Part shown: in pieces, positions 1-64,000 of the stretch | Position numbering within the stretch: position 1 is the stretch's first letter | Layout: the number at the start of each line of letters is the position of its first letter | Source: a bacterium | GTDB taxonomy: Bacteria > Armatimonadota > Fimbriimonadia > Fimbriimonadales > Fimbriimonadaceae | Length of the DNA stretch: 64,000 bases | Assembly (NCBI GenBank): GCA_013823945.1 | Contig: PNMZ01000001.1 | Coordinates: 1-64,000, forward strand | Direction of reading: 5' to 3' | Translations under genes and position numbers: made by a program | The notes under the pieces: generated by a model | Seen by the model: only the letters and a program-made list of their open reading frames with translations | What the model was told of the DNA's origin: nothing | Database searches by the model: none

Positions 1-159
1 TGCGATCCGCACTGTCTCTTCCCAGCTTCCTGTTTCCCCTGACCAAGGCAGTCTAGAAACGAATACAAACACTTCACCTACAGGCTGAAAAGCCGAAATG
101 ACGTGGCTAAGAAAAAGGCTGTCATCGTGAATACAAATCGCTGAAGGTAACTTTGGCAT
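1..159 (-). CDS. Glycosyltransferase-like protein, 5' end only
   Basis: An open minus-strand frame of 53 codons starts at an ATG at 159 and runs off the left edge. The visible N-terminus reads like the first beta strand and helix of a family 2 glycosyltransferase (MPKLPSAICIHDD, then FLSHVISAF and VGEVFVFVS), followed by a PWSGE segment seen in some bacterial GT2 proteins. There is no clear Shine-Dalgarno. The frame stays open upstream, so a TTG about 24 bases earlier is possible. Only the start is present and nothing catalytic can be checked; the assignment rests on resemblance of this short stretch. Confidence 0.45.
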   Translation of the reverse strand, partial: MPKLPSAICIHDDSLFLSHVISAFQPVGEVFVFVSRLPWSGETGSWEETVRIA

Positions 160-724
160 ACACCAGATTATTACCGCCTTCAACCCATTCTTCGTTACGG
201 TTTGCTTGAAAATAGATGGACAATCTCCCGAACAGCACTACACTCAAATTCAAAGGACGAGGAATCTAACTTTAATGACTCAAGATTTGATCACTACGAA
301 ATTTGGTAATGATGCAGATGCTCTCCATTCACTCGCTCAAATGATTAAAAGATCCTTTCACTCGGCAACCGTCGAAAGCTGGAATTTGAAAGAGTCACCA
401 GGTCAAATAGTGTCGCCCAACTTGTAGCCCAGCGACTCTCCCTAACCTGGTTTTAACCCCTCTCTTACTCGAAGTTTCTACTATCTGCTAGATTCATTCT
501 AGTGGACATTCCAACTCCTGGGCACCATTATTCTCAGAACAAAAGACCCCAAAAAATTGATACCCATCGAGAGACTCACCCTTCTTCTGACCTTGAAGTC
601 AACGGACGGACAAGCGGTTTCCGATTTACCTATTCCGACTCCTCAGCAAACGGTGAAAACAATGGTCCGATCCGAATTGAAGACTGGCGGGACGAGTACG
701 TCCAGCCAGTCTTCTAACTCTCGA
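160..724. other. Intergenic region without a supported gene
   Basis: Short open frames exist here but none has a convincing start, composition or recognisable product. The stretch holds the 5' flank of the left-edge gene, a strong hairpin at 679-714, and around 504-525 a sequence (TCCAACTCCTGGGCACC) that recurs with small changes at 4183-4200 on the far side of the duplicated PEBP genes. Confidence 0.5.
679..714 (-). terminator. Hairpin downstream of first PEBP gene
   Basis: Arms of ten bases (GAAGACTGGC / GCCAGTCTTC) and five bases (GGACG / CGTCC) are separated by one mismatch and close on a four-base loop. It begins about ten bases beyond the stop codon of the minus-strand gene ending at 725. 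There is no clear T run after it, so it may be an imperfect terminator or an mRNA-stabilising hairpin. Confidence 0.45.
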
Positions 725-1912
725 TTATTGCGTGTACTGCGCAGTGCGGCGCCCAACAATCAGCTCCAAGTTCGAGGAGTTTCGTGCGGCAGATACCGCG
801 CAACTCGCTGTGAGTTCTGGTACTCCAGCAATGGGCAGACCTCTTTGCCACACTGGACGACTGGCATGGATTAATAATGCAGGGATCTCGTAGGTGCCTA
901 TCAGTTCTGCCTTAGCCAGAACGCTGCTGTCTAAGACTTTTAGAAATTCTTCCGAGCTGAGATTCGGATCCAACACGTGAACCCGATCCATTGCGAAAAT
1001 TGTGAAAATATAGCGATGCTGTCCGCTGCCCGCGGGAGGCATAGGTCCGGAATATCCCAACTTATCGAAGCCATTGGGGCCTTGTACAGCCCCCAAAGGG
1101 TTGGAGAGTTGTTCTAAGGCTGGCACGCCGGCCAACAAATTGTTTGTCGTCGCCGGAATGTTCAAGATGATCCAGTGCACAAAAGGATTAGGATCTGGAT
1201 TTGCGGGGCTGGGTGCATCAGGATCGGTGCAGATGATCATGAATGACTTGGTCCCAGCGGGCGCACCTTTCCAAGCTAGTGGGGGCGAAGTGTTAGCGCC
1301 GACGCCCGTATGCTCTACGGGGATTCTTGTTCCGTTCTGGAAAGCCGTACTTGTAAGCGTAAACTCTTCCTTGACCGCGACACCGGTCGGGATATCCGTC
1401 TTTTCAAGCACCCACATTTGGCCCCTGACATCAGCAGCCGGTTTCATGACTAGCCTCTTTTCGGGGTCTAAGTCTTCAGTCGCTTCTAGAAAAAGATAAC
1501 TGTTTCTATCAGTCAAGCCGATGACGCTACCACCAAAATGCTTAACCTTAAATGTCTGTGTCATCCAATATTGTTGCGAAGAGAATCGTAGCATCAATTT
1601 ATTGTCCTTATAGAAATCAAGAACATGTTCCATATTGTTCCTCTCTAAGCCATTGGCCAGGCGGTAAACATCGCCAGCATCCTCCACAAACTTCCAAAGT
1701 TGACCGCGAGACTCAAGCCTCTGTGCAAGCGCTGGCCTCGACCATCCTTCAAGTACGGTGAGAAACCCATGATCCTCCGAGTCGGTCGTGCCGCTTTGCA
1801 AACGGTAATAGAACTTTGTATCAATAGCCGCTGCAGGAGTAGCCTGTGCCTGAGCAAGCACGAACAGAAGAAGCAGACTGAGAACGGAGAGGAAGAAGCG
1901 CATTTGGAGCAT
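725..1912 (-). CDS. Secreted ricin-like lectin/PEBP (YbhB-type) protein
   Basis: A 395-residue exported protein. Residues 1-24 form a signal peptide (FFLSVLSLLLLFVLAQAQA). Residues about 30-170 contain Gln-x-Trp repeats (GQLWKF, GQMWVL) typical of ricin-type beta-trefoil units. Residues about 185-350 match the PEBP/YbhB-YbcL family, with the ligand-pocket motifs TDPDAPSP and FVHWIILNIP. The ligand is unknown; PEBP proteins bind phospholipid head groups or small anions. It is a shorter paralogue of the gene at 2135-3802 and shares its upstream region, so the pair arose by tandem duplication. The C-terminal 40 residues are unlike the paralogue. A second ATG at 1903 is possible; neither start has a strong ribosome binding site. 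Confidence 0.85.
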   Translation of the reverse strand: MLQMRFFLSVLSLLLLFVLAQAQATPAAAIDTKFYYRLQSGTTDSEDHGFLTVLEGWSRPALAQRLESRGQLWKFVEDAGDVYRLANGLERNNMEHVLDFYKDNKLMLRFSSQQYWMTQTFKVKHFGGSVIGLTDRNSYLFLEATEDLDPEKRLVMKPAADVRGQMWVLEKTDIPTGVAVKEEFTLTSTAFQNGTRIPVEHTGVGANTSPPLAWKGAPAGTKSFMIICTDPDAPSPANPDPNPFVHWIILNIPATTNNLLAGVPALEQLSNPLGAVQGPNGFDKLGYSGPMPPAGSGQHRYIFTIFAMDRVHVLDPNLSSEEFLKVLDSSVLAKAELIGTYEIPALLIHASRPVWQRGLPIAGVPELTASCAVSAARNSSNLELIVGRRTAQYTQ

Positions 1913-1979
1913 GGGGAATCTTTGAAGTGGCTAAGGTGCCAAGCCGTCAGCTTCGTCGCCGCCGTAACCCCCTACCAAG

Positions 1980-2013
1980 CGCTAACTATAGCAGGAAACC
2001 GTTTCTGGAATCA
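1980..2013 (-). promoter_or_regulatory. Candidate promoter, duplicated copy 1
   Basis: On the minus strand a TATAGT -10-like hexamer (complement of 1985-1990) follows a GGTTTCCTGC segment. The same TATAGT with the same flank occurs upstream of the second PEBP gene, and about 100 bases around it are similar. That suggests the upstream region was duplicated together with the gene. No good -35 can be assigned. Confidence 0.4.
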
Positions 2014-2080
2014 TTTTTTTGACATTAAGGTTCAAAATAGAGGCAGATCCGGAGGGGATTCTTGATTCGTTCGCCTGCGA

Positions 2081-2109
2081 ATAAAAACGGGCCGCCTTCA
2101 AGGCGACCC
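2081..2109 (-). terminator. Rho-independent terminator
   Basis: On the minus strand GGGTCGCCTT pairs with AAGGCGGCCC and is followed by a T-rich run (GTTTTTAT). It lies about 25 bases past the stop codon of the PEBP gene ending at 2135, and so separates the two paralogues. Confidence 0.8.
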
Positions 2110-2134
2110 ATTGCTCTTTTTCCTGCCGCTTTCC

Positions 2135-3802
2135 CTACCTGCGTTCAGGCTGAATGAGTGTCTTGGTGCTTACGTTGCTCCAATGAGACGACCGAAGTGC
2201 CATGTTAAGATCCGTTGTGAGTGGCTCACTGGTTCTAAACATCAGGCGACCGTCTTGCATTGATGTTGCACGAACTTCGTAGGTTCCCATTAGTTCTGCT
2301 TTAGCCAGAACGCTGCTCTCCAAGATCTTGGAGAACTCTTCTATGGTCATATTAGGGTCGATGACGTGTACCCGGTCCATTGAGAAAATTGTGAAGAAGT
2401 AGCGATGCTTTCCGCTGCCCGCTGGGGGCATGGGTCCGATATATCCTGTTTCACCTGTACCGTTAAAAAGTTGGACAGCTCCGACGGGGGTGGATACTTG
2501 TTGTAGGCGAGGTATCCCGGCCAACAAATAATTTGTATCGGCCGGAATGTTCAGCATGAACCAGTGAACGAAAGGATTGGGATCTGGATTTGCCGGGCTG
2601 GGTGCATCAGGATCGGTGCAGAGGATCATGAATGACTTGGTTCCGGCGGGTGCGCCTTTCCAAGCCAGCGGCGGGGAGATACCATCTTTGCCCGTATAGG
2701 TGGCTGGGATTTCCGCACCGTTTACGAAAGCTGTGCTCGTTAGCTCGAATTCCGCCTTGACCGGGACATCAGTCTTTATCAGTATCCAAATTGTGCTCAC
2801 GCCTCTCTCAGTTTTGGTGATTCTTAGTCTCTTGACGACATCCTGGTCTTGGGTCGCTTCCAGCCTCCCACCCCCGCCATTGACCAAGATGAAGGTGTCT
2901 TCTCGTCCTGTAGCTTCAGCAATATGGAAAGGAACCCAAGCCTGTGTCCCAGTCTGCTCAGTCTTGCTGAGTACCAATCGTTCGTCGGACTTGGTAATAC
3001 TAAGAGACTGATCCTTGAGCAAGCCATTGGTCAAGCGGAAATATGGGTCTCCAATGTCCTCGATCCTCCAAAGTTGCCCTGGAGACTGCATGGACTGCGC
3101 TAGTCCCGGCTGCAACCAACCTTCGAGTACTGTCAGAAATCCATGATCATCTTTTGTAAGAAATCCATTTTCATCCCTGGCGTAGGTAGCGCTTTGCAGA
3201 CGGTAATAAAAGTTTTTATCAAGTCTCTCCGCGTCACCATAATTTGCGTTAACAGGCCCGAACATCAAAGGCGTCTCTGCCTGAACAGGTTCGACCTTGA
3301 TGTCAGTCTTGTTAAATTTCCACACTTGGCCGTCGGTTTGTCGACTTTTACCGAGTTTCGTTCCCATTTCGTCGTCCTCGATAGACTGGTCAGCTTGCCA
3401 GCGATTAGTCAGGCGAAAGCCGTTTGCATTACCAGATATCTTCCATTGTTGGGCTGTTCGATCTGCAGTTGGGCGGAGCGCCATGTAGCGGTAATCGGGG
3501 ATATCTTTGCTCTGGACGACCTCAAGTGACAAGTTGGGCTGCGAGATGTGGATCATACGGAAGAAGCCGTTTCCCAAGTCCTGAAATCTCCAAAGTGGCC
3601 TAAGTGCTTCAGACGGATTCCTCTTTGCCGGTTTGATGCCTTCTACATCCTCCCAGAGATCCAGAACCCAGTCTTCCGTGCCTGTGTCCTTCGCCTCGCT
3701 TGTCAGGCGGTAGTAAACTTTTGTATCAATATTCTGTGCGTGAACAGGCACAAAAAGAAGAAGCAGGCTGAGGACGGAGAGGAAGAGGCGCAATTGATGC
3801 AT
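2135..3802 (-). CDS. Secreted double-lectin/PEBP (YbhB-type) protein
   Basis: A 555-residue exported protein with a signal peptide at residues 1-22. Two ricin-like units follow (about 25-170 and 195-345), each with Gln-Trp repeat motifs such as QQWKI, QVWKF, QLWRI and STIWI. Then comes a PEBP/YbhB domain at about 350-510 with TDPDAPSP and FVHWFMLNIP. It is the larger paralogue of the gene at 725-1912, which has one lectin unit. The role is probably binding a glycan or lipid outside the cytoplasm; no catalytic function is implied. The start at 3802 is conserved with the paralogue. Confidence 0.85.
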   Translation of the reverse strand: MHQLRLFLSVLSLLLLFVPVHAQNIDTKVYYRLTSEAKDTGTEDWVLDLWEDVEGIKPAKRNPSEALRPLWRFQDLGNGFFRMIHISQPNLSLEVVQSKDIPDYRYMALRPTADRTAQQWKISGNANGFRLTNRWQADQSIEDDEMGTKLGKSRQTDGQVWKFNKTDIKVEPVQAETPLMFGPVNANYGDAERLDKNFYYRLQSATYARDENGFLTKDDHGFLTVLEGWLQPGLAQSMQSPGQLWRIEDIGDPYFRLTNGLLKDQSLSITKSDERLVLSKTEQTGTQAWVPFHIAEATGREDTFILVNGGGGRLEATQDQDVVKRLRITKTERGVSTIWILIKTDVPVKAEFELTSTAFVNGAEIPATYTGKDGISPPLAWKGAPAGTKSFMILCTDPDAPSPANPDPNPFVHWFMLNIPADTNYLLAGIPRLQQVSTPVGAVQLFNGTGETGYIGPMPPAGSGKHRYFFTIFSMDRVHVIDPNMTIEEFSKILESSVLAKAELMGTYEVRATSMQDGRLMFRTSEPLTTDLNMALRSSHWSNVSTKTLIQPERR

Positions 3803-3868
3803 GAGGAACCTTTGAAGTGGCTCAGGTGCCCTGCCAACAGCTTCGCCGTCGTAATGCCCCCTACCAAG

Positions 3869-3902
3869 CGCCCACTATAGCAGGAAACCGTTGCTGGTAG
3901 GA
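3869..3902 (-). promoter_or_regulatory. Candidate promoter, duplicated copy 2
   Basis: The same minus-strand TATAGT with GGTTTCCTGC upstream as found before the neighbouring paralogue (complement of 3874-3879). The conservation of this flank between the two genes is the main support. Confidence 0.4.
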
Positions 3903-3929
3903 TTTTTTGTCTCTAAAGATCGATAAGAT

Positions 3930-3957
3930 TGGCGGCCCCGGAGGGATTCGAATCCCC
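3930..3957 (-). other. tRNA 3'-end-like fragment (T arm, acceptor strand, CCA)
   Basis: The minus strand reads GGGGATTCGAATCCCTC, a T-arm-like hairpin, followed by CGGGGCC, G and CCA. This matches an acceptor 3' strand, a G73 discriminator and an encoded CCA. The expected 5' strand GGCCCCG is not found within tRNA distance, no proper anticodon arm can be folded next to it, and the 53-61 pair is A-C rather than G-C. It is therefore best read as a remnant, for example an attachment-site scar or a decayed tRNA, not a working tRNA. Confidence 0.35.
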
Positions 3958-4206
3958 GACGCCATCTTGAGGACTACAATCGTCCAGGATCAACGAACCT
4001 GAAGGTACATCAGCCCCTGAAACTCCGTGGATGTAACGCAAACAATAATCTTGAAGTAAGAATAGGAAAAAATCATCTCGAATAATTTCTTCCATGCAGC
4101 CGCACAACAATGTTCGACAACCTTGAGCTAAGCTACTTGGGGCTAGACATTTCTAACTTCCAATAAGCTCATTGGAATGGACTCCAACTCCTGAGCATCC
4201 CAATTT

Positions 4207-4821
4207 TCAAAACTGGTACCCCGCCGAAAGGCTAACGCGCTTACCCGCAACATAAATCAATCCAACCGAATAGTGTCCAAACGACCGCTGGAAAAATGGA
4301 TTGTGATCCCGACCATCAAACTGGTTCCCAACAAACCACACCCCATCCGGACTCCACTTCGCCCCATAGATGAACCGATTTCGGGCGTCCGTTTGCCGAC
4401 TGGCCCCCGCATATACGTTCAATGAACCTCGCTCAAGCCGTGGGTTCCATTCCAAAGTCGAAGAAACACCCGTCGCCCCTGATTCCTGGTTCTGAAATCC
4501 ATAGCCGATGTTCAAGCCCAAATCCCGGCCGAGGTTTGGAATCAGTCGGTACGAAAATAGCCCCCGGACAGCTTCCGAAGACGAATGAAAGCCAACTCCA
4601 ATCTGTAACCGGTCGATACCCTGGTACCACAACGCACCGCCGACCGAATTCCCGGTGATGAACCAATCCTTCCCTGCCGCAGTCGTGCTCGATGCGTACC
4701 CATTCGCCACGCAGACGGGGCAAAACACCTTGCCTTGAGATTCTTTTGAACTGTGCTCTTGTCCAAAACTGGAACCCGCAATCGCGCATAGGCCGATCAC
4801 AAATGGAAAACCAAATTTCAT
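4207..4821 (-). CDS. Outer-membrane beta-barrel-like protein of unknown function
   Basis: 204 residues from the ATG at 4821; an upstream ATG at 4839 is also in frame. A signal peptide (residues 1-20, ending SSFGQ) is followed by alternating hydrophobic and polar strands (LQIGVGFHS, LGLNIGYGF, SLNVYAGAS, YSVGLIYVAG). The C-terminus ends in a strand with terminal Phe (SLSAGYQF), which is typical of small outer-membrane barrels. A CPVC pair sits just after the signal peptide. No family is recognised. It lies downstream of the subtilase gene on the same strand but is separated from it by about 100 bases. Confidence 0.6.
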   Translation of the reverse strand: MKFGFPFVIGLCAIAGSSFGQEHSSKESQGKVFCPVCVANGYASSTTAAGKDWFITGNSVGGALWYQGIDRLQIGVGFHSSSEAVRGLFSYRLIPNLGRDLGLNIGYGFQNQESGATGVSSTLEWNPRLERGSLNVYAGASRQTDARNRFIYGAKWSPDGVWFVGNQFDGRDHNPFFQRSFGHYSVGLIYVAGKRVSLSAGYQF

Positions 4822-4927
4822 TTCATAAGTGGAAGGCATCAGAAGGTATTCGCGTTCCAAGTATTTTTCTAAAATCTTGACAAGAATTTAGAGAAAGCCT
4901 CTGACGAGGCTTCCTCTCTGCACGGCT

Positions 4928-6247
4928 CTATAATCCGTCTACCGATGAAAATACGTTTAACGTCCCCAATCCCAAATTCAAATCCGGATTGAATTTCGAC
5001 CGTCCGAGTGCACTTTGCAGGTCGCTATAAGTTGCGTCTGGCTTTCGAGAAAGCATCTTAGCCGCCATCCCCGAAACCAATGGAGCTGCGAACGAAGTTC
5101 CCCAACCTCCGGCATACCGCTGGCCAGGAAATGGCAAGTAGAGACCTTCGCCCGGAGCCGCAACCCAGGTGACATCAACGCCAGCATTACTGAACCGACT
5201 CCGAACGTTCCGAGCATCAACCGATGCCACACTCGTGACTTTCTCGTGTCGAGCAGGATAACTCAGAGGATTCGTCAAGCCATCATTCCCTGCCGAAGCA
5301 ACCAAGATGACTCCACGATCCGAAACGTCGTCAACTGTTTTCTCCATCTCTGGCGAATAAGTATAAGTATTAAGCGACAAATTAACAACTTTCGCTCCTC
5401 GTTGCTCCGCCAAATGTATTCCTTCGATCACATGGAACAGTCGGCCTTGCCCATTCTGACCAAAGGCCCGGATCGGCAGAATTCGAGCCGTCGGCGCGAC
5501 CAAATGAATTGCTCCCGCCACCATCGTCCCATGGCCGAGTCCAATCGGAATCTGACTAAATGACGAGTTAAGTCGAACACTCCTTTCCCATGCTGGTGCG
5601 TGACCGTTGGACAAATGATTAAAGTCCCGTTGCAACAGCGGAATGGTCGTTGGGTTAACAATCGCCAAGATGTTCGTCGGCAAACCAGTTAATTCAGACC
5701 CCGTCCCTCGTCGATCAATCAAGTCAATTCCAGAAACCATGACCCGGCTCAGAGATGTGTGGGTGCCGTCAACTCCCGTATCAATCACTGCAACCGTTCC
5801 CGACCCACCTCCATGAGCACCCCAAGAAGGAACCGCATTGGATTGGTACCCCGCCAATTGCTGAACAAATCCACCCGGAAGAATCGAACCGAAAAAGTTT
5901 GTCGGTCTCGTATTCTTGAAGGCCAATGTCAACGCCCTCTCTCCAGAAACCTCAGGTTGCCTAAAGCTCAAAATCGGAAGCCGGACAATTTGATCCTGCT
6001 CAATCGAAACGTCGTCATCTGTATCATCCGAAATTTGCTGAATTAACGCCGCCGGATTCCGACGCAACGGATCAATCACCGCATGAATCGGTCGATTCGC
6101 AACCGTCCGCTCCAATTTCAATTGATAGCGCACTAGGAATGAGCTCAACGGCTCACTCTCCGTATAACGCAAGATGAAACGAGACTGTGCCGAAGCAACG
6201 GAACTCACGGCAACTAGGCCGATCAAAATCAGGGACTTAACTTTCAT
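4928..6247 (-). CDS. Secreted subtilisin-like serine protease (S8)
   Basis: 439 residues from the ATG at 6247, which directly precedes a good signal peptide (MKVKSLILIGLVAVSSVASA). A region of about 100 residues follows that could be an inhibitor-type propeptide. The catalytic triad is intact: Asp156 in AVIDTGVD, His239 in GLGHGTMVAG and Ser385 in GWGTSFAAP. The oxyanion Asn321 is in ASAGNDG. The start overlaps the end of the upstream 177-residue gene by 11 bases, so translation is probably coupled. It is the last gene of the sigma-CHAT operon and the only one predicted to leave the cytoplasm, so it may be the effector. Confidence 0.9.
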   Translation of the reverse strand: MKVKSLILIGLVAVSSVASAQSRFILRYTESEPLSSFLVRYQLKLERTVANRPIHAVIDPLRRNPAALIQQISDDTDDDVSIEQDQIVRLPILSFRQPEVSGERALTLAFKNTRPTNFFGSILPGGFVQQLAGYQSNAVPSWGAHGGGSGTVAVIDTGVDGTHTSLSRVMVSGIDLIDRRGTGSELTGLPTNILAIVNPTTIPLLQRDFNHLSNGHAPAWERSVRLNSSFSQIPIGLGHGTMVAGAIHLVAPTARILPIRAFGQNGQGRLFHVIEGIHLAEQRGAKVVNLSLNTYTYSPEMEKTVDDVSDRGVILVASAGNDGLTNPLSYPARHEKVTSVASVDARNVRSRFSNAGVDVTWVAAPGEGLYLPFPGQRYAGGWGTSFAAPLVSGMAAKMLSRKPDATYSDLQSALGRSKFNPDLNLGLGTLNVFSSVDGL

Positions 6248-6770
6248 TGGGAATCTCCACTCGGAAAATCTGATTGGATTGCAAAACATGAAATTGCAAT
6301 GTACGCGTTTGATCCAAATGCATGCTGAACTGACCATCTTCATCGCAAGAAGTGAGCCATTCCAACTCCGTGCCTACTCGAACATCGACTGGCTCATTGG
6401 TTTCAAAAACCCCGGCAACAAATACTTTGTCCGCTTGGGCATCAAACTCAGTCCGAACATCCAAAACCGCACGATCAAATTCAAATCGGAACGAATCAAC
6501 TTTGGAAGCGGCCGAACGCAACCCCGTCGGGCCAGCTGGAGAAGGAACAAGTTTGCCAAAGAGCAATGGAATCGTCCGATCTTGACCAACCAAGAGTGCT
6601 TTTGCTCTTAATTTCCAAAGTTCTGGAGCTTCTTCTCGCCCGGCATCGTGTACGGCTCGCATTTGGCTCACCTTCGACATTGCATCCGGGTCAGCTTCAA
6701 CCGCCAACACAATATCCGGCGCAGCAATCCCTCGTGCATAGTCAACAATCTGTTCCCAGGTCGGTTTCAT
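6237..6770 (-). CDS. Regulator-like protein of a CHAT/sigma operon
   Basis: 177 residues, family not recognised. Residues 1-60 are helical and begin WEQIVDYARG, with a later MRAVHDAG. This spacing recalls the N-terminal helices of anti-sigma factors but lacks the zinc-binding His and Cys residues. Residues about 90-177 look like one beta-sandwich unit (VFVAGVFETNEPVDV then TSCDEDGQFSMHL), similar to carboxypeptidase-regulatory-like domains. It sits nine bases after the CHAT gene and overlaps the protease gene. An anti-sigma role, or a role as the substrate cut by the CHAT protease, is inference from position. Confidence 0.65.
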   Translation of the reverse strand: MKPTWEQIVDYARGIAAPDIVLAVEADPDAMSKVSQMRAVHDAGREEAPELWKLRAKALLVGQDRTIPLLFGKLVPSPAGPTGLRSAASKVDSFRFEFDRAVLDVRTEFDAQADKVFVAGVFETNEPVDVRVGTELEWLTSCDEDGQFSMHLDQTRTLQFHVLQSNQIFRVEIPNES

Positions 6771-6779
6771 TAGTCTCTC

Positions 6780-9356
6780 TCATTTCTCATAGACACCCTG
6801 ATCAAAAATCAGGACATCTTTTTCACAATCTAATCCCGCAAATGCAAAAGTCGCCCAATCACCCGGATGAGGCCACCGTTCTCGAGTCATCCGACACGCC
6901 TTTGAGTACGAAGCCAACGGCGTCAGTGTTTCTAACCCCTGGTAAAAGTTGGACATCCATTCCAAAGCTGGCTCATCCGCCGCATCCCACAGTGAAGCCA
7001 CAACTGAACGGCAACCCGAAGCAAACATTGCCTCAATAAATCCCTGTGATTCAAACGCTTCACCGAGAATAGAAACCCCGGTCGAACAGCCACTCAACAC
7101 AACCAAGTCTGCCTGCATATCCATTTGCAATACATCTAAAACGGTAAACCGATCCTCACCCAACTGCATCGCGCTAAAGAGCGGCAAATCTTCTCTGACA
7201 ATCCCATGTGCCGCAATATGAATATGGTGAGCACCAGCAACTGCTGAATTCATAGCCTGGAACTTTCGAACCGGAGTGACTCCCGCGATCTGACTCACGA
7301 TCTCAACTTCTAGGGCAATCTGCGGCGCGTTTTCATCGGCAAAACCCAATACAACGCTACCCTGACCTTGGTGGCGATCACGGCTCTGCATCGAACGCCA
7401 AGCCGAAAAACTTGGCGCATAACTGATTTCGACCTTATCAATCATCGACCCCGAACCGTAAGGCAGAGCATGGAACGGAATCGTTAAGATCGGCCCGTCT
7501 CGACCAACTGTTACAACTCTCTTGTCCTCGCCAAAAGCCGATTCAATAAAATCCATAATGCGTCGGAGTGCTTTTTCAACGAGTCTCTCCCCACTCACCG
7601 ACCGTCGCAATCGGTTCAAATGGAAAAAGTGAATCGAATTTCTCAACTCAGATAGCTCACAAAGCCGATGCTCCTGAATCCCTGACGAAGAGATTGAAAA
7701 TGCAAACAAGGTTCCGCTATCAACAAAAAACTCGATAAAGACATGACCTTCTTTCATTGCTGATATTGTTTGCTCTTGATCCAAGGGAGCATAAGTGAGG
7801 GTCAAACTTTCTCTGTATGTCCGTACTGCTTCAACTTCACCAGTTCCTGCAAATTGATCAGAAAATTGTTGCCCATTGCGACTAGTTCGAATCATCTCGC
7901 CCAATCCCTGGTCTTTCAGCCTCGCCACAACACCAAGTCGTTCACCGGGAGAGCTGAGTGTTCGGAAGCATTCTCGCAGAGCCGACTCATTTGCTACGGC
8001 ATGGGCTCGCCGTAACCCGTGCGAACCCAATAGGCTCCGCGCGCCGTCGTATTCACTCAATGCTTGTCGGGCATATTGTTGGGCAGGATCCGGAAGCTGT
8101 ATCGTCCGGTAAAAAGCCGCCTTCAAATCAGGTGATTGGTCAACCTTCAACAGCTCATTTGCTTCACCGTAATCACCTGCCTCAAGTGCTAGCTGAATCG
8201 CCGTCCTCCGAATCAACGGCACCCTTTCCGCCGACGGCTCCAAAGCCAACGCTTGGGATATATGCAACCTCGCTTTGCTAATTTGTCCTAATCGCATCAA
8301 AATTTCTGACGCATTCAGTTCGGCCAATGCAAGCCAGTTCAAACTCCTCTCCTTCCCCAGCCGCTTCCTCGCTGCCAGGAGGAGTTCACGTGCAACCTGA
8401 ACTTGACCTCGTTTCAAAGATGCAATCGACTCTATCAAGTAGCTTTTACCTATTTCCAGCCGCGCGCCAACCGACTCAAAAACATCCCGCGCATCTCGAG
8501 CCGCCTGTATTGCATCACTAAAAAGCCCGGCATTCAACATGAAATCTGACTGATCGAGCAAGCAGTGCCCTACTTTCAATCCTGCATTGGACGGGCGACG
8601 CGCAAGCAAACTTCGGTAAAGCGTGAGAGATTGAAATAAATCGCCTTTTCTTCCCAAAAGGTAAGCCTGGTTAAGCTCCACCTCATATGCCAAAAGCAAT
8701 TGCTCGGTCGCACTGAAAAACTCAAACGCTTTCTGAAACAACTCTTGAGCCCGATCAAACTCCAGTTGAGCCATGAGGCAAACCGCGAAGTTGTGAGCCA
8801 CTATCGCCGCGTCCGCTTCCGCACCATTTTCTACCAAAATCGGATAAGCGATCTCAAATTGAACGACCGCTTCCTCAAAACGATCCTGGCGATGCAACAT
8901 GTTTCCAAAGTTCGCACGCACTCTCGCCGCTCTAAAAAAATCTCCAATATCCTCAAAAGTTGTAATCGCCCCGCCGGCAATCCGCGCCGCGTCATCATAT
9001 CTCCCAACATAACCGAGAGCCTGGATCATCGCAACGGCCGTATTCGCCCGCTCAACTGCGTCCGATTCGAACTGAATCAACGCCTCCTGATACTTTAAAA
9101 TCGCATCTTTCGGGCGATCACTCAGCAAAAAGACGTGTCCCGCTAATCGGTGAGCCTGGCCCGCAAGCACTGGTTCATTAAGGCACTGAGCTAATTTTTC
9201 TGCACTTTTTGAAAGAACCCCGGCCCGCCGAACATCTTCACGAATTGCCCCCATTCCATTCTGAATCAATAGACCAACGGTTTCTGGAGTTCTCAAAACG
9301 GTGGGCGGGAGCTTGGCTCGACCCGATAACCCCTCAATCCAATCCACTGCTCTCAT
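6780..9356 (-). CDS. TPR-CHAT caspase-like protease
   Basis: 858 residues, cytoplasmic, with no signal peptide. Residues about 30-460 are helical tetratricopeptide-type repeats (for example YQEALIQFESDAVERA and LFQKAFEFFSATEQ). The C-terminal 330 residues form a CHAT domain, a clan CD cysteine peptidase related to caspases and separases. The catalytic dyad is visible: His717 in IHIAAHG and Cys757 in VVLSGCSTG. The ATG overlaps the stop of the upstream sigma factor gene by four bases (ATGA). CHAT proteins fused to TPRs act as proteases triggered by a partner, as in the Csx29 protein of type III-E CRISPR. The trigger here is unknown. Confidence 0.9.
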   Translation of the reverse strand: MRAVDWIEGLSGRAKLPPTVLRTPETVGLLIQNGMGAIREDVRRAGVLSKSAEKLAQCLNEPVLAGQAHRLAGHVFLLSDRPKDAILKYQEALIQFESDAVERANTAVAMIQALGYVGRYDDAARIAGGAITTFEDIGDFFRAARVRANFGNMLHRQDRFEEAVVQFEIAYPILVENGAEADAAIVAHNFAVCLMAQLEFDRAQELFQKAFEFFSATEQLLLAYEVELNQAYLLGRKGDLFQSLTLYRSLLARRPSNAGLKVGHCLLDQSDFMLNAGLFSDAIQAARDARDVFESVGARLEIGKSYLIESIASLKRGQVQVARELLLAARKRLGKERSLNWLALAELNASEILMRLGQISKARLHISQALALEPSAERVPLIRRTAIQLALEAGDYGEANELLKVDQSPDLKAAFYRTIQLPDPAQQYARQALSEYDGARSLLGSHGLRRAHAVANESALRECFRTLSSPGERLGVVARLKDQGLGEMIRTSRNGQQFSDQFAGTGEVEAVRTYRESLTLTYAPLDQEQTISAMKEGHVFIEFFVDSGTLFAFSISSSGIQEHRLCELSELRNSIHFFHLNRLRRSVSGERLVEKALRRIMDFIESAFGEDKRVVTVGRDGPILTIPFHALPYGSGSMIDKVEISYAPSFSAWRSMQSRDRHQGQGSVVLGFADENAPQIALEVEIVSQIAGVTPVRKFQAMNSAVAGAHHIHIAAHGIVREDLPLFSAMQLGEDRFTVLDVLQMDMQADLVVLSGCSTGVSILGEAFESQGFIEAMFASGCRSVVASLWDAADEPALEWMSNFYQGLETLTPLASYSKACRMTRERWPHPGDWATFAFAGLDCEKDVLIFDQGVYEK

Positions 9357-9940
9357 ATCACGCCACGCGACCGAAGTGCCTTGGACAAAGCTTCCAAACA
9401 GCGGAGCCTCGTATTCCCCATACTCCCTGAACTAAGTCCCATTTCCTCAGCGATCTCCGCATAGCTCCGAGGCTCTTCCTCAAAGAACAACGCACGAATC
9501 AACTTTTGGCACTGCTCCTTCAGTGAAGAAACAGCCAAGTTGACCAAAAGAACTCGCTCAGACGCTTCAACCTCGTCAACATGAGACTCATCAACCAAGA
9601 ATTCTTCATTTGTCAATTCAGTGAACTTCTCAAGCTTCTTTCTCAGCCGAATTGCATGGCGAACGGTCGTCTGCCGAATCCAAGGAGCCAAATAGTCACG
9701 GTTTTGCATCGATGGCAATGCTTTGAATAATTCAACAAAAACATACTGAAAGGCATCAGGTTGCTCCGCTTCTGGCAATCGAGTCGACCGAAGCAGGCTC
9801 ATTACATAGCCCGAATAACGATCCACAATTTTTGCCCAGGCATCGGCATCATTCAGCAGGGCTCGGCGCACAAGTGGGCCATCGTCCCACTTCCCTTCCT
9901 GGATATTCCGCCTGAACATTGAACCCAATTTACCTCTCAT
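9353..9940 (-). CDS. ECF-type RNA polymerase sigma factor
   Basis: About 195 residues. Region 2 is visible (DADAWAKIVDRYSGYV then DAFQYVFVELFKALP), as is region 4 with a helix-turn-helix (YAEIAEEMGLSSGSMGNTR). The start is uncertain: ATG at 9940 or at 9919 (MFRRNIQEG), the latter 13 bases after a GAGG. It is the first gene of the operon and is coupled by a four-base overlap to the CHAT protease gene. Such sigma factors redirect RNA polymerase to a small regulon. The divergent secreted-repeat gene at 10039 is an obvious candidate target, by position only. Confidence 0.85.
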   Translation of the reverse strand: MRGKLGSMFRRNIQEGKWDDGPLVRRALLNDADAWAKIVDRYSGYVMSLLRSTRLPEAEQPDAFQYVFVELFKALPSMQNRDYLAPWIRQTTVRHAIRLRKKLEKFTELTNEEFLVDESHVDEVEASERVLLVNLAVSSLKEQCQKLIRALFFEEEPRSYAEIAEEMGLSSGSMGNTRLRCLEALSKALRSRGVI

Positions 9941-9979
9941 CAAAAAATTGCAAAAATAAATGTCACTCAACGCTGATGC

Positions 9980-10021
9980 TTTGTCCCTGTGATGATGTGG
10001 CAACCCCAGCAGGGGCACAAA
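9980..10021 (+). promoter_or_regulatory. Leader hairpin upstream of secreted repeat gene
   Basis: TTTGTCCCTG (9980-9989) can pair with CAGGG-GC-ACAAA (10010-10021), with a two-base bulge and a 20-base loop. It ends five bases before the AGGAG ribosome binding site of the gene at 10039, so it could affect translation or mRNA stability. Confidence 0.3.
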
Positions 10022-10038
10022 AGACAGGAGAACAAAAA

Positions 10039-10956
10039 ATGAAAAACCTCATCTTCACAATTGCAAGCAGCATGGTCGCAGCCGTGGCCCTCGGAAACAA
10101 CGTGAGCGCAGAACTCACAAGTAACGACCTCAACATCTACGGAGATGCCTTCAGCAATGACGTCCGCGTTGTCCAAATCGTCGGCGGCGTCCGCGTCATT
10201 GGACAAAATGGAACTCTCGTCAATGGCCTTCCGAGCGTTACCTTCCGAACCGGACCGCTTGTCAATGTGACCGGCCTCATGGATAGCGGCAACGACCGAC
10301 TCGCATTTGTTGCCATCGGGAATATTGGCGACATCAATATGGAAGGGGGACAAGGTGACGATCAACTCATCTTGACTCGCGCCGCTGGCCAAGGCAATGT
10401 CACATTGAGGGGCGAAGAGGGCAACGATCGTGCGGTCTTCACCGACTCAAGTGCCGCTGGCGATGTCATTCTTGACCTCGGAATTGGCGCAAACGTCATC
10501 AATGCTCAACGATTCACTTCTGGATTCAATTTCGAAGCATTTGGTGGAGATTTGAACGACAACTTTAACATCGGTGCAAGCACAGTCGGTGGGAGCCTCA
10601 GCCTCAATGCCGACAAAGGCAACGACATCGTCAATATCTCGAACGTCATGACTGGAATCTCTGCCGGAATCTTCACCGATGAAGGAGCCGACCGGGTGAC
10701 AGTCTCTGGTCTCGGAGCTGGATTTGATGTCATTGTTAGCACTGGTGCCCAAAACGACATTGTCAGTTTGACCAACGTCTCGGCTCTCGCCAATCTTGAA
10801 GTGAACCTCGACGAAGGAAACGACACGCTCACAACTTCTAGCGTCTCGGCTTCCTTCGACGCAAAGGCGATCGGAGGATCCGGAACCGACCGTTTCCGAA
10901 ACTTTGGATTTGCCGGCGGAATCAAGACCGAAGTTCTTGAGTTCGAACTGTTCTAA
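10039..10956 (+). CDS. Secreted GND-repeat (beta-solenoid-like) protein
   Basis: 305 residues from the ATG at 10039, chosen because AGGAG lies eight bases upstream and a signal peptide follows directly (residues 1-25, ending NVSAE). The mature part is a series of about 22-25-residue units with Gly-Asn/Asp-Asp turns (QGDDQL, EGNDRAVF, KGNDIVNI, QNDIVSL, EGNDTL). These resemble calcium-binding RTX repeats or a beta-helix, although strict nonapeptides are lacking. It probably works at the cell surface or outside. It is transcribed divergently from the sigma factor gene and ends at a strong terminator. Confidence 0.75.
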   Translation: MKNLIFTIASSMVAAVALGNNVSAELTSNDLNIYGDAFSNDVRVVQIVGGVRVIGQNGTLVNGLPSVTFRTGPLVNVTGLMDSGNDRLAFVAIGNIGDINMEGGQGDDQLILTRAAGQGNVTLRGEEGNDRAVFTDSSAAGDVILDLGIGANVINAQRFTSGFNFEAFGGDLNDNFNIGASTVGGSLSLNADKGNDIVNISNVMTGISAGIFTDEGADRVTVSGLGAGFDVIVSTGAQNDIVSLTNVSALANLEVNLDEGNDTLTTSSVSASFDAKAIGGSGTDRFRNFGFAGGIKTEVLEFELF

Positions 10957-10982
10957 CCCATACATTGCTCGAACCTGAGTTG

Positions 10983-11014
10983 GGAGCTGGCTTAACGCCA
11001 GCTCCACTTTTTTG
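10983..11014 (+). terminator. Rho-independent terminator
   Basis: GGAGCTGGC pairs perfectly with GCCAGCTCC across a five-base loop and is followed by a T-rich run (ACTTTTTTG). It lies about 25 bases after the stop codon at 10956. Confidence 0.85.
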
Positions 11015-11044
11015 AATATCTCTCATGCGCAATAATCACTTGAA

Positions 11045-11977
11045 GTGAAGCGATCGATCACCACGAATTTCAAGAACATAGTTAACTATCTAGGAATCGC
11101 CGCTGAAACCGCTGACCGATTGATCTCTCATCGTCAGTCAAAATGGATTAGGAATACGAAGCAAGACACGGTGATCGTCTTCGTTCATGGGTTTCTGAGC
11201 AAGGGCGAAAAAGCCTGGTCGACCCGAACCTCTAATTGGTTTACCATCATCCAAAATGACCCCGAATTGAACCACTGCGATATCTTTCAAGCCGAGTGGT
11301 ACACGACTTCCCTGTCGGGGCGCTACGACCTCGAAGACGCAGCTAAGTCTCTCTTAACAGAACTGGCCACTCCTCACCTCCCCCACCGCTCGATCTGGGA
11401 GTACCCGAACATCGTCATGGTCGGCCACAGCATGGGCGGCATCGTGATCCGTAAAGTGCTGATCGAACATCCGGAGATTGTTACCAAATCAACCGTAAAG
11501 ATTCTTACCCTTTCAACACCCGCTACTGGAGTCAACCTCATCAACCACCTTCTCAAGTGGAAGTGGCTCCCTCGAAACGCTATGCTCCAAGAGCTCCAAC
11601 CGACCAACGAGGAACTAACGGAAGTCCACAAGCAGTTTCAAATTCTTGTCGAAAACCATGCCCACAACATATCCGGAATCGAGCTTTACGAATCACACTT
11701 AGTCGCTCCAAGACACCCGTCCCTCGAAAAAGTCTACGCCACTCTCGGCCAACCGGAGCCACTCGTACCTAGTTCGTCCCAAGGCAACTATTTCGGTTCT
11801 GCGGTGGAAGTACCAAATTCGGATCACCGGAGCATTTCCCGCCCAACTTCATCCGAATCACAATCTCACCACCATCTAAAAAAGCTTATTCTTGTCCAAA
11901 TGGCGACTACCCCCGCTTCGCCCCTATCGGCCGAGGAAATCCATTCTTCTCCGCCTGAAACTGAGCCTCTGTCCTGA
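11045..11977 (+). CDS. Alpha/beta hydrolase (lipase/esterase-like)
   Basis: 310 residues, GTG start. The core shows VIVFVHGF (oxyanion-hole strand) and the nucleophile elbow VMVGHSMGG. Together these define a serine hydrolase of the alpha/beta fold, close to PGAP1/lipase-type esterases. No signal peptide is visible. The last 60 residues are low-complexity (Ser, Pro, Glu) and the gene overlaps the convergent beta-helix gene by 71 bases, so the tail may be dispensable. The substrate is unknown. Confidence 0.8.
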   Translation: MKRSITTNFKNIVNYLGIAAETADRLISHRQSKWIRNTKQDTVIVFVHGFLSKGEKAWSTRTSNWFTIIQNDPELNHCDIFQAEWYTTSLSGRYDLEDAAKSLLTELATPHLPHRSIWEYPNIVMVGHSMGGIVIRKVLIEHPEIVTKSTVKILTLSTPATGVNLINHLLKWKWLPRNAMLQELQPTNEELTEVHKQFQILVENHAHNISGIELYESHLVAPRHPSLEKVYATLGQPEPLVPSSSQGNYFGSAVEVPNSDHRSISRPTSSESQSHHHLKKLILVQMATTPASPLSAEEIHSSPPETEPLS

Positions 11978-13091
11978 ATAAGAACTCTCCTTCAATATTC
12001 GACTGTGGTCTTCCCCAAGGACCAACATCGCAAGGACCGATATTGTTGATAAACTTCACTCCATCTGCAAATCCAATAACTGCAAATGCACTCCACGAAT
12101 TCTTCATTTCCGAGTCATATTGATAATTGTAGGCTCTGTTATCCGCGAATGTGATTTGTTCACCCGTCTCAACACCTAATGCATAGTCGGCAGTAGTGAA
12201 AACCGTATTTTCTCTTATGTCCATATTGCGAACGTAATAAGCTGACATCCCCGAGAATTTTCCACCTCGGATGATATTACTTTTGAAGACGACATTTTCA
12301 ACATAGGCGGCTGGATTATCAATATAAAACGCAAAGGTTCCCTTTGGGAAAATCCCATTGATGCACTCAATATAAAATGTCTTCCCTTGTCGCCTAGTAA
12401 TTTTGAACTTCTCATCCCCCGTCATTCCGGGCCAATAGCACATGATGCGCAGCTTCCCTAAATCCCCTTTGAAATACATATCATTCCAATAGGGACGCGT
12501 TTGATCCATGTCCTTTGACCAGTCGTAAAATGAAAATGTCCCCGTTTTCCCCCCTGAACTCACGCCGCGGATCACAGCTGGCAAAGAACCAATCGCCGCT
12601 CCCAGACCCGTGCCCTGTTGCCAACGGGACGCGACATTGAATCGAAATGGCAAACCGCGTTCAGCATGCACCCGACGAATGTTGAAATCATGTCCAGGCG
12701 AGATTGTAACAATCTCTCCCGTTGCCGTATTCGGAGAATCAATCGTATTCCCAATAATCGTCAAGCCAGTTCCCCCGGTGAATCCAAGTGCCGAACCAGT
12801 AAATCCATGTAAAAAATTGTCCTCAAATCGAATGTCTTTCGAATCATTGAACCAAACGGCAGACCTCGCCCCACGTCCATAAAACTGGCAATTCTTTATC
12901 GTTATCCCGTTCTTACGTTCAAAGCCAAGCATTCCCGCGCCTTCAAGTTGAAATCGGCAATTCTGAATCGTCTTGACCGAATACTCGGTGACGTCATAAA
13001 GCGTAACTGTCTTGCCGGCACAATCCATAACTTGTGCCACGCCAAGTCCAGGTATCCAGCCGAGCAGCAACAAACTTGCCTGTACTTTCAT
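11907..13091 (-). CDS. Secreted right-handed beta-helix protein
   Basis: 394 residues from the ATG at 13091, which precedes a signal peptide (ending GLGVAQ). The body contains parallel beta-helix rungs with Asn ladders (ITIKNCQFYG, IRFEDNFLHG, LTIIGNTID, VVFKSNIIRGG, MDIRENTVF, VKFINNIGPC). This fold is found in pectate lyases, polysaccharide lyases and mannuronan epimerases; no catalytic residues can be assigned. It may act on an extracellular polysaccharide. It is convergent with the hydrolase gene and divergent from the amidohydrolase at 13165. Confidence 0.8.
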   Translation of the reverse strand: MKVQASLLLLGWIPGLGVAQVMDCAGKTVTLYDVTEYSVKTIQNCRFQLEGAGMLGFERKNGITIKNCQFYGRGARSAVWFNDSKDIRFEDNFLHGFTGSALGFTGGTGLTIIGNTIDSPNTATGEIVTISPGHDFNIRRVHAERGLPFRFNVASRWQQGTGLGAAIGSLPAVIRGVSSGGKTGTFSFYDWSKDMDQTRPYWNDMYFKGDLGKLRIMCYWPGMTGDEKFKITRRQGKTFYIECINGIFPKGTFAFYIDNPAAYVENVVFKSNIIRGGKFSGMSAYYVRNMDIRENTVFTTADYALGVETGEQITFADNRAYNYQYDSEMKNSWSAFAVIGFADGVKFINNIGPCDVGPWGRPQSNIEGEFLFRTEAQFQAEKNGFPRPIGAKRG

Positions 13092-13164
13092 TTCTACTTC
13101 AATAGACTCTTGATGTCGAGACAACGATACACTTCCAAACGACGGCAAAGGTAACCTCGGTCTC

Positions 13165-14766
13165 ATGCTGTTCGCCATCAATCCCCCGATCCAATACGAT
13201 CTTGTGATCCGGAATGCAACTATCGCTGATGGCACTGGTAACCCTACATACCGCGCTGATATTGCCATCGCCGACGACCGTATCGCCGAAATCGGATTCA
13301 ATCTCATGCCCGGAAAATCTGAGATTGATGCAAAAGGCAAAGTCGTTACTCCTGGGTTCATTGATGTCCATACCCATGCCGAGAATGTCACCGAGCTCCC
13401 CAATGCCGAAAATTTCGTGCGCATGGGCGTGACAACAATCGTTATCGGAAACTGCGGCGGTTCGGCCCAAGACATCAGTAATTTCTTTAGCGAAATCACT
13501 CGCAACCCCGTTTCCGTCAACGTTGCCTCATTAATCGGCCATAACACAATTCGACGGGCCGCAATGAACGGCAATCACGACCGGCCGCCAACTCCCGAAG
13601 AACTGAATTCCATGAAGGATATGGTTCAAAAAGCAATGGACGACGGAGCCGTTGGCCTTTCAACTGGCCTGATCTACCTCCCCGGAACCTACTCCAAAAC
13701 CGATGAAATTATCAAACTTGCCCGGGTCGCCGCCAAAAACCAAGGTCTCTACGCCACCCACATGCGAAGCGAAGGAACCGAAATCTTCGATGCGATCGAA
13801 GAAATGATCACCATCGGCAAGGAATCCGGCGCGCGCGTCCAATACTCTCACATCAAACTGTCGGGGAAAAACATGTGGGGCAAAACCAATCAAGTTCTCA
13901 GCCGATTGGAACAAGCACGCGAGGATGGACTTGAACTCACTCAAGATCAATACGCCTACACCGCAAGCAGCACCAGTATTTCAACTCTGATTCCAGATTC
14001 TGCTCTCGATGGAGGAACAGCTGAGTTCAAAAAACGACTCGAGGATCCCGAACAAAAATCGAAAATCATTAAGTACATGAAAGATCGGCTCGCTCTTCGG
14101 CTACAAGCTGACTACGACTATGCGGTCATCGCATCGTGCCGGGCGGATACCCGTCTCAATGGTAAAACAATCGTCGAAGCCGCCCAGATTCGGCTTGGCC
14201 AGTCAACCCTCGACGACCAGATTGAAACGATCTTCTGGATGCAACTCAATGGTGGTGCAAGCGGCGTTTTTCATGGGATGGATGAACAAGATATCAAGTC
14301 ATTCATGGCCCACCCCAACACAATGATCGCTTGCGACGCTTCGTGCCGAGAATTCAACTCTGGAGTCCCCCACCCTCGCGGATACGGCAACAATGTCCGA
14401 GTCCTCCAAAAATACGTGCAACAAGAGAATCATCTCCGGCTCGAAGACGCCGTTCGACGAATGACATCGCTCCCCGCTCAAACCTTTCGATTCCAAAATC
14501 GCGGATTGATCAAACCCGGCTTCTTTGCCGACCTCAACATTTTTGACCCGGCAAGCCTCAAGGAAAACACAACCTACGCCACCCCACACGCTTATTCCAC
14601 TGGCTTCACAGCCGTCATCGTCAACGGAAAAATAGTTGTCCGCGACGACACTCATACTAGTCTCCGACCGGGACAACCCCTCCGCCGAATCGGGTCAACT
14701 CCTAGTGATAATGCAACTTTATTTCAAAAACCAAATTGCAATGATATTGCATTATGTTGCCAATAA
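13165..14766 (+). CDS. N-acyl-D-amino-acid deacylase family amidohydrolase
   Basis: 533 residues. It starts with the small beta-sandwich of the amidohydrolase superfamily (YDLVIRNATIADGTG). The metal-binding HTH motif follows (His69 and His71 in FIDVHTHAE), then IGNCGGS, GHNTIRR and THMRSEG, typical of D-aminoacylases. The enzyme would hydrolyse N-acyl-D-amino acids or related amides in the cytoplasm. The last 30 residues (Cys- and Asn-rich) do not look conserved and overlap a candidate regulatory box at 14736-14752. An in-frame start a little downstream is possible. Confidence 0.85.
   Translation: MLFAINPPIQYDLVIRNATIADGTGNPTYRADIAIADDRIAEIGFNLMPGKSEIDAKGKVVTPGFIDVHTHAENVTELPNAENFVRMGVTTIVIGNCGGSAQDISNFFSEITRNPVSVNVASLIGHNTIRRAAMNGNHDRPPTPEELNSMKDMVQKAMDDGAVGLSTGLIYLPGTYSKTDEIIKLARVAAKNQGLYATHMRSEGTEIFDAIEEMITIGKESGARVQYSHIKLSGKNMWGKTNQVLSRLEQAREDGLELTQDQYAYTASSTSISTLIPDSALDGGTAEFKKRLEDPEQKSKIIKYMKDRLALRLQADYDYAVIASCRADTRLNGKTIVEAAQIRLGQSTLDDQIETIFWMQLNGGASGVFHGMDEQDIKSFMAHPNTMIACDASCREFNSGVPHPRGYGNNVRVLQKYVQQENHLRLEDAVRRMTSLPAQTFRFQNRGLIKPGFFADLNIFDPASLKENTTYATPHAYSTGFTAVIVNGKIVVRDDTHTSLRPGQPLRRIGSTPSDNATLFQKPNCNDIALCCQ
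14736..14752. promoter_or_regulatory. TTGCAA-N5-TTGCAT box, copy 1
   Basis: TTGCAA, five bases, TTGCAT and then TATG. The same twelve arm bases with the same spacing and the same following TATG occur before the MerT-like gene at 39298-39314, on the other strand. It lies about 110 bases upstream of the Cys-rich lipoprotein gene. Fur-family regulators such as Nur bind TTGCAA-N5-TTGCAA-type sites, so a metal-responsive operator is plausible but unproven. Confidence 0.4.
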
Positions 14767-14864
14767 GCCTAGCAACAAATTCAATTTTGAACCCATCTAA
14801 ATAACATGGAACTGATTAAATTTTAATCGCATTATAATGTGACGTCCATTTAGGGACTTTGCTC

Positions 14865-15203
14865 ATGAAAAACCAACTCCTCACGCTCGTCGCTGCAGTT
14901 GCCTGTAGCTTTGCCATCATCGGTTGTTCCACCACCGAAGCTCCCGCTACCGACACCAAACCCGCCGAAGCTGGTTCAACCGCAACCGCTGAAAAAGCAA
15001 CCTGCACCGATTGCGGACACGAGATGGACAAGTCAGCAATGAAAGAAGTTGATGGCAAATTGGTCTGTGTCAACTGTGCCGAAAAGGGTGACGGAATGCA
15101 AACCGCCGACATGATCGACTGTCCCTGTGGAAAGCAAATCGCTGTAGCAGATGCTGTTGAAAAAGATGGCAAGAAAGTCTGCGCTGACTGCGCAAAAATG
15201 TAA
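14865..15203 (+). CDS. Cys-rich zinc-knuckle lipoprotein
   Basis: 112 residues from the ATG at 14865. A lipoprotein signal ends in a lipobox (FAIIGC), followed by a Thr/Ala/Glu-rich linker. Four CxxC-type motifs then follow (CTDCGH, CVNC, CPCG, CADC), which could bind zinc or another soft metal. A TATAAT at 14833-14838 may be its -10 element. It probably sits on the outer face of a membrane as a metal-binding or metal-sensing lipoprotein. The TTGCAA box upstream is shared with a MerT-like gene, which fits a metal-related role. No named family is recognised. Confidence 0.75.
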   Translation: MKNQLLTLVAAVACSFAIIGCSTTEAPATDTKPAEAGSTATAEKATCTDCGHEMDKSAMKEVDGKLVCVNCAEKGDGMQTADMIDCPCGKQIAVADAVEKDGKKVCADCAKM

Positions 15204-15211
15204 TTGGATAA

Positions 15212-15238
15212 GGGAGAGGACAACAATTGTCCTCTCCC
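15212..15238. terminator. Bidirectional hairpin terminator
   Basis: A perfect 12-base stem (GGGAGAGGACAA / TTGTCCTCTCCC) with a three-base loop lies between the convergent genes ending at 15203 and 15246. It probably serves both. Confidence 0.8.
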
Positions 15239-15245
15239 AACTCAA

Positions 15246-16538
15246 CTATTTCTTCCTTCGCTTGAGTGCCAACGCACCGAGTCCAAGCAGCACCATCGTT
15301 GCTGGCTCGGGAACCGCCTCAAAATTACTCGCCAGAACACCATCACCAATCGCAGTTCCTAGTGCGAGACCATCCGTATTGTCAAAGTTAAAGTGAATGC
15401 CGCCGTAAATACGACTCATTCCTGCTTCCATCGCCATATCAGAAAGCGACGTGAACGACCGAGTGATTCCATCTGAAGTCATCGTGATCGAAACCTGATC
15501 ACTGCCCAGTATTCCACGCAGTGCCGCCGCCCCCGCTGAACTAAAGGTGCTGTGTCCCGATACGTAGCTCGGGTGGTTCGGTGTCGTCAAAAGCGGCACC
15601 CAAGAGTCGTCTTCCGTGGTCAAAATGTTGCCATCTGTTCCAGCGTTGTGAATCGCCGTAATCGGGCGCCAAAAAGAATCTGTATATTTCACATCCCATG
15701 CCGCGATCCCTGCATCTGCCATTGCCACATTCATCGCTCCAAACATTCGCGCCGTTTCCATCAATCCCATGTTCCGGTCGGATGCAATCTGACCACCGAT
15801 CAAATTCCACATCCCCGGCGGGGTAACCGTTCCTGAGCCGGCCGCCCAAAAATAAGCCATATCGGTCTGGTCCTGTGTCCGCATGACGCTGTTCACCGAA
15901 CCAAAAGCTTTAACCTCATTAAAAGCATGAGCGTACTCAGCTGATCCGAGTTGGGGTGCCCCCGGCGCAGTATTCAGACCAGAACTTGCCACCCACATCG
16001 TCTGATTCCCCCAGTTCGGCAATGCTCCCGGTTTGTATCCGTCTGGTGTTGGTCGCCACTGTCCGTCCAAGTTTCCACCTGTATAAATACCACCCGTGTT
16101 CATCCCGTCGTTTGCCCTGAGTTGAATCACTGCGTTCGCCGCCTTGTTGCCAGCGGCAATCCCCGCGTCACGACTTGCCGAATCTGGTACACGACCCAAA
16201 GTGTCATTCAACTGAGCACGATAAACCGCTTCCTGGTCAGGGAACAACGTGCTCAAAATTCGGTATGAACTCTGCGCTGTAGCCGCTTCCATCGAAGCTC
16301 CTGCATCAGCCTGGTCAAAGCTCGCAAATCCCTTGTATCCGCCCTGAATAGAATTCAATGCATCGTACTGAGCCGTACTGAGCATCGCGAGAGCTCGGGT
16401 TACTACGGGCGGAGCCACGGATTTCTGCTTAATCGTTGTGAGTGCTGTTTGATTCCAAGTGGTCACTTCGTTGCCACTGAATCCAATCGCCGACAGTACT
16501 GCCATAAAGGCAACAACTCCAAGTCGTCTGAGTGCCAT
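15246..16538 (-). CDS. PEP-CTERM vanadium haloperoxidase-like (PAP2 superfamily) protein
   Basis: 430 residues from the ATG at 16538, preceded by GGAG at a good distance. A signal peptide leads into a domain of the vanadium haloperoxidase/PAP2 class. Its motifs are DSFWRPITAI, NHPSYVSGHSTFSSAGA (SGH core) and SRIYGGIHF, which provide the anion-binding Lys/Arg, Ser-Gly-His and Arg...His residues. The C-terminus is a classic PEP-CTERM tail: VPEP, then a hydrophobic helix (ATMVLLGLGALAL) and KRRKK. This marks it for processing by the exosortase encoded at 51690-52595. The activity could be haloperoxidase or phosphatase. Confidence 0.9.
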   Translation of the reverse strand: MALRRLGVVAFMAVLSAIGFSGNEVTTWNQTALTTIKQKSVAPPVVTRALAMLSTAQYDALNSIQGGYKGFASFDQADAGASMEAATAQSSYRILSTLFPDQEAVYRAQLNDTLGRVPDSASRDAGIAAGNKAANAVIQLRANDGMNTGGIYTGGNLDGQWRPTPDGYKPGALPNWGNQTMWVASSGLNTAPGAPQLGSAEYAHAFNEVKAFGSVNSVMRTQDQTDMAYFWAAGSGTVTPPGMWNLIGGQIASDRNMGLMETARMFGAMNVAMADAGIAAWDVKYTDSFWRPITAIHNAGTDGNILTTEDDSWVPLLTTPNHPSYVSGHSTFSSAGAAALRGILGSDQVSITMTSDGITRSFTSLSDMAMEAGMSRIYGGIHFNFDNTDGLALGTAIGDGVLASNFEAVPEPATMVLLGLGALALKRRKK

Positions 16539-16652
16539 ACCTTCCGCTCCTGCAAATCCAGATCCCAAAACGATATTCTCACAATTTTGTGAAGGTTTTA
16601 CATCAAAAACTTAAAGTGAATTGTGAGAATTGACGGGCAAATAGTCTGGCAA

Positions 16653-17405
16653 TCACTTGCGGCGATTCAGCGTCGCTTTCAGCGCAAATGGTAACGACTT
16701 AACTACTTGAGCAAGCCCTGCTTCCTGCGGCAAGTAATACGAATTTTTCATTTCAAAAATCTTCGGATGCACAATATCAATCATCCTGTGATCCGTCGCC
16801 GCAACCCACTGACCGAGAGCCGGCTTTTGATCAACTAAATCCGACGAAACATACAGAATTCCGTTCTGAGCATACACAACTCCCGCATCCAAATTGGTCC
16901 AGATCCGCTTCCGAATCTCATCAATCGGCAAATATCCGTGACGCCCAAACAATTCCATCCAATAACTCTGGGGGCGCTCATTGATGTGCCCCGTTCCACC
17001 CTGACGAGGGATTGCCGCCGAAAACCAAACTGCCGGCGCAAGCCGAACCAGATCCTCGACGAAACTTTCCCCTCTCTCGGGCGGCAAATGCTCTGCTGTC
17101 TCCAAACTCATTGCCAGATCAAACTTCCGGTCAATACCAACTCGACCTCGCAGGTCAAAGGCCGAAAATCGATCCGCCCCAGCCAAAAATTCGCTCGCAG
17201 CAACTTCCCCCCCATCAAATCCAGCGACATCGCTTACTCCGGCATCTTGAAACGCTTTGAGCCACGCACCCCGACCGCATCCCAAATCAACTACTGAACT
17301 CGGTGCGACAAGCTCGATTAAATGCGGAACAATCAACCCCGCCGCCCGATAACTGGCTTGCGTAATCTCATCAAAAAATGCCTTGTCGTAGAGTTGATCC
17401 GCCAT
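16653..17405 (-). CDS. Class I SAM-dependent methyltransferase
   Basis: 250 residues from the ATG at 17405. The SAM-binding motif I is clear (SVVDLGCGRGAWL), with an acidic residue at the end of strand 2 (VAGFDGG) and a later SLETAEHLPPERG typical of sugar or small-molecule methyltransferases. It lies divergent from a GT2 gene, so it may methylate a glycan; the substrate is inferred from context only. Confidence 0.8.
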   Translation of the reverse strand: MADQLYDKAFFDEITQASYRAAGLIVPHLIELVAPSSVVDLGCGRGAWLKAFQDAGVSDVAGFDGGEVAASEFLAGADRFSAFDLRGRVGIDRKFDLAMSLETAEHLPPERGESFVEDLVRLAPAVWFSAAIPRQGGTGHINERPQSYWMELFGRHGYLPIDEIRKRIWTNLDAGVVYAQNGILYVSSDLVDQKPALGQWVAATDHRMIDIVHPKIFEMKNSYYLPQEAGLAQVVKSLPFALKATLNRRK

Positions 17406-17457
17406 TCCCTTTATTCTGAACAAATTTCCAATCCAAAGGTACAGTCAAACCGAGCGA

Positions 17458-18444
17458 ATGCCCAAGGTCACAGTCATCATCCCCAGCTATAACCACGCCG
17501 CATTTCTACCCGCGAGTATTCAGTCTATCCAGAACCAGTCATTTACCGATTGGCAAGTAGTCCTCATTGATGACGGCAGCACCGATGACTCTGTTGAAAT
17601 TGCACGATCAATTGCTCAGTCAGAGCCGCGAATTCAAGTCTACCAAAACCCCGAAAACCTTGGCACTTACGGCACCGAGCAGCGGGGACTCGACCTTTCC
17701 GAATCACCTTTTGTCGCAATCATGAACAGCGACGATGTTTGGTCGCCAAAGAAGATTGAACGGCAAATTGCCCAACTCGAAACCGATCCAACGTTGGTGC
17801 TTAGCTATTGCCTAGGTTCGCTGATCGACGATCAAGGCCACGAAATCCCCGATGACAGCGTCCATGCTGACTGGCCCACAAATTCTCCCCAAAACCCTCT
17901 CCCCTGGCTCCTATACGAAAACCGCATTCTTGCATCAGGCGTCCTCTGGCGCCGGGAAAATCTCCGCTTCGAAACCACCTGCCGATACTCCGGCGACTGG
18001 GTTGCCCTCCTCGAAGCCGCAACTCGCGGCCCATTTGGCTGCATCCCAGAGAACCTGACATTTTGGCGTCAACACGATTCGAACTCCTACCGCCTCTCAA
18101 TTCGCCAAGCCGCCGAAGAAATCCGGGTTCGAGAAGCGATCCATCGCCAAATCAGCTCCTTCCGAGCCCACACCCCCGATTGGCAACGGGGCTATGCCCA
18201 AAACTTGATGAATCTAACGAGCCTCTATGCGTTCTTCTATCAGCCCCAAAGGGCCAGAGCGGCTCTGAAAACCAGCCTCAGTGCCGCTCCAAACAAACGC
18301 CAAGTCCTCAAGCGACTCGCCGGAAGTTATCTCCCCATCGAAAAGTTCCGCCGCCACCTCTGGAAAGCTGATATAGATAGTTTTAGTAAGGAAGATTTAG
18401 CAAAACAATTCAGCAGTATCAGTCCTCTCACAATTCAAATCTAA
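17458..18444 (+). CDS. Family 2 glycosyltransferase
   Basis: 328 residues. It has a GT-A fold N-terminus (PKVTVIIPSYNHAAFL), the nucleotide-sugar DDGSTDDS motif and the metal-binding MNSDDVW motif near residue 90. The C-terminal 80 residues are helical. It probably adds a sugar to a surface glycan. Its stop overlaps by four bases the end of the convergent SGNH hydrolase gene that closes the phage-type operon, so the phage-derived cluster starts directly at its 3' end. Confidence 0.88.
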   Translation: MPKVTVIIPSYNHAAFLPASIQSIQNQSFTDWQVVLIDDGSTDDSVEIARSIAQSEPRIQVYQNPENLGTYGTEQRGLDLSESPFVAIMNSDDVWSPKKIERQIAQLETDPTLVLSYCLGSLIDDQGHEIPDDSVHADWPTNSPQNPLPWLLYENRILASGVLWRRENLRFETTCRYSGDWVALLEAATRGPFGCIPENLTFWRQHDSNSYRLSIRQAAEEIRVREAIHRQISSFRAHTPDWQRGYAQNLMNLTSLYAFFYQPQRARAALKTSLSAAPNKRQVLKRLAGSYLPIEKFRRHLWKADIDSFSKEDLAKQFSSISPLTIQI

Positions 18445-19550
18445 ATCAACAACGCTGAACGCATGATCTCCGCGATCCGCAACTGACCGGCATCATTTGG
18501 ATGAAGCTGATCCGCCATGAGTGCCGGAGTAAAAGCATTTCCAAATCCCCCAAACACGTCAACAAATCCATATCCATTGGTCGAACATAGAGTGACCAAT
18601 GCATCCCGATATTGCCCTTCCAATGGCGAAAATCCGCCCCCACTTGGCGCACACGATTTCACCAAGACATCCGGTGCCGAAGACAATCCACGGCAATACG
18701 AAGCCAATGCCGCTACATCTGCCGCGAATTGTCCCACCGGGCGAGCGACCATCGCCTCATTGATGCCACAACCAATCACCACCAAATCTGGCTGCAGCGC
18801 CGCAAGCATTGAAGGTGAATTCCAGCCCGAACCCGGCAAACTAAAATCAGCCACCGTAGCCCCCGGAATGGAGCCATTGAAAATCTGAACCCGCTTCTGC
18901 GCCGAACTTCGGGCCACAACCCCAACAATATATGCTGGAGCGGTACCCCGCCAAAACTCCACCCAATTGGTGTCTTCTAGTGACGCCGCACTCACCGTAA
19001 ATTTTTGAATCGATCCAGGACCTCCCGTCTGCTGATTGACAACAGAACCCCCTTTTGCTTGGGCTGATAGTGTTCCACTATTAATCTGAATATAGTACAC
19101 ATCAAACAAGTCCGCTGCGAAACCTGGCGTCCACCGAATCTTTGTTGTTGTCGATGTGTTCTGATGGCATGCGCTTGCAAAACCGCCCGAAAATGGCCCC
19201 CATCCACCCGTCGGTACCGTGAACGGACTCCCAGAAATTGTGGCCCGACCATCGTAGAGATTCGCTGAAGCATAGGCAGGCTTTCCCGAGCTCCAACGCG
19301 CCGGGGTTCCCACCTCTGTCATCATTTCGGCCACCAGATTTGGCCATGCTTTCGATTCTGGCAATGTCGTAGCAAGCGAAGTCGCAAAGCCATTTCCCGT
19401 CGAATCATCCAAGACCACAACTGTCGCATCCCGCACACCAGCTCGCACTTGGGAAACTGCCTGAGCATAATTGCGCAAGACGAATCCGTAAGGATTCTTC
19501 GCATCCCGCAATCGCAAAGATGTTTGATTACCTAGTCCCAGACTCATCAA
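18441..19550 (-). CDS. SGNH/GDSL-like hydrolase in the phage tail operon
   Basis: 369 residues. The SGNH blocks are recognisable: Ser50 in VVLDDSTGNG (a DDS variant of GDS), Asn in VVIGCGINEA, and Asp347/His350 in DQLHPNDAGQL. The family comprises esterases and deacetylases that act on acylated glycans. As the last gene of the tail operon, overlapping the gene upstream by four bases, it probably belongs to a tail fibre or spike that trims O-acetyl groups on a host surface glycan. A beta-rich insert at about 100-230 could bind the glycan. Confidence 0.75.
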   Translation of the reverse strand: MMSLGLGNQTSLRLRDAKNPYGFVLRNYAQAVSQVRAGVRDATVVVLDDSTGNGFATSLATTLPESKAWPNLVAEMMTEVGTPARWSSGKPAYASANLYDGRATISGSPFTVPTGGWGPFSGGFASACHQNTSTTTKIRWTPGFAADLFDVYYIQINSGTLSAQAKGGSVVNQQTGGPGSIQKFTVSAASLEDTNWVEFWRGTAPAYIVGVVARSSAQKRVQIFNGSIPGATVADFSLPGSGWNSPSMLAALQPDLVVIGCGINEAMVARPVGQFAADVAALASYCRGLSSAPDVLVKSCAPSGGGFSPLEGQYRDALVTLCSTNGYGFVDVFGGFGNAFTPALMADQLHPNDAGQLRIAEIMRSALLI

Positions 19551-19804
19551 ACCAACCCAATCAGACCCGTGGCGGTCGTTCCGGTCGCATGAACCCGAAC
19601 CACTTCAAACGGCCAAATTCCCGGAGTCAATCCCGAAAAAGTCAGTGTTGCACCCCCCGCCATAGTCACCTTGAGCGACCCTCCAACCGCCAAATACAAT
19701 CCACGCGTGACCTGCGCCAAATCTGCCCCATCACTGGGTGTAATCGCAAACGCATCAAAAACCGGATCTTGCTGACCCACCAAACTCCCATCGATTCTCT
19801 TCAT
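19547..19804 (-). CDS. Small spike-base-like structural protein
   Basis: 85 residues. The pattern AFAITPSDGADLAQVTRGLY ... VHATGTTATGLIGLV resembles, from memory, the short family annotated as spike base protein of the Rhodobacter capsulatus gene transfer agent (rcc01079-like), which is also found in many phages. It overlaps the SGNH hydrolase gene by four bases. The likely role is a small beta-rich piece at the base of a receptor-binding spike. The assignment rests on motif resemblance. Confidence 0.55.
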   Translation of the reverse strand: MKRIDGSLVGQQDPVFDAFAITPSDGADLAQVTRGLYLAVGGSLKVTMAGGATLTFSGLTPGIWPFEVVRVHATGTTATGLIGLV

Positions 19805-19820
19805 GTTCTTCCTTTTTTCC

Positions 19821-22667
19821 TTAACTAAACGTCACGCCATCAGTGCTCAAACTACTCACAACCATGTCGCTTTCAACGGTCACTAATTCCAAAGCGAACC
19901 GTCCACCCATCTGATCCAATCCCCCAACCGCCAATCCATTGTTTCCAACCCCCGAACGAGCACTCGATACACTTGAAAGCACGGCGCCGCTTCTATCTCG
20001 AATCACGCCATTCACATTTCCATCCTCAATCCAATAAACAAATCGTCGTCCATCCGGATGAATAAACAATCCCGGATACCGCACATTTCCCACCGCCAAA
20101 GTAGTCGCCATACTCCAATTCTCACCCAAATCATCAGAGAACCGCTCCTTGATCTGACCTTCCTCTTCGGTGACCAACACTAGCCTCAATTTGCGACCGA
20201 GATCCCAACGAATTGCCAAACTTGCCGCCGAAAATCCTACCGTTCGAGTCGAATAGGGAGATGAAACTCCGTTCCCCTTAACCGAAACACGAAGCCCAAG
20301 GGAACCGAGAGAGGCTCTAACGGCAAGCCCCGCCGGGTGCCAATCAAAGCTCACTCCTCCCAGGCTAGCCTGCTCGCGCAAAGCCCGACGATGCCGCATC
20401 CGAGTCAAAACCGAAAACTCAGGTGACTCCCAACCGCCAACTCGAACAACCGCCCTCCCTGACTCCTGACCTCCGGGTAATCCCGTCAAAAAGAATCCTC
20501 GAGAATCCGATAAATCGCTCCCCCACAGCGTCGAACCCCCGATTAGCTCCACCAGATATCCACTCAGGGATCCAGACTCATCTAAAGCAAGTCCCCACGC
20601 CTTTCCTCGCAAAATCTTCCCTGTATCGAGCCGGGTCTGGACTCCATATTCGCCGTCGTTTGCCCACACATCTCCCGCCCCTGGATAGATCGTCACCTCA
20701 TCCCACAGCGCCGCCGCAAATACTGGCAAATCTTCCGAGCCTGCAAGATCAACCCCAACTAAACCACCTTGCCGAACACCTCCACCCCAAATCAGCTCCG
20801 CCTCCCTCAAATTTGAGTGAAAGCCATCGCCAATCGCCAGCCCAGGATTCACCAACCACCCCAACTCCTGCAAATCACCGACCGCTTCCGAAATACTCCT
20901 CCAGCCATAATATCCACCCAACCGAGACATCCCCCATGTGTCGGCAATCCGACCATCAACCTCGCTCCAAAATAACGGCTTTACTTCGAGAGGCTCGCCA
21001 ACCACCCTGGTACCCCACCGCCGAAACGCCGGCAAAAAGCTCAATTTCGCCTCCCCAACTCGGATCAATCGAATCGCTCGAATCTCATAAACCGCATCTC
21101 CTTCCAAATCAAAAATGGACAAATTCTCAATTCGACTCACGCCCCAATAATCTGAGTCAGAAACATCTCCAAGTTCATCAAGCGGATACCGAGATTCCTT
21201 CTCATCCCAATCCAGCGTCCCATTGGTCGGGTGACATAAATCAATCCTTCGCGTTACCCAAATGCCGTCATCCCCCGTCGCCAAACGCCAGAACTTGTCC
21301 CCAATACCAACACCAAATCCCAAACCATCAGCCCCCACCGACCTCACCTCAAACTCCAAAAAGCGATAACTTTCCAGCCGGACGACCGGTTCAAAGCTCC
21401 GAACCACCGATCCCCCCGCCGATCCAACATCTATCGCAATCCCAACTGATAAATCAACCCCACTCCCAGACCAACCACTCAGAGAGCTTCCGTCATCCAA
21501 GATCACCGATTCCGGGTGCGACGCCGTAAATGCAACCCACTCTTTGCCCCGAAACTGCAATCGCCAGTCCGCCCGCTCATCGCCGTTTTCCGCGAGATGA
21601 TCTCCGTCGAGCCAATGCCGCACCGTGCGCCGATCATCAAACCCCAGACTTGGCAGACTCACTCCATCAATCACCCCGAATCCTTGCCAAGCCATCTGCT
21701 CAAACTCTAAAACCCCCGAGCCCGCGACCTCCAATTCATCAACAAATCCCACCCGCCGCTCAAATCGAACAATCTGGTCATCACTCAGAACATCTGATCC
21801 GACGAAGAAGACTCCACGCCACCGAAACTTCGTCGCCGGAACCCCCCAGACAAAGCCATATGCCGAGCCCCCATCACCTAATCCCTTCTGCAGAGACAGA
21901 ACAAACGCCGACCGGCCGTCCAAACTCCCTGCACCAGTCTCCTCAAAATAGTCCATTGAGATCGGTTCATCCGCCACCGAACCTGAAATCGTCATCAACC
22001 CTGAATCGTTCTCGACCCACATCTGCCCCCGCCGATCTAGCGCATAGTTAACATCCCCATACTCATCCGCCATTGCCTGAGTCACCTCTAAACTCACATC
22101 GATCGGAACCATCCCGGAAAGTGTCGCTCCCAACTCACCTCCCGGTCGTAATCGTTCAAAAAATCGTACTCCACGTCCGTTGACCGAGTCCGGCGTCGGA
22201 TCACCACCAAAATTCGGAAAACCCAATGCATCCGAATCTTCTATTGGATCAATGACCTCAAACCACTCCTCAACATCCGCATAGAACAAGAATGTCGCAG
22301 TCGGATCAAGTGCAAATATTGCTCCATCCGCAATCGAATAGCTCACAGAATAAGAACCAATATCTCCAGTTTCAAAGCTCAAACCATCCCCAACGACCAA
22401 CTCTTGCTCCAAAGAAAAAGTGTCTGAAAAATTCGCCGTACAGGTCGAATTCGTGGGCCAACTCGAAAACACAGAGGTCGTTGTAAGCCGCGCTTTCATC
22501 CCCAAACCCCGAACCTCAATAAACTCGGGCCACTTTTCAGACAACGTTGCGTGACGATTCGGGGTCACTGGCCACTCCCGCGTACACCGATACTCGACCT
22601 CAATCGGACACTGCCAACTCCCCGTAACTACCAAGCGCCTCTGCCTTCCGCTTCGAAAAATCGCCAT
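19821..22667 (-). CDS. Large phage tail/baseplate-type protein
   Basis: 948 residues, beta-rich and acidic, with no signal peptide or membrane segment. The middle (about 360-480) carries a concanavalin-like sandwich pattern (WLDGDHLAENGDERADWRL). The C-terminal 250 residues contain repeated short strands (VLVTEEEGQIKERFSDD, FIHPDGRRFVYWIEDG) reminiscent of sialidase/BNR blades. No named family is recognised. Its place between the hub-like protein and the spike genes suggests a distal tail or receptor-contact role. It starts two bases after the stop of the 47-residue gene upstream. Confidence 0.55.
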   Translation of the reverse strand: MAIFRSGRQRRLVVTGSWQCPIEVEYRCTREWPVTPNRHATLSEKWPEFIEVRGLGMKARLTTTSVFSSWPTNSTCTANFSDTFSLEQELVVGDGLSFETGDIGSYSVSYSIADGAIFALDPTATFLFYADVEEWFEVIDPIEDSDALGFPNFGGDPTPDSVNGRGVRFFERLRPGGELGATLSGMVPIDVSLEVTQAMADEYGDVNYALDRRGQMWVENDSGLMTISGSVADEPISMDYFEETGAGSLDGRSAFVLSLQKGLGDGGSAYGFVWGVPATKFRWRGVFFVGSDVLSDDQIVRFERRVGFVDELEVAGSGVLEFEQMAWQGFGVIDGVSLPSLGFDDRRTVRHWLDGDHLAENGDERADWRLQFRGKEWVAFTASHPESVILDDGSSLSGWSGSGVDLSVGIAIDVGSAGGSVVRSFEPVVRLESYRFLEFEVRSVGADGLGFGVGIGDKFWRLATGDDGIWVTRRIDLCHPTNGTLDWDEKESRYPLDELGDVSDSDYWGVSRIENLSIFDLEGDAVYEIRAIRLIRVGEAKLSFLPAFRRWGTRVVGEPLEVKPLFWSEVDGRIADTWGMSRLGGYYGWRSISEAVGDLQELGWLVNPGLAIGDGFHSNLREAELIWGGGVRQGGLVGVDLAGSEDLPVFAAALWDEVTIYPGAGDVWANDGEYGVQTRLDTGKILRGKAWGLALDESGSLSGYLVELIGGSTLWGSDLSDSRGFFLTGLPGGQESGRAVVRVGGWESPEFSVLTRMRHRRALREQASLGGVSFDWHPAGLAVRASLGSLGLRVSVKGNGVSSPYSTRTVGFSAASLAIRWDLGRKLRLVLVTEEEGQIKERFSDDLGENWSMATTLAVGNVRYPGLFIHPDGRRFVYWIEDGNVNGVIRDRSGAVLSSVSSARSGVGNNGLAVGGLDQMGGRFALELVTVESDMVVSSLSTDGVTFS

Positions 22668-22669
22668 CT

Positions 22670-22813
22670 TCAGCTCCCCCCGATCCGCTTTACGTTCTGA
22701 ATCAGCTTCTTCGCCAGCTCATCACTACCTCGGGCCACCACCGTTCGGGTTCTCCCCGCTCGCCGTGCCGCCAGAACCAAACTGCGCAAACTCACCAAAG
22801 CTCGAAAATTCAC
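22670..22813 (-). CDS. Small basic protein in the tail operon
   Basis: A 47-residue frame with a GTG start that overlaps the stop of the 710-residue gene by four bases (GTGA). It ends two bases before the ATG of the 948-residue gene and so fills an otherwise empty 142-base gap. The product is strongly basic (VNFRALVSLRSLVLAARRAG, then a Lys/Arg-rich C-terminus). The exact fit into a chain of overlapping genes is the support; the function is unknown. Confidence 0.5.
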   Translation of the reverse strand: MNFRALVSLRSLVLAARRAGRTRTVVARGSDELAKKLIQNVKRIGGS

Positions 22814-24942
22814 CCAACCAACTCCCCACAATAAACCGCCTTGCGGTAGGTGCCCCCGTCAACTTCAAACCGAAAATCCACACCCAAAGACCGTATCCGC
22901 ACATCCCCTACCCTGTCGAGCGTCACCAAATCACCCCGCCAAATCGGTCCGCCACTATCATGAAAGAGCATCTCGCTTTCAAACTCAACAAGCTCACGCA
23001 TTTTCGCTAGATCCGCAAAGAGCGCATCACAACTCGCATCCACTGCCGACTGCTTCGTCAGCCCTCGATCAACTAAAGCATATCGTTTGATCGAACCACT
23101 CCAAGTCGCCGAACGAGTTGCAACCGATGCCCCAACCGTTTGTGCACCATAGTCAGTCCGAACACTCTGCATCGGACGCCCCGTTCGCGGATCCACTCCC
23201 GTCACCCGCACCTCATTCGCAACTGGCTCCAGAGCCGCACGTCGTAAATGACGATACACTATTCCTTCGGATACCGAACGAAAGAGGACCCCCGCTGACT
23301 CAGCGCTAAGTTCCGACTCCGGAACCGCAAAAAATTCCTCACCGCTCCCATCTGCCGCCGGACGAAATCCATACCACCACCCCGGCGCAAATGTATCAAA
23401 CAGCCTCTTGAGCCAATCACTAACGCGATCACCCGCTTCGATGAGCAGACCCCATTCCCCCGCCACCAATCCCGGCGCAAATGGCAAACTCAGCCCCGAT
23501 TCCGAAACTCGAACGCGGCTTCCCTCAATGCCCGACTTCTCAACCAAAAGCCGAACCGCTTGGCTAAAACTTAACCCATCCAAGGGCACGCGATCCGCAA
23601 AGATAGCATCATCTATCAGCCCCCACCGATCGCGTATTTCCAGCTTCCCTTCGGTAACCGAATTATTTTCAGCGATCCTTTCCATCGCCCCCGCTATTCC
23701 TTCTAAAACTGTCTGGTCATCAACAACCAGCCGCACCGGTGATGACCCCCTTCCCAATTGCCCACCCGACAATGCGTCAATCCCATCGCCGTCCGTGACC
23801 AACAAATCCGAAGCAACCCCAAAAGCTCGATCTGGAACACTCAGCACCGCTCTTCCGACGAACTCCGCACCATCGCCAACCCCCGAGCCATCGGTCAAGT
23901 CACTAATTGCACCAAACCCCAGCTGCACCCCCGTGACAAACGGCGAAAACCGACTATCCGTCGATGTCAAATCCAGTCGAACTCGAATCTCGTTTGCAGT
24001 TCCATCCGGAATAAACTCCGTCACACCATCCCACTTCACCAAAGTCGCTTCGACCGATTGATCTCCCGCCCCGTAACCTGGATCACCATAAATCAAATAA
24101 TGCTGAACCCCGCCCAACCAAGTTGCATTTTCAAACTCAACCAGGCTTTCGCCCGCTACAGGGGCCTCTAGAAATGCACTTTTCAATGACGTCGCAAACC
24201 CTGATTGCGCAAATCGAAGCGGAGCAATTTGCGCCTGAGTCGCCCCGCTCACACACCTAAACCAAATCTTCCCCGCCGGAGTGATTTCTGGCTCAGGATC
24301 ATCCGGATCAATGTCGCCGAATACAACGCTAAACCCATCTCCACTTTGAGCAACTACCAGTAACTCCCGACCTCGCATGGGAATCACCATCACCTCATAA
24401 ACTTGTAATCGCCTGACCTCGCGCGACTTCGCCCCAGAAATCTTCCCCTCATCAACAAACGCGCCGTTCCGGAAAACTTCAACCCGACCATCACTCCAAA
24501 AGTGCAAAGCTACTCCCGCAGCATCCGAGGCCACATCATTCCACCCCAACTGATACTGCAAAAATGTATCCCCCGCCCCGTAACTAAACCAACTAAAACT
24601 CAGCCCCAAATTCTTCGGAAAGCTCACATTAGAGAGGGCTGCCGGATTGCTCGCCGCATCCCTCGCCGCTAGCCACGGCCCTGCCCAATGCTGGTCGATC
24701 CGCTCTTCCCACTCCGAACCAACCGCAAAATCCGCCAGCCCCAACTTCGCATATTCCCCGGTCGCCGTTGTGTACCATTCGGTTTCAAGAGGGCGAGGAC
24801 GAAGCATCAATGTGTTCGTCACCGGATCAATCCACGTATTTTCCCAAACCGACCCATTCAACTCCAATCCCCCCGCAACCACGGTCAACCGATCCGCCGC
24901 CAACCTTCTTTGCGCCTGGTTCAAAAGTAACTCAAAGCTCAT
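22810..24942 (-). CDS. Phage tail hub/tip-like protein
   Basis: 710 residues without signal peptide. The C-terminal 250 residues follow the layout of tail hub or baseplate proteins: a SFSQAVRLLVEKSGIEGS segment, a long strand-rich part, NEVRVTGVDPRTGRPM, and a final part with GDLVTLDRVGDVRIRSLG. The N-terminal half is beta-rich and may be a lectin-like insert. It would sit at the tail tip between tube and spikes. The assignment depends mainly on size and gene order. It overlaps the upstream and downstream genes by four bases each. Confidence 0.5.
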   Translation of the reverse strand: MSFELLLNQAQRRLAADRLTVVAGGLELNGSVWENTWIDPVTNTLMLRPRPLETEWYTTATGEYAKLGLADFAVGSEWEERIDQHWAGPWLAARDAASNPAALSNVSFPKNLGLSFSWFSYGAGDTFLQYQLGWNDVASDAAGVALHFWSDGRVEVFRNGAFVDEGKISGAKSREVRRLQVYEVMVIPMRGRELLVVAQSGDGFSVVFGDIDPDDPEPEITPAGKIWFRCVSGATQAQIAPLRFAQSGFATSLKSAFLEAPVAGESLVEFENATWLGGVQHYLIYGDPGYGAGDQSVEATLVKWDGVTEFIPDGTANEIRVRLDLTSTDSRFSPFVTGVQLGFGAISDLTDGSGVGDGAEFVGRAVLSVPDRAFGVASDLLVTDGDGIDALSGGQLGRGSSPVRLVVDDQTVLEGIAGAMERIAENNSVTEGKLEIRDRWGLIDDAIFADRVPLDGLSFSQAVRLLVEKSGIEGSRVRVSESGLSLPFAPGLVAGEWGLLIEAGDRVSDWLKRLFDTFAPGWWYGFRPAADGSGEEFFAVPESELSAESAGVLFRSVSEGIVYRHLRRAALEPVANEVRVTGVDPRTGRPMQSVRTDYGAQTVGASVATRSATWSGSIKRYALVDRGLTKQSAVDASCDALFADLAKMRELVEFESEMLFHDSGGPIWRGDLVTLDRVGDVRIRSLGVDFRFEVDGGTYRKAVYCGELVG

Positions 24943-25175
24943 CGTCGTAAGCCTCCCTCATCAATTTCATCCCACCAATCCAAAGTCATTTCGTCAACAG
25001 ATCGTCCGGAAACCTCACGAATCACTCCACTGTCAGAATCAAATAGACCATAGTCCATCCCCTCTCCATGCCGATACTCCTCATAATCCGACCAACCTAA
25101 TCCCGGCTCGCCATCATCCAGATCTTCATCGTTTCCACCCAAGAAACGGTCCCACAAACCGCTCAAGAATTCCAT
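24939..25175 (-). CDS. Small acidic protein of the tail operon
   Basis: 78 residues from the ATG at 25175, which shares its A with the TGA of the previous gene (TGATG). It is very acidic (GNDEDLDDGEPG, WWDEID) and has no recognised family. In siphophage and GTA operons one or two small proteins commonly lie between the tail tube and the hub or tape measure gene, some of them assembly chaperones. That is the only hint to function. Confidence 0.5.
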   Translation of the reverse strand: MEFLSGLWDRFLGGNDEDLDDGEPGLGWSDYEEYRHGEGMDYGLFDSDSGVIREVSGRSVDEMTLDWWDEIDEGGLRR

Positions 25176-25969
25176 CACGAGAGCACCACCGCTCCCTGAC
25201 TCACAAAGTCATAAGTAGAATCCACGACCGCTCCCCTTCCAAATCGAAAACCAAATTTCTTGATTAAGAAGCCACCCGACAAAACCGGCTGGCCCACCCC
25301 CGCATCAATTACAACTGCCAAAGGTGCTCCTGGGCTGTTAAAAGCATGAGCCAACAAACTCCCCGATTCCGCTGGTGCCGTCGGATATGCCCCTCCCACC
25401 GTCGCATTTCCAACGAGATCAACGCGCCACTTCTGCCGCTTTCCCGCCGAAATCAAATGCTCAAATTGGGCCAAGGCCATCGGTACCGCAACAACAACTC
25501 CATTGATCGTCACCGAAAATCCAACGTCCTTCCCCGCCAGTCCCCCAAAGGCCTTGTCAACGAGCGCAACCGAACCCGACGATTCAACCATCAATTCCAG
25601 ACGAGCCCGATAATCCTTCCGAACAACTACTGGCCACTCCCACTCATCCCCAATGCCCGAACCATCCTCAATAGCCGTCTGACCTTCAAAGACCCCCTGT
25701 TCAACGACCGCCCGATAATCCAATCCCGCCAAGCTCAGTGCCGAAACATCCAGATGCGTCACCTTCACCCCACCAGGCTTGGAACTCATCAGACCATTCG
25801 AAATCCGAACGTTTTGTTTGACCGCCGCTCGGGATTCCCCCGCCAGCACGACCGGCGTCACATCCGCAAATTGTGTGGAAGACACCACCTCCGCCTGCCT
25901 CAAATCCGCTAAGACCGAAACCCCGCCAACATCAAAAACCGATACATCAACTCCCGTCAAACGCGCCAT
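25175..25969 (-). CDS. Major tail (tube)-like protein
   Basis: 264 residues, almost all beta strand, no export signal. The gene order connector, terminator, this gene, then hub suggests a tail tube protein. Several parts look like tube-type strands (VEWEWPVVVRKDYRARLELMV-like repeats around 115-140 and FGFRFGRGAVVDSTYDF near the end). No family motif is certain. It starts one base after the stop of the tail terminator-like gene. Confidence 0.5.
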   Translation of the reverse strand: MARLTGVDVSVFDVGGVSVLADLRQAEVVSSTQFADVTPVVLAGESRAAVKQNVRISNGLMSSKPGGVKVTHLDVSALSLAGLDYRAVVEQGVFEGQTAIEDGSGIGDEWEWPVVVRKDYRARLELMVESSGSVALVDKAFGGLAGKDVGFSVTINGVVVAVPMALAQFEHLISAGKRQKWRVDLVGNATVGGAYPTAPAESGSLLAHAFNSPGAPLAVVIDAGVGQPVLSGGFLIKKFGFRFGRGAVVDSTYDFVSQGAVVLS

Positions 25970-26386
25970 CTACTCCCCCCGCTCCGCACATAGCTCACAC
26001 AGAAACTCCATCTTCAAATCAAACTCACCATCCCCCGCACTTCGCTGCTCAATCCAAACTCTACGAACCATCGGCAATTCCGCCACCCCCGCCGGACTGA
26101 CCGCAGCCAAAAGTTCATTCCGTAATGCTTCTGCATCCACCAACAGGGCCTCTGAAACAACTCCCAAAGCCACCGACCGCCGCACCAAAATTTCAAAACC
26201 CACCTTAAGCCGATCCACCATAACCGAATCCGGCTCAAACTCCAAATCCTGGGTAACCACCCGTGCAAAGGGCACTCCAAAGTCACTCTCCGGCGCATCA
26301 ACCGCTACCACAATCCCTGGCCATACCAACTGTATCGCGTCAACCACATAGCCCCGAACCGCCACCAAATCCGCAGACCAACTCAT
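25970..26386 (-). CDS. Tail terminator/completion-like protein
   Basis: 138 residues. An N-terminal amphipathic helix (LVAVRGYVVDAIQLVWPG) is followed by strands and a central helix, the layout of gpU-like tail terminator proteins, and the size is right. It overlaps the upstream head-closure-like gene by four bases. The role at the head-tail joint is inferred from order and size. Confidence 0.5.
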   Translation of the reverse strand: MSWSADLVAVRGYVVDAIQLVWPGIVVAVDAPESDFGVPFARVVTQDLEFEPDSVMVDRLKVGFEILVRRSVALGVVSEALLVDAEALRNELLAAVSPAGVAELPMVRRVWIEQRSAGDGEFDLKMEFLCELCAERGE

Positions 26387-26721
26387 CCGTCGAGTCGCTC
26401 CACAATTAATCGACCATGATCCGTCGCCAATCCCATCTCAAATCTCTGAGGATCAACCACCACCCGATAAAACACCCCGTTAAGCTCCAGTCGATCCCCC
26501 ACAGAAATCAAATCACAATCATCCAAATCCATCAAAACCACCGCCGGATTCTTCCCCTCAATCCCGAGTTCATCCATGACAAATTTCGGCGTCTTCTCCA
26601 CAAGCAATCCAGACATGAGTGCCCCAGAATCCCACTCACTGCGCACCAATACACCCCCGACAATCTCTGGCACGAGCGACCACAGCCGAAATTGATGCGG
26701 CTTCCAAACCAATCCCATCAA
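26383..26721 (-). CDS. Head-closure/head-tail joining-like protein
   Basis: 112 residues. The beta-barrel pattern near the C-terminus (SVGDRLELNGVFYRVVVDPQRF) matches the usual core of phage stopper proteins (gp16/HK97 gp7 type). It is coupled to its neighbours by four-base overlaps on both sides. It would close the head after packaging. Confidence 0.55.
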   Translation of the reverse strand: MMGLVWKPHQFRLWSLVPEIVGGVLVRSEWDSGALMSGLLVEKTPKFVMDELGIEGKNPAVVLMDLDDCDLISVGDRLELNGVFYRVVVDPQRFEMGLATDHGRLIVERLDG

Positions 26722-27299
26722 GCCCCCAACCCCGGTACTCGGTACCGTCCAAAAACCACAAGCGAACGGTCTGACAATAGCTCCGCAAATCGCGCCGGAG
26801 ATATCCCCGCCCGGTACTTAATTGTCACCGAGTCCTGCTTGACTGACTCCACATCATCATTCGATGCCGCTTCCAACATCGCAACCACATAACTCGCTGC
26901 CAAATCCCGAACCGCATACCAAATATCCGCTGGTATCTCGACCCCAAAACCCGGCCTCCCCGAAACAACCACCGCACCCGAAAGATTGTCTGCCAAAGCC
27001 AACTTCCGCACTGGCAATACTCCCTCCGGACAAGTCGTGAACTGCACAGATTCTCCGCCACATTCAACTCCCGAAATCAATCCAAACGGACGATCAAGCA
27101 GAACAACCCCACTCATCGAGTCAAATCGAAATTCCGCCATGGAGCCCGCCAAAAACGGACCAAAACCAACCATCATTTCAAGCTCACTGACCGCTCGGTC
27201 AACAAGCTCTCCAAAGTCAACGGTTGGCAAATCTGCAAACCCTGAATCATTCAAAAAACCAGTTACATCCGCCCCCACGGGCCAAGAATTCATTCCCAT
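26718..27299 (-). CDS. Head-tail adaptor-like connector protein
   Basis: 193 residues from the ATG at 27299, chosen because GGGAGG lies eight bases upstream. It has helices at both ends and a beta hairpin in the middle. The C-terminal helical part (YAVRDLAASYVVAMLEAAS) fits gp6/gp15-type adaptor proteins that dock below the portal. It is the first connector gene after the major capsid gene, which is the usual place. Confidence 0.55.
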   Translation of the reverse strand: MGMNSWPVGADVTGFLNDSGFADLPTVDFGELVDRAVSELEMMVGFGPFLAGSMAEFRFDSMSGVVLLDRPFGLISGVECGGESVQFTTCPEGVLPVRKLALADNLSGAVVVSGRPGFGVEIPADIWYAVRDLAASYVVAMLEAASNDDVESVKQDSVTIKYRAGISPARFAELLSDRSLVVFGRYRVPGLGA

Positions 27300-27333
27300 A
27301 AAATGCACCTCCCGAAGAACACAACAAGTAGGG

Positions 27334-27361
27334 GGTCAGGGCGCATAACACCACCCTGACC
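27334..27361 (-). other. Hairpin after the major capsid gene
   Basis: A perfect eight-base inverted repeat (GGTCAGGG / CCCTGACC) with a 12-base loop lies in the gap between the capsid gene stop (27376) and the adaptor start. There is no T run. Such a hairpin after a capsid gene can stabilise the capsid message or partly end transcription, raising capsid output over tail genes. Confidence 0.45.
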
Positions 27362-27375
27362 AACCCCATATCAGC

Positions 27376-28608
27376 CTAGCTACCCAAACCCGTTAGCTTA
27401 CAAATCGCCTGATCACGCAACACCTGGAGCCCCGCCCGGACACTCGCCCGGATCGCCACCTTGTTACTCGTGAAGTAATCCTCGTGCGCGTTCGTACTGC
27501 TCACAGTGAGATCACCGCGCATTTTGATCCGCGCATAGTCCGTGTCAATCACCATGCCCGTACCCGCTGTCAAAGCCTCACTCGCAACAATCTGAACTCC
27601 CCAGATTCGGCTCAACGGCGCATCACCCGGATGACCAAAAATGTAAAGTCCATCTGCCGTTTTGGTCAAAGCAAGTGCTTGGTAATTGTCACTATGCAAA
27701 ACTACCAAGTTCGGCTTCGCCCTCCCCTGAGTGCGGACCGTAGTCATCGCCTTCATGATCTGGTCGAACGAATTGTCAGTCCCCGCTGCTTGTGCTAAAG
27801 CACCCGTCTGACTATAAAGTCCAAGGATATTCACCCCTGTTCCATCGCCAACCGTAACCTGCTCGTCCAACTTCTGTCGAACCATCAGCTTCAGATCCTC
27901 ATCAATCAACGCCCGAACCCCAGGCTCGTCTTCCAACTGCTCTTCAGTCACCGGAAGATAAACCCCCAGCTTCCGAATATTGACCGTCGCCTCCGAGTAA
28001 GCAATCCCTGCCTCATCAAACGCCGCACTTTCCCCCTTTGCCGCCGCGCCATCTGTTCGCGTCGTCTGCTTCATAAATTTGACCGCGTTCTGTTCCGTCA
28101 CATCAATCCGAAGCAAGTCAATCAACTGCGGCGGTCGAGAAATCGCCGGAACCACACTGCCATCCCGAAACTGATGCGGTGCAAAACCAGACCCTGTGGT
28201 CATCGTCGCCTTCACTCCCAAAAACTCCAAAGCCGCTCGATCAAGCTCAACATCGCCAAACCGACCCCCAACTCGACCCTGCCAAGCCGCACTTTTCAAG
28301 AGCATGTCACTCGCCAATCCCCCCGAAGCCGCACCCAAGACTCGGTTCACCGGGCGGCTCATGTCTCGAGCCCTCACCTCAATTTCCTGCGCCGCCTCAA
28401 AAGCCCCCCGCGCCACTTCAAACTTCTTGCTGAGATCGTTAATCTCATCCATCATCTTCCGCAGACCCTCAAGGTCGTTTGCCGGAATATCTTTAACCGC
28501 TTGTCCGTCAACCAGCGACTTTGTGGCGTAGCCATCCCAACGCTCTTTGTATGCCATCCGCTTGCTCTCCAGCTCGCGCCCTAGTTCAATATGATTCGTA
28601 CCGCTCAT
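27376..28608 (-). CDS. HK97-type major capsid protein
   Basis: 410 residues. Residues 1-105 form a charged, coiled-coil delta domain (for example GLRKMMDEINDLSKKFEVA) that is normally cut off by the prohead protease. The rest matches the HK97 fold: KFMKQTTRTDGAAAKGESAAF, the long spine helix at EEQLEDEPGVRALIDEDL, QTGALAQAAGTDNSFDQI, and the A-domain (IWGVQIVASEALTAG, then MRGDLTVSSTNAHEDYF). AGGA lies seven bases before the ATG. It is intact, full length, and directly follows the protease gene. Confidence 0.92.
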   Translation of the reverse strand: MSGTNHIELGRELESKRMAYKERWDGYATKSLVDGQAVKDIPANDLEGLRKMMDEINDLSKKFEVARGAFEAAQEIEVRARDMSRPVNRVLGAASGGLASDMLLKSAAWQGRVGGRFGDVELDRAALEFLGVKATMTTGSGFAPHQFRDGSVVPAISRPPQLIDLLRIDVTEQNAVKFMKQTTRTDGAAAKGESAAFDEAGIAYSEATVNIRKLGVYLPVTEEQLEDEPGVRALIDEDLKLMVRQKLDEQVTVGDGTGVNILGLYSQTGALAQAAGTDNSFDQIMKAMTTVRTQGRAKPNLVVLHSDNYQALALTKTADGLYIFGHPGDAPLSRIWGVQIVASEALTAGTGMVIDTDYARIKMRGDLTVSSTNAHEDYFTSNKVAIRASVRAGLQVLRDQAICKLTGLGS

Positions 28609-28657
28609 TTCGCTTCCTATTCCCTAATCCCCTAATTCACCAAGAAATGCAACAAAA

Positions 28658-28674
28658 TTGTCAATTTTTGTCAA
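28658..28674. repeat. Two TTGTCAA half-sites before the capsid gene
   Basis: TTGTCAA occurs at 28658-28664 and again at 28668-28674, overlapping the end of the protease gene and about 50 bases upstream of the capsid start. The same heptamer, or its complement TTGACAA, is repeated four times around the repressor/sigma promoter at 37245-37294. It may be an operator. Confidence 0.35.
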
Positions 28675-29212
28675 TTCCGGCCCGGGACATGGCTTGTTCA
28701 AGCTCCAAAACATCGGCTATTCCTGCCCGATAACTCTTTTCAATACCCATCGCCTCCGCCCCCACTGCCGCTGGTAAAGTCACCAAGCTAAACTCCTTCA
28801 ACTCAATCTCTTTCAGCAATCGAACCCTTCGGCCATCACGCATCTCAAAATCCCAAATTCTCGGCAAATACCCAATACTGAGCCCCACTCGCTTCCCGGC
28901 CGCCAATCGTTCATCCGCAACTGTTTTCGCCGCCTGCGCCTCCGCCGTCGAGTGAAATTTCATCCCCACCAAGAGTCCGCGCTCATCTTCCTTGGCTTCC
29001 GTGACATATCCCACCGGAATTCCCGAGTGATCATGCCCTACCGCGACAAATCCTGTTCGGACAAATTCCCCCAAGTCTCCATAGGCTCCATCACAGATCA
29101 CGTCACCGTAACTATCAACAACATTCTTAACCGATGCATATCCGCGCAGTCCATCCCCAAGCTCACCCAGACCCTCGTTCTTATTTTCAATCCAAAACGT
29201 CTTTCGTTCCAT
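28661..29212 (-). CDS. Prohead serine protease
   Basis: 183 residues, HK97-family (peptidase family S78). Visible are GYASVKNVVDSYGDVICDGAY near the start, the His region (FVAVGHDHSGIPVGYV, catalytic His), and the nucleophile region KRVGLSIGY (Ser), followed by ELKEFSLVTLPA. The protease cleaves the capsid delta domain during head maturation. All key residues are present. It opens the minus-strand structural operon. Confidence 0.9.
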   Translation of the reverse strand: MERKTFWIENKNEGLGELGDGLRGYASVKNVVDSYGDVICDGAYGDLGEFVRTGFVAVGHDHSGIPVGYVTEAKEDERGLLVGMKFHSTAEAQAAKTVADERLAAGKRVGLSIGYLPRIWDFEMRDGRRVRLLKEIELKEFSLVTLPAAVGAEAMGIEKSYRAGIADVLELEQAMSRAGIDKN

Positions 29213-29331
29213 AACTCATTAATTAGATTCTGATTTCCCAATATCTCTGCAACATAGTAACGAAATTACCAAGACTCCAGTCTCCTCCATTCGCATATGA
29301 ATAAGTTTGAAAATGATCGAGGTCAACTGCA

Positions 29332-29874
29332 ATGAACTCCATCAAATCACCTGTGCGATGGATGACCGATAATAAGTACCAAAATGCTGCCATAGGTCAA
29401 AGGGCAATCGCCCACGCTGATTCCCAAGTTGGAATCCTCGAATCTGGCCCCAACCAGGGTCAGAGGGTCGAAGAATATCAGGAAATCTCTGGTCTCGGAC
29501 GGGGTGGCGGCTATCCGTGGTGTGCTTGTTTTGTCTATTGGTGTCTCGTCAAGTCAGGAACAAATCCCAAGTTTCTCCCCGCCGTAGGTGCATGCGCTGC
29601 CGTCAGGAACTGGATTAAATGGGCAAAGTCAAACAGTAAACGAATTCAAAAACCCCACCGCGGTGCCCTCTTTTACTGGTTAAACCAAGACCAAACCGGG
29701 CACATCGGCTTCTGCCTTGGACCTACTGTGCTCGGCATTTTCCGAACGATCGAAGGCAACACCGACCGCGAGCAAGGAAGCCGGGAAGGCGACGGTGTAT
29801 ACAAACGAACTCGAACCTTGTGGCAGCTCAAATCAAAACATCAATTCGGATTCATTTCCCTCGAAAACCTATGA
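29332..29874 (+). CDS. CHAP/NlpC-like cell-wall hydrolase (endolysin candidate)
   Basis: 180 residues without a signal peptide. The papain-like core is visible: Cys64 in YPWCACFVYWCL, His124 in TGHIGFCLG and a downstream acidic/Asn position (IEGNTD). This is the pattern of CHAP amidases/endopeptidases. It is followed with a four-base overlap by a holin-like gene, so together they form a lysis pair. It is transcribed away from the structural operon and together with the terminase genes. Confidence 0.8.
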   Translation: MNSIKSPVRWMTDNKYQNAAIGQRAIAHADSQVGILESGPNQGQRVEEYQEISGLGRGGGYPWCACFVYWCLVKSGTNPKFLPAVGACAAVRNWIKWAKSNSKRIQKPHRGALFYWLNQDQTGHIGFCLGPTVLGIFRTIEGNTDREQGSREGDGVYKRTRTLWQLKSKHQFGFISLENL

Positions 29875-30059
29875 ACGAACAACTTTTCACATCTCTTGCC
29901 GCAAACGGCCCTTGGGCTGCTGCCGCAGGATTCCTCCTGCATCAAGTCATCAAAGCATGGACAAACGATCGGCAACAACTCGTCATCTTACTAACAGAAT
30001 TCAAAGACACTCTGACGGCTTTGACACATGCTGTCCAAGAACTGAATAAACAAAACTAA
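29871..30059 (+). CDS. Small holin-like membrane protein
   Basis: 62 residues from an ATG overlapping the previous stop (ATGA). One hydrophobic segment (GPWAAAAGFLLHQVIKAW) is followed by a charged helix. This resembles small one-segment holins and is in the right place beside the endolysin-like gene. The function is inferred from size and context. Confidence 0.5.
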   Translation: MNEQLFTSLAANGPWAAAAGFLLHQVIKAWTNDRQQLVILLTEFKDTLTALTHAVQELNKQN

Positions 30060-30060
30060 C

Positions 30061-30309
30061 ATGGAAGCATTTCTCAAAAAACTCGGACTCGATATGCAAT
30101 CTCTACGACTTGCTTATCTTCTCGGTCGTAACCAAGGTCGCAAATTCGTAAAAGGTGCATTAATCTTTCCTGGAATAAGAATCATCGATCTCCAAGTCCA
30201 CGCCACAAAGCTCGGTGATGATCCCCAAGAACTAATCACAAAGCGAGACCTCATGCTCGAATCAATCCTCGATTTCATTGAGGAGTTCATCAATCTTGAC
30301 GACGACTAA
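30061..30309 (+). CDS. Hypothetical protein of the terminase/lysis operon
   Basis: 82 residues, not recognised. A helical N-terminus (MQSLRLAYLLGRNQGRKFVK) is followed by a strand and an acidic C-terminal helix. It begins one base after the holin-like stop and ends eight bases before the small terminase gene, so it belongs to the same transcript. Confidence 0.5.
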   Translation: MEAFLKKLGLDMQSLRLAYLLGRNQGRKFVKGALIFPGIRIIDLQVHATKLGDDPQELITKRDLMLESILDFIEEFINLDDD

Positions 30310-30317
30310 ATCTGACT

Positions 30318-30683
30318 ATGAGATACACCGACGCCCTGCGCCAGCAACTCTGCAACATGCTCGCCCAGGGCAAATCTCTGCGTGAAATCTGTGCCGATCC
30401 CAAGATGCCAAGTCTCACAACCGTCTATAACTGGCTCAGTCCCGGCAATCCGAAATTCAACCCAGAGTTTCTCGATCAGTACCGCGTCGCTCGCATGTGG
30501 CAAAGCGAAGCATTTCTGGAGCAAATTATCGAGATTTCCCGAAGTAAAGAACTCACAACCGATCAGAAGAAAATCCAAATAGATGCTCTTAAAACCGCCT
30601 CCGCTCGAATGGAAGGTCGAAAATATGGCGATGACAAACCACGTCAATTGACTGTCAAAGTTGTTTACGAAGACACCCCGTGA
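30318..30683 (+). CDS. Terminase small subunit-like protein
   Basis: 121 residues. An N-terminal helix-turn-helix (LREICADPKMPSLTTVYNWLS) is followed by a long helix and a C-terminal tail (RKYGDDKPRQLTVKVVYED), as in small terminases of the terminase_5/DUF-type group. It recognises DNA to start packaging. The next gene, the large subunit, overlaps by four bases. Confidence 0.75.
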   Translation: MRYTDALRQQLCNMLAQGKSLREICADPKMPSLTTVYNWLSPGNPKFNPEFLDQYRVARMWQSEAFLEQIIEISRSKELTTDQKKIQIDALKTASARMEGRKYGDDKPRQLTVKVVYEDTP

Positions 30684-31876
30684 ATCTCAATACCGAAATC
30701 CGACTTCCCCGGCTTCATCCTGCCCAAACACATGTCAAATTGGAAGCATCAAGATTCAACATTCTAGCCTGCGGACGGCGATGGGGCAAAACTGTCCTCG
30801 GGCTCGATCTCGCAATCCATTCCGCCCTCGATGGAAACGCCGTCGCATGGGCCGCCCCAACGTACAAACTCCTCGCAGAACCTTACCGTACCACTCAAAG
30901 CCTCCTGAGCCCGATCGTCAAACGGATCAGTCACGAAGATCACAGAATTGAACTAGTGACTGGAGGCACAATCGTTTTTTGGACTCTCAATGACATCAAC
31001 CTCGGCCGAGGCTACAAGTACAAACTCTGGATCATAGACGAAGCCGCCCACTCTCCAAACCTTCAAACAGCATTCGAGGGATCAATTCGTCCGACGCTCG
31101 TCGATCTTTGCGGCGACGCTTGGTTCCTCAGCTCCCCCCAAGGTCACAACTACTTCCATCGTCTTTTCCTCAAAGGTCAATCGACTGATCATCACAATTA
31201 CATGTCTTGGCAAATGCCAACCGCATCAAATCCGTACATCCACCCACAAGAGATAGCCGATGCAAAAGACGCCCTCCCCGACCGTACATTCCGCCAAGAA
31301 TTCCTCGCCGAATTCGCCCAGAACAAAGACACCATCTTTCAAAATTTCCACCGAAACATCACCTCGTTTCCAATCTCGGAGGCAAATCCAAGTCACACCT
31401 ACATTGCCGGAATAGACCTCGCAAAAGTTCAAGATTACACTGTCATAACTATCCTGAACGATCAGGGCCAACAAGTCTACTTCGATCGATTCCGCCGTCA
31501 ATCCTGGTCACAAGTTATCTCCCGGATCATCGCCGCATGTCAAAAATTCCGCGCACCTGCTGTGATAGATGCTACGGGGCTGGGTGATCCCATCGTAGAG
31601 CAACTTCAATCCGCGGGACTCACTCTGTTTCCTTTCCGTTTTACATCCCTCAGCAAAGAACCATTAATTCAATCTCTCGCCGTTAAACTCGAACAAAACA
31701 AGCTGTCTCTCCTCGACATTCCAGAACAAACCCAAGAGCTTGAGTCATTCCAAGCGATTGCAACCCCCGGCGGCGGCATCAAATACTCGGCCCCCCCTGG
31801 CCAACATGACGATTGCGTCATTGCCCTTGCTCTCGCTGCCTCAAAAATCGGCAACTCCCGACTGAGCGTGTTCTGA
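30680..31876 (+). CDS. Phage terminase large subunit
   Basis: 398 residues, compact but complete. The ATPase has Walker A ACGRRWGKT (Lys37), Walker B LWIIDEA (Asp120, Glu121) and the coupling motif SSPQGH. The RNase H-like nuclease has Asp246 in YIAGIDLAKVQDYT, Asp297 in AVIDATGLGD and a final acidic pair in HDDCVIALA. It pumps DNA into the prohead and cuts it. It is intact. Its stop codon directly abuts the stop of the convergent proline dehydrogenase gene with no base between, and no terminator is visible there. Confidence 0.92.
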   Translation: MNLNTEIRLPRLHPAQTHVKLEASRFNILACGRRWGKTVLGLDLAIHSALDGNAVAWAAPTYKLLAEPYRTTQSLLSPIVKRISHEDHRIELVTGGTIVFWTLNDINLGRGYKYKLWIIDEAAHSPNLQTAFEGSIRPTLVDLCGDAWFLSSPQGHNYFHRLFLKGQSTDHHNYMSWQMPTASNPYIHPQEIADAKDALPDRTFRQEFLAEFAQNKDTIFQNFHRNITSFPISEANPSHTYIAGIDLAKVQDYTVITILNDQGQQVYFDRFRRQSWSQVISRIIAACQKFRAPAVIDATGLGDPIVEQLQSAGLTLFPFRFTSLSKEPLIQSLAVKLEQNKLSLLDIPEQTQELESFQAIATPGGGIKYSAPPGQHDDCVIALALAASKIGNSRLSVF

Positions 31877-32833
31877 CTATTTCGCAAAAAGCGACTTCAT
31901 GATGAACAACACATTCGCCGGACGCTCCGCGAGCCGCCTCGTAAAGTACGGGTACCACGCCTCACCAAAAGGCAAATAAACCCGCACATTGTATCCCTCA
32001 TCGAGCAATTGCCGCTGCAGATCACGTCGTATTCCGTGCAGCATCTGCCACTCAAAGCTCTTCTTATCAATGCCACGGCTGACGACAAACCTTTTGAGTT
32101 CGTCAATAATCGCCGCATCATGGCTCGCAATCGCCGGGTATCTCCCCCGCACCAGGAGCTTCTTCGCCTGCTCCAAATACTTCCGGTCAACATCCGCTTT
32201 GGTCGGAAAAGCAATCTTCTCAGATTCAAGGTAAGCCCCTTTAACGATCCGCAGCCTACAACTGTCGCCTATCAGAGTCTCCAAATCCCCATCTGTCCGA
32301 TAGAGATAACTCTGAAGCACTGTTCCTGTATCAACAAACTCCATTCTCACCTTGCGGACGAGATCAATCGTCATCTGAGTATAAGGCGATCCCTCCATGT
32401 CTGCACGGACAAATGTCTCGGCACCAACCGCCTTTTCAAGTAACCGACGATAATTCGCCTCCGCCAAGTCCAAATCCTGATCCAAACCCAAAGCCGTCAA
32501 CTTGATCGAGATATTGATCGCATCCTTAAACTCCGACTTGGCAATTCCATCAAGCAAGTTCAAATAAGCTTGCGTTCCTGCTTCCGCTTCTTCCAATGTC
32601 GCGACATTCTCCCCCAAGAGATCAAGCGACACAAAAAACCCTTCCCGAGCTAATCCTTCCGCCGTAGAAATCGACTCCGCAAGCCCCTCACCCGCAATGA
32701 ACCGACCAACCATCGGCCGAAATAGCCGAGAAGAACGAACGAACCGTTCCACTCCCGGCAACCCTGCCGATTTCAAGATCAAAGTGCGAAAAACCATCTC
32801 CGTTGATGAGCCCGATTTTACTGAACTCGCCAT
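31877..32833 (-). CDS. Proline dehydrogenase
   Basis: 318 residues, the size of monofunctional FAD-dependent proline dehydrogenases of the Deinococcus type. The barrel motifs are present: FFVSLDLLGENV, INISIKLTALG, RADMEGS, LRIVKGAY, AIASHDAAII, FEWQMLHG, VRVYLPFGEAWYPYF and the substrate-binding RRLAERP. It oxidises proline to pyrroline-5-carboxylate. No P5C dehydrogenase lies beside it. It is a cellular gene sitting between terminase and portal. Confidence 0.9.
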   Translation of the reverse strand: MASSVKSGSSTEMVFRTLILKSAGLPGVERFVRSSRLFRPMVGRFIAGEGLAESISTAEGLAREGFFVSLDLLGENVATLEEAEAGTQAYLNLLDGIAKSEFKDAINISIKLTALGLDQDLDLAEANYRRLLEKAVGAETFVRADMEGSPYTQMTIDLVRKVRMEFVDTGTVLQSYLYRTDGDLETLIGDSCRLRIVKGAYLESEKIAFPTKADVDRKYLEQAKKLLVRGRYPAIASHDAAIIDELKRFVVSRGIDKKSFEWQMLHGIRRDLQRQLLDEGYNVRVYLPFGEAWYPYFTRRLAERPANVLFIMKSLFAK

Positions 32834-32841
32834 GATGTATA

Positions 32842-33744
32842 GTGCAATCCGTGGGCCAAGAGAAGTCTCATCGCCTGGAGATCGACAAAATCAAGACGTT
32901 AGTAATATTCTTGCCCCCCACCCTCGGCGATACAATAAACCACCGCGCAACCCTTCGATCTCTCTGCTCCGGTCTGCCAAATGCTAAAATAATTGCGATA
33001 TCATCAGGTTTAGGACTTGAAATACTACAGACGTGGCCCATTGACGGAGTCAAAGTCATTCCCCGAAAAAATGCCTGGTTTCACCTTTGGCAAGCAAAAC
33101 CTGATATAGCGCTTTTTCCATATGTTCAAAACAAATATTTACGACTTGCTGCCAGACTAAGGATTCCCACTCGAATCGGACTCTCCGGCGGCAAACATGA
33201 TGACCTTCTCACCCACCCTATCGCGAGAATTCCCGGCGAACATCAGATCTTCGACTTATCCGCCCGGATGCTTGCCGAGATCAATCTCGACCACCATGAA
33301 AACATCAATATTTCTGGAGAAATCTTGAATTTACCGCCCATTCTCGCCTTCATGACCGGCGGTTCTGAGCCTCAAAAAAAATGGCCCCTCCAGCATTTCC
33401 AAGAAACCGCCCTACACTTCAAAAACCAAAGTTACCAAATCATTAACATAGGTGGCCCTGATGAAAAAGGCGCCTTAAACTCAATCGCCGAAAAAGACAT
33501 CGCCGGGACTGCCAGTTGGGTCGAAACCGCGAACATCCTCGCCAGCGTCCAACTTCTCATCACCAACGACACCGGACTCATGCACCTCGCCGCTGCCGTC
33601 GGAACCCCCACCGTCAGCCTTTTCATGAAAGAATCACCCGCCGAGTACGCGCCCCTTGGCTCAAACCACATCCTCCTCACCCCACCCATAACTCCCGATC
33701 AAGTCATTTCCGCCGCAAACCAGCAACTGGAGAAACAATTTTGA
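32842..33744 (+). CDS. Family 9 glycosyltransferase (heptosyltransferase-like)
   Basis: About 300 residues. The N-terminal VIFLPPTLGDTINHRATL and the C-terminal donor-site motif ITNDTGLMHLAAAVGTPTVSLF are typical of GT9 enzymes that add heptose to LPS core. The start is uncertain (GTG at 32842 or 32851), because conserved sequence begins only around residue 20. It is divergent from proline dehydrogenase and followed by a GT4 gene whose TTG start overlaps its stop by four bases. Confidence 0.85.
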   Translation: MQSVGQEKSHRLEIDKIKTLVIFLPPTLGDTINHRATLRSLCSGLPNAKIIAISSGLGLEILQTWPIDGVKVIPRKNAWFHLWQAKPDIALFPYVQNKYLRLAARLRIPTRIGLSGGKHDDLLTHPIARIPGEHQIFDLSARMLAEINLDHHENINISGEILNLPPILAFMTGGSEPQKKWPLQHFQETALHFKNQSYQIINIGGPDEKGALNSIAEKDIAGTASWVETANILASVQLLITNDTGLMHLAAAVGTPTVSLFMKESPAEYAPLGSNHILLTPPITPDQVISAANQQLEKQF

Positions 33745-34748
33745 AAATCCACCTAGTCGGTCGTTACGATGGTGGACTGATTCACGGAGGCGCCGAAGTT
33801 CAACTCGAAACCACTAAGCGACTCTTGAGTCACTCTGGTCACGAGGTCAAAGTCCTCTCGCCTGAAGTGAAGGATTGGCCCGATTTGTTTCACTTTTTTG
33901 GATCAAACGATTACTATTGGAGCCTCGCCCAGCTTTGTCTCGAAAAGCAAATTCCTTATGTTGTTTCTGCCATCTGGTATGTCCCCGGAAACCCTACCGA
34001 ACTCAAGATCAAACGCGCAAAAGCAACGATCGAGCAACGCTATCCTCGCAAAACACGAAAACTCCTCCAAAAAGCCAACCGAGTCTTGATCCCAAGTCAA
34101 GACATCGCCCAGCGGCTCAAAACATACTTCGACGTTGACCCCGAAAATTGTAGGGTCGTCCCCAGCGGAACATGCACATCCGACTTTGGCTTCAATCAAG
34201 AAGAGGCAATGCGAAGCAAATATAACATCAAAGGTGAGTACATTCTAGCCGTTGGCAACTTTCTTGATCGAAAAAATCAACTTAACTTAATCAGATCGGT
34301 ACAGAACACACAACATCAGATCGTTTTCGCTGGCGGCCCCAGCGATCAACCCTACTATAACATGTGCCGTGAACTCGCCCAAGAAGTCGATCCCAATTCT
34401 GAAAGATTCAAATTCCTTGGCGAAGTCCCCAATCAAGACCTCGGCGGACTCCTCCGCGCGGCAAAAATCTTCGCCCTGCCAAGTCTTCTCGAAGATTTCC
34501 TCATCGCCGGGATCGAAGCTGGTGCCCTTGGCAAACCACTCGTGCTCAGCAATTCTTGGAATGCCCATGAAATTTATGGCGACTATGCCGAACTCCCCGA
34601 CCCAAACCTCCCCAAACAAATCCTAAAATCAATTGAAACTGCGTGGCAGAAATCAGACAACCCTACCCAAGCCGCTTGGTTCCTGGAGCGGTATTCCGAG
34701 AGAGCGCTTTTGACTCGATACCAAGAAATTTACTTGTCAATTCTTTAA
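33741..34748 (+). CDS. Family 4 glycosyltransferase
   Basis: 335 residues from a TTG at 33741. That start is chosen because the TTG overlaps the previous stop (TTGA), GGAG lies eight bases upstream, and the conserved N-terminus (KIHLVGRYDGGLIHGGAEVQ) begins right there. The donor-binding half has YILAVGNFLDRKNQLNLIRSV and FALPSLLEDFLIAGIEAGALGKPLVLSN. It probably extends LPS or surface glycan together with the GT9 enzyme. Its 3' end overlaps the convergent GT2 gene by 12 bases. Confidence 0.85.
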   Translation: MKIHLVGRYDGGLIHGGAEVQLETTKRLLSHSGHEVKVLSPEVKDWPDLFHFFGSNDYYWSLAQLCLEKQIPYVVSAIWYVPGNPTELKIKRAKATIEQRYPRKTRKLLQKANRVLIPSQDIAQRLKTYFDVDPENCRVVPSGTCTSDFGFNQEEAMRSKYNIKGEYILAVGNFLDRKNQLNLIRSVQNTQHQIVFAGGPSDQPYYNMCRELAQEVDPNSERFKFLGEVPNQDLGGLLRAAKIFALPSLLEDFLIAGIEAGALGKPLVLSNSWNAHEIYGDYAELPDPNLPKQILKSIETAWQKSDNPTQAAWFLERYSERALLTRYQEIYLSIL

Positions 34749-35567
34749 TTTTTCTTCCGCGATCTTGCGGTGTGCTGCCAATACAGATTCACCGCTAGCT
34801 CCATTCTGAAGTTCTAAAATTTTTGCAAATTTCATCGCATCATTCGCCAGCATCAACAGAGAAACCGAGAGACCCTGCCATCCAATCTTGTTCCCACCTT
34901 TTACAACCATTCTCTTCCAAAAATCTCGTCCAAGTTTTCGAAACACGCGACCAAAGTTGACCTTTTCAGACTCAAAGACCTGGCCCGCTTCCACCGATGT
35001 GTACTTGTTAACTCGCCCAATAAAATCCTCCGCCGACAGATATGTAAAGTGGTGAACACAAAGCTCATCGCTAAAAGGTATTCGCGTAACTCGCATACCA
35101 TCCACTGGCCGAAGTCCTTGATGAACTTCACTGTGAAGAGTGACTGCTTCCCTTAGGAATAACCTGCCATGAACGTCCCGATCCGGCTCGAATCCAGCCC
35201 CGAACATTGGAGCACCAAACATATAGTTCAACCAGTGAAACTCAATGATATCAGCGCATTTACCGTCAAGAAGCTTTGCAAACTCATCCCACAAACGAGG
35301 CGATAAAACCTCATCCGCATCCAAGATTAAAACCCATGGCTGATTTGACTGATCAACCGCAAACTTCCTCGCTGGCTCCACATAGCCAACCCGATCATGA
35401 AAAACTACCTTAGCCCCAAACTTCTCCGCAATCTCCACCGTCCGATCATCCGAATACATATCACAAACCACAATCTCCTCAACATGATCAACCACCGATC
35501 GCAAAACCAAATCAAGGTACCGCTCCGCCTGAAAAGTATTGATCACAACCGAAATCGGTAACTTCAC
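34737..35567 (-). CDS. Family 2 glycosyltransferase, LPS-core type
   Basis: 276 residues similar to WaaE/KdtX-type enzymes. Visible are the N-terminal ISVVINTFQAERYLDLVL, the metal-binding LILDADEV, and the EVHQGLRPV region after an insert. It would add a sugar to lipopolysaccharide core. It is coupled to the DusB gene by a four-base overlap. Confidence 0.85.
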   Translation of the reverse strand: MKLPISVVINTFQAERYLDLVLRSVVDHVEEIVVCDMYSDDRTVEIAEKFGAKVVFHDRVGYVEPARKFAVDQSNQPWVLILDADEVLSPRLWDEFAKLLDGKCADIIEFHWLNYMFGAPMFGAGFEPDRDVHGRLFLREAVTLHSEVHQGLRPVDGMRVTRIPFSDELCVHHFTYLSAEDFIGRVNKYTSVEAGQVFESEKVNFGRVFRKLGRDFWKRMVVKGGNKIGWQGLSVSLLMLANDAMKFAKILELQNGASGESVLAAHRKIAEEKLKN

Positions 35568-36628
35568 TTTTCAAACCTCGCCAGAAAACCCAAGAGCAAC
35601 TCCTCAAGTTCTTCATAACTCGAAACACGACTCAACCGCCCACGAATCTCACTCGCCCCTTCCGCACCCTTGATGTAGAGTGGCAGCTGCCCTCGCAAAG
35701 CCCGCAACCCCCGAAGCTCAAAGTCGGCAAAGTCCGGCCGAGCGCGAACCTCTTCCCAACTCTCACACTCTGCCTCAAAGGCAACCATCATCCTCGCATG
35801 ATCCAGCGCCGTCTCCACGCGCTCCCGCAAACTCGGCTCGCCCGGGTCATCCCGTCCCGTCAATCCTGCCTGAATCCGCGCCAACGCCCAAGGATTTGAA
35901 ATCGCTGCCCGGCCTACCATCACCCCATCACAACCCGTTTCGCGCATCATCCGCTTTGCATCTTCCGCCGTCTTCACATCACCATTCCCAATCAGTGGTA
36001 TCGTCAAGACATCCCGCAAAGACTTAATCAAATCCCAATTCGCTTCACCTTCAAATCCCTGTTTCGCAAACCGCGCATGTAGCGTCAACATCTGCGCCCC
36101 CGCATCCTGGAATCGCCGCGCTAAGTCAGGCGCCGCAAACATCGAATAATCCCAGCCCGCCCGCACTTTCACCGTCACCGGCACATCAACAGCGTTCACG
36201 ACCGCCCGGACAATCGCCTCCGCCAAATCAGGATCTTTCAAGAGCGCCGCTCCTGATCCTGTCTTGCAAACCTTCGGCACCCAGCAACCCATGTTGATGT
36301 CAACAATGTCACATCCAAACCCAACCGCAACCTTCGCCGTTTCCGCCATGATCGCCGGATCACCCCCAAAAATCTGAATCCCCAGGGGCTTTTCCCCCGC
36401 ATGAACCTTCATTTTCCGGTACGTCTTCACCGCATTGTGGTGGATCGCCATCGCACTCACAAATTCCGTGAACATCAACCCCGGATCAGCAATCCGCTTA
36501 CAAATCAATCGAAACGCAAGATTAGAAACATCCTCCATCGGTGCCAAAACCAAAGGATTCGCCACCTCGACTGGCCCTACTCGGAAAGCAGGAGCTTGAC
36601 TCGTCTCAACTTGCACAGAACTCACCAA
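35564..36628 (-). CDS. dusB: tRNA-dihydrouridine synthase
   Basis: 354 residues, FMN-dependent TIM barrel. Motifs: VLAPMEDVSNLAFRLICK at the N-terminus, QIFGGDP, IVDINMGCWVPKVCKTGSG (with the proton-donor Cys), VTVKVRAGWD, LTLHARF, PLIGNGDVKTAEDA and GVMVGRAAISNPW. It reduces uridines in the tRNA D-loop. The GCP of many family members is GCW here, but the later Cys is kept. It is a housekeeping gene embedded between phage-derived modules. Confidence 0.9.
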   Translation of the reverse strand: MVSSVQVETSQAPAFRVGPVEVANPLVLAPMEDVSNLAFRLICKRIADPGLMFTEFVSAMAIHHNAVKTYRKMKVHAGEKPLGIQIFGGDPAIMAETAKVAVGFGCDIVDINMGCWVPKVCKTGSGAALLKDPDLAEAIVRAVVNAVDVPVTVKVRAGWDYSMFAAPDLARRFQDAGAQMLTLHARFAKQGFEGEANWDLIKSLRDVLTIPLIGNGDVKTAEDAKRMMRETGCDGVMVGRAAISNPWALARIQAGLTGRDDPGEPSLRERVETALDHARMMVAFEAECESWEEVRARPDFADFELRGLRALRGQLPLYIKGAEGASEIRGRLSRVSSYEELEELLLGFLARFEK

Positions 36629-36631
36629 TCG

Positions 36632-37255
36632 CTAGGGAACAATTCCCGACGAATCATAGATCGTAATCCGCTGGGTTCCCCGCTCCCTCACAATCCCAAC
36701 AAGGTACCCCAGCATCGCCCCTTCCGCTGGGAAAGCATCATAGCGAGTATTCAACGGCAACAAAACATACTGCTCGCCATCATGCTTCAACTGCTTCACG
36801 GTAACCAGTCCCTCGTCAGAACGAAACAGAATCACCTGCCCAATCCTCGGCACGTCCGTTCGCTGAAAGACACAAACATCCTGCGGCTCCAAAAGCGGAT
36901 ACATCGAATCCGAACTAATCCGACAAGCGAACCGCCCCCGCGGATCGCCCATCTCTGGCGGCACAAATTCAAACGTCTCGCTCTCAAAAGGGTCAGTCCA
37001 ATTCACCGGATCACTAGCCGCAATATATCCAATGTAAGTCACCGGAACCAACAGCTGACTTGCTGGGATCAAAGGATCACCCACCTCCCCGCCATCAAAC
37101 CCCAACCCCCGAAGTCGCACCATCACCTTCGGGGCAATCTCTGCCCCACCAGATTCCATCATCGCCACCAAACTCCGAGAAACGCCCAATTCCTCCGCCA
37201 ACTCTTGCTGCGTCCACCCCTTCACACGCCGAAATTCTTTCAACTTGTCAACCAT
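36632..37255 (-). CDS. LexA/CI-like repressor (HTH-XRE plus S24 peptidase)
   Basis: 207 residues. Residues 5-50 form an XRE-type helix-turn-helix (WTQQELAEELGVSRSLVAMM). Residues 68-200 form a LexA/S24 self-cleaving domain with nucleophile Ser117 (SSDSMYP) and general base Lys154 (LVTVKQL). The cleavage-site loop reads YIAASDP, so the scissile bond would be Ala80-Ser81 instead of the usual Ala-Gly. It is divergent from the sigma factor gene across 68 bases rich in TTGACAA repeats. It is the likely switch protein of the phage-derived cluster, released on DNA damage if cleavage works. Confidence 0.85.
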   Translation of the reverse strand: MVDKLKEFRRVKGWTQQELAEELGVSRSLVAMMESGGAEIAPKVMVRLRGLGFDGGEVGDPLIPASQLLVPVTYIGYIAASDPVNWTDPFESETFEFVPPEMGDPRGRFACRISSDSMYPLLEPQDVCVFQRTDVPRIGQVILFRSDEGLVTVKQLKHDGEQYVLLPLNTRYDAFPAEGAMLGYLVGIVRERGTQRITIYDSSGIVP

Positions 37256-37323
37256 GTCAATATTTTACCATAATTTTGACAATCCACTTGACAAAATAGT
37301 AGACATATAGATACTATAATAGC
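37245..37323. promoter_or_regulatory. Divergent promoter/operator of repressor and sigma factor
   Basis: The region holds TTGTCAA at 37245-37251, ATGTCAA at 37254-37260, and TTGACAA at 37276-37282 and 37288-37294. A TATAAT at 37315-37320 lies three bases before the sigma ATG, and on the other strand TAAAAT lies six bases before the repressor ATG. The inverted and direct repeats suggest cooperative repressor binding over both promoters. Exact -35 elements cannot be assigned. Confidence 0.5.
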
Positions 37324-37806
37324 ATGGGCTATTCACATGATAACTCTGAAATTCGTTGGAATCAAGACACCGAGCAGTACGTCCGCCGCGCAACCCGCAC
37401 ATGGTGTTCACGCCTCGGAATCAAAGGCGAAGATGTCAAAGACCTCGAGCAAGATGCCGTAATGACCGCATGGAATAAAGTCGAAAATGGCAAAATCCAC
37501 TACAAAGAGGGACTCTGGTTCATCGCCCGCAACACCGTGCTTGACTTCCGAGCGAAAGCTAGTCGAATCGATACCACCGAACTCGACGAACAACTCGCTC
37601 GAGAACCGTCAAATCCACTTGACAAAATTCTCATCGAAGAAGTCCAACGGGAGTTCCCCGAGCTTGTCCTCCTCGCCGCCGCAAGGGCCGACGGTTTCGA
37701 GTGGGATCTCATCGCCCAATCCTTGGGCATCAGTTCCGGCACTCTCCGTGTGCGCTACAGCCGATTAGTTAAGAAGGCCAACGAACACTTTAACAAATCT
37801 AGATAA
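37324..37806 (+). CDS. Small RNA polymerase sigma factor (ECF-like)
   Basis: 160 residues. Region 2 includes DVKDLEQDAVMTAWNKV and FIARNTVLDFRAKASR. Region 4 is a helix-turn-helix (GFEWDLIAQSLGISSGTLRVRYSRL). It is divergent from the LexA-like repressor and next to the isolated portal gene. It is therefore well placed to activate late phage-type genes once the repressor is removed; that link is inference. It ends at a strong terminator. Confidence 0.85.
   Translation: MGYSHDNSEIRWNQDTEQYVRRATRTWCSRLGIKGEDVKDLEQDAVMTAWNKVENGKIHYKEGLWFIARNTVLDFRAKASRIDTTELDEQLAREPSNPLDKILIEEVQREFPELVLLAAARADGFEWDLIAQSLGISSGTLRVRYSRLVKKANEHFNKSR
37612..37628 (+). repeat. 17-base exact repeat of the operator region
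   Basis: AATCCACTTGACAAAAT is identical to 37281-37297 in the promoter region and lies here inside the sigma factor gene (encoding NPLDKI). It could be a secondary operator, or a trace of local copying. Confidence 0.45.
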
Positions 37807-37813
37807 GTCAAAA

Positions 37814-37836
37814 GCCGCCCCCGCCAAGGGGGCAGC
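37814..37836. terminator. Hairpin terminator between sigma and portal genes
   Basis: GCCGCCCCC pairs with GGGGGCAGC (one mismatch) around a five-base loop, between the convergent stops at 37806 and 37839, followed by a moderately T-rich stretch. Confidence 0.7.
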
Positions 37837-37838
37837 TC

Positions 37839-38888
37839 TTATTCTTCAAACCAAACCCGCAGATCATCCCCGCTTCCAAATTCGTGCAGCAACTGATCTG
37901 TAAAAGTATTGGACAAATCTTGCCACAAAGGAACCAAGAATTCCTCTGTCGCCGCTGCTCGCGCTTCCCCCATATTCGAGTAAGTCGCCCGGTCAAGCCC
38001 CGCCCCGAGCCCAACTACAACCGCCGGAATCCCAAGCACTGCCGTGATCCGCTCTTCTGGCAGCCGGTTGAGCTGGCCAATCGCCAAATCATCCGGCTTG
38101 AACCCAATCGGCGTAACTTCTGCCGGAAAAGTCGGCACAATTACTCCGCCCGCATTCTCCCGACTTGTTGCCTGACGCATCCGCTCCGCCACAAAATCTG
38201 CATCCGCCTGAGTCAACCGAATCCCCTCCCCCTTTGCCGAAACAATCAGGCTTGGTACAGGATTGCCCAACAAACTCTGGCTATAAGCCGCAATCTGATT
38301 GTCAGTGGCAATCTGCCGTACGACTGATTTTATTCGGGAAATTCCCATGCATGGTCTTTCCGGATCAAGCCCATCCCGATCATGCAAAATGTCTTCTCGC
38401 CCAACTCGAATCACACCGTTCGATCCCAAAATCTCATAGTAATCCACAAAATTCGGACGATCACGCACCTCCACGATCCGGACACAAGAATGCGGGAGCC
38501 ACTCCAATCCAATCATCCGCCCTTCCGCATTCCGAATCTTCAATGCAAAAGCATTTCCATCCAGAATGCGCGAATATACTAGGGCCGAAATCAATTCACG
38601 ACCCGACAAATTCGCCCGGTCACGAACATCAATCATTCCCTGGGGCCGCCGCAAAATCTCCCCCAACGAGTGGTCAACCCGGACCCACTCCGCACCGTCA
38701 AACCCCTGAATCAAAAAACTTGCCCGCCCCGCATTGCGCATCGCCCAAAATACGCAAGCCATCACTGCGCTATTCTGAGTCGCATCGGCTTCCCGCGCTG
38801 GCACCGCCCCTGGTGACCACAAAAAGCTCGCCGCACTTCCCCGATTCCAATTCAACCCCTTCGTAAAAATTCGCTCAAACAGTCTCAT
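37839..38888 (-). CDS. HK97-type phage portal protein
   Basis: 349 residues, slightly short for the family. Typical segments are NSAVMACVFWAMRNAGRASF (N-terminal helix), LISALVYSRILDGNAFALKIRN, DILHDRDGLDPERPCMGISR, LPEERITAVLGIPAVVVGLG, and the C-terminal NMGEARAAATEEFLVPLW. The portal forms the twelve-fold ring through which DNA is packaged. In phages and GTAs it lies between terminase and prohead protease. Here it is 6 kb from the terminase and 8.6 kb from the protease, with cellular genes in between. Confidence 0.9.
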   Translation of the reverse strand: MRLFERIFTKGLNWNRGSAASFLWSPGAVPAREADATQNSAVMACVFWAMRNAGRASFLIQGFDGAEWVRVDHSLGEILRRPQGMIDVRDRANLSGRELISALVYSRILDGNAFALKIRNAEGRMIGLEWLPHSCVRIVEVRDRPNFVDYYEILGSNGVIRVGREDILHDRDGLDPERPCMGISRIKSVVRQIATDNQIAAYSQSLLGNPVPSLIVSAKGEGIRLTQADADFVAERMRQATSRENAGGVIVPTFPAEVTPIGFKPDDLAIGQLNRLPEERITAVLGIPAVVVGLGAGLDRATYSNMGEARAAATEEFLVPLWQDLSNTFTDQLLHEFGSGDDLRVWFEE

Positions 38889-38941
38889 CCCTATCCAAAC
38901 AAATCACCTACTCTTCACCAACAAGTTACAAAACAATCAAT

Positions 38942-39295
38942 TTAGTGAACGTGACCAGCTTGAGTGTTCAAAAATCCTACTAGGGTAATCCCTACCACAA
39001 CACACGTCACAAACCACATCGAACCAATCTTGACCCGCCGCTTTGCATGTAGATCAGAATCGCAACTCCCACAATCATGGCAAGCATGAGGTTTCTTGTA
39101 AGCCCCCCAAAAGCCAAATCCCAAACTGAGCAAGCTAAACGCCACCATCCACCACCGGTAAGGCTCCAAAGCATGTAGCCACCCCGCCGTGACACTCATC
39201 CCGCCAAATGCAAACAAAACCGTCGATCCACAACACGGAACGTGCGCCAACAAAGCCAGCCCAGCCGAGCTCACCGAAGCGATTACCGATTTCAT
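38942..39295 (-). CDS. MerT-like small membrane transport protein
   Basis: 117 residues from the ATG at 39295. The first membrane segment carries a vicinal Cys pair (LALLAHVPCCGSTVLFAFGG), as in MerT-type mercuric transporters, followed by LEPYRWWM and a second segment. A cytoplasmic loop with CHDCGSC comes next, then a third segment. It would move a soft metal ion (mercury or another thiophilic metal) across the inner membrane. No merA or merR is nearby. It has its own promoter with an embedded palindrome. Confidence 0.7.
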   Translation of the reverse strand: MKSVIASVSSAGLALLAHVPCCGSTVLFAFGGMSVTAGWLHALEPYRWWMVAFSLLSLGFGFWGAYKKPHACHDCGSCDSDLHAKRRVKIGSMWFVTCVVVGITLVGFLNTQAGHVH

Positions 39296-39297
39296 AA

Positions 39298-39330
39298 TGC
39301 AATTATATTGCAATAAGTCAAATTTCTCAA
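39298..39330 (-). promoter_or_regulatory. Promoter with TTGCAA-N5-TTGCAT box, copy 2; leaderless start
   Basis: On the minus strand TTGAGA, a 17-base spacer, and TATAAT form a near-consensus promoter. The -10 lies inside TTGCAATATAATTGCAT. The ATG at 39295 follows six bases after the -10, so transcription would start at or within the start codon, giving a leaderless message. The palindrome over the -10 suggests direct repression. It has the same arms as the box at 14736-14752. Confidence 0.55.
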
Positions 39331-39334
39331 GGAC

Positions 39335-41599
39335 CTACCCACCAAATCCTCCAACCCCGCCAATCTGTTGACCCCGCCGTCCCAGACCAAAATCACTTCC
39401 AAATGGCAACGACTTGATCCGAATATAGAACGCAATTTGCCGACCGCTCCTAAAGCCACTGCGGAAATCCGTGATCTCCAAAACCGCTTCCGTACAGTGC
39501 AAATCGTACTTTATCGAATACTGTTGCGCTTCCAACTGCTTTGTATAGCCATTGTAAAATAGCACCGCATCCGTACTCACCTGTCCCCATTTGAACCCAT
39601 CAATCTGCAAACTCGCCGCCCCCCAAACCGCCCGACTCCCATCGTATCGAACACTCGCCGCCATCCCCGTCTCCCCAATCCGGAACCGAGAGTCGGCCCG
39701 AAACACTCCCCAGTTCCGATTGAATGTATCGTAATTTCCCGAAAACTGGAAGAACCGATCTCCGTTCCGATAAGTCGTCCCCAGCGTCACAATCTGCCAT
39801 GGCGTCTGCTGACGCTCAATCGCCAAAACGTCATAGCCCGTTGAAGCCGTACTCCGCCACCCTCTCCCATGATCAACATCAAGCCCAAACTGAAAAGCAT
39901 CATTCTGACCCGCCAAGTCAATCGCTAGCGGCGTAAACCCAAGTTGTTTTTGGTTCCGATAACTTAGCCGTAAAGTCGAATTTCCCCGATACGCATAACG
40001 CAAATTCCCCCCATAACCCAGCAAATACTGAGCCGTATCATCGCTATAAAGCCCTTGTCGGTACTGCCCGTTGTAATCCAGCCCAAACCCTCTCCCCAAA
40101 TCAATATTCTTATTCAAAACCGAATCAAACGTAATTCTCGTGATCGGATCCCCACCTGGATCGCGTAACTCCCCAACACTCCCCTCAAACTGAAATGGCC
40201 ATGCTCCTCCAAACCCCTCGCCAAACAACCGACGCGTATCCGAGCGCAAAGTCAGGAGCGGAGTCCGGTCACTCGCTGCCGAAAAACTCTGGGTCTCACC
40301 CACTGGAATAGATCGCTGATAAAGTAAGTCCGCGCTAAACGACCGCAACTCCTGATTACCCAAAAACCGCACATCCCAACGCTTACTCTGGCTCAACACC
40401 AAACCCTGATTCTCACTCCGCGAGTCGGAGTAAGTCGCGCTCAAACTCGTCCTCGTGGTTGGCCCAAATCGCCGCGTATCCGAAAAACTCAAGTTCTGGG
40501 AAACACTCCCAAAATTCGCCGTATCCGAGCTGTTCCGGCTGTATCCAATCGCCGAACTCCCCGTCGCACTTGGCACCGTCAACTGCAAACGCGAATTCAA
40601 AATCGAACTATCCGGTGCCGTCAAATAGTTGTTCTTCTGCCATCGCGTATCAAGGTCAAGTCGAGAAGCCCCGATGCGCTGTTGATGCTTCCAGTTAGCA
40701 ACCAACGTATCATCTCGTCCTGTGAGGCCATATGCACCCACTGAACCTAAAACTGTCTCCGTGTCATAACCCAACTCCCCTCCTATCCCAAATCCCAGCT
40801 TGGACATGTAGTCCAACCGCGTTTCCCAGATATCAGCCCCACGAAGCGGAGTGATAAACCGCGACTTCACATAGTAACCCTCGTCAACACTCTGACCAAA
40901 CTCTGGCAGATACCGAGGGCGATCATCCACCAAAGGAATATAAAGATAAGGCAATCCCAAAACCCGCTTCCCCAATATCTCCAACCCAAAATCTCGAAAA
41001 ACAATCTTCTTCCCCGGCTCAAAATCAACCCTGCCCGCATCAAATTCAAAGTGCGGATGATCCAAATCACACGGAGTCATTTTTCCATCAATCAAATGGA
41101 AGTGCGGCTCCCTGAACTTCGACTTGCCTCCCGTCGCATACCATGGCCCTGTTGTCAGACCTTGCGTCCGCGTTGGCACAATAACCGCCCGACCGCCTTC
41201 GACTTCGTATGTCCCTTCCTTGAAATCAACGCGAACCGTCTCTCCCGTGACCTCATCCCCTTCCCCTCGCAAAGATGCCCCTCCCACAAGGACAAATTTC
41301 TGAGTCTCCGTATTCCCCTCAATGCGATCCGCTTTCAAGGTGTAACCCTCGTACTCTACTTCGACATTCCCCTCCAACAAGACCTCTTTCCCTCTCCGAC
41401 TTCCTTTGTCCGCAGAAACAATCTTGAGCGGTTTACTTTTCCCCGAACCTGGAGGCGGCAACTGCTGACCTGCACCTTCTTGAGGCAAACTCGTTTGACC
41501 CAAAACCACCGCTGGCTCTGGCCCCTCTGGAGTCTCTGGCAAACCCTGACACCAGCTAAGCCCACAAACCAGAAGCCCCAGCCACCACAACCTTCTCAC
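39335..41599 (-). CDS. lptD: LPS-assembly protein LptD (OstA)
   Basis: 754 residues. A signal peptide (ending WCQG) is followed by an OstA/LptA-like N-terminal jellyroll (VLLEGNVEVEYEGYTLKADRI, SLRGEGDEVTGETVRVDF). The rest is a long C-terminal beta-barrel of alternating strands. It inserts lipopolysaccharide into the outer leaflet of the outer membrane, showing that the organism has an LPS-bearing outer membrane. It overlaps the LptF/G gene by four bases. Confidence 0.88.
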   Translation of the reverse strand: MRRLWWLGLLVCGLSWCQGLPETPEGPEPAVVLGQTSLPQEGAGQQLPPPGSGKSKPLKIVSADKGSRRGKEVLLEGNVEVEYEGYTLKADRIEGNTETQKFVLVGGASLRGEGDEVTGETVRVDFKEGTYEVEGGRAVIVPTRTQGLTTGPWYATGGKSKFREPHFHLIDGKMTPCDLDHPHFEFDAGRVDFEPGKKIVFRDFGLEILGKRVLGLPYLYIPLVDDRPRYLPEFGQSVDEGYYVKSRFITPLRGADIWETRLDYMSKLGFGIGGELGYDTETVLGSVGAYGLTGRDDTLVANWKHQQRIGASRLDLDTRWQKNNYLTAPDSSILNSRLQLTVPSATGSSAIGYSRNSSDTANFGSVSQNLSFSDTRRFGPTTRTSLSATYSDSRSENQGLVLSQSKRWDVRFLGNQELRSFSADLLYQRSIPVGETQSFSAASDRTPLLTLRSDTRRLFGEGFGGAWPFQFEGSVGELRDPGGDPITRITFDSVLNKNIDLGRGFGLDYNGQYRQGLYSDDTAQYLLGYGGNLRYAYRGNSTLRLSYRNQKQLGFTPLAIDLAGQNDAFQFGLDVDHGRGWRSTASTGYDVLAIERQQTPWQIVTLGTTYRNGDRFFQFSGNYDTFNRNWGVFRADSRFRIGETGMAASVRYDGSRAVWGAASLQIDGFKWGQVSTDAVLFYNGYTKQLEAQQYSIKYDLHCTEAVLEITDFRSGFRSGRQIAFYIRIKSLPFGSDFGLGRRGQQIGGVGGFGG

Positions 41600-42669
41600 T
41601 CAAGCCTCCAACTCGCTACCGCCGTAAACAAAACAATAAACCCAACTGGCAACCACGCCGCCGCCATCGGTGTCACCCAACCGTTCCGTCCAATCACTTC
41701 CGTCGCAATAATCTGAACATTAAAGTAAATCCACACAATAATCAAACTGATCAAAAAGCCTTGAAAGGCACTACCCCGACGGAATCGAAACGCCAAAACC
41801 CCACCCATGATCGCAAACCCAAGACAGGTCGCTGCAACCGCATACCGAGAGTAAAACTCAATCTCCAGGTTCCTTGGTTGAACACCAACTTTCTTCGCAT
41901 CCTGAATATCCCGCCATAATTCCAAGGTCGAACGATCCCGCGCCTCCGCAGATCGCAAAAAGTCCTCAATCACAATCCGCTGGTTAATGACGAGTTCCTT
42001 AACCCGGTTAACCATCACCAGAGATTCCCCCTCAATCACCCGAATCACCGGATTCTGAATCGTCCACACCCCTTTTGAATAAGTCCCCGTCGGTGCCGAA
42101 TAAACATAAACTTGCCCCTCCTTGGGACGCTCGATGAGCAAAATATCCCTCAAATACAGCACCTGCTCCCGCTGTTCAACTGATCCAAAGTTCGCCGCAT
42201 AAGGCGGCAAGTTCAAACTCTGGTTCCGCTCAAACTTCGGAATCGCCGCCAAAACCCCAAACTCCCTCAGCAACTTTGCCGACTCCTTCCCCGCCCAAGG
42301 CGTCACCTGGCTCGAATTATAAAAACTTAACCCCGCAAACGCTATCCCGCAAATCCCCACCATACGCAAAATCCGCCACACCGAGTATCCCGCCGCCCGC
42401 ATCGCCGTGATCTCCCCCTCCCGCGCAAGCCGAGAAATCGCCAAACTCGCCCCAAATGTCACCCCCATCGGAAAAGTCAAAAAGAACCACTTCGGCAAAG
42501 CCAAGAAGATGTATTTCAGAACCGCCCCCCGAGGAACTGAGTTCAAATCGAGCTCCTTAAACAACCAGATAATCTCATTAACCATAAAAAGCAACGCAAT
42601 TACGAGCGTCCCTGCAATCAAGGGCACGATCATCTCCTTCAAAACATACTTATCCACTTTCCGGATCAC
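41596..42669 (-). CDS. LptF/LptG-family LPS export permease
   Basis: 357 residues. There are three N-terminal and three C-terminal membrane segments around a periplasmic beta-jellyroll, as in YjgP/YjgQ proteins. Marks are DKYVLKEMIVPLIAGTLVIAL at the N-terminus, FPMGVTFGASLAISRLAREGEITAMRAAG (coupling helix to LptB) and TCLGFAIMGGVLAFRF. Only one such permease is encoded here; a partner and LptB must lie elsewhere, or the protein works as a homodimer. Confidence 0.88.
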   Translation of the reverse strand: MIRKVDKYVLKEMIVPLIAGTLVIALLFMVNEIIWLFKELDLNSVPRGAVLKYIFLALPKWFFLTFPMGVTFGASLAISRLAREGEITAMRAAGYSVWRILRMVGICGIAFAGLSFYNSSQVTPWAGKESAKLLREFGVLAAIPKFERNQSLNLPPYAANFGSVEQREQVLYLRDILLIERPKEGQVYVYSAPTGTYSKGVWTIQNPVIRVIEGESLVMVNRVKELVINQRIVIEDFLRSAEARDRSTLELWRDIQDAKKVGVQPRNLEIEFYSRYAVAATCLGFAIMGGVLAFRFRRGSAFQGFLISLIIVWIYFNVQIIATEVIGRNGWVTPMAAAWLPVGFIVLFTAVASWRLE

Positions 42670-43442
42670 CCTCTCACCCCCCGCCTAACAAACACCCCTA
42701 ACGCTCCCAGGGCAACTAACATCGCCAAAATCCCCGCCCCAAGCCTGACTTCAGGCCCCATCGTATCCGTAAGCAAAAACGGCCCCGCTGCCACCAGGCC
42801 AGCGAGCACTAACCAAACCCCCATCACCAAACCCCAACCTCCAAACCCAACTGATCGCCGCCGCATCAAATCAAGCAAATATTCGCCGCCGCACCGCTGA
42901 CAAAAAACCCCTGCTCCATTGATCGTCCCACATCGGGGACAAGCCACTTCCGTCCGCAACGGAAATGACCCCAAATCGCGCTTCCATCGTCCCAAAATCT
43001 TCAACTCATTCTGAAACAAATCCTGGGGTTGCCCCTTCAAAGCCCCATCCAATAACGCAATTGCCGGATGAATCACTCCCCGCTCATAGAGAACCTCGCT
43101 GAGCTTCGTCATTGCATAAACATCCCCACGGTTAACCCGCAACCGCTCATAAATACCATCCGCTTTCTCAACGTCAATCCGAAACATCTCATACCGACGC
43201 CACGCTTCCATCACCCCCGGAGCAAGCACGACGGTAATCACGGCAACCGAAAACGGCACCCAGCTCAAATCCCTGACTGGAGCTAAACTGGTCGCCAATC
43301 CCAACCCAAGCCCCACCATAAGCGCTGCCCACCCAATCGGCGGCTCGACTTCGTCCATAACCAACCAACCAACGACCGTGTAAATCCACACGCCCACCGG
43401 AAGCCACACAAGCAAAGCCAAGATTTGATGCCACAACAACAA
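42666..43442 (-). CDS. Zinc-ribbon membrane protein of unknown function
   Basis: 258 residues. Two or three N-terminal membrane helices come first, then a soluble helical part with a TPR-like layout (VYAMTKLSEVLYERGVIHPAI). A zinc ribbon follows (CPRCGTINGAGVFCQRCG), and two C-terminal membrane helices end the protein. No named family. It overlaps the LptF/G gene by four bases and follows plsY by two, so it belongs to the envelope operon. Confidence 0.7.
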   Translation of the reverse strand: MLLWHQILALLVWLPVGVWIYTVVGWLVMDEVEPPIGWAALMVGLGLGLATSLAPVRDLSWVPFSVAVITVVLAPGVMEAWRRYEMFRIDVEKADGIYERLRVNRGDVYAMTKLSEVLYERGVIHPAIALLDGALKGQPQDLFQNELKILGRWKRDLGSFPLRTEVACPRCGTINGAGVFCQRCGGEYLLDLMRRRSVGFGGWGLVMGVWLVLAGLVAAGPFLLTDTMGPEVRLGAGILAMLVALGALGVFVRRGVRG

Positions 43443-43444
43443 CG

Positions 43445-44104
43445 CTACTGTTCAGACGGTTCAACTCCGCCATCCTGAGCGGAATCTTTTCGAGCAAAAC
43501 TAAATTTCGGCTCCTCACCCTTCAACAGTCGCTGCATATTCGCCCGATGCTTCCAAACCACAAAAAATCCGAGCGCACCGTAAACCACCCAAAAAAGCGG
43601 AGGAGGAGTCAAGAAAATCCCCGCTAACGCCATCACCACTGCCGCAACCACACTCCCCAAACTCACAATCCGCGTCGCCGCCACTACAACAATAAAGGAA
43701 CTCAAAGCAATCACCCCCACAAGAGGAGCCGAACCAACCAACATCCCTAGACCCGTTGCAATCCCCTTGCCCCCCTTAAATTTCAAGAATGGGCTCGCCA
43801 TATGTCCCGCCATCGCCGCCCCCCCGCAAAGCAAACCAAACTCCTGACTCGGAAACCCAAATCCAAATATCGGACGCTCTACAATCATTTGGAACCAAAA
43901 CGCTGGCACCAAACCCTTCAGCACATCTAAAACAAAAACCAGTAAACCCGCCCCTTTCCCCATCACCCGCGCAACATTAGTCGCCCCGATATTCCCACTC
44001 CCTACTGACATGATATCAACCCCTTTTGCTTTCGCCACCAAAACCCCAACAGGAATCCCACCCAAAAGCCAACTCGCAATCAAAAGAATCCAGCCGTTGA
44101 TCAT
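43445..44104 (-). CDS. plsY: Glycerol-3-phosphate acyltransferase PlsY
   Basis: 219 residues, polytopic membrane enzyme. PlsY motifs are present: GSGNIGATNVARVMGKGAG, FKGGKGIATGLGMLVG and KHRANMQRLLKGEEPKF near the end. It acylates glycerol 3-phosphate from acyl-phosphate, the first step of phospholipid synthesis. The start overlaps the glnE stop by four bases. Confidence 0.92.
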   Translation of the reverse strand: MINGWILLIASWLLGGIPVGVLVAKAKGVDIMSVGSGNIGATNVARVMGKGAGLLVFVLDVLKGLVPAFWFQMIVERPIFGFGFPSQEFGLLCGGAAMAGHMASPFLKFKGGKGIATGLGMLVGSAPLVGVIALSSFIVVVAATRIVSLGSVVAAVVMALAGIFLTPPPLFWVVYGALGFFVVWKHRANMQRLLKGEEPKFSFARKDSAQDGGVEPSEQ

Positions 44105-46734
44105 CGCAAAACCCGCTCCAAACCCGTCTCAAAAATCCCCCGAATCCGTTGCCTGTGCCCCAAGTGCATCGCCAAAACCTCGTTCGGATCATCATATCCA
44201 AACTCGCGACCTAAAACTGCCAACTTGTCCGGATTCTCCGGAAACAAATCACCCCCGATCCCCATCAAATACAACCTCTCCCGAACCCGAACCAAATGCT
44301 TCCATCCCTCTCGCAATGTCTCAAACTCCACCAAATCCAAAAACCCAACATCCCGCAAAAACCGCAACCGATTTTCTGTTCCCACTGGCACTTCCGCCAA
44401 TTCCATAACCCTTTCACGATTTCGAAACATCCCCAGTTGCAACAACCACTGAATATCGTCAATCCCTCCGTGCCCCAGCTTGACATGACGACCCTGCATG
44501 CCTGGTTTCACCCGTTCCCGCTCAATCCTCCCCTTCATATGAACGAGTGCTGCAAAGTCCTCGGTTGAAATTTCCTCCCGGTACACGACTTCGTTAACAA
44601 CATTCAAAGCCTTCGGATCACCAACAACCACCCTACACCGCCCCAAAGCAAAACGCTCCCACCCATCCATGAAGGTGGCCGCGTACTTTCTCAATCCATC
44701 ATATGTGACCACGAGACGACCATTGCGCCCCTCTGGCCTCAATCGAAAATCTACGGAAAATGGCACCCCTAAGCCCCTTAATTTTCCGAGCTCCAACAAT
44801 GCCGATTGAACCGACCGCTCCGCCGCCGCCGCTTCGTTCCCATCTTCAACTAACACCAGCAAATCAGCATCCGAACCTGGACTCATCTCCCCCGCCGCAT
44901 AACTCCCCAATCCTAAAACTGAAGTCGACCCCCAACGATTCGCAAAAACCCGTATTGCTGCATCGTAATGACGACTCAACTCAGAACCAATCCCCTCCCC
45001 AACCCCAACTGTATCGCGCAACACCGCACGAAGCCACCCATTGCGCAACCGACGCGCCATTTCTTCCCGGTCGTAACGCTCTACCAATCGCTCAAACCGC
45101 TCAGTCGCCGAAACGTCCTCCTGAATCTCCCCGCTCAAAAGTTGCTCCATCGCGCTCGCCGACTGCTGCAATTGACTGATTGCCGCCGGTGACTCCCTCG
45201 AGACCCGCAATAATCTCTCGCGACTGCTTTCATTTTCCTCAACAACTATCCGGTATTCATTTCCCGATTTCATCTCCAAAACCCAGTCGAGTTCCGGGTT
45301 CCATCCCGCCCGGTCAATTCCCATCAGCGGTTCAAAAATCTGATTGAATCCCTGGCGAACTTCCCTCCTCCGCGCCGCCAGCTCATCCTCCAGAGCCGCT
45401 GCCCGCAAAAATCCCAAAGAATGGGCCACAACTTCCCGCTCTAAATCATTCTCCGGCAAAGCATAAACTTGGCGATTATCCATCAATTGAACCCGGTGCT
45501 CAACCATTCGCAAAAACGGATAATGCTCTTCAAACGCTCGCCCAATTTCTTCAGGAACTAATCCTCGCTCGATAACAACTGCGAGCATGTCAACCGTCCC
45601 CCGACCTCGCAATTCAACATCATCATTGCCCGCAACCAACTGGGCTGTCTGCACACTCAACTCAATATCGCGAATTCCCCCCGCCCCGCGTTTCAAGTCA
45701 GACTCCTCCGCCTCAGCTTCCGCCCGCTTCCGCATCATCAGCAAATTGGATAAAGCCATCTCACTCCGCATCCCACCAAAAGCGAATCGATCTCGAACGC
45801 CTTCCCACCATGCAGACCACTCCGATCCATCCCCGATCACAAAACTCCTGATCAAAGCCAAATGCTCCCACGGCTCCGCATACTGGTCGTAATAGCGCTC
45901 TATCGCCGACTTTCGACTGACCAGTGGCCCCTGACTCCCAAACGGCCTCAATCGCAAATCAACCCGATACAAATCACCGCGCCCCATCCGAGCCGCCACC
46001 GCCGACCGAAACAACTCGCAATACTTCCTCGCAACATCTTCATCAAAGTCATCTTCCGCAACAAAAATCAAATCAATATCACTTGAATAATTCAACTCAA
46101 GGCCCCCTAACTTACCCATACAGATAATCCCCAGTGGACAATCTTTTTGGGAATGACCCTGCCCCTGAAACTGCCTCCAAGCCACCCCTTGGGCCAAAGA
46201 AACCAAACCAATCGCCAACTCGCTTACCCCGCGCCAAATTTCCGGCTGAGGCAAAATCCCACCAATATCTTGCATCGCCAAAACCAGCGTCCGCTCCTGC
46301 TTCAAAAAACGCAGCCGATCCAACTGATGAGAGTAATTCCGCGCGCTTTCAACCAATCGCCGTCCTTCCTCAATGACTTCCCCTCGGTTATAGCTCCGCC
46401 CAAGGACTTCCAAGTCAAAACATAAACTCACAAGCTCCGGATTCTGAACCAAAATATCTGCCATATGGCGAGTCGTACAGACCAGATTCACAAACAATGC
46501 CGCAACCTCGGGCATCTCTTCAAGCAGATCCGCAAAAACCCCCGCCCCGCTCATCGCCCCAACAATACGGTTGAGCCGCGCTAACCCATCATCACCATTC
46601 GGCCAATCTTCAAACATGCGCCAAAGAACGTCCCGAATCGGACGATTGACTTGCCGACATATCCGACCGATCAATTCCTCCGCTCGAGATTCGTCTGCAA
46701 ACATCCCCTTTCTTAACCTCCACCCAGGATACAC
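44101..46734 (-). CDS. glnE: Glutamine synthetase adenylyltransferase/deadenylase
   Basis: 877 residues. It contains two nucleotidyltransferase domains with their GS-x-D-x-D signatures: LNYSSDIDLIFVAEDDFDE in the N-terminal, deadenylating half, and EMSPGSDADLLVLVEDGNE in the C-terminal, adenylating half. Helical GlnE-type segments follow each one. It controls glutamine synthetase activity according to nitrogen status. It is slightly shorter than the E. coli enzyme. It heads a lipid/LPS operon, with no nitrogen gene around it. Confidence 0.9.
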   Translation of the reverse strand: MYPGWRLRKGMFADESRAEELIGRICRQVNRPIRDVLWRMFEDWPNGDDGLARLNRIVGAMSGAGVFADLLEEMPEVAALFVNLVCTTRHMADILVQNPELVSLCFDLEVLGRSYNRGEVIEEGRRLVESARNYSHQLDRLRFLKQERTLVLAMQDIGGILPQPEIWRGVSELAIGLVSLAQGVAWRQFQGQGHSQKDCPLGIICMGKLGGLELNYSSDIDLIFVAEDDFDEDVARKYCELFRSAVAARMGRGDLYRVDLRLRPFGSQGPLVSRKSAIERYYDQYAEPWEHLALIRSFVIGDGSEWSAWWEGVRDRFAFGGMRSEMALSNLLMMRKRAEAEAEESDLKRGAGGIRDIELSVQTAQLVAGNDDVELRGRGTVDMLAVVIERGLVPEEIGRAFEEHYPFLRMVEHRVQLMDNRQVYALPENDLEREVVAHSLGFLRAAALEDELAARRREVRQGFNQIFEPLMGIDRAGWNPELDWVLEMKSGNEYRIVVEENESSRERLLRVSRESPAAISQLQQSASAMEQLLSGEIQEDVSATERFERLVERYDREEMARRLRNGWLRAVLRDTVGVGEGIGSELSRHYDAAIRVFANRWGSTSVLGLGSYAAGEMSPGSDADLLVLVEDGNEAAAAERSVQSALLELGKLRGLGVPFSVDFRLRPEGRNGRLVVTYDGLRKYAATFMDGWERFALGRCRVVVGDPKALNVVNEVVYREEISTEDFAALVHMKGRIERERVKPGMQGRHVKLGHGGIDDIQWLLQLGMFRNRERVMELAEVPVGTENRLRFLRDVGFLDLVEFETLREGWKHLVRVRERLYLMGIGGDLFPENPDKLAVLGREFGYDDPNEVLAMHLGHRQRIRGIFETGLERVLR

Positions 46735-46755
46735 TTACTAGAAGCCCTCTATCAC

Positions 46756-47169
46756 ATGTTGAAACTTCCACCCATCAAGATTCTCATTGCAATGACCACC
46801 CTAGCTGTTATATTCGCCGGATGCCGCACTGCCGAGCCAACCATCATTGGTCAATGGGAACCTTCCGCATCTTCACCCGCGAGCCGATCACTTACAATCA
46901 CATCGAACTCCATCGAGATTGAAGCCAAAGCAATGGGGCAATCAATTACTCTCTCTGGCGACCTCAAAGCTGAAAAGAACCGATTGACGATCTCAAACCT
47001 CAGCCTTCCCCCCGATATTCAGCAAGCCGCCGCATCTTCAGGTACAAATCTTGACCTCACTCAAACCATCAACGCGACCTTTTCGTTCAAAAACCCAAAT
47101 GAAGTCGTAATCTCCGGTTCGCCGCTCGTCGAAGGGGCGTACAAACGCAAAGGCACAACAGAAAAATGA
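46756..47169 (+). CDS. Small lipoprotein of unknown function
   Basis: 137 residues. A lipoprotein signal ends in a lipobox (VIFAGC), followed by a beta-rich domain beginning IIGQWEPS, reminiscent of lipocalin-like small lipoproteins that report a GxW turn. It overlaps the start of the guanylyltransferase gene by four bases. Function unknown. Confidence 0.65.
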   Translation: MLKLPPIKILIAMTTLAVIFAGCRTAEPTIIGQWEPSASSPASRSLTITSNSIEIEAKAMGQSITLSGDLKAEKNRLTISNLSLPPDIQQAAASSGTNLDLTQTINATFSFKNPNEVVISGSPLVEGAYKRKGTTEK

Positions 47170-48224
47170 ATACAAGAATTGCCGTTATCATGGCCGGTGG
47201 ATCAGGAGAAAGATTCTGGCCCGTATCCACAAAAACAAGACCCAAACAGTTCTTGCGCCTTGCTGATCCTCACCTCACCTTAATCGAGCAAGCAACAAAC
47301 CGAGCAATAAGCCTTACAAACCATGAACACACTTTCATTGCCACCGCTCGTCACCTCCAAGACCTCACCACTCAGACACTTCCGGTACTGAATACATCGA
47401 ACATCCTCGCCGAGCCCACCAAACGTAACACAACTGGAGCCCTTGCCTGGGTTGCCGCCAATCTGATCGCAAAATTCCCCGAGAATTGGTCTCTCCTCAC
47501 CGTCGCCGTCCTGACTGCAGATCACCAAATTGAGACTCAAAAACAGTTTCAAGCCTCTGTCAATCGGGCAATGACTGCCGCCGAAATGCAGGGCGCGATC
47601 GTCACAATCGGCATCCGCCCGGATCGACCAGAAACCGGATTCGGCTACATCGAAGTCGGCCCCGAATCGCAAAGTCAGCAGGTGCACAATGTCACCCGCT
47701 TCCGCGAAAAACCCAACCTCGAAACCGCCCAAGAATTTCTTCGTCAAGGAAATTTCCTCTGGAACAGCGGAATGTTCTTCTACACTCTCGCAACTTTTAT
47801 GAGCGAAATGGAAACTCACCAGCCCGAATGCGCTGCAATCATTCGCAAAATGGCAGGTGAACTCGCCCAAAATCAACTAGCGGAGGCCGATGTAACGTTT
47901 GAAACCCTCCCCAGTATCTCCATAGACTATGCCTTGATGGAGAAATCCGACCGCGTTCTCGTCACCGAGGCCGACTTCCAATGGGACGACCTCGGCTCCT
48001 GGGATGCCCTCGAGAGGAGTTACGAACCAGACACAAACCGAAACGTCGCTCTCGGACAAAACCAGTCAATTGAATCAACCGGAAACATCATCTATAACGA
48101 ATCAACATCCCAACGAATAAACATCCTTGGCGTTGACGATCTCGCCATTGTCGTAACCGAGACCGAAATTCTTATACTCCCCAAGTCCCGTGCTCAAGAA
48201 GTTAAGAAATTCCTAAATCCTTAG
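47166..48224 (+). CDS. manC: Mannose-1-phosphate guanylyltransferase
   Basis: 352 residues, single domain. Signature VIMAGGSGERFWPVSTKTRPKQFL at the N-terminus (pyrophosphorylase GxGxR-K motif), then FGYIEVG, FREKPN, FLWNSGMFFYT and ISIDYALMEKS. It makes GDP-mannose from mannose 1-phosphate and GTP. It lacks the phosphomannose isomerase domain of long ManC proteins. It supplies GDP-mannose or a related GDP-sugar to the neighbouring polysaccharide genes. Its 3' end overlaps the convergent phosphatase gene by 23 bases. Confidence 0.9.
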   Translation: MNTRIAVIMAGGSGERFWPVSTKTRPKQFLRLADPHLTLIEQATNRAISLTNHEHTFIATARHLQDLTTQTLPVLNTSNILAEPTKRNTTGALAWVAANLIAKFPENWSLLTVAVLTADHQIETQKQFQASVNRAMTAAEMQGAIVTIGIRPDRPETGFGYIEVGPESQSQQVHNVTRFREKPNLETAQEFLRQGNFLWNSGMFFYTLATFMSEMETHQPECAAIIRKMAGELAQNQLAEADVTFETLPSISIDYALMEKSDRVLVTEADFQWDDLGSWDALERSYEPDTNRNVALGQNQSIESTGNIIYNESTSQRINILGVDDLAIVVTETEILILPKSRAQEVKKFLNP

Positions 48225-48669
48225 ACAAATCGCGCAAATCTCCGCCCTGGAATCGAATACCTCGAACCCCCGCCGCATCGGCTGCACCCAAATCGCTTGC
48301 CTTGTCACCAACAAAAAAAGCCAACGAACCGTCAACTGCAAAAAAGCGCAGTGCCATCTCAAGCATCCGCCCCCCCGGCTTACGACCAGTACAATCCGCT
48401 TCCGGTGCATGGGGACAATAAACAACTAAATCAACCATCCCAGCCGGTAACACCGACTCCATCAAATCAATAAACGCCCCCTCCGAATAGTAACCGCGCC
48501 CAATCCCCGACTGGTTCGTGATCACTCCCACTCCCATGCCCCTCGAACGACACAGATCCAAGACCTCACTAGCCCCCTCCACCCACTCAAAATCTTCCAC
48601 TTTGCATACATATCCATGATCAACGTTCAAGACTCCATCTCGATCAAACAGAGCAACTCGATCAACCAT
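48202..48669 (-). CDS. GmhB-like HAD phosphatase
   Basis: 155 residues from the ATG at 48669, which precedes the HAD motif I LFDRDGVLN; a longer in-frame start at 48726 adds an unlikely leader. Motif II is GVITNQSGIGRG, and motif III/IV covers GRKPGG and FFVGDKASDLGAA. The family hydrolyses heptose 1,7-bisphosphate or histidinol phosphate. The zinc loop reads CPHAPEADCTGRKP, so the last of the usual Cys-x-Cys ligands is missing. It probably serves heptose-nucleotide synthesis, in keeping with the heptosyltransferase-like gene at 32842. Confidence 0.8.
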   Translation of the reverse strand: MVDRVALFDRDGVLNVDHGYVCKVEDFEWVEGASEVLDLCRSRGMGVGVITNQSGIGRGYYSEGAFIDLMESVLPAGMVDLVVYCPHAPEADCTGRKPGGRMLEMALRFFAVDGSLAFFVGDKASDLGAADAAGVRGIRFQGGDLRDLSKDLGIS

Positions 48670-48767
48670 GCCCTCAAAACGACCTTCCACCCTATCACAT
48701 CGCAAAATCGTCACGCCTTTGTCCAAAATCCCCCATCATTCTAACGCCCATTAACGTCTCAGATTCA

Positions 48768-48867
48768 GGGACTGACCCAAAAACCTGGCCCAATCACGGG
48801 TTTTTAACATCCAAATCACCAGGATTCAACCGAGTATTCGTACCGGGGAGGTATCCTGTACAGTCCC
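48768..48867 (+). promoter_or_regulatory. Possible structured leader RNA of the Wzc-like gene
   Basis: Three nested or adjacent helices can be drawn. GGGACTG (48768-48774) pairs with CAGTCCC (48861-48867) as a closing stem. AAAAACC (48779-48785) pairs with GGTTTTT (48799-48805). CAGGAT (48820-48825) pairs with ATCCTG (48853-48858). The closing stem ends 22 bases before the ATG at 48890. This fits a cis-acting RNA, but it matches no riboswitch class I can name. Confidence 0.3.
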
Positions 48868-48889
48868 AAACGGCAAGAGTGAGATATAA

Positions 48890-50977
48890 ATGACGACCGC
48901 GGAAAGAGAAGCACCCCAAGCCCAGCCTGAGTTGGCAACTTCAGTAACTATTACTGAATTTCTCAGCTCAATCAAACGCAATCGTGGCGTTTTCTGGACA
49001 ACACTTCTAACTTGTATCGCCATTGGGGTTATTGCCAGCCTTCTTATGGCCCCCAAATATGCCGCAGGTGCCGAAATCCTTGTCGAAGGAACCGCTCCAA
49101 ACGGGATGACAGCAAGCCCGGAAAACATTATCGGAGAACTCGGAGTTTCAGGTGCCGCATATCCACTCGACACTCAAGTTGAACTTTTACAATCCCAAGA
49201 CGTCTTCTGGGAAGCACTCGACGCCGCCGGAATCGCACAACCTCAAACCCGTGAAGACTTACTTAAACTCCCCAAGGTTTCGGTTCGACAAAAGAAACAA
49301 TCCAGCATTTTTGTCGTGATCATCGAAGGTGAAAACGAAAAGCAGGTTCAGGAGCTTGCCGTCGCATACCCCGAAGTATTCAAAAATTATGCCGACCGTA
49401 TCCGCAATGATGCCGCCGCTCGAGCAGAACAATTCGTCCAGGGCCGCATCGCTGAAGAACAAGCAGCCTTGAAAAATGTTGAGGCTGAATACACAACATT
49501 TAAGAACTCGAATCAAGTCGTCGATAGTGCCGCTGAAGTCGAAGTGCGATTAAATCTTGTATCAGACTCTGAGCAAAGACTCACAGAGGCCAGAGCTGCT
49601 TATGGAGCCGCTAATGCCGCTGCCGAACAGTCACGACGGGAACTCTCAACAATTCCCGAAGTCCGCGATCAAGTTAATGATCAATCCAATGAAATCGTGT
49701 TGATCGAAAATCGCCAGCAACTCAACAATCTTCAGATTAGCCGCGACCAACTCCTTGAAATCTATCTTCCGACATCGAAACCAGTCAAGGAACTTGATCG
49801 CCAGATTGCCACCAAACGACAGTTCATCACCGAACTCGAAAAATCACTGCGACCAAACATCAAAATCAACAATCCTCAGTACGATATTGCAAAGCGAGCT
49901 TATGCCGATGCCTTAATCAACCGAGACGCAACTGCAAGTCGACTTCAAGCAATCGAACAACAAAATGAGGCACTAAAACAACGCCTGAGCTCGCTCGCAA
50001 ATCTGACTGCAGTCCAAAGAGAAATCGAGCGAAGAATCACACTACACTCACAATCCATTGGCTCAATGAACGAACTCCTCGACCGAGTCAGACTGCGCAA
50101 CAACTCAATCAAAAGCTCAGCCGTAACCCTTACCCGTGCTGTGCGTGCTGAACAATCTCAACCCAACTGGCTGATAAACATCCTCATCGCCACCATCGTA
50201 GGAATCGCACTCGCCACCGTTTTTGCATTGGTTCGAGATTCAGCTCTAGACCGAGTCAATACCCGAGAAGAAGCATTTATGCTGACTGGACTCAGCCCCT
50301 TGGCCAACATCCCCGAACGATCTCGAAGTAAGCATCCGATCATTACAAATCCGCAAAATAACGCGGCATTTGAATCCTATCGGGTCTTGAGATCTAACAT
50401 CGCCGTCTATGCTAGAGAAAGCGAAATTCGGTCGCTCACGGTAACAAGTACGCTCCGAAAAGAAGGGAAATCGGTCGTTGCATCAAACCTTGCCATCGCG
50501 TGTGTTCTCAATGGTCAAAGGACTATTCTCATAGATGCAAACATGCGGCACCCCAGTCTGCACACCATGTTCGGCTCCGCCGACAAGCCAGGACTCGGAG
50601 ACCTTCTCCTCGGAACTGCAGCGGTTAATGACGTACTGCAGGCAACAACCGTCGAAGGACTTTATGTTGTGACAGCTGGAACAATACCTGCCAACGCAAC
50701 CGAAGTCATCGGCTCTCCAAGAATGCAAGAAATTATCAACTTATTGTCACAAGAAGCAGACATGCTGATCATTGATGCTCCCCACGTTGCAGGACTTGCC
50801 GACGCACCAAGCCTCGCAAGCGTTACTGATGCGGCAATACTGATTGCTCAAGTAGGCAAGGCTTCTAAGGCAGAATTTAAGGAAGCAACTGGTATCCTCA
50901 AGGCATCGAGTCCGAACCTACTTGGTGTCGCGTTCAACCGGGTATCCGCTAAGCAGGCACACCTTACCAAAAACTAA
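48890..50977 (+). CDS. Wzc-like polysaccharide co-polymerase with CpsD-type ATPase domain
   Basis: 695 residues. An N-terminal Wzz domain has membrane segments near residues 38-58 (TTLLTCIAIGVIASLLMA) and 425-445 and long periplasmic coiled coils between them. A C-terminal BY-kinase-like domain follows. Walker B is fair (MLIIDAP), but the P-loop is degenerate (TSTLRKEGKS instead of PGxGKS). Walker A' reads ILIDANMRHP with Asn in place of the second Asp, and there is no Tyr cluster at the C-terminus. Control of chain length and export in exopolysaccharide synthesis is likely; autokinase activity is doubtful. Confidence 0.85.
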   Translation: MTTAEREAPQAQPELATSVTITEFLSSIKRNRGVFWTTLLTCIAIGVIASLLMAPKYAAGAEILVEGTAPNGMTASPENIIGELGVSGAAYPLDTQVELLQSQDVFWEALDAAGIAQPQTREDLLKLPKVSVRQKKQSSIFVVIIEGENEKQVQELAVAYPEVFKNYADRIRNDAAARAEQFVQGRIAEEQAALKNVEAEYTTFKNSNQVVDSAAEVEVRLNLVSDSEQRLTEARAAYGAANAAAEQSRRELSTIPEVRDQVNDQSNEIVLIENRQQLNNLQISRDQLLEIYLPTSKPVKELDRQIATKRQFITELEKSLRPNIKINNPQYDIAKRAYADALINRDATASRLQAIEQQNEALKQRLSSLANLTAVQREIERRITLHSQSIGSMNELLDRVRLRNNSIKSSAVTLTRAVRAEQSQPNWLINILIATIVGIALATVFALVRDSALDRVNTREEAFMLTGLSPLANIPERSRSKHPIITNPQNNAAFESYRVLRSNIAVYARESEIRSLTVTSTLRKEGKSVVASNLAIACVLNGQRTILIDANMRHPSLHTMFGSADKPGLGDLLLGTAAVNDVLQATTVEGLYVVTAGTIPANATEVIGSPRMQEIINLLSQEADMLIIDAPHVAGLADAPSLASVTDAAILIAQVGKASKAEFKEATGILKASSPNLLGVAFNRVSAKQAHLTKN

Positions 50978-50990
50978 CTAACAATATAAA

Positions 50991-51040
50991 AATGAGGTCG
51001 GGGTTGACTCAGAAGAAGTCAACCCCGACCTCATTTTTTT
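50991..51040. terminator. Strong bidirectional terminator
   Basis: A 19-base perfect stem (AATGAGGTCGGGGTTGACT and its complement) with a seven-base loop, followed by eight Ts on the plus strand and preceded by As. It sits between the convergent co-polymerase (stop 50977) and EpsI (stop 51043) genes. Confidence 0.92.
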
Positions 51041-51042
51041 TA

Positions 51043-51693
51043 CTACATCACGCCGTTCGTTTCTCGATCAAGCTCATCAAGATAGTCAGCCGCGAAATTA
51101 ACCAACTCATCCTCAGAGACATCTGATGTCAAACCAATAAATCGGTACGAATAACCCATCTGAGTCTCAAATGGCTTCTCGATCTTGTTAATAAGAAAGC
51201 CCCAGCGCGCCCCCTGGTAACTATCAAAGCCCTTTGGAGTTCGGAACAAGTACATCGCCGGCTTCGGCGACTCTCCACGCTGCTCAATCGTCATCCAACT
51301 TGCCGGTATCTTTCCGTGACTCTCAGTGTCAATCATCCTGGTCTCCGTCTTCAAAATATTCCACCCCTGAGCCTTAAAACAGACCTGCTGGTCATGAAAC
51401 GACTGCATTGTGTGGCCCGCAATAATCACAACGTCAATTCTCTTTCCAAGCGGACTTTCAAAAATTTGGCACGAGATACCAATCGGATCCAAAACTTCGT
51501 AAGTCTCATCGGACATTCGGTATGTGACTTTCGATCCGAACTCTTTCGGAGCCACCTGATAGTCTCCAACCGATTCAAGAACCTTTTCAGTCAGCCATGT
51601 CTCTTCCAGCTTCTCCGGCGGGCGTTTTCCGAGTTCCTTCGCTCCACCTAAAACCAAACATGTCGCACCAATAGCAATCAGCAAGTTTTTCAT
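51043..51693 (-). CDS. EpsI-type exosortase-associated protein
   Basis: 216 residues from the ATG at 51693, which overlaps the exosortase stop by four bases. An N-terminal membrane anchor is followed by the EpsI domain with its conserved FHxxxVCxxxQGW segment (SFHDQQVCFKAQGW). EpsI is often fused to the C-terminus of exosortases or encoded beside them, and belongs to exopolysaccharide/PEP-CTERM systems. Its molecular role is not well known. Confidence 0.85.
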   Translation of the reverse strand: MKNLLIAIGATCLVLGGAKELGKRPPEKLEETWLTEKVLESVGDYQVAPKEFGSKVTYRMSDETYEVLDPIGISCQIFESPLGKRIDVVIIAGHTMQSFHDQQVCFKAQGWNILKTETRMIDTESHGKIPASWMTIEQRGESPKPAMYLFRTPKGFDSYQGARWGFLINKIEKPFETQMGYSYRFIGLTSDVSEDELVNFAADYLDELDRETNGVM

Positions 51694-52595
51694 ACGTTCC
51701 ACCCAAGTTTTTTCGCCGCAATGTAGAGCAACCAGAAGGCCAAGATCAAAGTTCCGTAGCTACCGTAGTCATGGAACCAAAAACCTGCGTCATGACCAAA
51801 CGAGTCACCGAAAATCCCGATCAAAGCAATGCGAAGTGAATTCATTGCCACTGCCAAAGGAAGCGTCAAAACCAACAAAATTAAGTTCGCCCACCAACGG
51901 AGCCGAGCAACTAACATGATAAAGAGCGTAGTCGCAATAAGCGCCAGTGTCAATTTCATCCCGCTACAAGCCTCCGCAATGTTCAATTCAAAATTATTGA
52001 GATGTACAACTGTAGGAGCGGTTCTCAATGGCTCAAATCCCGCTAATTCCAACAACTGATAAGCTCCACTCGTACTCCAAATCTGAAGCTGATTGGTATT
52101 GTCATCAATAAATCGGTGCCATAGAGGCAAGCCCATCGTGACATAGAGCAACGCCGGACTCATCGCCCAGAATCGACGAAACCCGTAGACCATGCAGATC
52201 AAAACCAAGAACGCAACATAAAAAATGTTCACATGTGCGTTGTCAATAAAGTGAGCAAGAGACAAAAATACGTCAATAACTCCGATTCCTATGAAGATTG
52301 GGAGCATCCACCAAACCGGTTTGATCGGCGTCTTCTCTATCTTTTCCCGCCGCGTCCAAAGAATATACGCGACAGCGAAAGGAATCGCCGGCCCGTGCTG
52401 ATAGTGACTGTCTGGGTCAATCCACGCTTTAGATAGCAGGACCGCAACCTCGCTGTACAAGAACAACATCAGCGCGCCAATAACGAAACCAATAATGACC
52501 TCCTTTCGCTTGATCCAGGCCAGGACACCATCCAAACTCAGTGTCGGAAAGTGCATCGGCCAGGACTTTTCTTGTTCAATCGATGTCGCGCTCAT
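51690..52595 (-). CDS. Exosortase
   Basis: 301 residues, about eight membrane helices. The catalytic triad of the exosortase/archaeosortase family is visible: Cys210 in AEACSGMKL, Arg255 in MNSLRIALIG and His275 in GFWFHDYGS. It is expected to cleave PEP-CTERM tails and pass the protein to an envelope anchor. One clear substrate in the window is the haloperoxidase-like protein at 15246-16538. It is embedded in the polysaccharide locus, the usual place in PEP-CTERM bacteria. Confidence 0.92.
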   Translation of the reverse strand: MSATSIEQEKSWPMHFPTLSLDGVLAWIKRKEVIIGFVIGALMLFLYSEVAVLLSKAWIDPDSHYQHGPAIPFAVAYILWTRREKIEKTPIKPVWWMLPIFIGIGVIDVFLSLAHFIDNAHVNIFYVAFLVLICMVYGFRRFWAMSPALLYVTMGLPLWHRFIDDNTNQLQIWSTSGAYQLLELAGFEPLRTAPTVVHLNNFELNIAEACSGMKLTLALIATTLFIMLVARLRWWANLILLVLTLPLAVAMNSLRIALIGIFGDSFGHDAGFWFHDYGSYGTLILAFWLLYIAAKKLGWNV

Positions 52596-52798
52596 GGGAT
52601 TTCGTTGCTAGATCGTAACCAAACTCAAGGCTACTATATCTCCTTCTTCTCAGCAATGCAATTTGCAGGCCAAACTTTCATTCTAAACGCCCGCATCTCT
52701 CCAACCATTCCCAACTTCTCCCGTAATCATCTGAACCTGTTAACTTTAACACCCAAAACCTATTCGATCAACTACAGTAATGGTACCAACGGCCCGAA

Positions 52799-53509
52799 TC
52801 AGTAAGCACCCTTCAATCGAACCATCGAAAGAAGAGTCTTCCACAATACCCAGAAATCGCGCCGTACCGAAGCCTCAAAATAATACCGGCGGTCGAGCTC
52901 GACCCGCTCATCATAGGTCGTGTCGTTTCGACCACTACACTGCCAAAGTCCTGCACAACCCGGTTTCATTCGCTTGTAAATCTCAAAAACTTCTCCATAC
53001 CTCACCGCTTCAGGAGCCACAATTGGGCGTGGGCCAACCAAACTCATATCCCCCAGAATCACATTGATCAGTTGAGGCAACTCATCCAGGCTCAACTTTC
53101 TCATCAAAGACCCAAATCGAATCAAGCGCGGATCGTTCTTCAGCTTATAAGTCGCTTCAAACTCCGCCCGTGCCTCAGCATCGTTTTCCAAAAGTTCCTT
53201 CAATAGAACGTCGGCGTTCTGCCGCATCGACCGAAACTTAAACATCCAAAACTCCCGACCCCCACGTCCGACTCGCTTCTGCTTATAAAAGACCGGACCA
53301 GGGTCAGAGCTGAAAACAATCGCTCCAAGTACAAAAAACACCGGAAAGAAAATCATCAGAGCAGTCCCTGCAATCAAGATATCCATGCCTCGCTTCAAAA
53401 GCGCATAGTCAGCCGCCTCATACCGACTATGACCATGCAACCGGACAAGTTCCGAAACATCAAGAACCTGCGCCGGGTTTACTTTTTTCTGTGACTTGAG
53501 CATCGACAA
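52799..53509 (-). CDS. Initiating sugar transferase (bacterial PGT family)
   Basis: 236 residues. A membrane hairpin (ILIAGTALMIFFPVFFVLGAI) is followed by the catalytic region of polyisoprenyl-phosphate hexose-1-phosphate transferases (KQKRVGRGGREFWMFKFRSM, KLSLDELPQLINVILGDMSLVGPRP, MKPGCAGLWQCSGR). It loads the first sugar phosphate on undecaprenyl phosphate. A paralogue lies divergently at 53760. Confidence 0.9.
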   Translation of the reverse strand: MSMLKSQKKVNPAQVLDVSELVRLHGHSRYEAADYALLKRGMDILIAGTALMIFFPVFFVLGAIVFSSDPGPVFYKQKRVGRGGREFWMFKFRSMRQNADVLLKELLENDAEARAEFEATYKLKNDPRLIRFGSLMRKLSLDELPQLINVILGDMSLVGPRPIVAPEAVRYGEVFEIYKRMKPGCAGLWQCSGRNDTTYDERVELDRRYYFEASVRRDFWVLWKTLLSMVRLKGAY

Positions 53510-53759
53510 AATAAAGTGTCAGCAAGTCACGTGCCAATCATCACCCCGCTAGACCCAGCAACCCAACTAGGTTCTGCCCGCACCGTTACCAGATGTCATT
53601 AAAAGTCCGTGAATTGGCATACACGAACGACCAACCCCGGTTATACTGTCCTCAGCTAATGAACCAATTGTGGTCATTGCTACAACTCGTTGGAAAGGGT
53701 ACTGGTCAACTGGGCATATCAGTTAGTAGCCATCTCCTTCGAGCGATCAAGACTAGGAG
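53510..53759. promoter_or_regulatory. Divergent intergenic region between two sugar transferase genes
   Basis: 250 bases separate the two genes. A TATACT-type -10 near 53641 points to the plus-strand gene but has no well-spaced -35. AGGAG directly touches the ATG at 53760, so the TTG nine bases further in is an alternative start. Nothing else is recognised. Confidence 0.3.
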
Positions 53760-54476
53760 ATGAAAAAATTGAAGGTCAGCCAAGAAAAACCCGAAGCAAT
53801 TAAGACCACCTTTGCACGCGCCGCCGTCAGCATTCCAGACGCTCCGGTTGCCCCAAAACCCCGCTACGAAGATCCATCCTACGTCTGGATGAAAAGAGTC
53901 TTTGATGTCATCGTTTCTGCCACACTTTTGATTCTTCTTTTCCCCGTATTCCTCCTCATCAGCCTCGTCATCCTTCTCGATGATGGAACTCCGATCCTTT
54001 TCTCTCAAATCCGAATCGGTCAAGGGGGCAAACAATTCAGAATGCTCAAATTCCGGAGCATGGTCAAGAACGCTGAAAAAATCCTCGCCGAAAACCCTGA
54101 AATGGCTGCCCGGGTTATTGCCGGCGAAAAAGTAGAAAACGATCCCAGAATTCTTAAATGCGGCAAATTCCTCCGCAAGTCATCTCTCGACGAACTACCC
54201 CAACTCATCAACGTCCTCAAAGGTGAAATGAGCCTCGTCGGCCCACGTCCAATTCTCCCCGTAGAAATCGAAACTCGAGGATTAGGGCTAGAGACATATC
54301 TCAAGATGAAGCCCGGTTGCGCCGGACTATGGCAATGCTCCGGACGAAGTGAATCTTCATACGATATCCGCGTCGCGCAAGACGAGGAATATTACCAAAG
54401 CACATCCGTCCGAACCGACATCCGAATCCTCGTCAAAACAGGAATGGCTGTCATCACAGGCAAGGGCGCAAAGTAA
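53760..54476 (+). CDS. Initiating sugar transferase (bacterial PGT family), second copy
   Basis: 238 residues with the same layout as the gene at 52799-53509: membrane hairpin (VSATLLILLFPVFLLISLVIL), then QIRIGQGGKQFRMLKFRSM, SSLDELPQLINVLKGEMSLVGPRP, and MKPGCAGLWQCSGRSE. The two proteins are close paralogues arranged head to head, so the locus may start two different glycans or use two sugar donors. Confidence 0.9.
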   Translation: MKKLKVSQEKPEAIKTTFARAAVSIPDAPVAPKPRYEDPSYVWMKRVFDVIVSATLLILLFPVFLLISLVILLDDGTPILFSQIRIGQGGKQFRMLKFRSMVKNAEKILAENPEMAARVIAGEKVENDPRILKCGKFLRKSSLDELPQLINVLKGEMSLVGPRPILPVEIETRGLGLETYLKMKPGCAGLWQCSGRSESSYDIRVAQDEEYYQSTSVRTDIRILVKTGMAVITGKGAK

Positions 54477-54479
54477 GCC

Positions 54480-54839
54480 TTAGTTCAGATAATGCGAAGG
54501 TTTCCAATTGGAATCCGTCAAATGGGTCGAAATCTGATGCATGCTAATGCTTTCATCTAGATTGATTCCCGCCGCTGACTTAGCCGTATAGCCGCCCCAG
54601 AGACTCAGTCCAACCAGCCCGGCAATAATTGCCGTAATTCCAAACATCTTCAACTCGAACAAAACCAAGCTGCCGACTTCAGATTCTTCCATCCGCTCCC
54701 AGATACTTGGTTTCTCGACTAAATCCGGTCGGGCCTGGTCAATTGGAAACACAATGATCTGCGTCGGTTGAACCACAGCCGGGGACGTCTTGCGCAATGC
54801 ACCCATGGTGAATATGTTCGGTGCAAGATTCGTGCCCAA
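54480..54839 (-). CDS. Small single-span membrane protein of unknown function
   Basis: 119 residues with one membrane helix (FGITAIIAGLVGLSLWGGY) and soluble flanks. Not recognised. It lies just downstream of the glmS start-distal side on the same strand as glmS and ends four bases from the convergent sugar transferase gene. It may be an accessory protein of the polysaccharide machinery. Confidence 0.55.
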   Translation of the reverse strand: MGTNLAPNIFTMGALRKTSPAVVQPTQIIVFPIDQARPDLVEKPSIWERMEESEVGSLVLFELKMFGITAIIAGLVGLSLWGGYTAKSAAGINLDESISMHQISTHLTDSNWKPSHYLN

Positions 54840-54862
54840 TTAGGGCAACTTAACCCGCAAAC

Positions 54863-56689
54863 TTACTCGACTGTCACCGATTTAGCCAAATTCCGCGGCT
54901 GATCAATCTCGCATCCGCGATAAAGAGCCATGTAGTAGCTAAACAACTGCAGCGGAACAACACTGAGAAGCGCATCCAAGTACCAATCGCCCGTCGCTGG
55001 GATCTTTGCCACCGTATCACTCACCCCCGGAATCAAACCGTCATCTTTCGTCGTAATCCCCAGAACATGGCCACCTCGGGCCTGCAACTCGCTGATATTG
55101 CTCGCCAATTTATCCCGAGTATTCGCCTGCGTCGCCCCAACAACCGCTAAAGTGCCTTCCTCAATCAAAGCCAGCGGACCGTGTTTCATCTCTCCCGCCG
55201 GGCACTCCTGCGTTGGAACGTAAGCCACCTCTTTTAACTTCAAAGCTGCCTCAAGCGCAACATTTGCGTCCGCCCCACGACCCAAGAAAAATACCAAAGG
55301 CGCATCCAAAAATTTCTTAGCCGCCTCCTGCATCGCACTTTCAAGCTCCAACGCTTCTTGCACCGCATCCGGGTAACCCCGAACCGCCTTTAATCCCTTG
55401 CGCACATCAACTCCCGGCATCTCTTTGACTTGAGCGATGTGAAGTCCCAAAAGATAAAGCACCAAACACTGAGCCACGTAAGCCTTAGTTGAAGCAACAC
55501 TTACCTCTGGCCCCGCCTGCGTATAAAGAACCCGATCAACTTCCCGTGCAATGCTGCTTCCCACAACATTCACAATCCCAAGCGTCCGAATCCGTCGTTC
55601 CTTACACAATCGTAATGCCGCTAAGCTATCCGCCGTTTCTCCACTCTGGCTTACAAATACAGCCAATGATTTGGGCGACAATAGCGGATCGTTATACCGA
55701 AACTCGCTCGAAAAATAAACATCTGTTGGCAACCGCAACATCTTTTCAAAGAGTGTCTTGCCCATCAATCCCGCATGATATGCCGTGCCACACGCAATGA
55801 TGTTCACCCGGTCAATGTCGTGCCACACATGATCACTAAACAAGCCAAGAAGCGTCATCTCCTCCTGTCCGAGACGACCCGCCAAACACTGGCGAACAAC
55901 GTCCGGCTGCTCATGAATCTCCTTGAGCATGAAGTGCTCAAAACCGCCCTTCTCCGCACTCGCAATGTCCCACTCAACATCAAACGGTGCAAGCTCAACC
56001 GCCTGACCGTCTGAACGCATCGCGGAAATTCCATCCTTGGTCACCAAGGCAACCATGTCATTGTCCAAAATCGCCACTCGTCTCGTGTATGGCAAAAGCG
56101 CTGGAATGTCACTCGCAATGAAATTCTCGCCCTCCCCAAACCCTAAAACCAACGGACTCGCATTCCGAGAACAAACGATTTTCCCCGGCTCGCGCATGGA
56201 AATAACCACAAATCCAAACGCCCCTTCAAGTTTGCCAACCGCTCGCCGAACGGCTTCTTCAAGCGAAATCCCTTCCCCGTACTCCAAACCAATGACATGG
56301 GCTGCAACTTCAGAATCAGTCTCGCTTTGGAAGACATGCCCCGCCCGTGTCAATTCCTCTTTAATCTCAAGATAGTTTTCTATAATGCCGTTATGAATCA
56401 CCGCCACCGTTCCCTCTTGATCAAAATGAGGGTGGGCATTCAGATCGTTGGGCGCCCCATGAGTCGCCCACCGCGAATGTGCAATCGCCACGAATGCCTC
56501 CGGACGCTCATCTGCTACAACTGCCCTTAATTGACCGAGCTTCCCCGCTCGCTTCAGGACTTTCAAGCCTTCTGGAGATTGGAAAGCAACTCCCGTTGAG
56601 TCATACCCCCGATACTCCAACCGTTCGATCTGGTCAAGAACAACTTCAACCGCGTTCCGCTGACCGATATATCCTGCAATCCCGCACAT
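54863..56689 (-). CDS. glmS: Glutamine-fructose-6-phosphate aminotransferase
   Basis: 608 residues. N-terminal glutaminase domain with nucleophile Cys2 (MCGIAGYIG), RWATHGAPND and NGIIENY. Two SIS domains follow (IACGTAYHAGLMGK, VSQSGETADSLAALR, SVASTKAY), then the C-terminal QPRNLAKSVTVE. It makes glucosamine 6-phosphate, the entry to UDP-GlcNAc for wall, LPS and exopolysaccharide. Length is normal. Confidence 0.95.
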   Translation of the reverse strand: MCGIAGYIGQRNAVEVVLDQIERLEYRGYDSTGVAFQSPEGLKVLKRAGKLGQLRAVVADERPEAFVAIAHSRWATHGAPNDLNAHPHFDQEGTVAVIHNGIIENYLEIKEELTRAGHVFQSETDSEVAAHVIGLEYGEGISLEEAVRRAVGKLEGAFGFVVISMREPGKIVCSRNASPLVLGFGEGENFIASDIPALLPYTRRVAILDNDMVALVTKDGISAMRSDGQAVELAPFDVEWDIASAEKGGFEHFMLKEIHEQPDVVRQCLAGRLGQEEMTLLGLFSDHVWHDIDRVNIIACGTAYHAGLMGKTLFEKMLRLPTDVYFSSEFRYNDPLLSPKSLAVFVSQSGETADSLAALRLCKERRIRTLGIVNVVGSSIAREVDRVLYTQAGPEVSVASTKAYVAQCLVLYLLGLHIAQVKEMPGVDVRKGLKAVRGYPDAVQEALELESAMQEAAKKFLDAPLVFFLGRGADANVALEAALKLKEVAYVPTQECPAGEMKHGPLALIEEGTLAVVGATQANTRDKLASNISELQARGGHVLGITTKDDGLIPGVSDTVAKIPATGDWYLDALLSVVPLQLFSYYMALYRGCEIDQPRNLAKSVTVE

Positions 56690-56719
56690 AGCTAATCAGC
56701 AGTCTACCGTCCGCTACAC

Positions 56720-57874
56720 TCAATCACAAAGCCACGGAGCTACCGGGCGATCTCCGCCCTCAATCCACCTAATGACTTCAGCAAAGTATCTTGCCGCATT
56801 CTCGGGCTCCAGCCTCTTACCCCATTCATAGATCCGCTTTCGTTCATCCAGATTCAAACGACCTTGAGCGACCCACCGATCAATCTCCGCCGCCAAAGCA
56901 GATGAATCGCCCGCTTTGACAACCCCGCCCCGCCAACGATCCTTCAATAAGACTGAACTCCCCGTACGGTCAGTTGTCACAACTGGAACTCCGCGCATAA
57001 TGGACTCCCCCACCACCGCCCCCCAACCATCGTGACGACTCGGAACGATCAACAAATCACTACCCGCAATCTCTTCCATAGCTGCCGACCAATTGAGGTA
57101 GCCATGAAATTCTATCTTTTGCTTAACCGAACTCCGATTGACGCTTTCCTCGCATTTCTCGCGCAACACACCCTCTCCAAAAAACTTAGCATTCCACCGA
57201 CCCGTCTTCAATTTTCCAAGCCCTTCCACCAAAACATCAACTCCCTTTCGATGAGTGAACTGGCCGAGATACAATATCTTAAAACTCCCCTCCGGAACCT
57301 TAGCTTCGTAATCACAGCCGGGCCCGGGAGGGAAATAGCCGTAAGGAATTACTTTGTCTAACCATCCAAATCTGGTGTATGCCCTTTCTGCCAGACTGCC
57401 GATGCAAAGTGCCCCCAAAATTTCGTCGCCATACCAACTGCGCATTCCAATCTGACCCCATTCCATAAGCTGATTCATCGCACGGGCTTTCAAAGATGCA
57501 TGGGACGTCTCCGCATCTGCAGGCATAGGTGCTTCATTGAGAAGCATAAAGTTGCCTCCCCGACCACTGCCGCGGATCAATGCCGACCGGGCAATCGCAT
57601 TTCGGAAAACTCCACTGACAATGTGCAGTGAATGTTCAATTCGATCGTGTAAAAGCTTATCTACTATCTCGATATTCGGGGCCACAATGAGTTCAACTCC
57701 CTGGTCTTCAAATTCGGGCCAGCCCATCGCCGCCCGATCCTCGCTCATCCCTTCACCTACTACCCAGATAACTTCAAAATTGAACTCGTGAGCAAGCTCT
57801 ATGAGAACCCCTGCTTGATGATGGGATGCGATATTCTGCCAAAAAACAAGGCGACGAAATCGTCGTTCAGTCAT
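56720..57874 (-). CDS. Family 4 glycosyltransferase
   Basis: 384 residues from the ATG at 57874, chosen because GGAG lies eight bases upstream and the conserved N-terminus follows (LVFWQNIASHHQAGVLIELAH). Donor-binding half: ILYLGQFTHRKGVDVLVEGL, IVPSRHDGWGAVVGESIMRGVPVV (E-x7-E-like). It adds a sugar in exopolysaccharide assembly. It overlaps by four bases a small upstream frame that looks like a gene remnant. Confidence 0.85.
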   Translation of the reverse strand: MTERRFRRLVFWQNIASHHQAGVLIELAHEFNFEVIWVVGEGMSEDRAAMGWPEFEDQGVELIVAPNIEIVDKLLHDRIEHSLHIVSGVFRNAIARSALIRGSGRGGNFMLLNEAPMPADAETSHASLKARAMNQLMEWGQIGMRSWYGDEILGALCIGSLAERAYTRFGWLDKVIPYGYFPPGPGCDYEAKVPEGSFKILYLGQFTHRKGVDVLVEGLGKLKTGRWNAKFFGEGVLREKCEESVNRSSVKQKIEFHGYLNWSAAMEEIAGSDLLIVPSRHDGWGAVVGESIMRGVPVVTTDRTGSSVLLKDRWRGGVVKAGDSSALAAEIDRWVAQGRLNLDERKRIYEWGKRLEPENAARYFAEVIRWIEGGDRPVAPWLCD

Positions 57875-58125
57875 TGTAAAAGCTCCAGCCAATAAACGGG
57901 CAAGCTCATTTCATACCATTGATCAGAAATCACCAAAGAAAACCATGAAAAATGTAAAAAACGCGTGTGAATACAGGCCAACACCAAGCCAATCGTACAC
58001 ACTCGGACTCGATTGACCGAATGCGATTGGAAAGGACTTATCAAGGCAGGAACAAGTTGATCCACTGAAGTGTTTGACCAGAAAGGATTATGAGGGTTCC
58101 CAGCGGCAAGAATTCCCAATTTCAA
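57871..58125 (-). pseudogene. Possible remnant of a glycosyltransferase gene
   Basis: 84 residues from a TTG. The first 17 (MKLGILAAGNPHNPFWS) read like the N-terminus of a GT4 enzyme and the last few (YWLELLQ) like its final helix, but the middle is not recognisable and the whole is far too short. The stop overlaps the ATG of the next glycosyltransferase (ATGA). An internal deletion of an old gene would explain this; a small real protein cannot be excluded. Confidence 0.35.
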
Positions 58126-58245
58126 TCAAATTAGGACAATCAAGCAAGCAATTCTTCTCCTCCAAAGCAAAAAAGCCATTGACCACCAGGAAATTCCCCT
58201 CGTGAACATTCGGAAATACTCCGCCGACAATTAACTGCGTAGCAA
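57893..58245. other. Intergenic region between divergent glycosyltransferase genes
   Basis: Apart from the possible gene remnant on the minus strand at its left part, no gene is seen. The right 120 bases before the ATG at 58246 should hold the promoter of that gene, but no clear -35/-10 pair stands out. Confidence 0.4.
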
Positions 58246-59499
58246 ATGGAAAAATCCCCGATCAAAAAAGTTCTCCAAGTCCACAACCGCTACGTTTGGA
58301 GCCCAGGCGGCGAAATCGCTGTACTCGAAGCAGAAGCAGAAATTCTCCGGCAAGCTGGCATCAAAGTCGATCAGTATTTTGTCGACAACGAGAAGGACGT
58401 CCCTGGAGTCGTCGCAAAAGTTAGATTGGCCAAGAATGTTGTCTGGTCAACCGAATCGCTCCATAAAATCCGCAAAGCTATCCAAAAGTCAAAGCCAGAT
58501 ATCGTCCACGTCCATAACTTCTTTGCCAACATCAGCCCCAGTGTCTACAAAGCCTGCAACCTCGAAAACATCCCCGTTGTCCAAACACTCCACAACTTTC
58601 GTCTGACTTGCGCCGAAGCAAATCTCCTTCGCGACAGCCGCACATGCCAAGACTGTGTTGGCAGATTCCCTATTGCCGCAATTAAAAATAAATGCTACCG
58701 AGGCTCCCTTGCCGCAACCTTACCACTTGTTGCAATGCAACAAGTGAACCGTTGGAACGGGGCACTAACCAAGCGGTGTGATGCCTACATTGCCCTCAGC
58801 GACTTTGCCCGAGAAATATTCATCCGGAGCGGCCTCCCCGCCGAGAAAATTTTCGTCAAACCACACTCAACCGTAGACCCTGGCTACATCGAAACCAAGC
58901 GAAAAAACCGAATCGTCTTCCTGGGCCGGTTCCAACCAGAAAAAGGACCAGAAGTTGCCGTCAACGCTTGGGCTAACCAAATGCCAAAGGACTGGGAACT
59001 CCTCATGGTCGGAGTCGGACCCTTGGAGGAGGAAATACGCGCCATTGCTGCCAGCGATCCCACGATCAAGTTCCCAGGATGGACTGAATCCTCAGAAATT
59101 CCCAACCTTTTGAGAACAGCAAAGTATGTCCTCAACACAAGTCACTGTTACGAAACCTTTGGTTTAAGCGTGATTGAAGCAATGGCCGTCGGAACTCTCC
59201 CAATTGTCCCGAATCATGGTCAAATGCCCCAAATCTCCGACGCACCCAAAATTGGAAACGCATTTGATCCGAGTTGCGAAGAGTCGCTACGTGCGCTTTT
59301 GCAAAGTTTGACCAAAATTCCAGAAAGTGAATGGAAATCAAAGTCGATTGATGCACGCAGCCGATACCAAGCGTTCTATACGCCACAGATCGCACTGAAA
59401 AATCTATTGCAAATCTACAGCGATGTCATTGATCGGCATGCAAAACTCGCAATCTCCACAAACCAAAACGGGAGTGACAGAGTCATCAAAGCAAGCTAA
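58246..59499 (+). CDS. Family 4 glycosyltransferase
   Basis: 417 residues. N-terminal acceptor half with VLQVHNRYVWSPGGEIAVLE and IVHVHNFFANISPSVYKAC, then a Cys-containing loop (CQDCVGRFP). The donor half has RIVFLGRFQPEKGPEVAVNAW and the ETFGLSVIEAMAVGTLPIV motif. It is a retaining glycosyltransferase of the GT4 type, probably in exopolysaccharide synthesis. Confidence 0.88.
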   Translation: MEKSPIKKVLQVHNRYVWSPGGEIAVLEAEAEILRQAGIKVDQYFVDNEKDVPGVVAKVRLAKNVVWSTESLHKIRKAIQKSKPDIVHVHNFFANISPSVYKACNLENIPVVQTLHNFRLTCAEANLLRDSRTCQDCVGRFPIAAIKNKCYRGSLAATLPLVAMQQVNRWNGALTKRCDAYIALSDFAREIFIRSGLPAEKIFVKPHSTVDPGYIETKRKNRIVFLGRFQPEKGPEVAVNAWANQMPKDWELLMVGVGPLEEEIRAIAASDPTIKFPGWTESSEIPNLLRTAKYVLNTSHCYETFGLSVIEAMAVGTLPIVPNHGQMPQISDAPKIGNAFDPSCEESLRALLQSLTKIPESEWKSKSIDARSRYQAFYTPQIALKNLLQIYSDVIDRHAKLAISTNQNGSDRVIKAS

Positions 59500-59509
59500 A
59501 AGTCACAAA

Positions 59510-60664
59510 TTAACGAGCTATTTTGCCACTAATAATATCAAGGAAAGAGAAAGCTGAACCTTCAATCGTAAAATGCTTCTGGTGGCATTGCTTTGCACTC
59601 TCTCCCATTTTTAACTTCTGCTCATCCGACAAAGCAACAAAATTCAGAAGCGCATCGGAAAATGACTCGACTTCATCAGTACAGATCAGCCCTGCCCCTT
59701 CATTCTGAATCTCCTGATAGATATTCACTTTGTTTGATATAATCACAGGTGTTCCATAGGCCATTGCTTCCGCAATTGCAATCCCAAAGTTTTCTTGGTG
59801 GGAAGGTAATACAAACGCCTGGGCTCCCTGCAAGGCTCCTGCCTTTTCATGACCTTTCAGCATCCCCGTGAAATGAACTCTGTCCGAGATTCCGACTGAT
59901 TTTGCAATTTCTTTAAGTCGAGAAATCAACTCATCCGAACCCGGCCCAGCAACTACTAGCTGATAATTAGAATCCGCTAGTGCTCGCCCAAACCCCTCGA
60001 TCATAATGTCGCATGCTTTCTTAGGATGAATTCGAGAGAGAAATACAAAATATGGCTGAGCCGAAACTTCTGGCAAGATTTTCTCAATGGCAGCTTTCCC
60101 ATCGGCAGGATTAACCAAATCGATCTCAGCCCCAAATTCCATAACGAATTCCTGGACTTGATAAGGAGCAAATGAAGTCCGAGCAAGCTCCCGTTCCGCA
60201 ATGCAAGTATAAATAACCCCCGAACAATTTTCTAGAATTTTCCTCAAGTAAAGACGATAATAAATTGACTTTTTGAAATGTTGATACGAAAATCGAGGAG
60301 TAAAGTAAGGATCGAGCATTCCGTGGGGAATCGCAAAGAAAGGAATACCCTTCCTCATCGCCGCTTCCGCTAAGCTTTTGAAAGGGTGCGCCCAAATCGA
60401 ATGACCGACAACGACATCATATTCATGAACGTGCCTCTCAGCCCATTCAACAATGTTTGGCTGATACCGATAACCCCCTTTTCCTTCTCCAACCCCATGA
60501 ACAGTAAGTGGAGAATTTTTCACCGCTTCAGATTCAGGCTCATCCGCCGCAACAATATGTATTGTATGCCCTTCCTTCTCAAGTAAAACTCCCGTCTGGA
60601 ACACCCAAGTCACCGGTCCCCCGTAAAGAAGCGAGGCCGTTGACATAGCATGCAGTATTTTCAA
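59510..60664 (-). CDS. Family 4 glycosyltransferase
   Basis: 384 residues. KILHAMSTASLLYGGPVTWV and VVGHSIWAHPFKSLAEAAMRKG in the acceptor half; PYFVFLSRIHPKKACDIMIEGF and FVLPSHQENFGIAIAEAMAYG in the donor half. It is typical of the colanic-acid-type GT4 group that extends lipid-linked glycans. It is convergent with the gene at 58246. Confidence 0.88.
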   Translation of the reverse strand: MKILHAMSTASLLYGGPVTWVFQTGVLLEKEGHTIHIVAADEPESEAVKNSPLTVHGVGEGKGGYRYQPNIVEWAERHVHEYDVVVGHSIWAHPFKSLAEAAMRKGIPFFAIPHGMLDPYFTPRFSYQHFKKSIYYRLYLRKILENCSGVIYTCIAERELARTSFAPYQVQEFVMEFGAEIDLVNPADGKAAIEKILPEVSAQPYFVFLSRIHPKKACDIMIEGFGRALADSNYQLVVAGPGSDELISRLKEIAKSVGISDRVHFTGMLKGHEKAGALQGAQAFVLPSHQENFGIAIAEAMAYGTPVIISNKVNIYQEIQNEGAGLICTDEVESFSDALLNFVALSDEQKLKMGESAKQCHQKHFTIEGSAFSFLDIISGKIAR

Positions 60665-60751
60665 ATTCTCTTCTCCAAACCCAATTTACCAGCATCTCCA
60701 ACTCCCGCAACTTTCATGCCATCATCTTCACGCCGCAGACACATTTCAACC

Positions 60752-61693
60752 ATGAAGCGCACCTCAAAAGCCCTCGTTACGGGAGGAGCCGGATTTATCG
60801 GATCTCACCTCGTCCAAGCCCTTCTCGCCCAAGGCACCCAAGTCACTGTAATTGACGACATGAGCAACGGTCTAGAATCAAATCTCGACCTGTTCCGAGA
60901 CCAAATCACCTTCATCAAAGCGTCAATCTTCGACCAAACTGCTCTCAACCAAGCGGCCGAAGACTGCAACACGATCTTCCATCTTGCCGCCGTCAGCAAT
61001 GTCGCCCAAACTCTCGAGCAACCCCTCTTCGCTCATGCCATCAATGCAACCGGAACAATGAATGTCCTAGAAGCCGCACGTTCCACAAAATCGCACCTCG
61101 TTTTCAGCTCTTCTGCCGCAACCTATGGCGACACCCTAATCGTCCCAACACCCGAAAACGCTCCTCAGAACCCAATATCACTCTACGGGTCACAAAAACT
61201 CCTCGGCGAGCATTACATCCGCAACTACTGCCATCTATTCGATCTCACCGCCGTTTGCCTCCGGTATTTCAACGTCTACGGCCCCCGTCAGCGACCCGAT
61301 TCTCCCTACAGCGGTGTCATCAGCATCTTTACTGAAAGAGCAAGACAAAACCTCCCCATTACGATCCACGGGGACGGCCTCCAAACCCGCGATTTCATCC
61401 ACGTAAGAGACGTCGTGCGCGCTAACATCGCCGCCGCCCAAGCCACCAAGATCAAGGGCCAAGCGTTCAACGTGTGCACAGGAAAATCAACCTCAATCAA
61501 ACACCTCGCTGAATTGACAATCAATCTCACTGCTTCAACTAGCGAAATTTCCCACAGCTCCCCTCGAGAAGGCGACATCCGATCCAGCTTTGGTATTCCC
61601 GACTTAGCAAAGAGTGAACTCAATTTCAAATCAGAGACCGATTTTGAGGAAGGACTTGCCAACCTCATCACAACCAATCCAAACGAAATGTGA
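60752..61693 (+). CDS. NAD-dependent sugar-nucleotide epimerase (UDP-glucose 4-epimerase-like)
   Basis: 313 residues from the ATG at 60752, just before the Rossmann motif (ALVTGGAGFIGSHLV); the longer frame upstream is not protein-like. The catalytic YxxxK is in ISLYGSQKLLGE with a preceding FSSSAATYG, and LRYFNVYGPRQ follows. It interconverts UDP-sugars (probably glucose/galactose or their N-acetyl forms) for the polysaccharide. Confidence 0.88.
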   Translation: MKRTSKALVTGGAGFIGSHLVQALLAQGTQVTVIDDMSNGLESNLDLFRDQITFIKASIFDQTALNQAAEDCNTIFHLAAVSNVAQTLEQPLFAHAINATGTMNVLEAARSTKSHLVFSSSAATYGDTLIVPTPENAPQNPISLYGSQKLLGEHYIRNYCHLFDLTAVCLRYFNVYGPRQRPDSPYSGVISIFTERARQNLPITIHGDGLQTRDFIHVRDVVRANIAAAQATKIKGQAFNVCTGKSTSIKHLAELTINLTASTSEISHSSPREGDIRSSFGIPDLAKSELNFKSETDFEEGLANLITTNPNEM

Positions 61694-61765
61694 CGATTAC
61701 CAGGGTAAGGCGTACTATCAAAGAGGAAAAAACCAAATAACCTGGTGGTATCTTCCAAAGCTCGC

Positions 61766-62884
61766 ATGGCAACAAACAAAATTAAGGTGCTGATTCAGCA
61801 GCCCATTTTGCCGCCTTACCGCCTTGCGACCTTCCGTGCCCTCAGCCAAGATCCTCGCCTCGACGTAACCATCGCCTATGGCACTACAACCAAAGGAATG
61901 CCCCTCGAAAGTATCGAGAATCCAGAGGGCATCAAAACTATCTCATTCCCAAACATCGCATTTGGCCACCAACTTGCCATTAACATCCAACCAAAAATTT
62001 TGGCGATCTTTCATCAGTTAAGACCCGACGCCGTCGTTCTTGAGCTAAACCCCCGCAACATCACTTCTGTCATTTTCCCAAAATTCTTTCGCCGAAAAGG
62101 TGCCTCGATAACCTTCTGGGGTCACGGAATTCGTCCTAAGGAACGGATCAAGTCGTTCTACATCAAACAAACAAAATGGTCCGACTCGACCATTCTCTAC
62201 TACCCCCAAGGAAAAGAAGAGCTGATCAAGCTTGGTGTCCCTGCAGAAAAACTCTTCGTCGCCTGGAACTCAATAGAAACTGAAGAAATCGCAACTCTCG
62301 CCGAACCCTACACGGCCGACCGAAATGAAATCGTCACCGTCTGCCGCCTCACCCCCCTTAAAAAAGTTCCCCTTCTCCTGAATGCCTTTCTCTATGCTAC
62401 TGAGCATCTCGGACTAGACGCGAAACTCACCATCATCGGAGATGGCCCCGAGCGAGCAATCCTAGAGAAACTTCGCAATTCTTCTCCACATAAAGATCGC
62501 GTCAACATCCTTGGCCCCCTCTGGAAACAGACCGATATTGCCCCCTATTTCAACCGCGCCTACATCTCCGTCTCCGCTGGTCAAGTTGGCCTCAATGCTA
62601 TTCATTGCATGGCCTACGGAGTACCCATGATTTGCGCCGACAACGAACCCCACTCCCCCGAAATCATGGCCCTCAAAGAAGGTGAAAACGCCTACTTCTT
62701 TCCCGCCAATTCCGTCGAAGCCCTTGCCCAAAAACTTGTTGATACAAAAAATAATCCACACCAGCGAATCGAGTTTAGCAAGAACGCCTACGACTATACC
62801 CATGCCAATTTTAGTGCTCAAAAAATGGCTAATAACATCGCTGAAGCAATCATTGCCGGCTACCAAAACAGAAACAAAAAGTAG
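61766..62884 (+). CDS. Family 4 glycosyltransferase
   Basis: 372 residues from the ATG at 61766. N-terminal KVLIQQPILPPYRLATFRAL, ASITFWGHGIRPKERIKSFY (acceptor side), then EIVTVCRLTPLKKVPLLLNAF and ISVSAGQVGLNAIHCMAYG (donor side). The E-x7-E motif is altered, with GQVGLN where an acidic residue is common, so the donor may differ from that of its neighbours. Confidence 0.82.
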   Translation: MATNKIKVLIQQPILPPYRLATFRALSQDPRLDVTIAYGTTTKGMPLESIENPEGIKTISFPNIAFGHQLAINIQPKILAIFHQLRPDAVVLELNPRNITSVIFPKFFRRKGASITFWGHGIRPKERIKSFYIKQTKWSDSTILYYPQGKEELIKLGVPAEKLFVAWNSIETEEIATLAEPYTADRNEIVTVCRLTPLKKVPLLLNAFLYATEHLGLDAKLTIIGDGPERAILEKLRNSSPHKDRVNILGPLWKQTDIAPYFNRAYISVSAGQVGLNAIHCMAYGVPMICADNEPHSPEIMALKEGENAYFFPANSVEALAQKLVDTKNNPHQRIEFSKNAYDYTHANFSAQKMANNIAEAIIAGYQNRNKK

Positions 62885-63039
62885 CCTGTGCCAATTCATG
62901 CAAGTTCACTAGCTCGGCAAACTACCTGAATGTATTCTATACTAGTAAATTCTCCCAAATCCTAGCAGGAAATTACCTCAAATCCGTCGTACAATAAGAG
63001 CGTGATTAGCGAGTGGCTGATCCGTTTGGAGAAAAAGCG

Positions 63040-64000
63040 TTGGATAAAAAAATTACCCTCGACGGCGTCCCCGTCCTCAATGGAGCTGGAGTAGTTGACT
63101 CGGCGGTCTTTGAGACCACTCAACAAATTCAACGTGACGACGAGAAAGTCGCCCTCAACCGCACCCGTATAAATCGCACCCTCAATGTCGTGGTAATCGG
63201 TACTGGTTATGTTGGTCTCGTCACCGGTGCAATCCTCGCCGATCAAGGGAGCAACGTCACCTGCGTCGACCGCGACCCCGCTAAACTTGAAGTGATCAAT
63301 CGAGGCGAATCCCCCATTTATGAACCGGGCCTCGAAGAAGTCATTCAAAGCGGTCTCAAAACGGGTCATCTCAAAACATCCACCAGCATTCCTGAATCCG
63401 TCGCTACCGCCGACATCGTATTCATCGCCGTCGGGACACCTCCCAGCGCCGACGGAACCCCAGATCTGACTGCAGTCATGCAGGTCGTGCAAGAAGTCGG
63501 GCGATCTATCAAACAACACATCACCCTCGTCACAAAATCCACCGTCCCCGTCGGAACCGGCAATCTCATCGAGGAAACTCTCGTCCGCATGGGCGTCGAT
63601 CCCAACCTATACGATGTCGTCAGCTGTCCCGAATTCCTCCGTGAAGGATGCGCTGTCGCTGACACCAAAAATCCTGATCGAATCATCATCGGCGTAAACG
63701 ACCCGGGCGCCGAAACAAAACTCCTCAGCCTGTTCAGCCGAAACCGATGCCCCATTCTCGTCATCAATCGAACGTCCGCAGAACTGGTTAAGTACGCCAG
63801 TAACGCGTTCCTTGCCGTTAAAATCAGCTTCATCAACGGCATCAGCCGCATCTGCGAGCAAAGTGGTGCAAACGTAGACGACATCGCTGCCGGAATGGGC
63901 CTCGACCACCGGATCAGCCCCAAATTCCTCCAAGCCGGACTTGGTTGGGGTGGCTCATGTTTCCCCAAAGATGTCCAGGGACTCAGCAAAGTCGGCGAAA
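63040..64000 (+). CDS. UDP-glucose/GDP-mannose dehydrogenase, 3' end outside the window
   Basis: 320 residues visible. A TTG at 63040 is chosen because GGAG lies eight bases upstream; a GTG at 63013 is the alternative, and no ATG exists in frame. After an unusual N-terminal extension of about 47 residues comes the Rossmann start LNVVVIGTGYVGLVTGAILA, then EPGLEEVI, IVFIAVGTPP, STVPVGTG, CPEFLREG, SAELVKYASNAFLAVKIS and the catalytic Cys in GWGGSCFPKD. It oxidises a nucleotide sugar to its uronic acid for the polysaccharide. Confidence 0.9.
   Translation, partial: MDKKITLDGVPVLNGAGVVDSAVFETTQQIQRDDEKVALNRTRINRTLNVVVIGTGYVGLVTGAILADQGSNVTCVDRDPAKLEVINRGESPIYEPGLEEVIQSGLKTGHLKTSTSIPESVATADIVFIAVGTPPSADGTPDLTAVMQVVQEVGRSIKQHITLVTKSTVPVGTGNLIEETLVRMGVDPNLYDVVSCPEFLREGCAVADTKNPDRIIIGVNDPGAETKLLSLFSRNRCPILVINRTSAELVKYASNAFLAVKISFINGISRICEQSGANVDDIAAGMGLDHRISPKFLQAGLGWGGSCFPKDVQGLSKVGE

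Follow-up and report, generated by a model that had tools for sequence, protein, structure and literature searches.

The genome under study, a 3.16-Mb Fimbriimonadaceae assembly in 19 contigs (G000), carries a 15-bp perfect inverted repeat, TGCAAT-N3-ATTGCA, at a small set of unlinked genes, and this box is very probably the operator of the single Fur-family regulator of the genome, a Zur-type zinc sensor governing a zinc regulon. The box itself is confirmed as real. The sequence evidence points to a regulon that would include a ZigA metallochaperone GTPase, a MerT-like membrane protein and pilin-like proteins, and the metal sensed is most likely zinc.

The box in the window, the genome and the phylum

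In the window, the whole 64,000-nucleotide stretch of DNA analysed, the box is present twice, as TTGCAATGATATTGCAT at 14736–14752 on the forward strand (core 14737–14751), with the same sequence in the sister genome G078, and as TTGCAATATAATTGCAT at 39297–39313 on the reverse strand, before a MerT-like gene. The first-pass annotation had described one box, TTGCAA-N5-TTGCAT, shared by these two unlinked loci, and the sharing holds: the core is matched perfectly at the two sites, each of which is trailed by TATG (TTATG at both the lipoprotein and the MerT site), although its coordinates for the second, 39298–39314, are off by one. The perfect 6-3-6 repeat TGCAAT-N3-ATTGCA is the better description of the sites. 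Its two copies in the window compare with 0.03 expected, and none of 100 dinucleotide shuffles reaches 2; when up to two mismatches are allowed, the looser TTGCAA-N5-TTGCAT form stays close to chance, with 28 matches vs. a shuffle mean of 14 and one shuffle in 100 reaching 28.

The genome-wide search that the annotation had proposed returns five perfect sites, not many random ones. These lie at a lipoprotein gene, the MerT-like gene, a ZigA gene, a divergent pilin-like pair and a DUF2752 gene. The background, estimated from 31 sites in 206 phylum genomes outside the family, is ~0.15 perfect copies in a genome; against this, five copies have a Poisson P of ~6e-7, which together with the shuffles rules out a chance origin of the five-site set. 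Six core sites with one mismatch and six near-matches to TTGCAA-N5-TTGCAA that are not boxes (one exact, the other five with a single mismatch) were considered and left out of the regulon. Of the 12 sites, 11 fall within open frames of at least 110 codons on either strand, which does not in itself prove gene status, and the last (L009) is upstream of an ORF taken as an SRP protein. The only exact TTGCAA-N5-TTGCAA of the genome (L119, C2:410347) is inside a long open frame. The two-mismatch 17-bp pattern has little power genome-wide (145 matches vs. 103 in the reversed control).

A perfect copy is present in 7 of 8 genus genomes and 15 of 85 family genomes; the reversed pattern is present in none of the 85. 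The 19 perfect sites of the genus all fall at five gene classes (MerT-like, 6; pilin-like, 6; ZigA, 3; lipoprotein, 2; truB/DUF2752, 2), some pilin sites also facing a lipoprotein-like or reductase-like gene on the other side. The other 77 family genomes hold 12 perfect sites, which is chance level: MerT, ZigA or pilin genes account for five (G069, G050, two in G055, G048), five lie elsewhere (one in G008, G020, one in G055, G060, G072) and the remaining two, both in G008, fall outside the gene-context count. In the phylum as a whole, a perfect copy is present in 43 of 291 genomes; outside the family, by a count of sites only, 31 copies in 28 of 206 genomes are again about chance level, the reversed control matching 4 genomes. 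Because these external sites are at chance level and all 19 genus sites fall at the five classes, the motif in its strict form is a signal of the genus, and looser forms occur beyond it. None of the five boxes differs between G000 and G078, in 255-bp contexts that are 87–91% identical.

Genes behind the box

The MerT-like gene (38942–39295, reverse strand) has its start codon within the TATG that follows the box. Its product resembles mercuric transporters in matching PF02411 at 40.4 bits (cut-off 32.9) and in bearing the vicinal cysteine pair HVPCCG, yet differs from them in falling far under the NCBIfam MerT cut-off (35.1 bits vs. 150), in having its box in common with ZigA, and in its surroundings: the four flanking genes scanned encode a phage portal protein, a protein of no family, an LptF/G protein and a LexA/S24-like protein, with no merA, merP or merR among them. 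Downstream of the MerT-like gene (window 36635–38888, reverse strand), the genes for the portal protein (PF04860) and the LexA/S24-type repressor may be a prophage remnant. A search of solved structures for a relative of the MerT-like protein returned no real match. Six loci in named records, found with a MerT-like alignment, belong to Armatimonadetes bacterium Uphvl-Ar1 (97% identity), to MAGs of Fimbriimonadaceae and to one Chthonomonas MAG, hence the assignment of the genome to Fimbriimonadaceae, Armatimonadota.

The box is found before MerT-like genes across genera. A protein search detects such genes in 21 of 85 family genomes, and a matrix trained on three ZigA and seven pilin sites only, hence non-circular for MerT sites, scores at least 12 within 130 bp upstream of 18 of the 21 and in none of the 461 control windows taken at these loci; with the threshold lowered to 10 the figures are 18 of 21 vs. 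1 of 461. The three genes lacking a box are those of G011, G031 and G062. In two genomes (L060 in G079, L065 in G083) two overlapping boxes 11 bp apart precede the MerT-like gene, a possible sign that an operator binds more than one dimer.

The promoter of the gene, TTGAGA (39325–39330, reverse strand) and TATAAT (39302–39307, reverse strand) with a 17-bp spacer, matches the consensus at 11 of 12 positions, a level reached by 0 of 300 shuffles in G000 and 2 of 300 in G078. Its −10 hexamer is inside the box, so that transcription would be expected to start at or beside the A of the ATG and the mRNA may be leaderless. Zur bound at this site would directly exclude RNA polymerase. Overlap of the box with a sigma-70 promoter was also considered as a general rule and is unsupported beyond the MerT genes of G000 and G078: of 23 box sites scanned, the 17 compared with shuffled controls (all but two pilin, two lipoprotein and two DUF2752 sites) show no excess in promoter score (P 0.45).

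The COG0523 GTPase of G000 passes the NCBIfam ZigA cut-off (650 bits vs. 600), which makes it a zinc metallochaperone by family, and the box lies 3 nt before its gene. ZigA genes, found by protein family, are boxed in 6 of the 11 family genomes that have one and unboxed in 5, by a matrix trained on 18 sites that include three of the six ZigA boxes (that of G078 being identical to one of these); 1 of 302 control windows scores at least 11. Since several genomes form close pairs, the counts for MerT-like and ZigA genes are not all independent. COG0523 zinc metallochaperone genes belong to a known class of Zur targets, according to excerpts of two accounts (PMC2770081; PMC6103462).

At the two divergent prepilin-type genes of G000, the box overlaps one predicted start and is 112 nt upstream of the second gene. 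The region between the genes of this prepilin/DUF1559-type pair (L028:3282–4773) also holds degenerate boxes besides the perfect one, with scores of 16.1, 9.9 and 8.7. Orthologues of the right-hand gene in G078, G082, G048, G080 and G084 (50–99% identity) are all boxed; the loci were reached through the box, hence this is no test of conservation. The pilin-like genes are candidate members, and what links them to the regulon is a common motif positioned over or close to the start codon.

Membership of the DUF2752 gene is doubtful, because its box, 51 nt upstream and inside the end of truB, is present in only two genomes (G000 and G078) of the eight in the genus, all of which have the orthologue behind truB.

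The lipoprotein site, 14736–14752, is the weaker member of the regulon: a single close sister genome retains its box, and the likely promoter is ~80 bp further downstream. The box overlaps the last codons of an amidohydrolase ORF (13165–14766, forward strand), and its core ends 113 nt before the ATG of the lipoprotein (14865–15203, forward strand), which has CxxC pairs and a zinc-ribbon-like character, its Pfam matches being below cut-off. The ATG of the trailing TATG opens only a 16-residue frame (14754–14804, forward strand) that begins 2 nt after the core; its start is kept in G078, where the frame has 21 residues. The likely −10 of the lipoprotein gene, TATAAT at 14833–14838 on the forward strand, was read by eye, was not listed by the promoter scan and has no good −35. 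Among the seven family genomes with a lipoprotein homologue, two (G000 and G078) have the box, and the homologues of G079, G083, G084, G057 and G058, three of which are weak partial matches, have none upstream. The case for this site is weaker than the annotation had made it, on conservation and on the lack of overlap with the likely promoter.

Even with the other sites real, this one could be a chance or decayed copy of no regulatory role, a reading to which somewhat less than an even chance is given. The five unboxed homologues, the distances to the ATG and the −10 hexamer and the background of ~0.15 chance perfect copies per genome favour it. Against it, the box is still perfect in G078, with no base changed amid differences in the neighbouring non-coding sequence, its TTATG trailer is the same as at the MerT site, and a degenerate second site, ATGCAACTTTATTTCAA at 14711–14727 (forward strand), 25 bp upstream of the main box, is kept there with a slightly higher matrix score (16.6 vs. 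14.9 in G000). If the lipoprotein does belong to the regulon, it may be a later addition in this lineage. It could then be repressed via a second promoter at the box, with a longer transcript starting near the frame at 14754; alternatively, Zur could act from upstream and activate at high zinc, as in S. coelicolor, where zitB is reported to be activated at high zinc (PMC6103462, in excerpt).

The regulator and the metal

PF01475 finds a single Fur-family protein in G000, encoded at C1:395527–395958 (55.9 bits). Its best NCBIfam model is Zur (58.1 bits, vs. 41.5 for Fur), at a score far below the Zur equivalog cut-off (NF008646, 167 bits); the regulators of all eight genus genomes match the Zur model, and several Fur and PerR models match less well by best E-value. 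Among solved structures the best matches, 2o03 (50 bits) and 4mtd (48 bits), are both named zinc uptake regulators; next come 7dh7, 3mwm and 7vo0, named only as Fur-family or metal uptake regulators and which we take to be Zur proteins, and then 3eyy (41.6 bits), called an iron uptake regulator in the structure table and presumably Nur, together with Fur entries. Both CxxC pairs, H69, C80, E91 and E103 are invariant in the eight genus regulators; the former are presumably the structural cysteine pairs and the latter residues the regulatory-site ligands. No histidine aligns with H96 of E. coli Zur, and H92 is nearby in seven of the eight.

Regulator homologues are found in 67 of 85 family genomes, and their distribution follows that of the box: the regulator is present in all 20 genomes whose MerT or ZigA gene is boxed, its match holding one in-frame TGA in two of these (G050, G069), vs. 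3 of 7 with unboxed copies only (Fisher P 0.002; MerT alone, 0.014; ZigA alone, 0.18). The annotation had likened the layout to operators of Fur-family metal sensors common to unlinked metal-related genes, and this part of its reading is supported. Its small soft-metal regulon becomes a putative metal regulon, larger than proposed with ZigA and the pilin-like genes added, and most likely serving zinc in place of mercury, nickel or copper: a ZigA target and a Zur-like regulator argue for zinc over all three.

The operator itself resembles that of a nickel sensor. The Streptomyces Nur box, given as tTGCaa-N5-ttGCAA in an excerpt of PMC3919588, has the same arms, spacing and length, and each of the five G000 boxes fits it with one mismatch, departing from TTGCAA-N5-TTGCAA at one arm end. 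The regulator could accordingly sense nickel and the MerT-like protein import it. This is improbable: the boxed ZigA belongs to a zinc metallochaperone family, 3eyy scores lower with the regulator than the zinc uptake regulators do (50 and 48 bits), and no nickel transporter, nickel enzyme or superoxide dismutase is found at the 19 perfect genus sites. Unlike the Streptomyces system, the G000 regulator is closer to zinc uptake regulators and its targets point to zinc. Ownership of the box by another family of regulator (e.g., MerR, ArsR or TetR type), with the Fur-family protein unrelated to it, is less probable still. In its favour, none of the 30 regulator loci examined has a box, a result that also speaks against autoregulation at these loci; against it, the box at MerT and ZigA genes tracks the Fur-family protein and the operator architecture is of the Fur-family type.

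The zinc regulon is best compared with Zur regulons that include COG0523 GTPases of the ZigA/YciC type, with which it shares a Fur-family regulator and a palindromic operator before a COG0523 gene, as far as excerpts of the published accounts describe them. It differs in its operator sequence, compared here with the E. coli motif only, as spelled out in those excerpts, and in having MerT-like and pilin-like targets and an unboxed ABC importer.

A proposed zinc-starvation response and its setting

Under the Zur reading, a zinc-loaded Zur dimer would occupy TGCAAT-N3-ATTGCA and block transcription; when zinc is scarce, Zur would leave the box and the genes would switch on. The regulon would then supply the ZigA GTPase, a MerT-like membrane protein that probably imports zinc, and pilin-like surface or secretion proteins.

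The genes of znuABC-type zinc importers are usual Zur targets. G000 has one ZnuA-family binding protein (contig C7), nearest to AztC, below cut-off and of uncertain metal; this ZnuA/AztC-like ABC importer has no box upstream, the best matrix score in the 13-kb stretch being 7.7, inside the ATPase ORF. No ZIP transporter passes the cut-off in any of the eight genus genomes, with one weak sub-cut-off match in G083. The unboxed importer and the lack of a ZIP transporter over cut-off would allow the MerT-like protein to serve as a zinc importer under Zur control. A lipoprotein-like ORF (L048:2541–2903, reverse strand) immediately upstream of the ZnuA/AztC-like gene has a His-rich tail, DHTGHNHAEGEGH, and is possibly a metal-binding partner.

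Links between Zur and pili have been described elsewhere. Excerpts of the respective papers report that Zur affects a pili gene cluster in Synechocystis (PMC12058595) and that, in V. cholerae, an orphan type IV pilin lies alongside Zur-regulated genes on the VSP-II island, pili not being needed for the zur phenotype (PMC8248653). Unlike in these reports, several genomes here have DUF1559-type prepilin genes with a box on or close to the start codon. Among the literature matches listed, none reports MerT under Zur or boxed DUF1559 pilin genes; the text available of PMC11647595 treats MerT and Zur as unrelated to each other, and that of PMC2823685 does not have MerT in its main part. Literature searches, limited to one library and to the matches listed, found no paper combining Zur, pseudopilin and zinc starvation, none combining TTGCAA with "Nur box" and, judged by title, no work on a Zur regulator in Armatimonadetes.

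A bolder proposal, advanced tentatively and as the less likely outcome, is that this lineage has built its zinc-starvation set from parts not known for zinc acquisition, with a MerT-like zinc importer and a DUF1559-type pilin-like apparatus for zinc capture at the surface or for secretion, both controlled by a Zur with an operator that came to resemble the Nur box by convergence. The resemblance of a Zur-type box to a nickel box is also a caution that operator sequence alone can mislead on the metal. More broadly, the findings suggest a zinc, not mercury, function for chromosomal MerT-like proteins, would tie some unexplained pilin-like proteins to metal starvation, and provide a testable zinc regulon for a poorly studied phylum.
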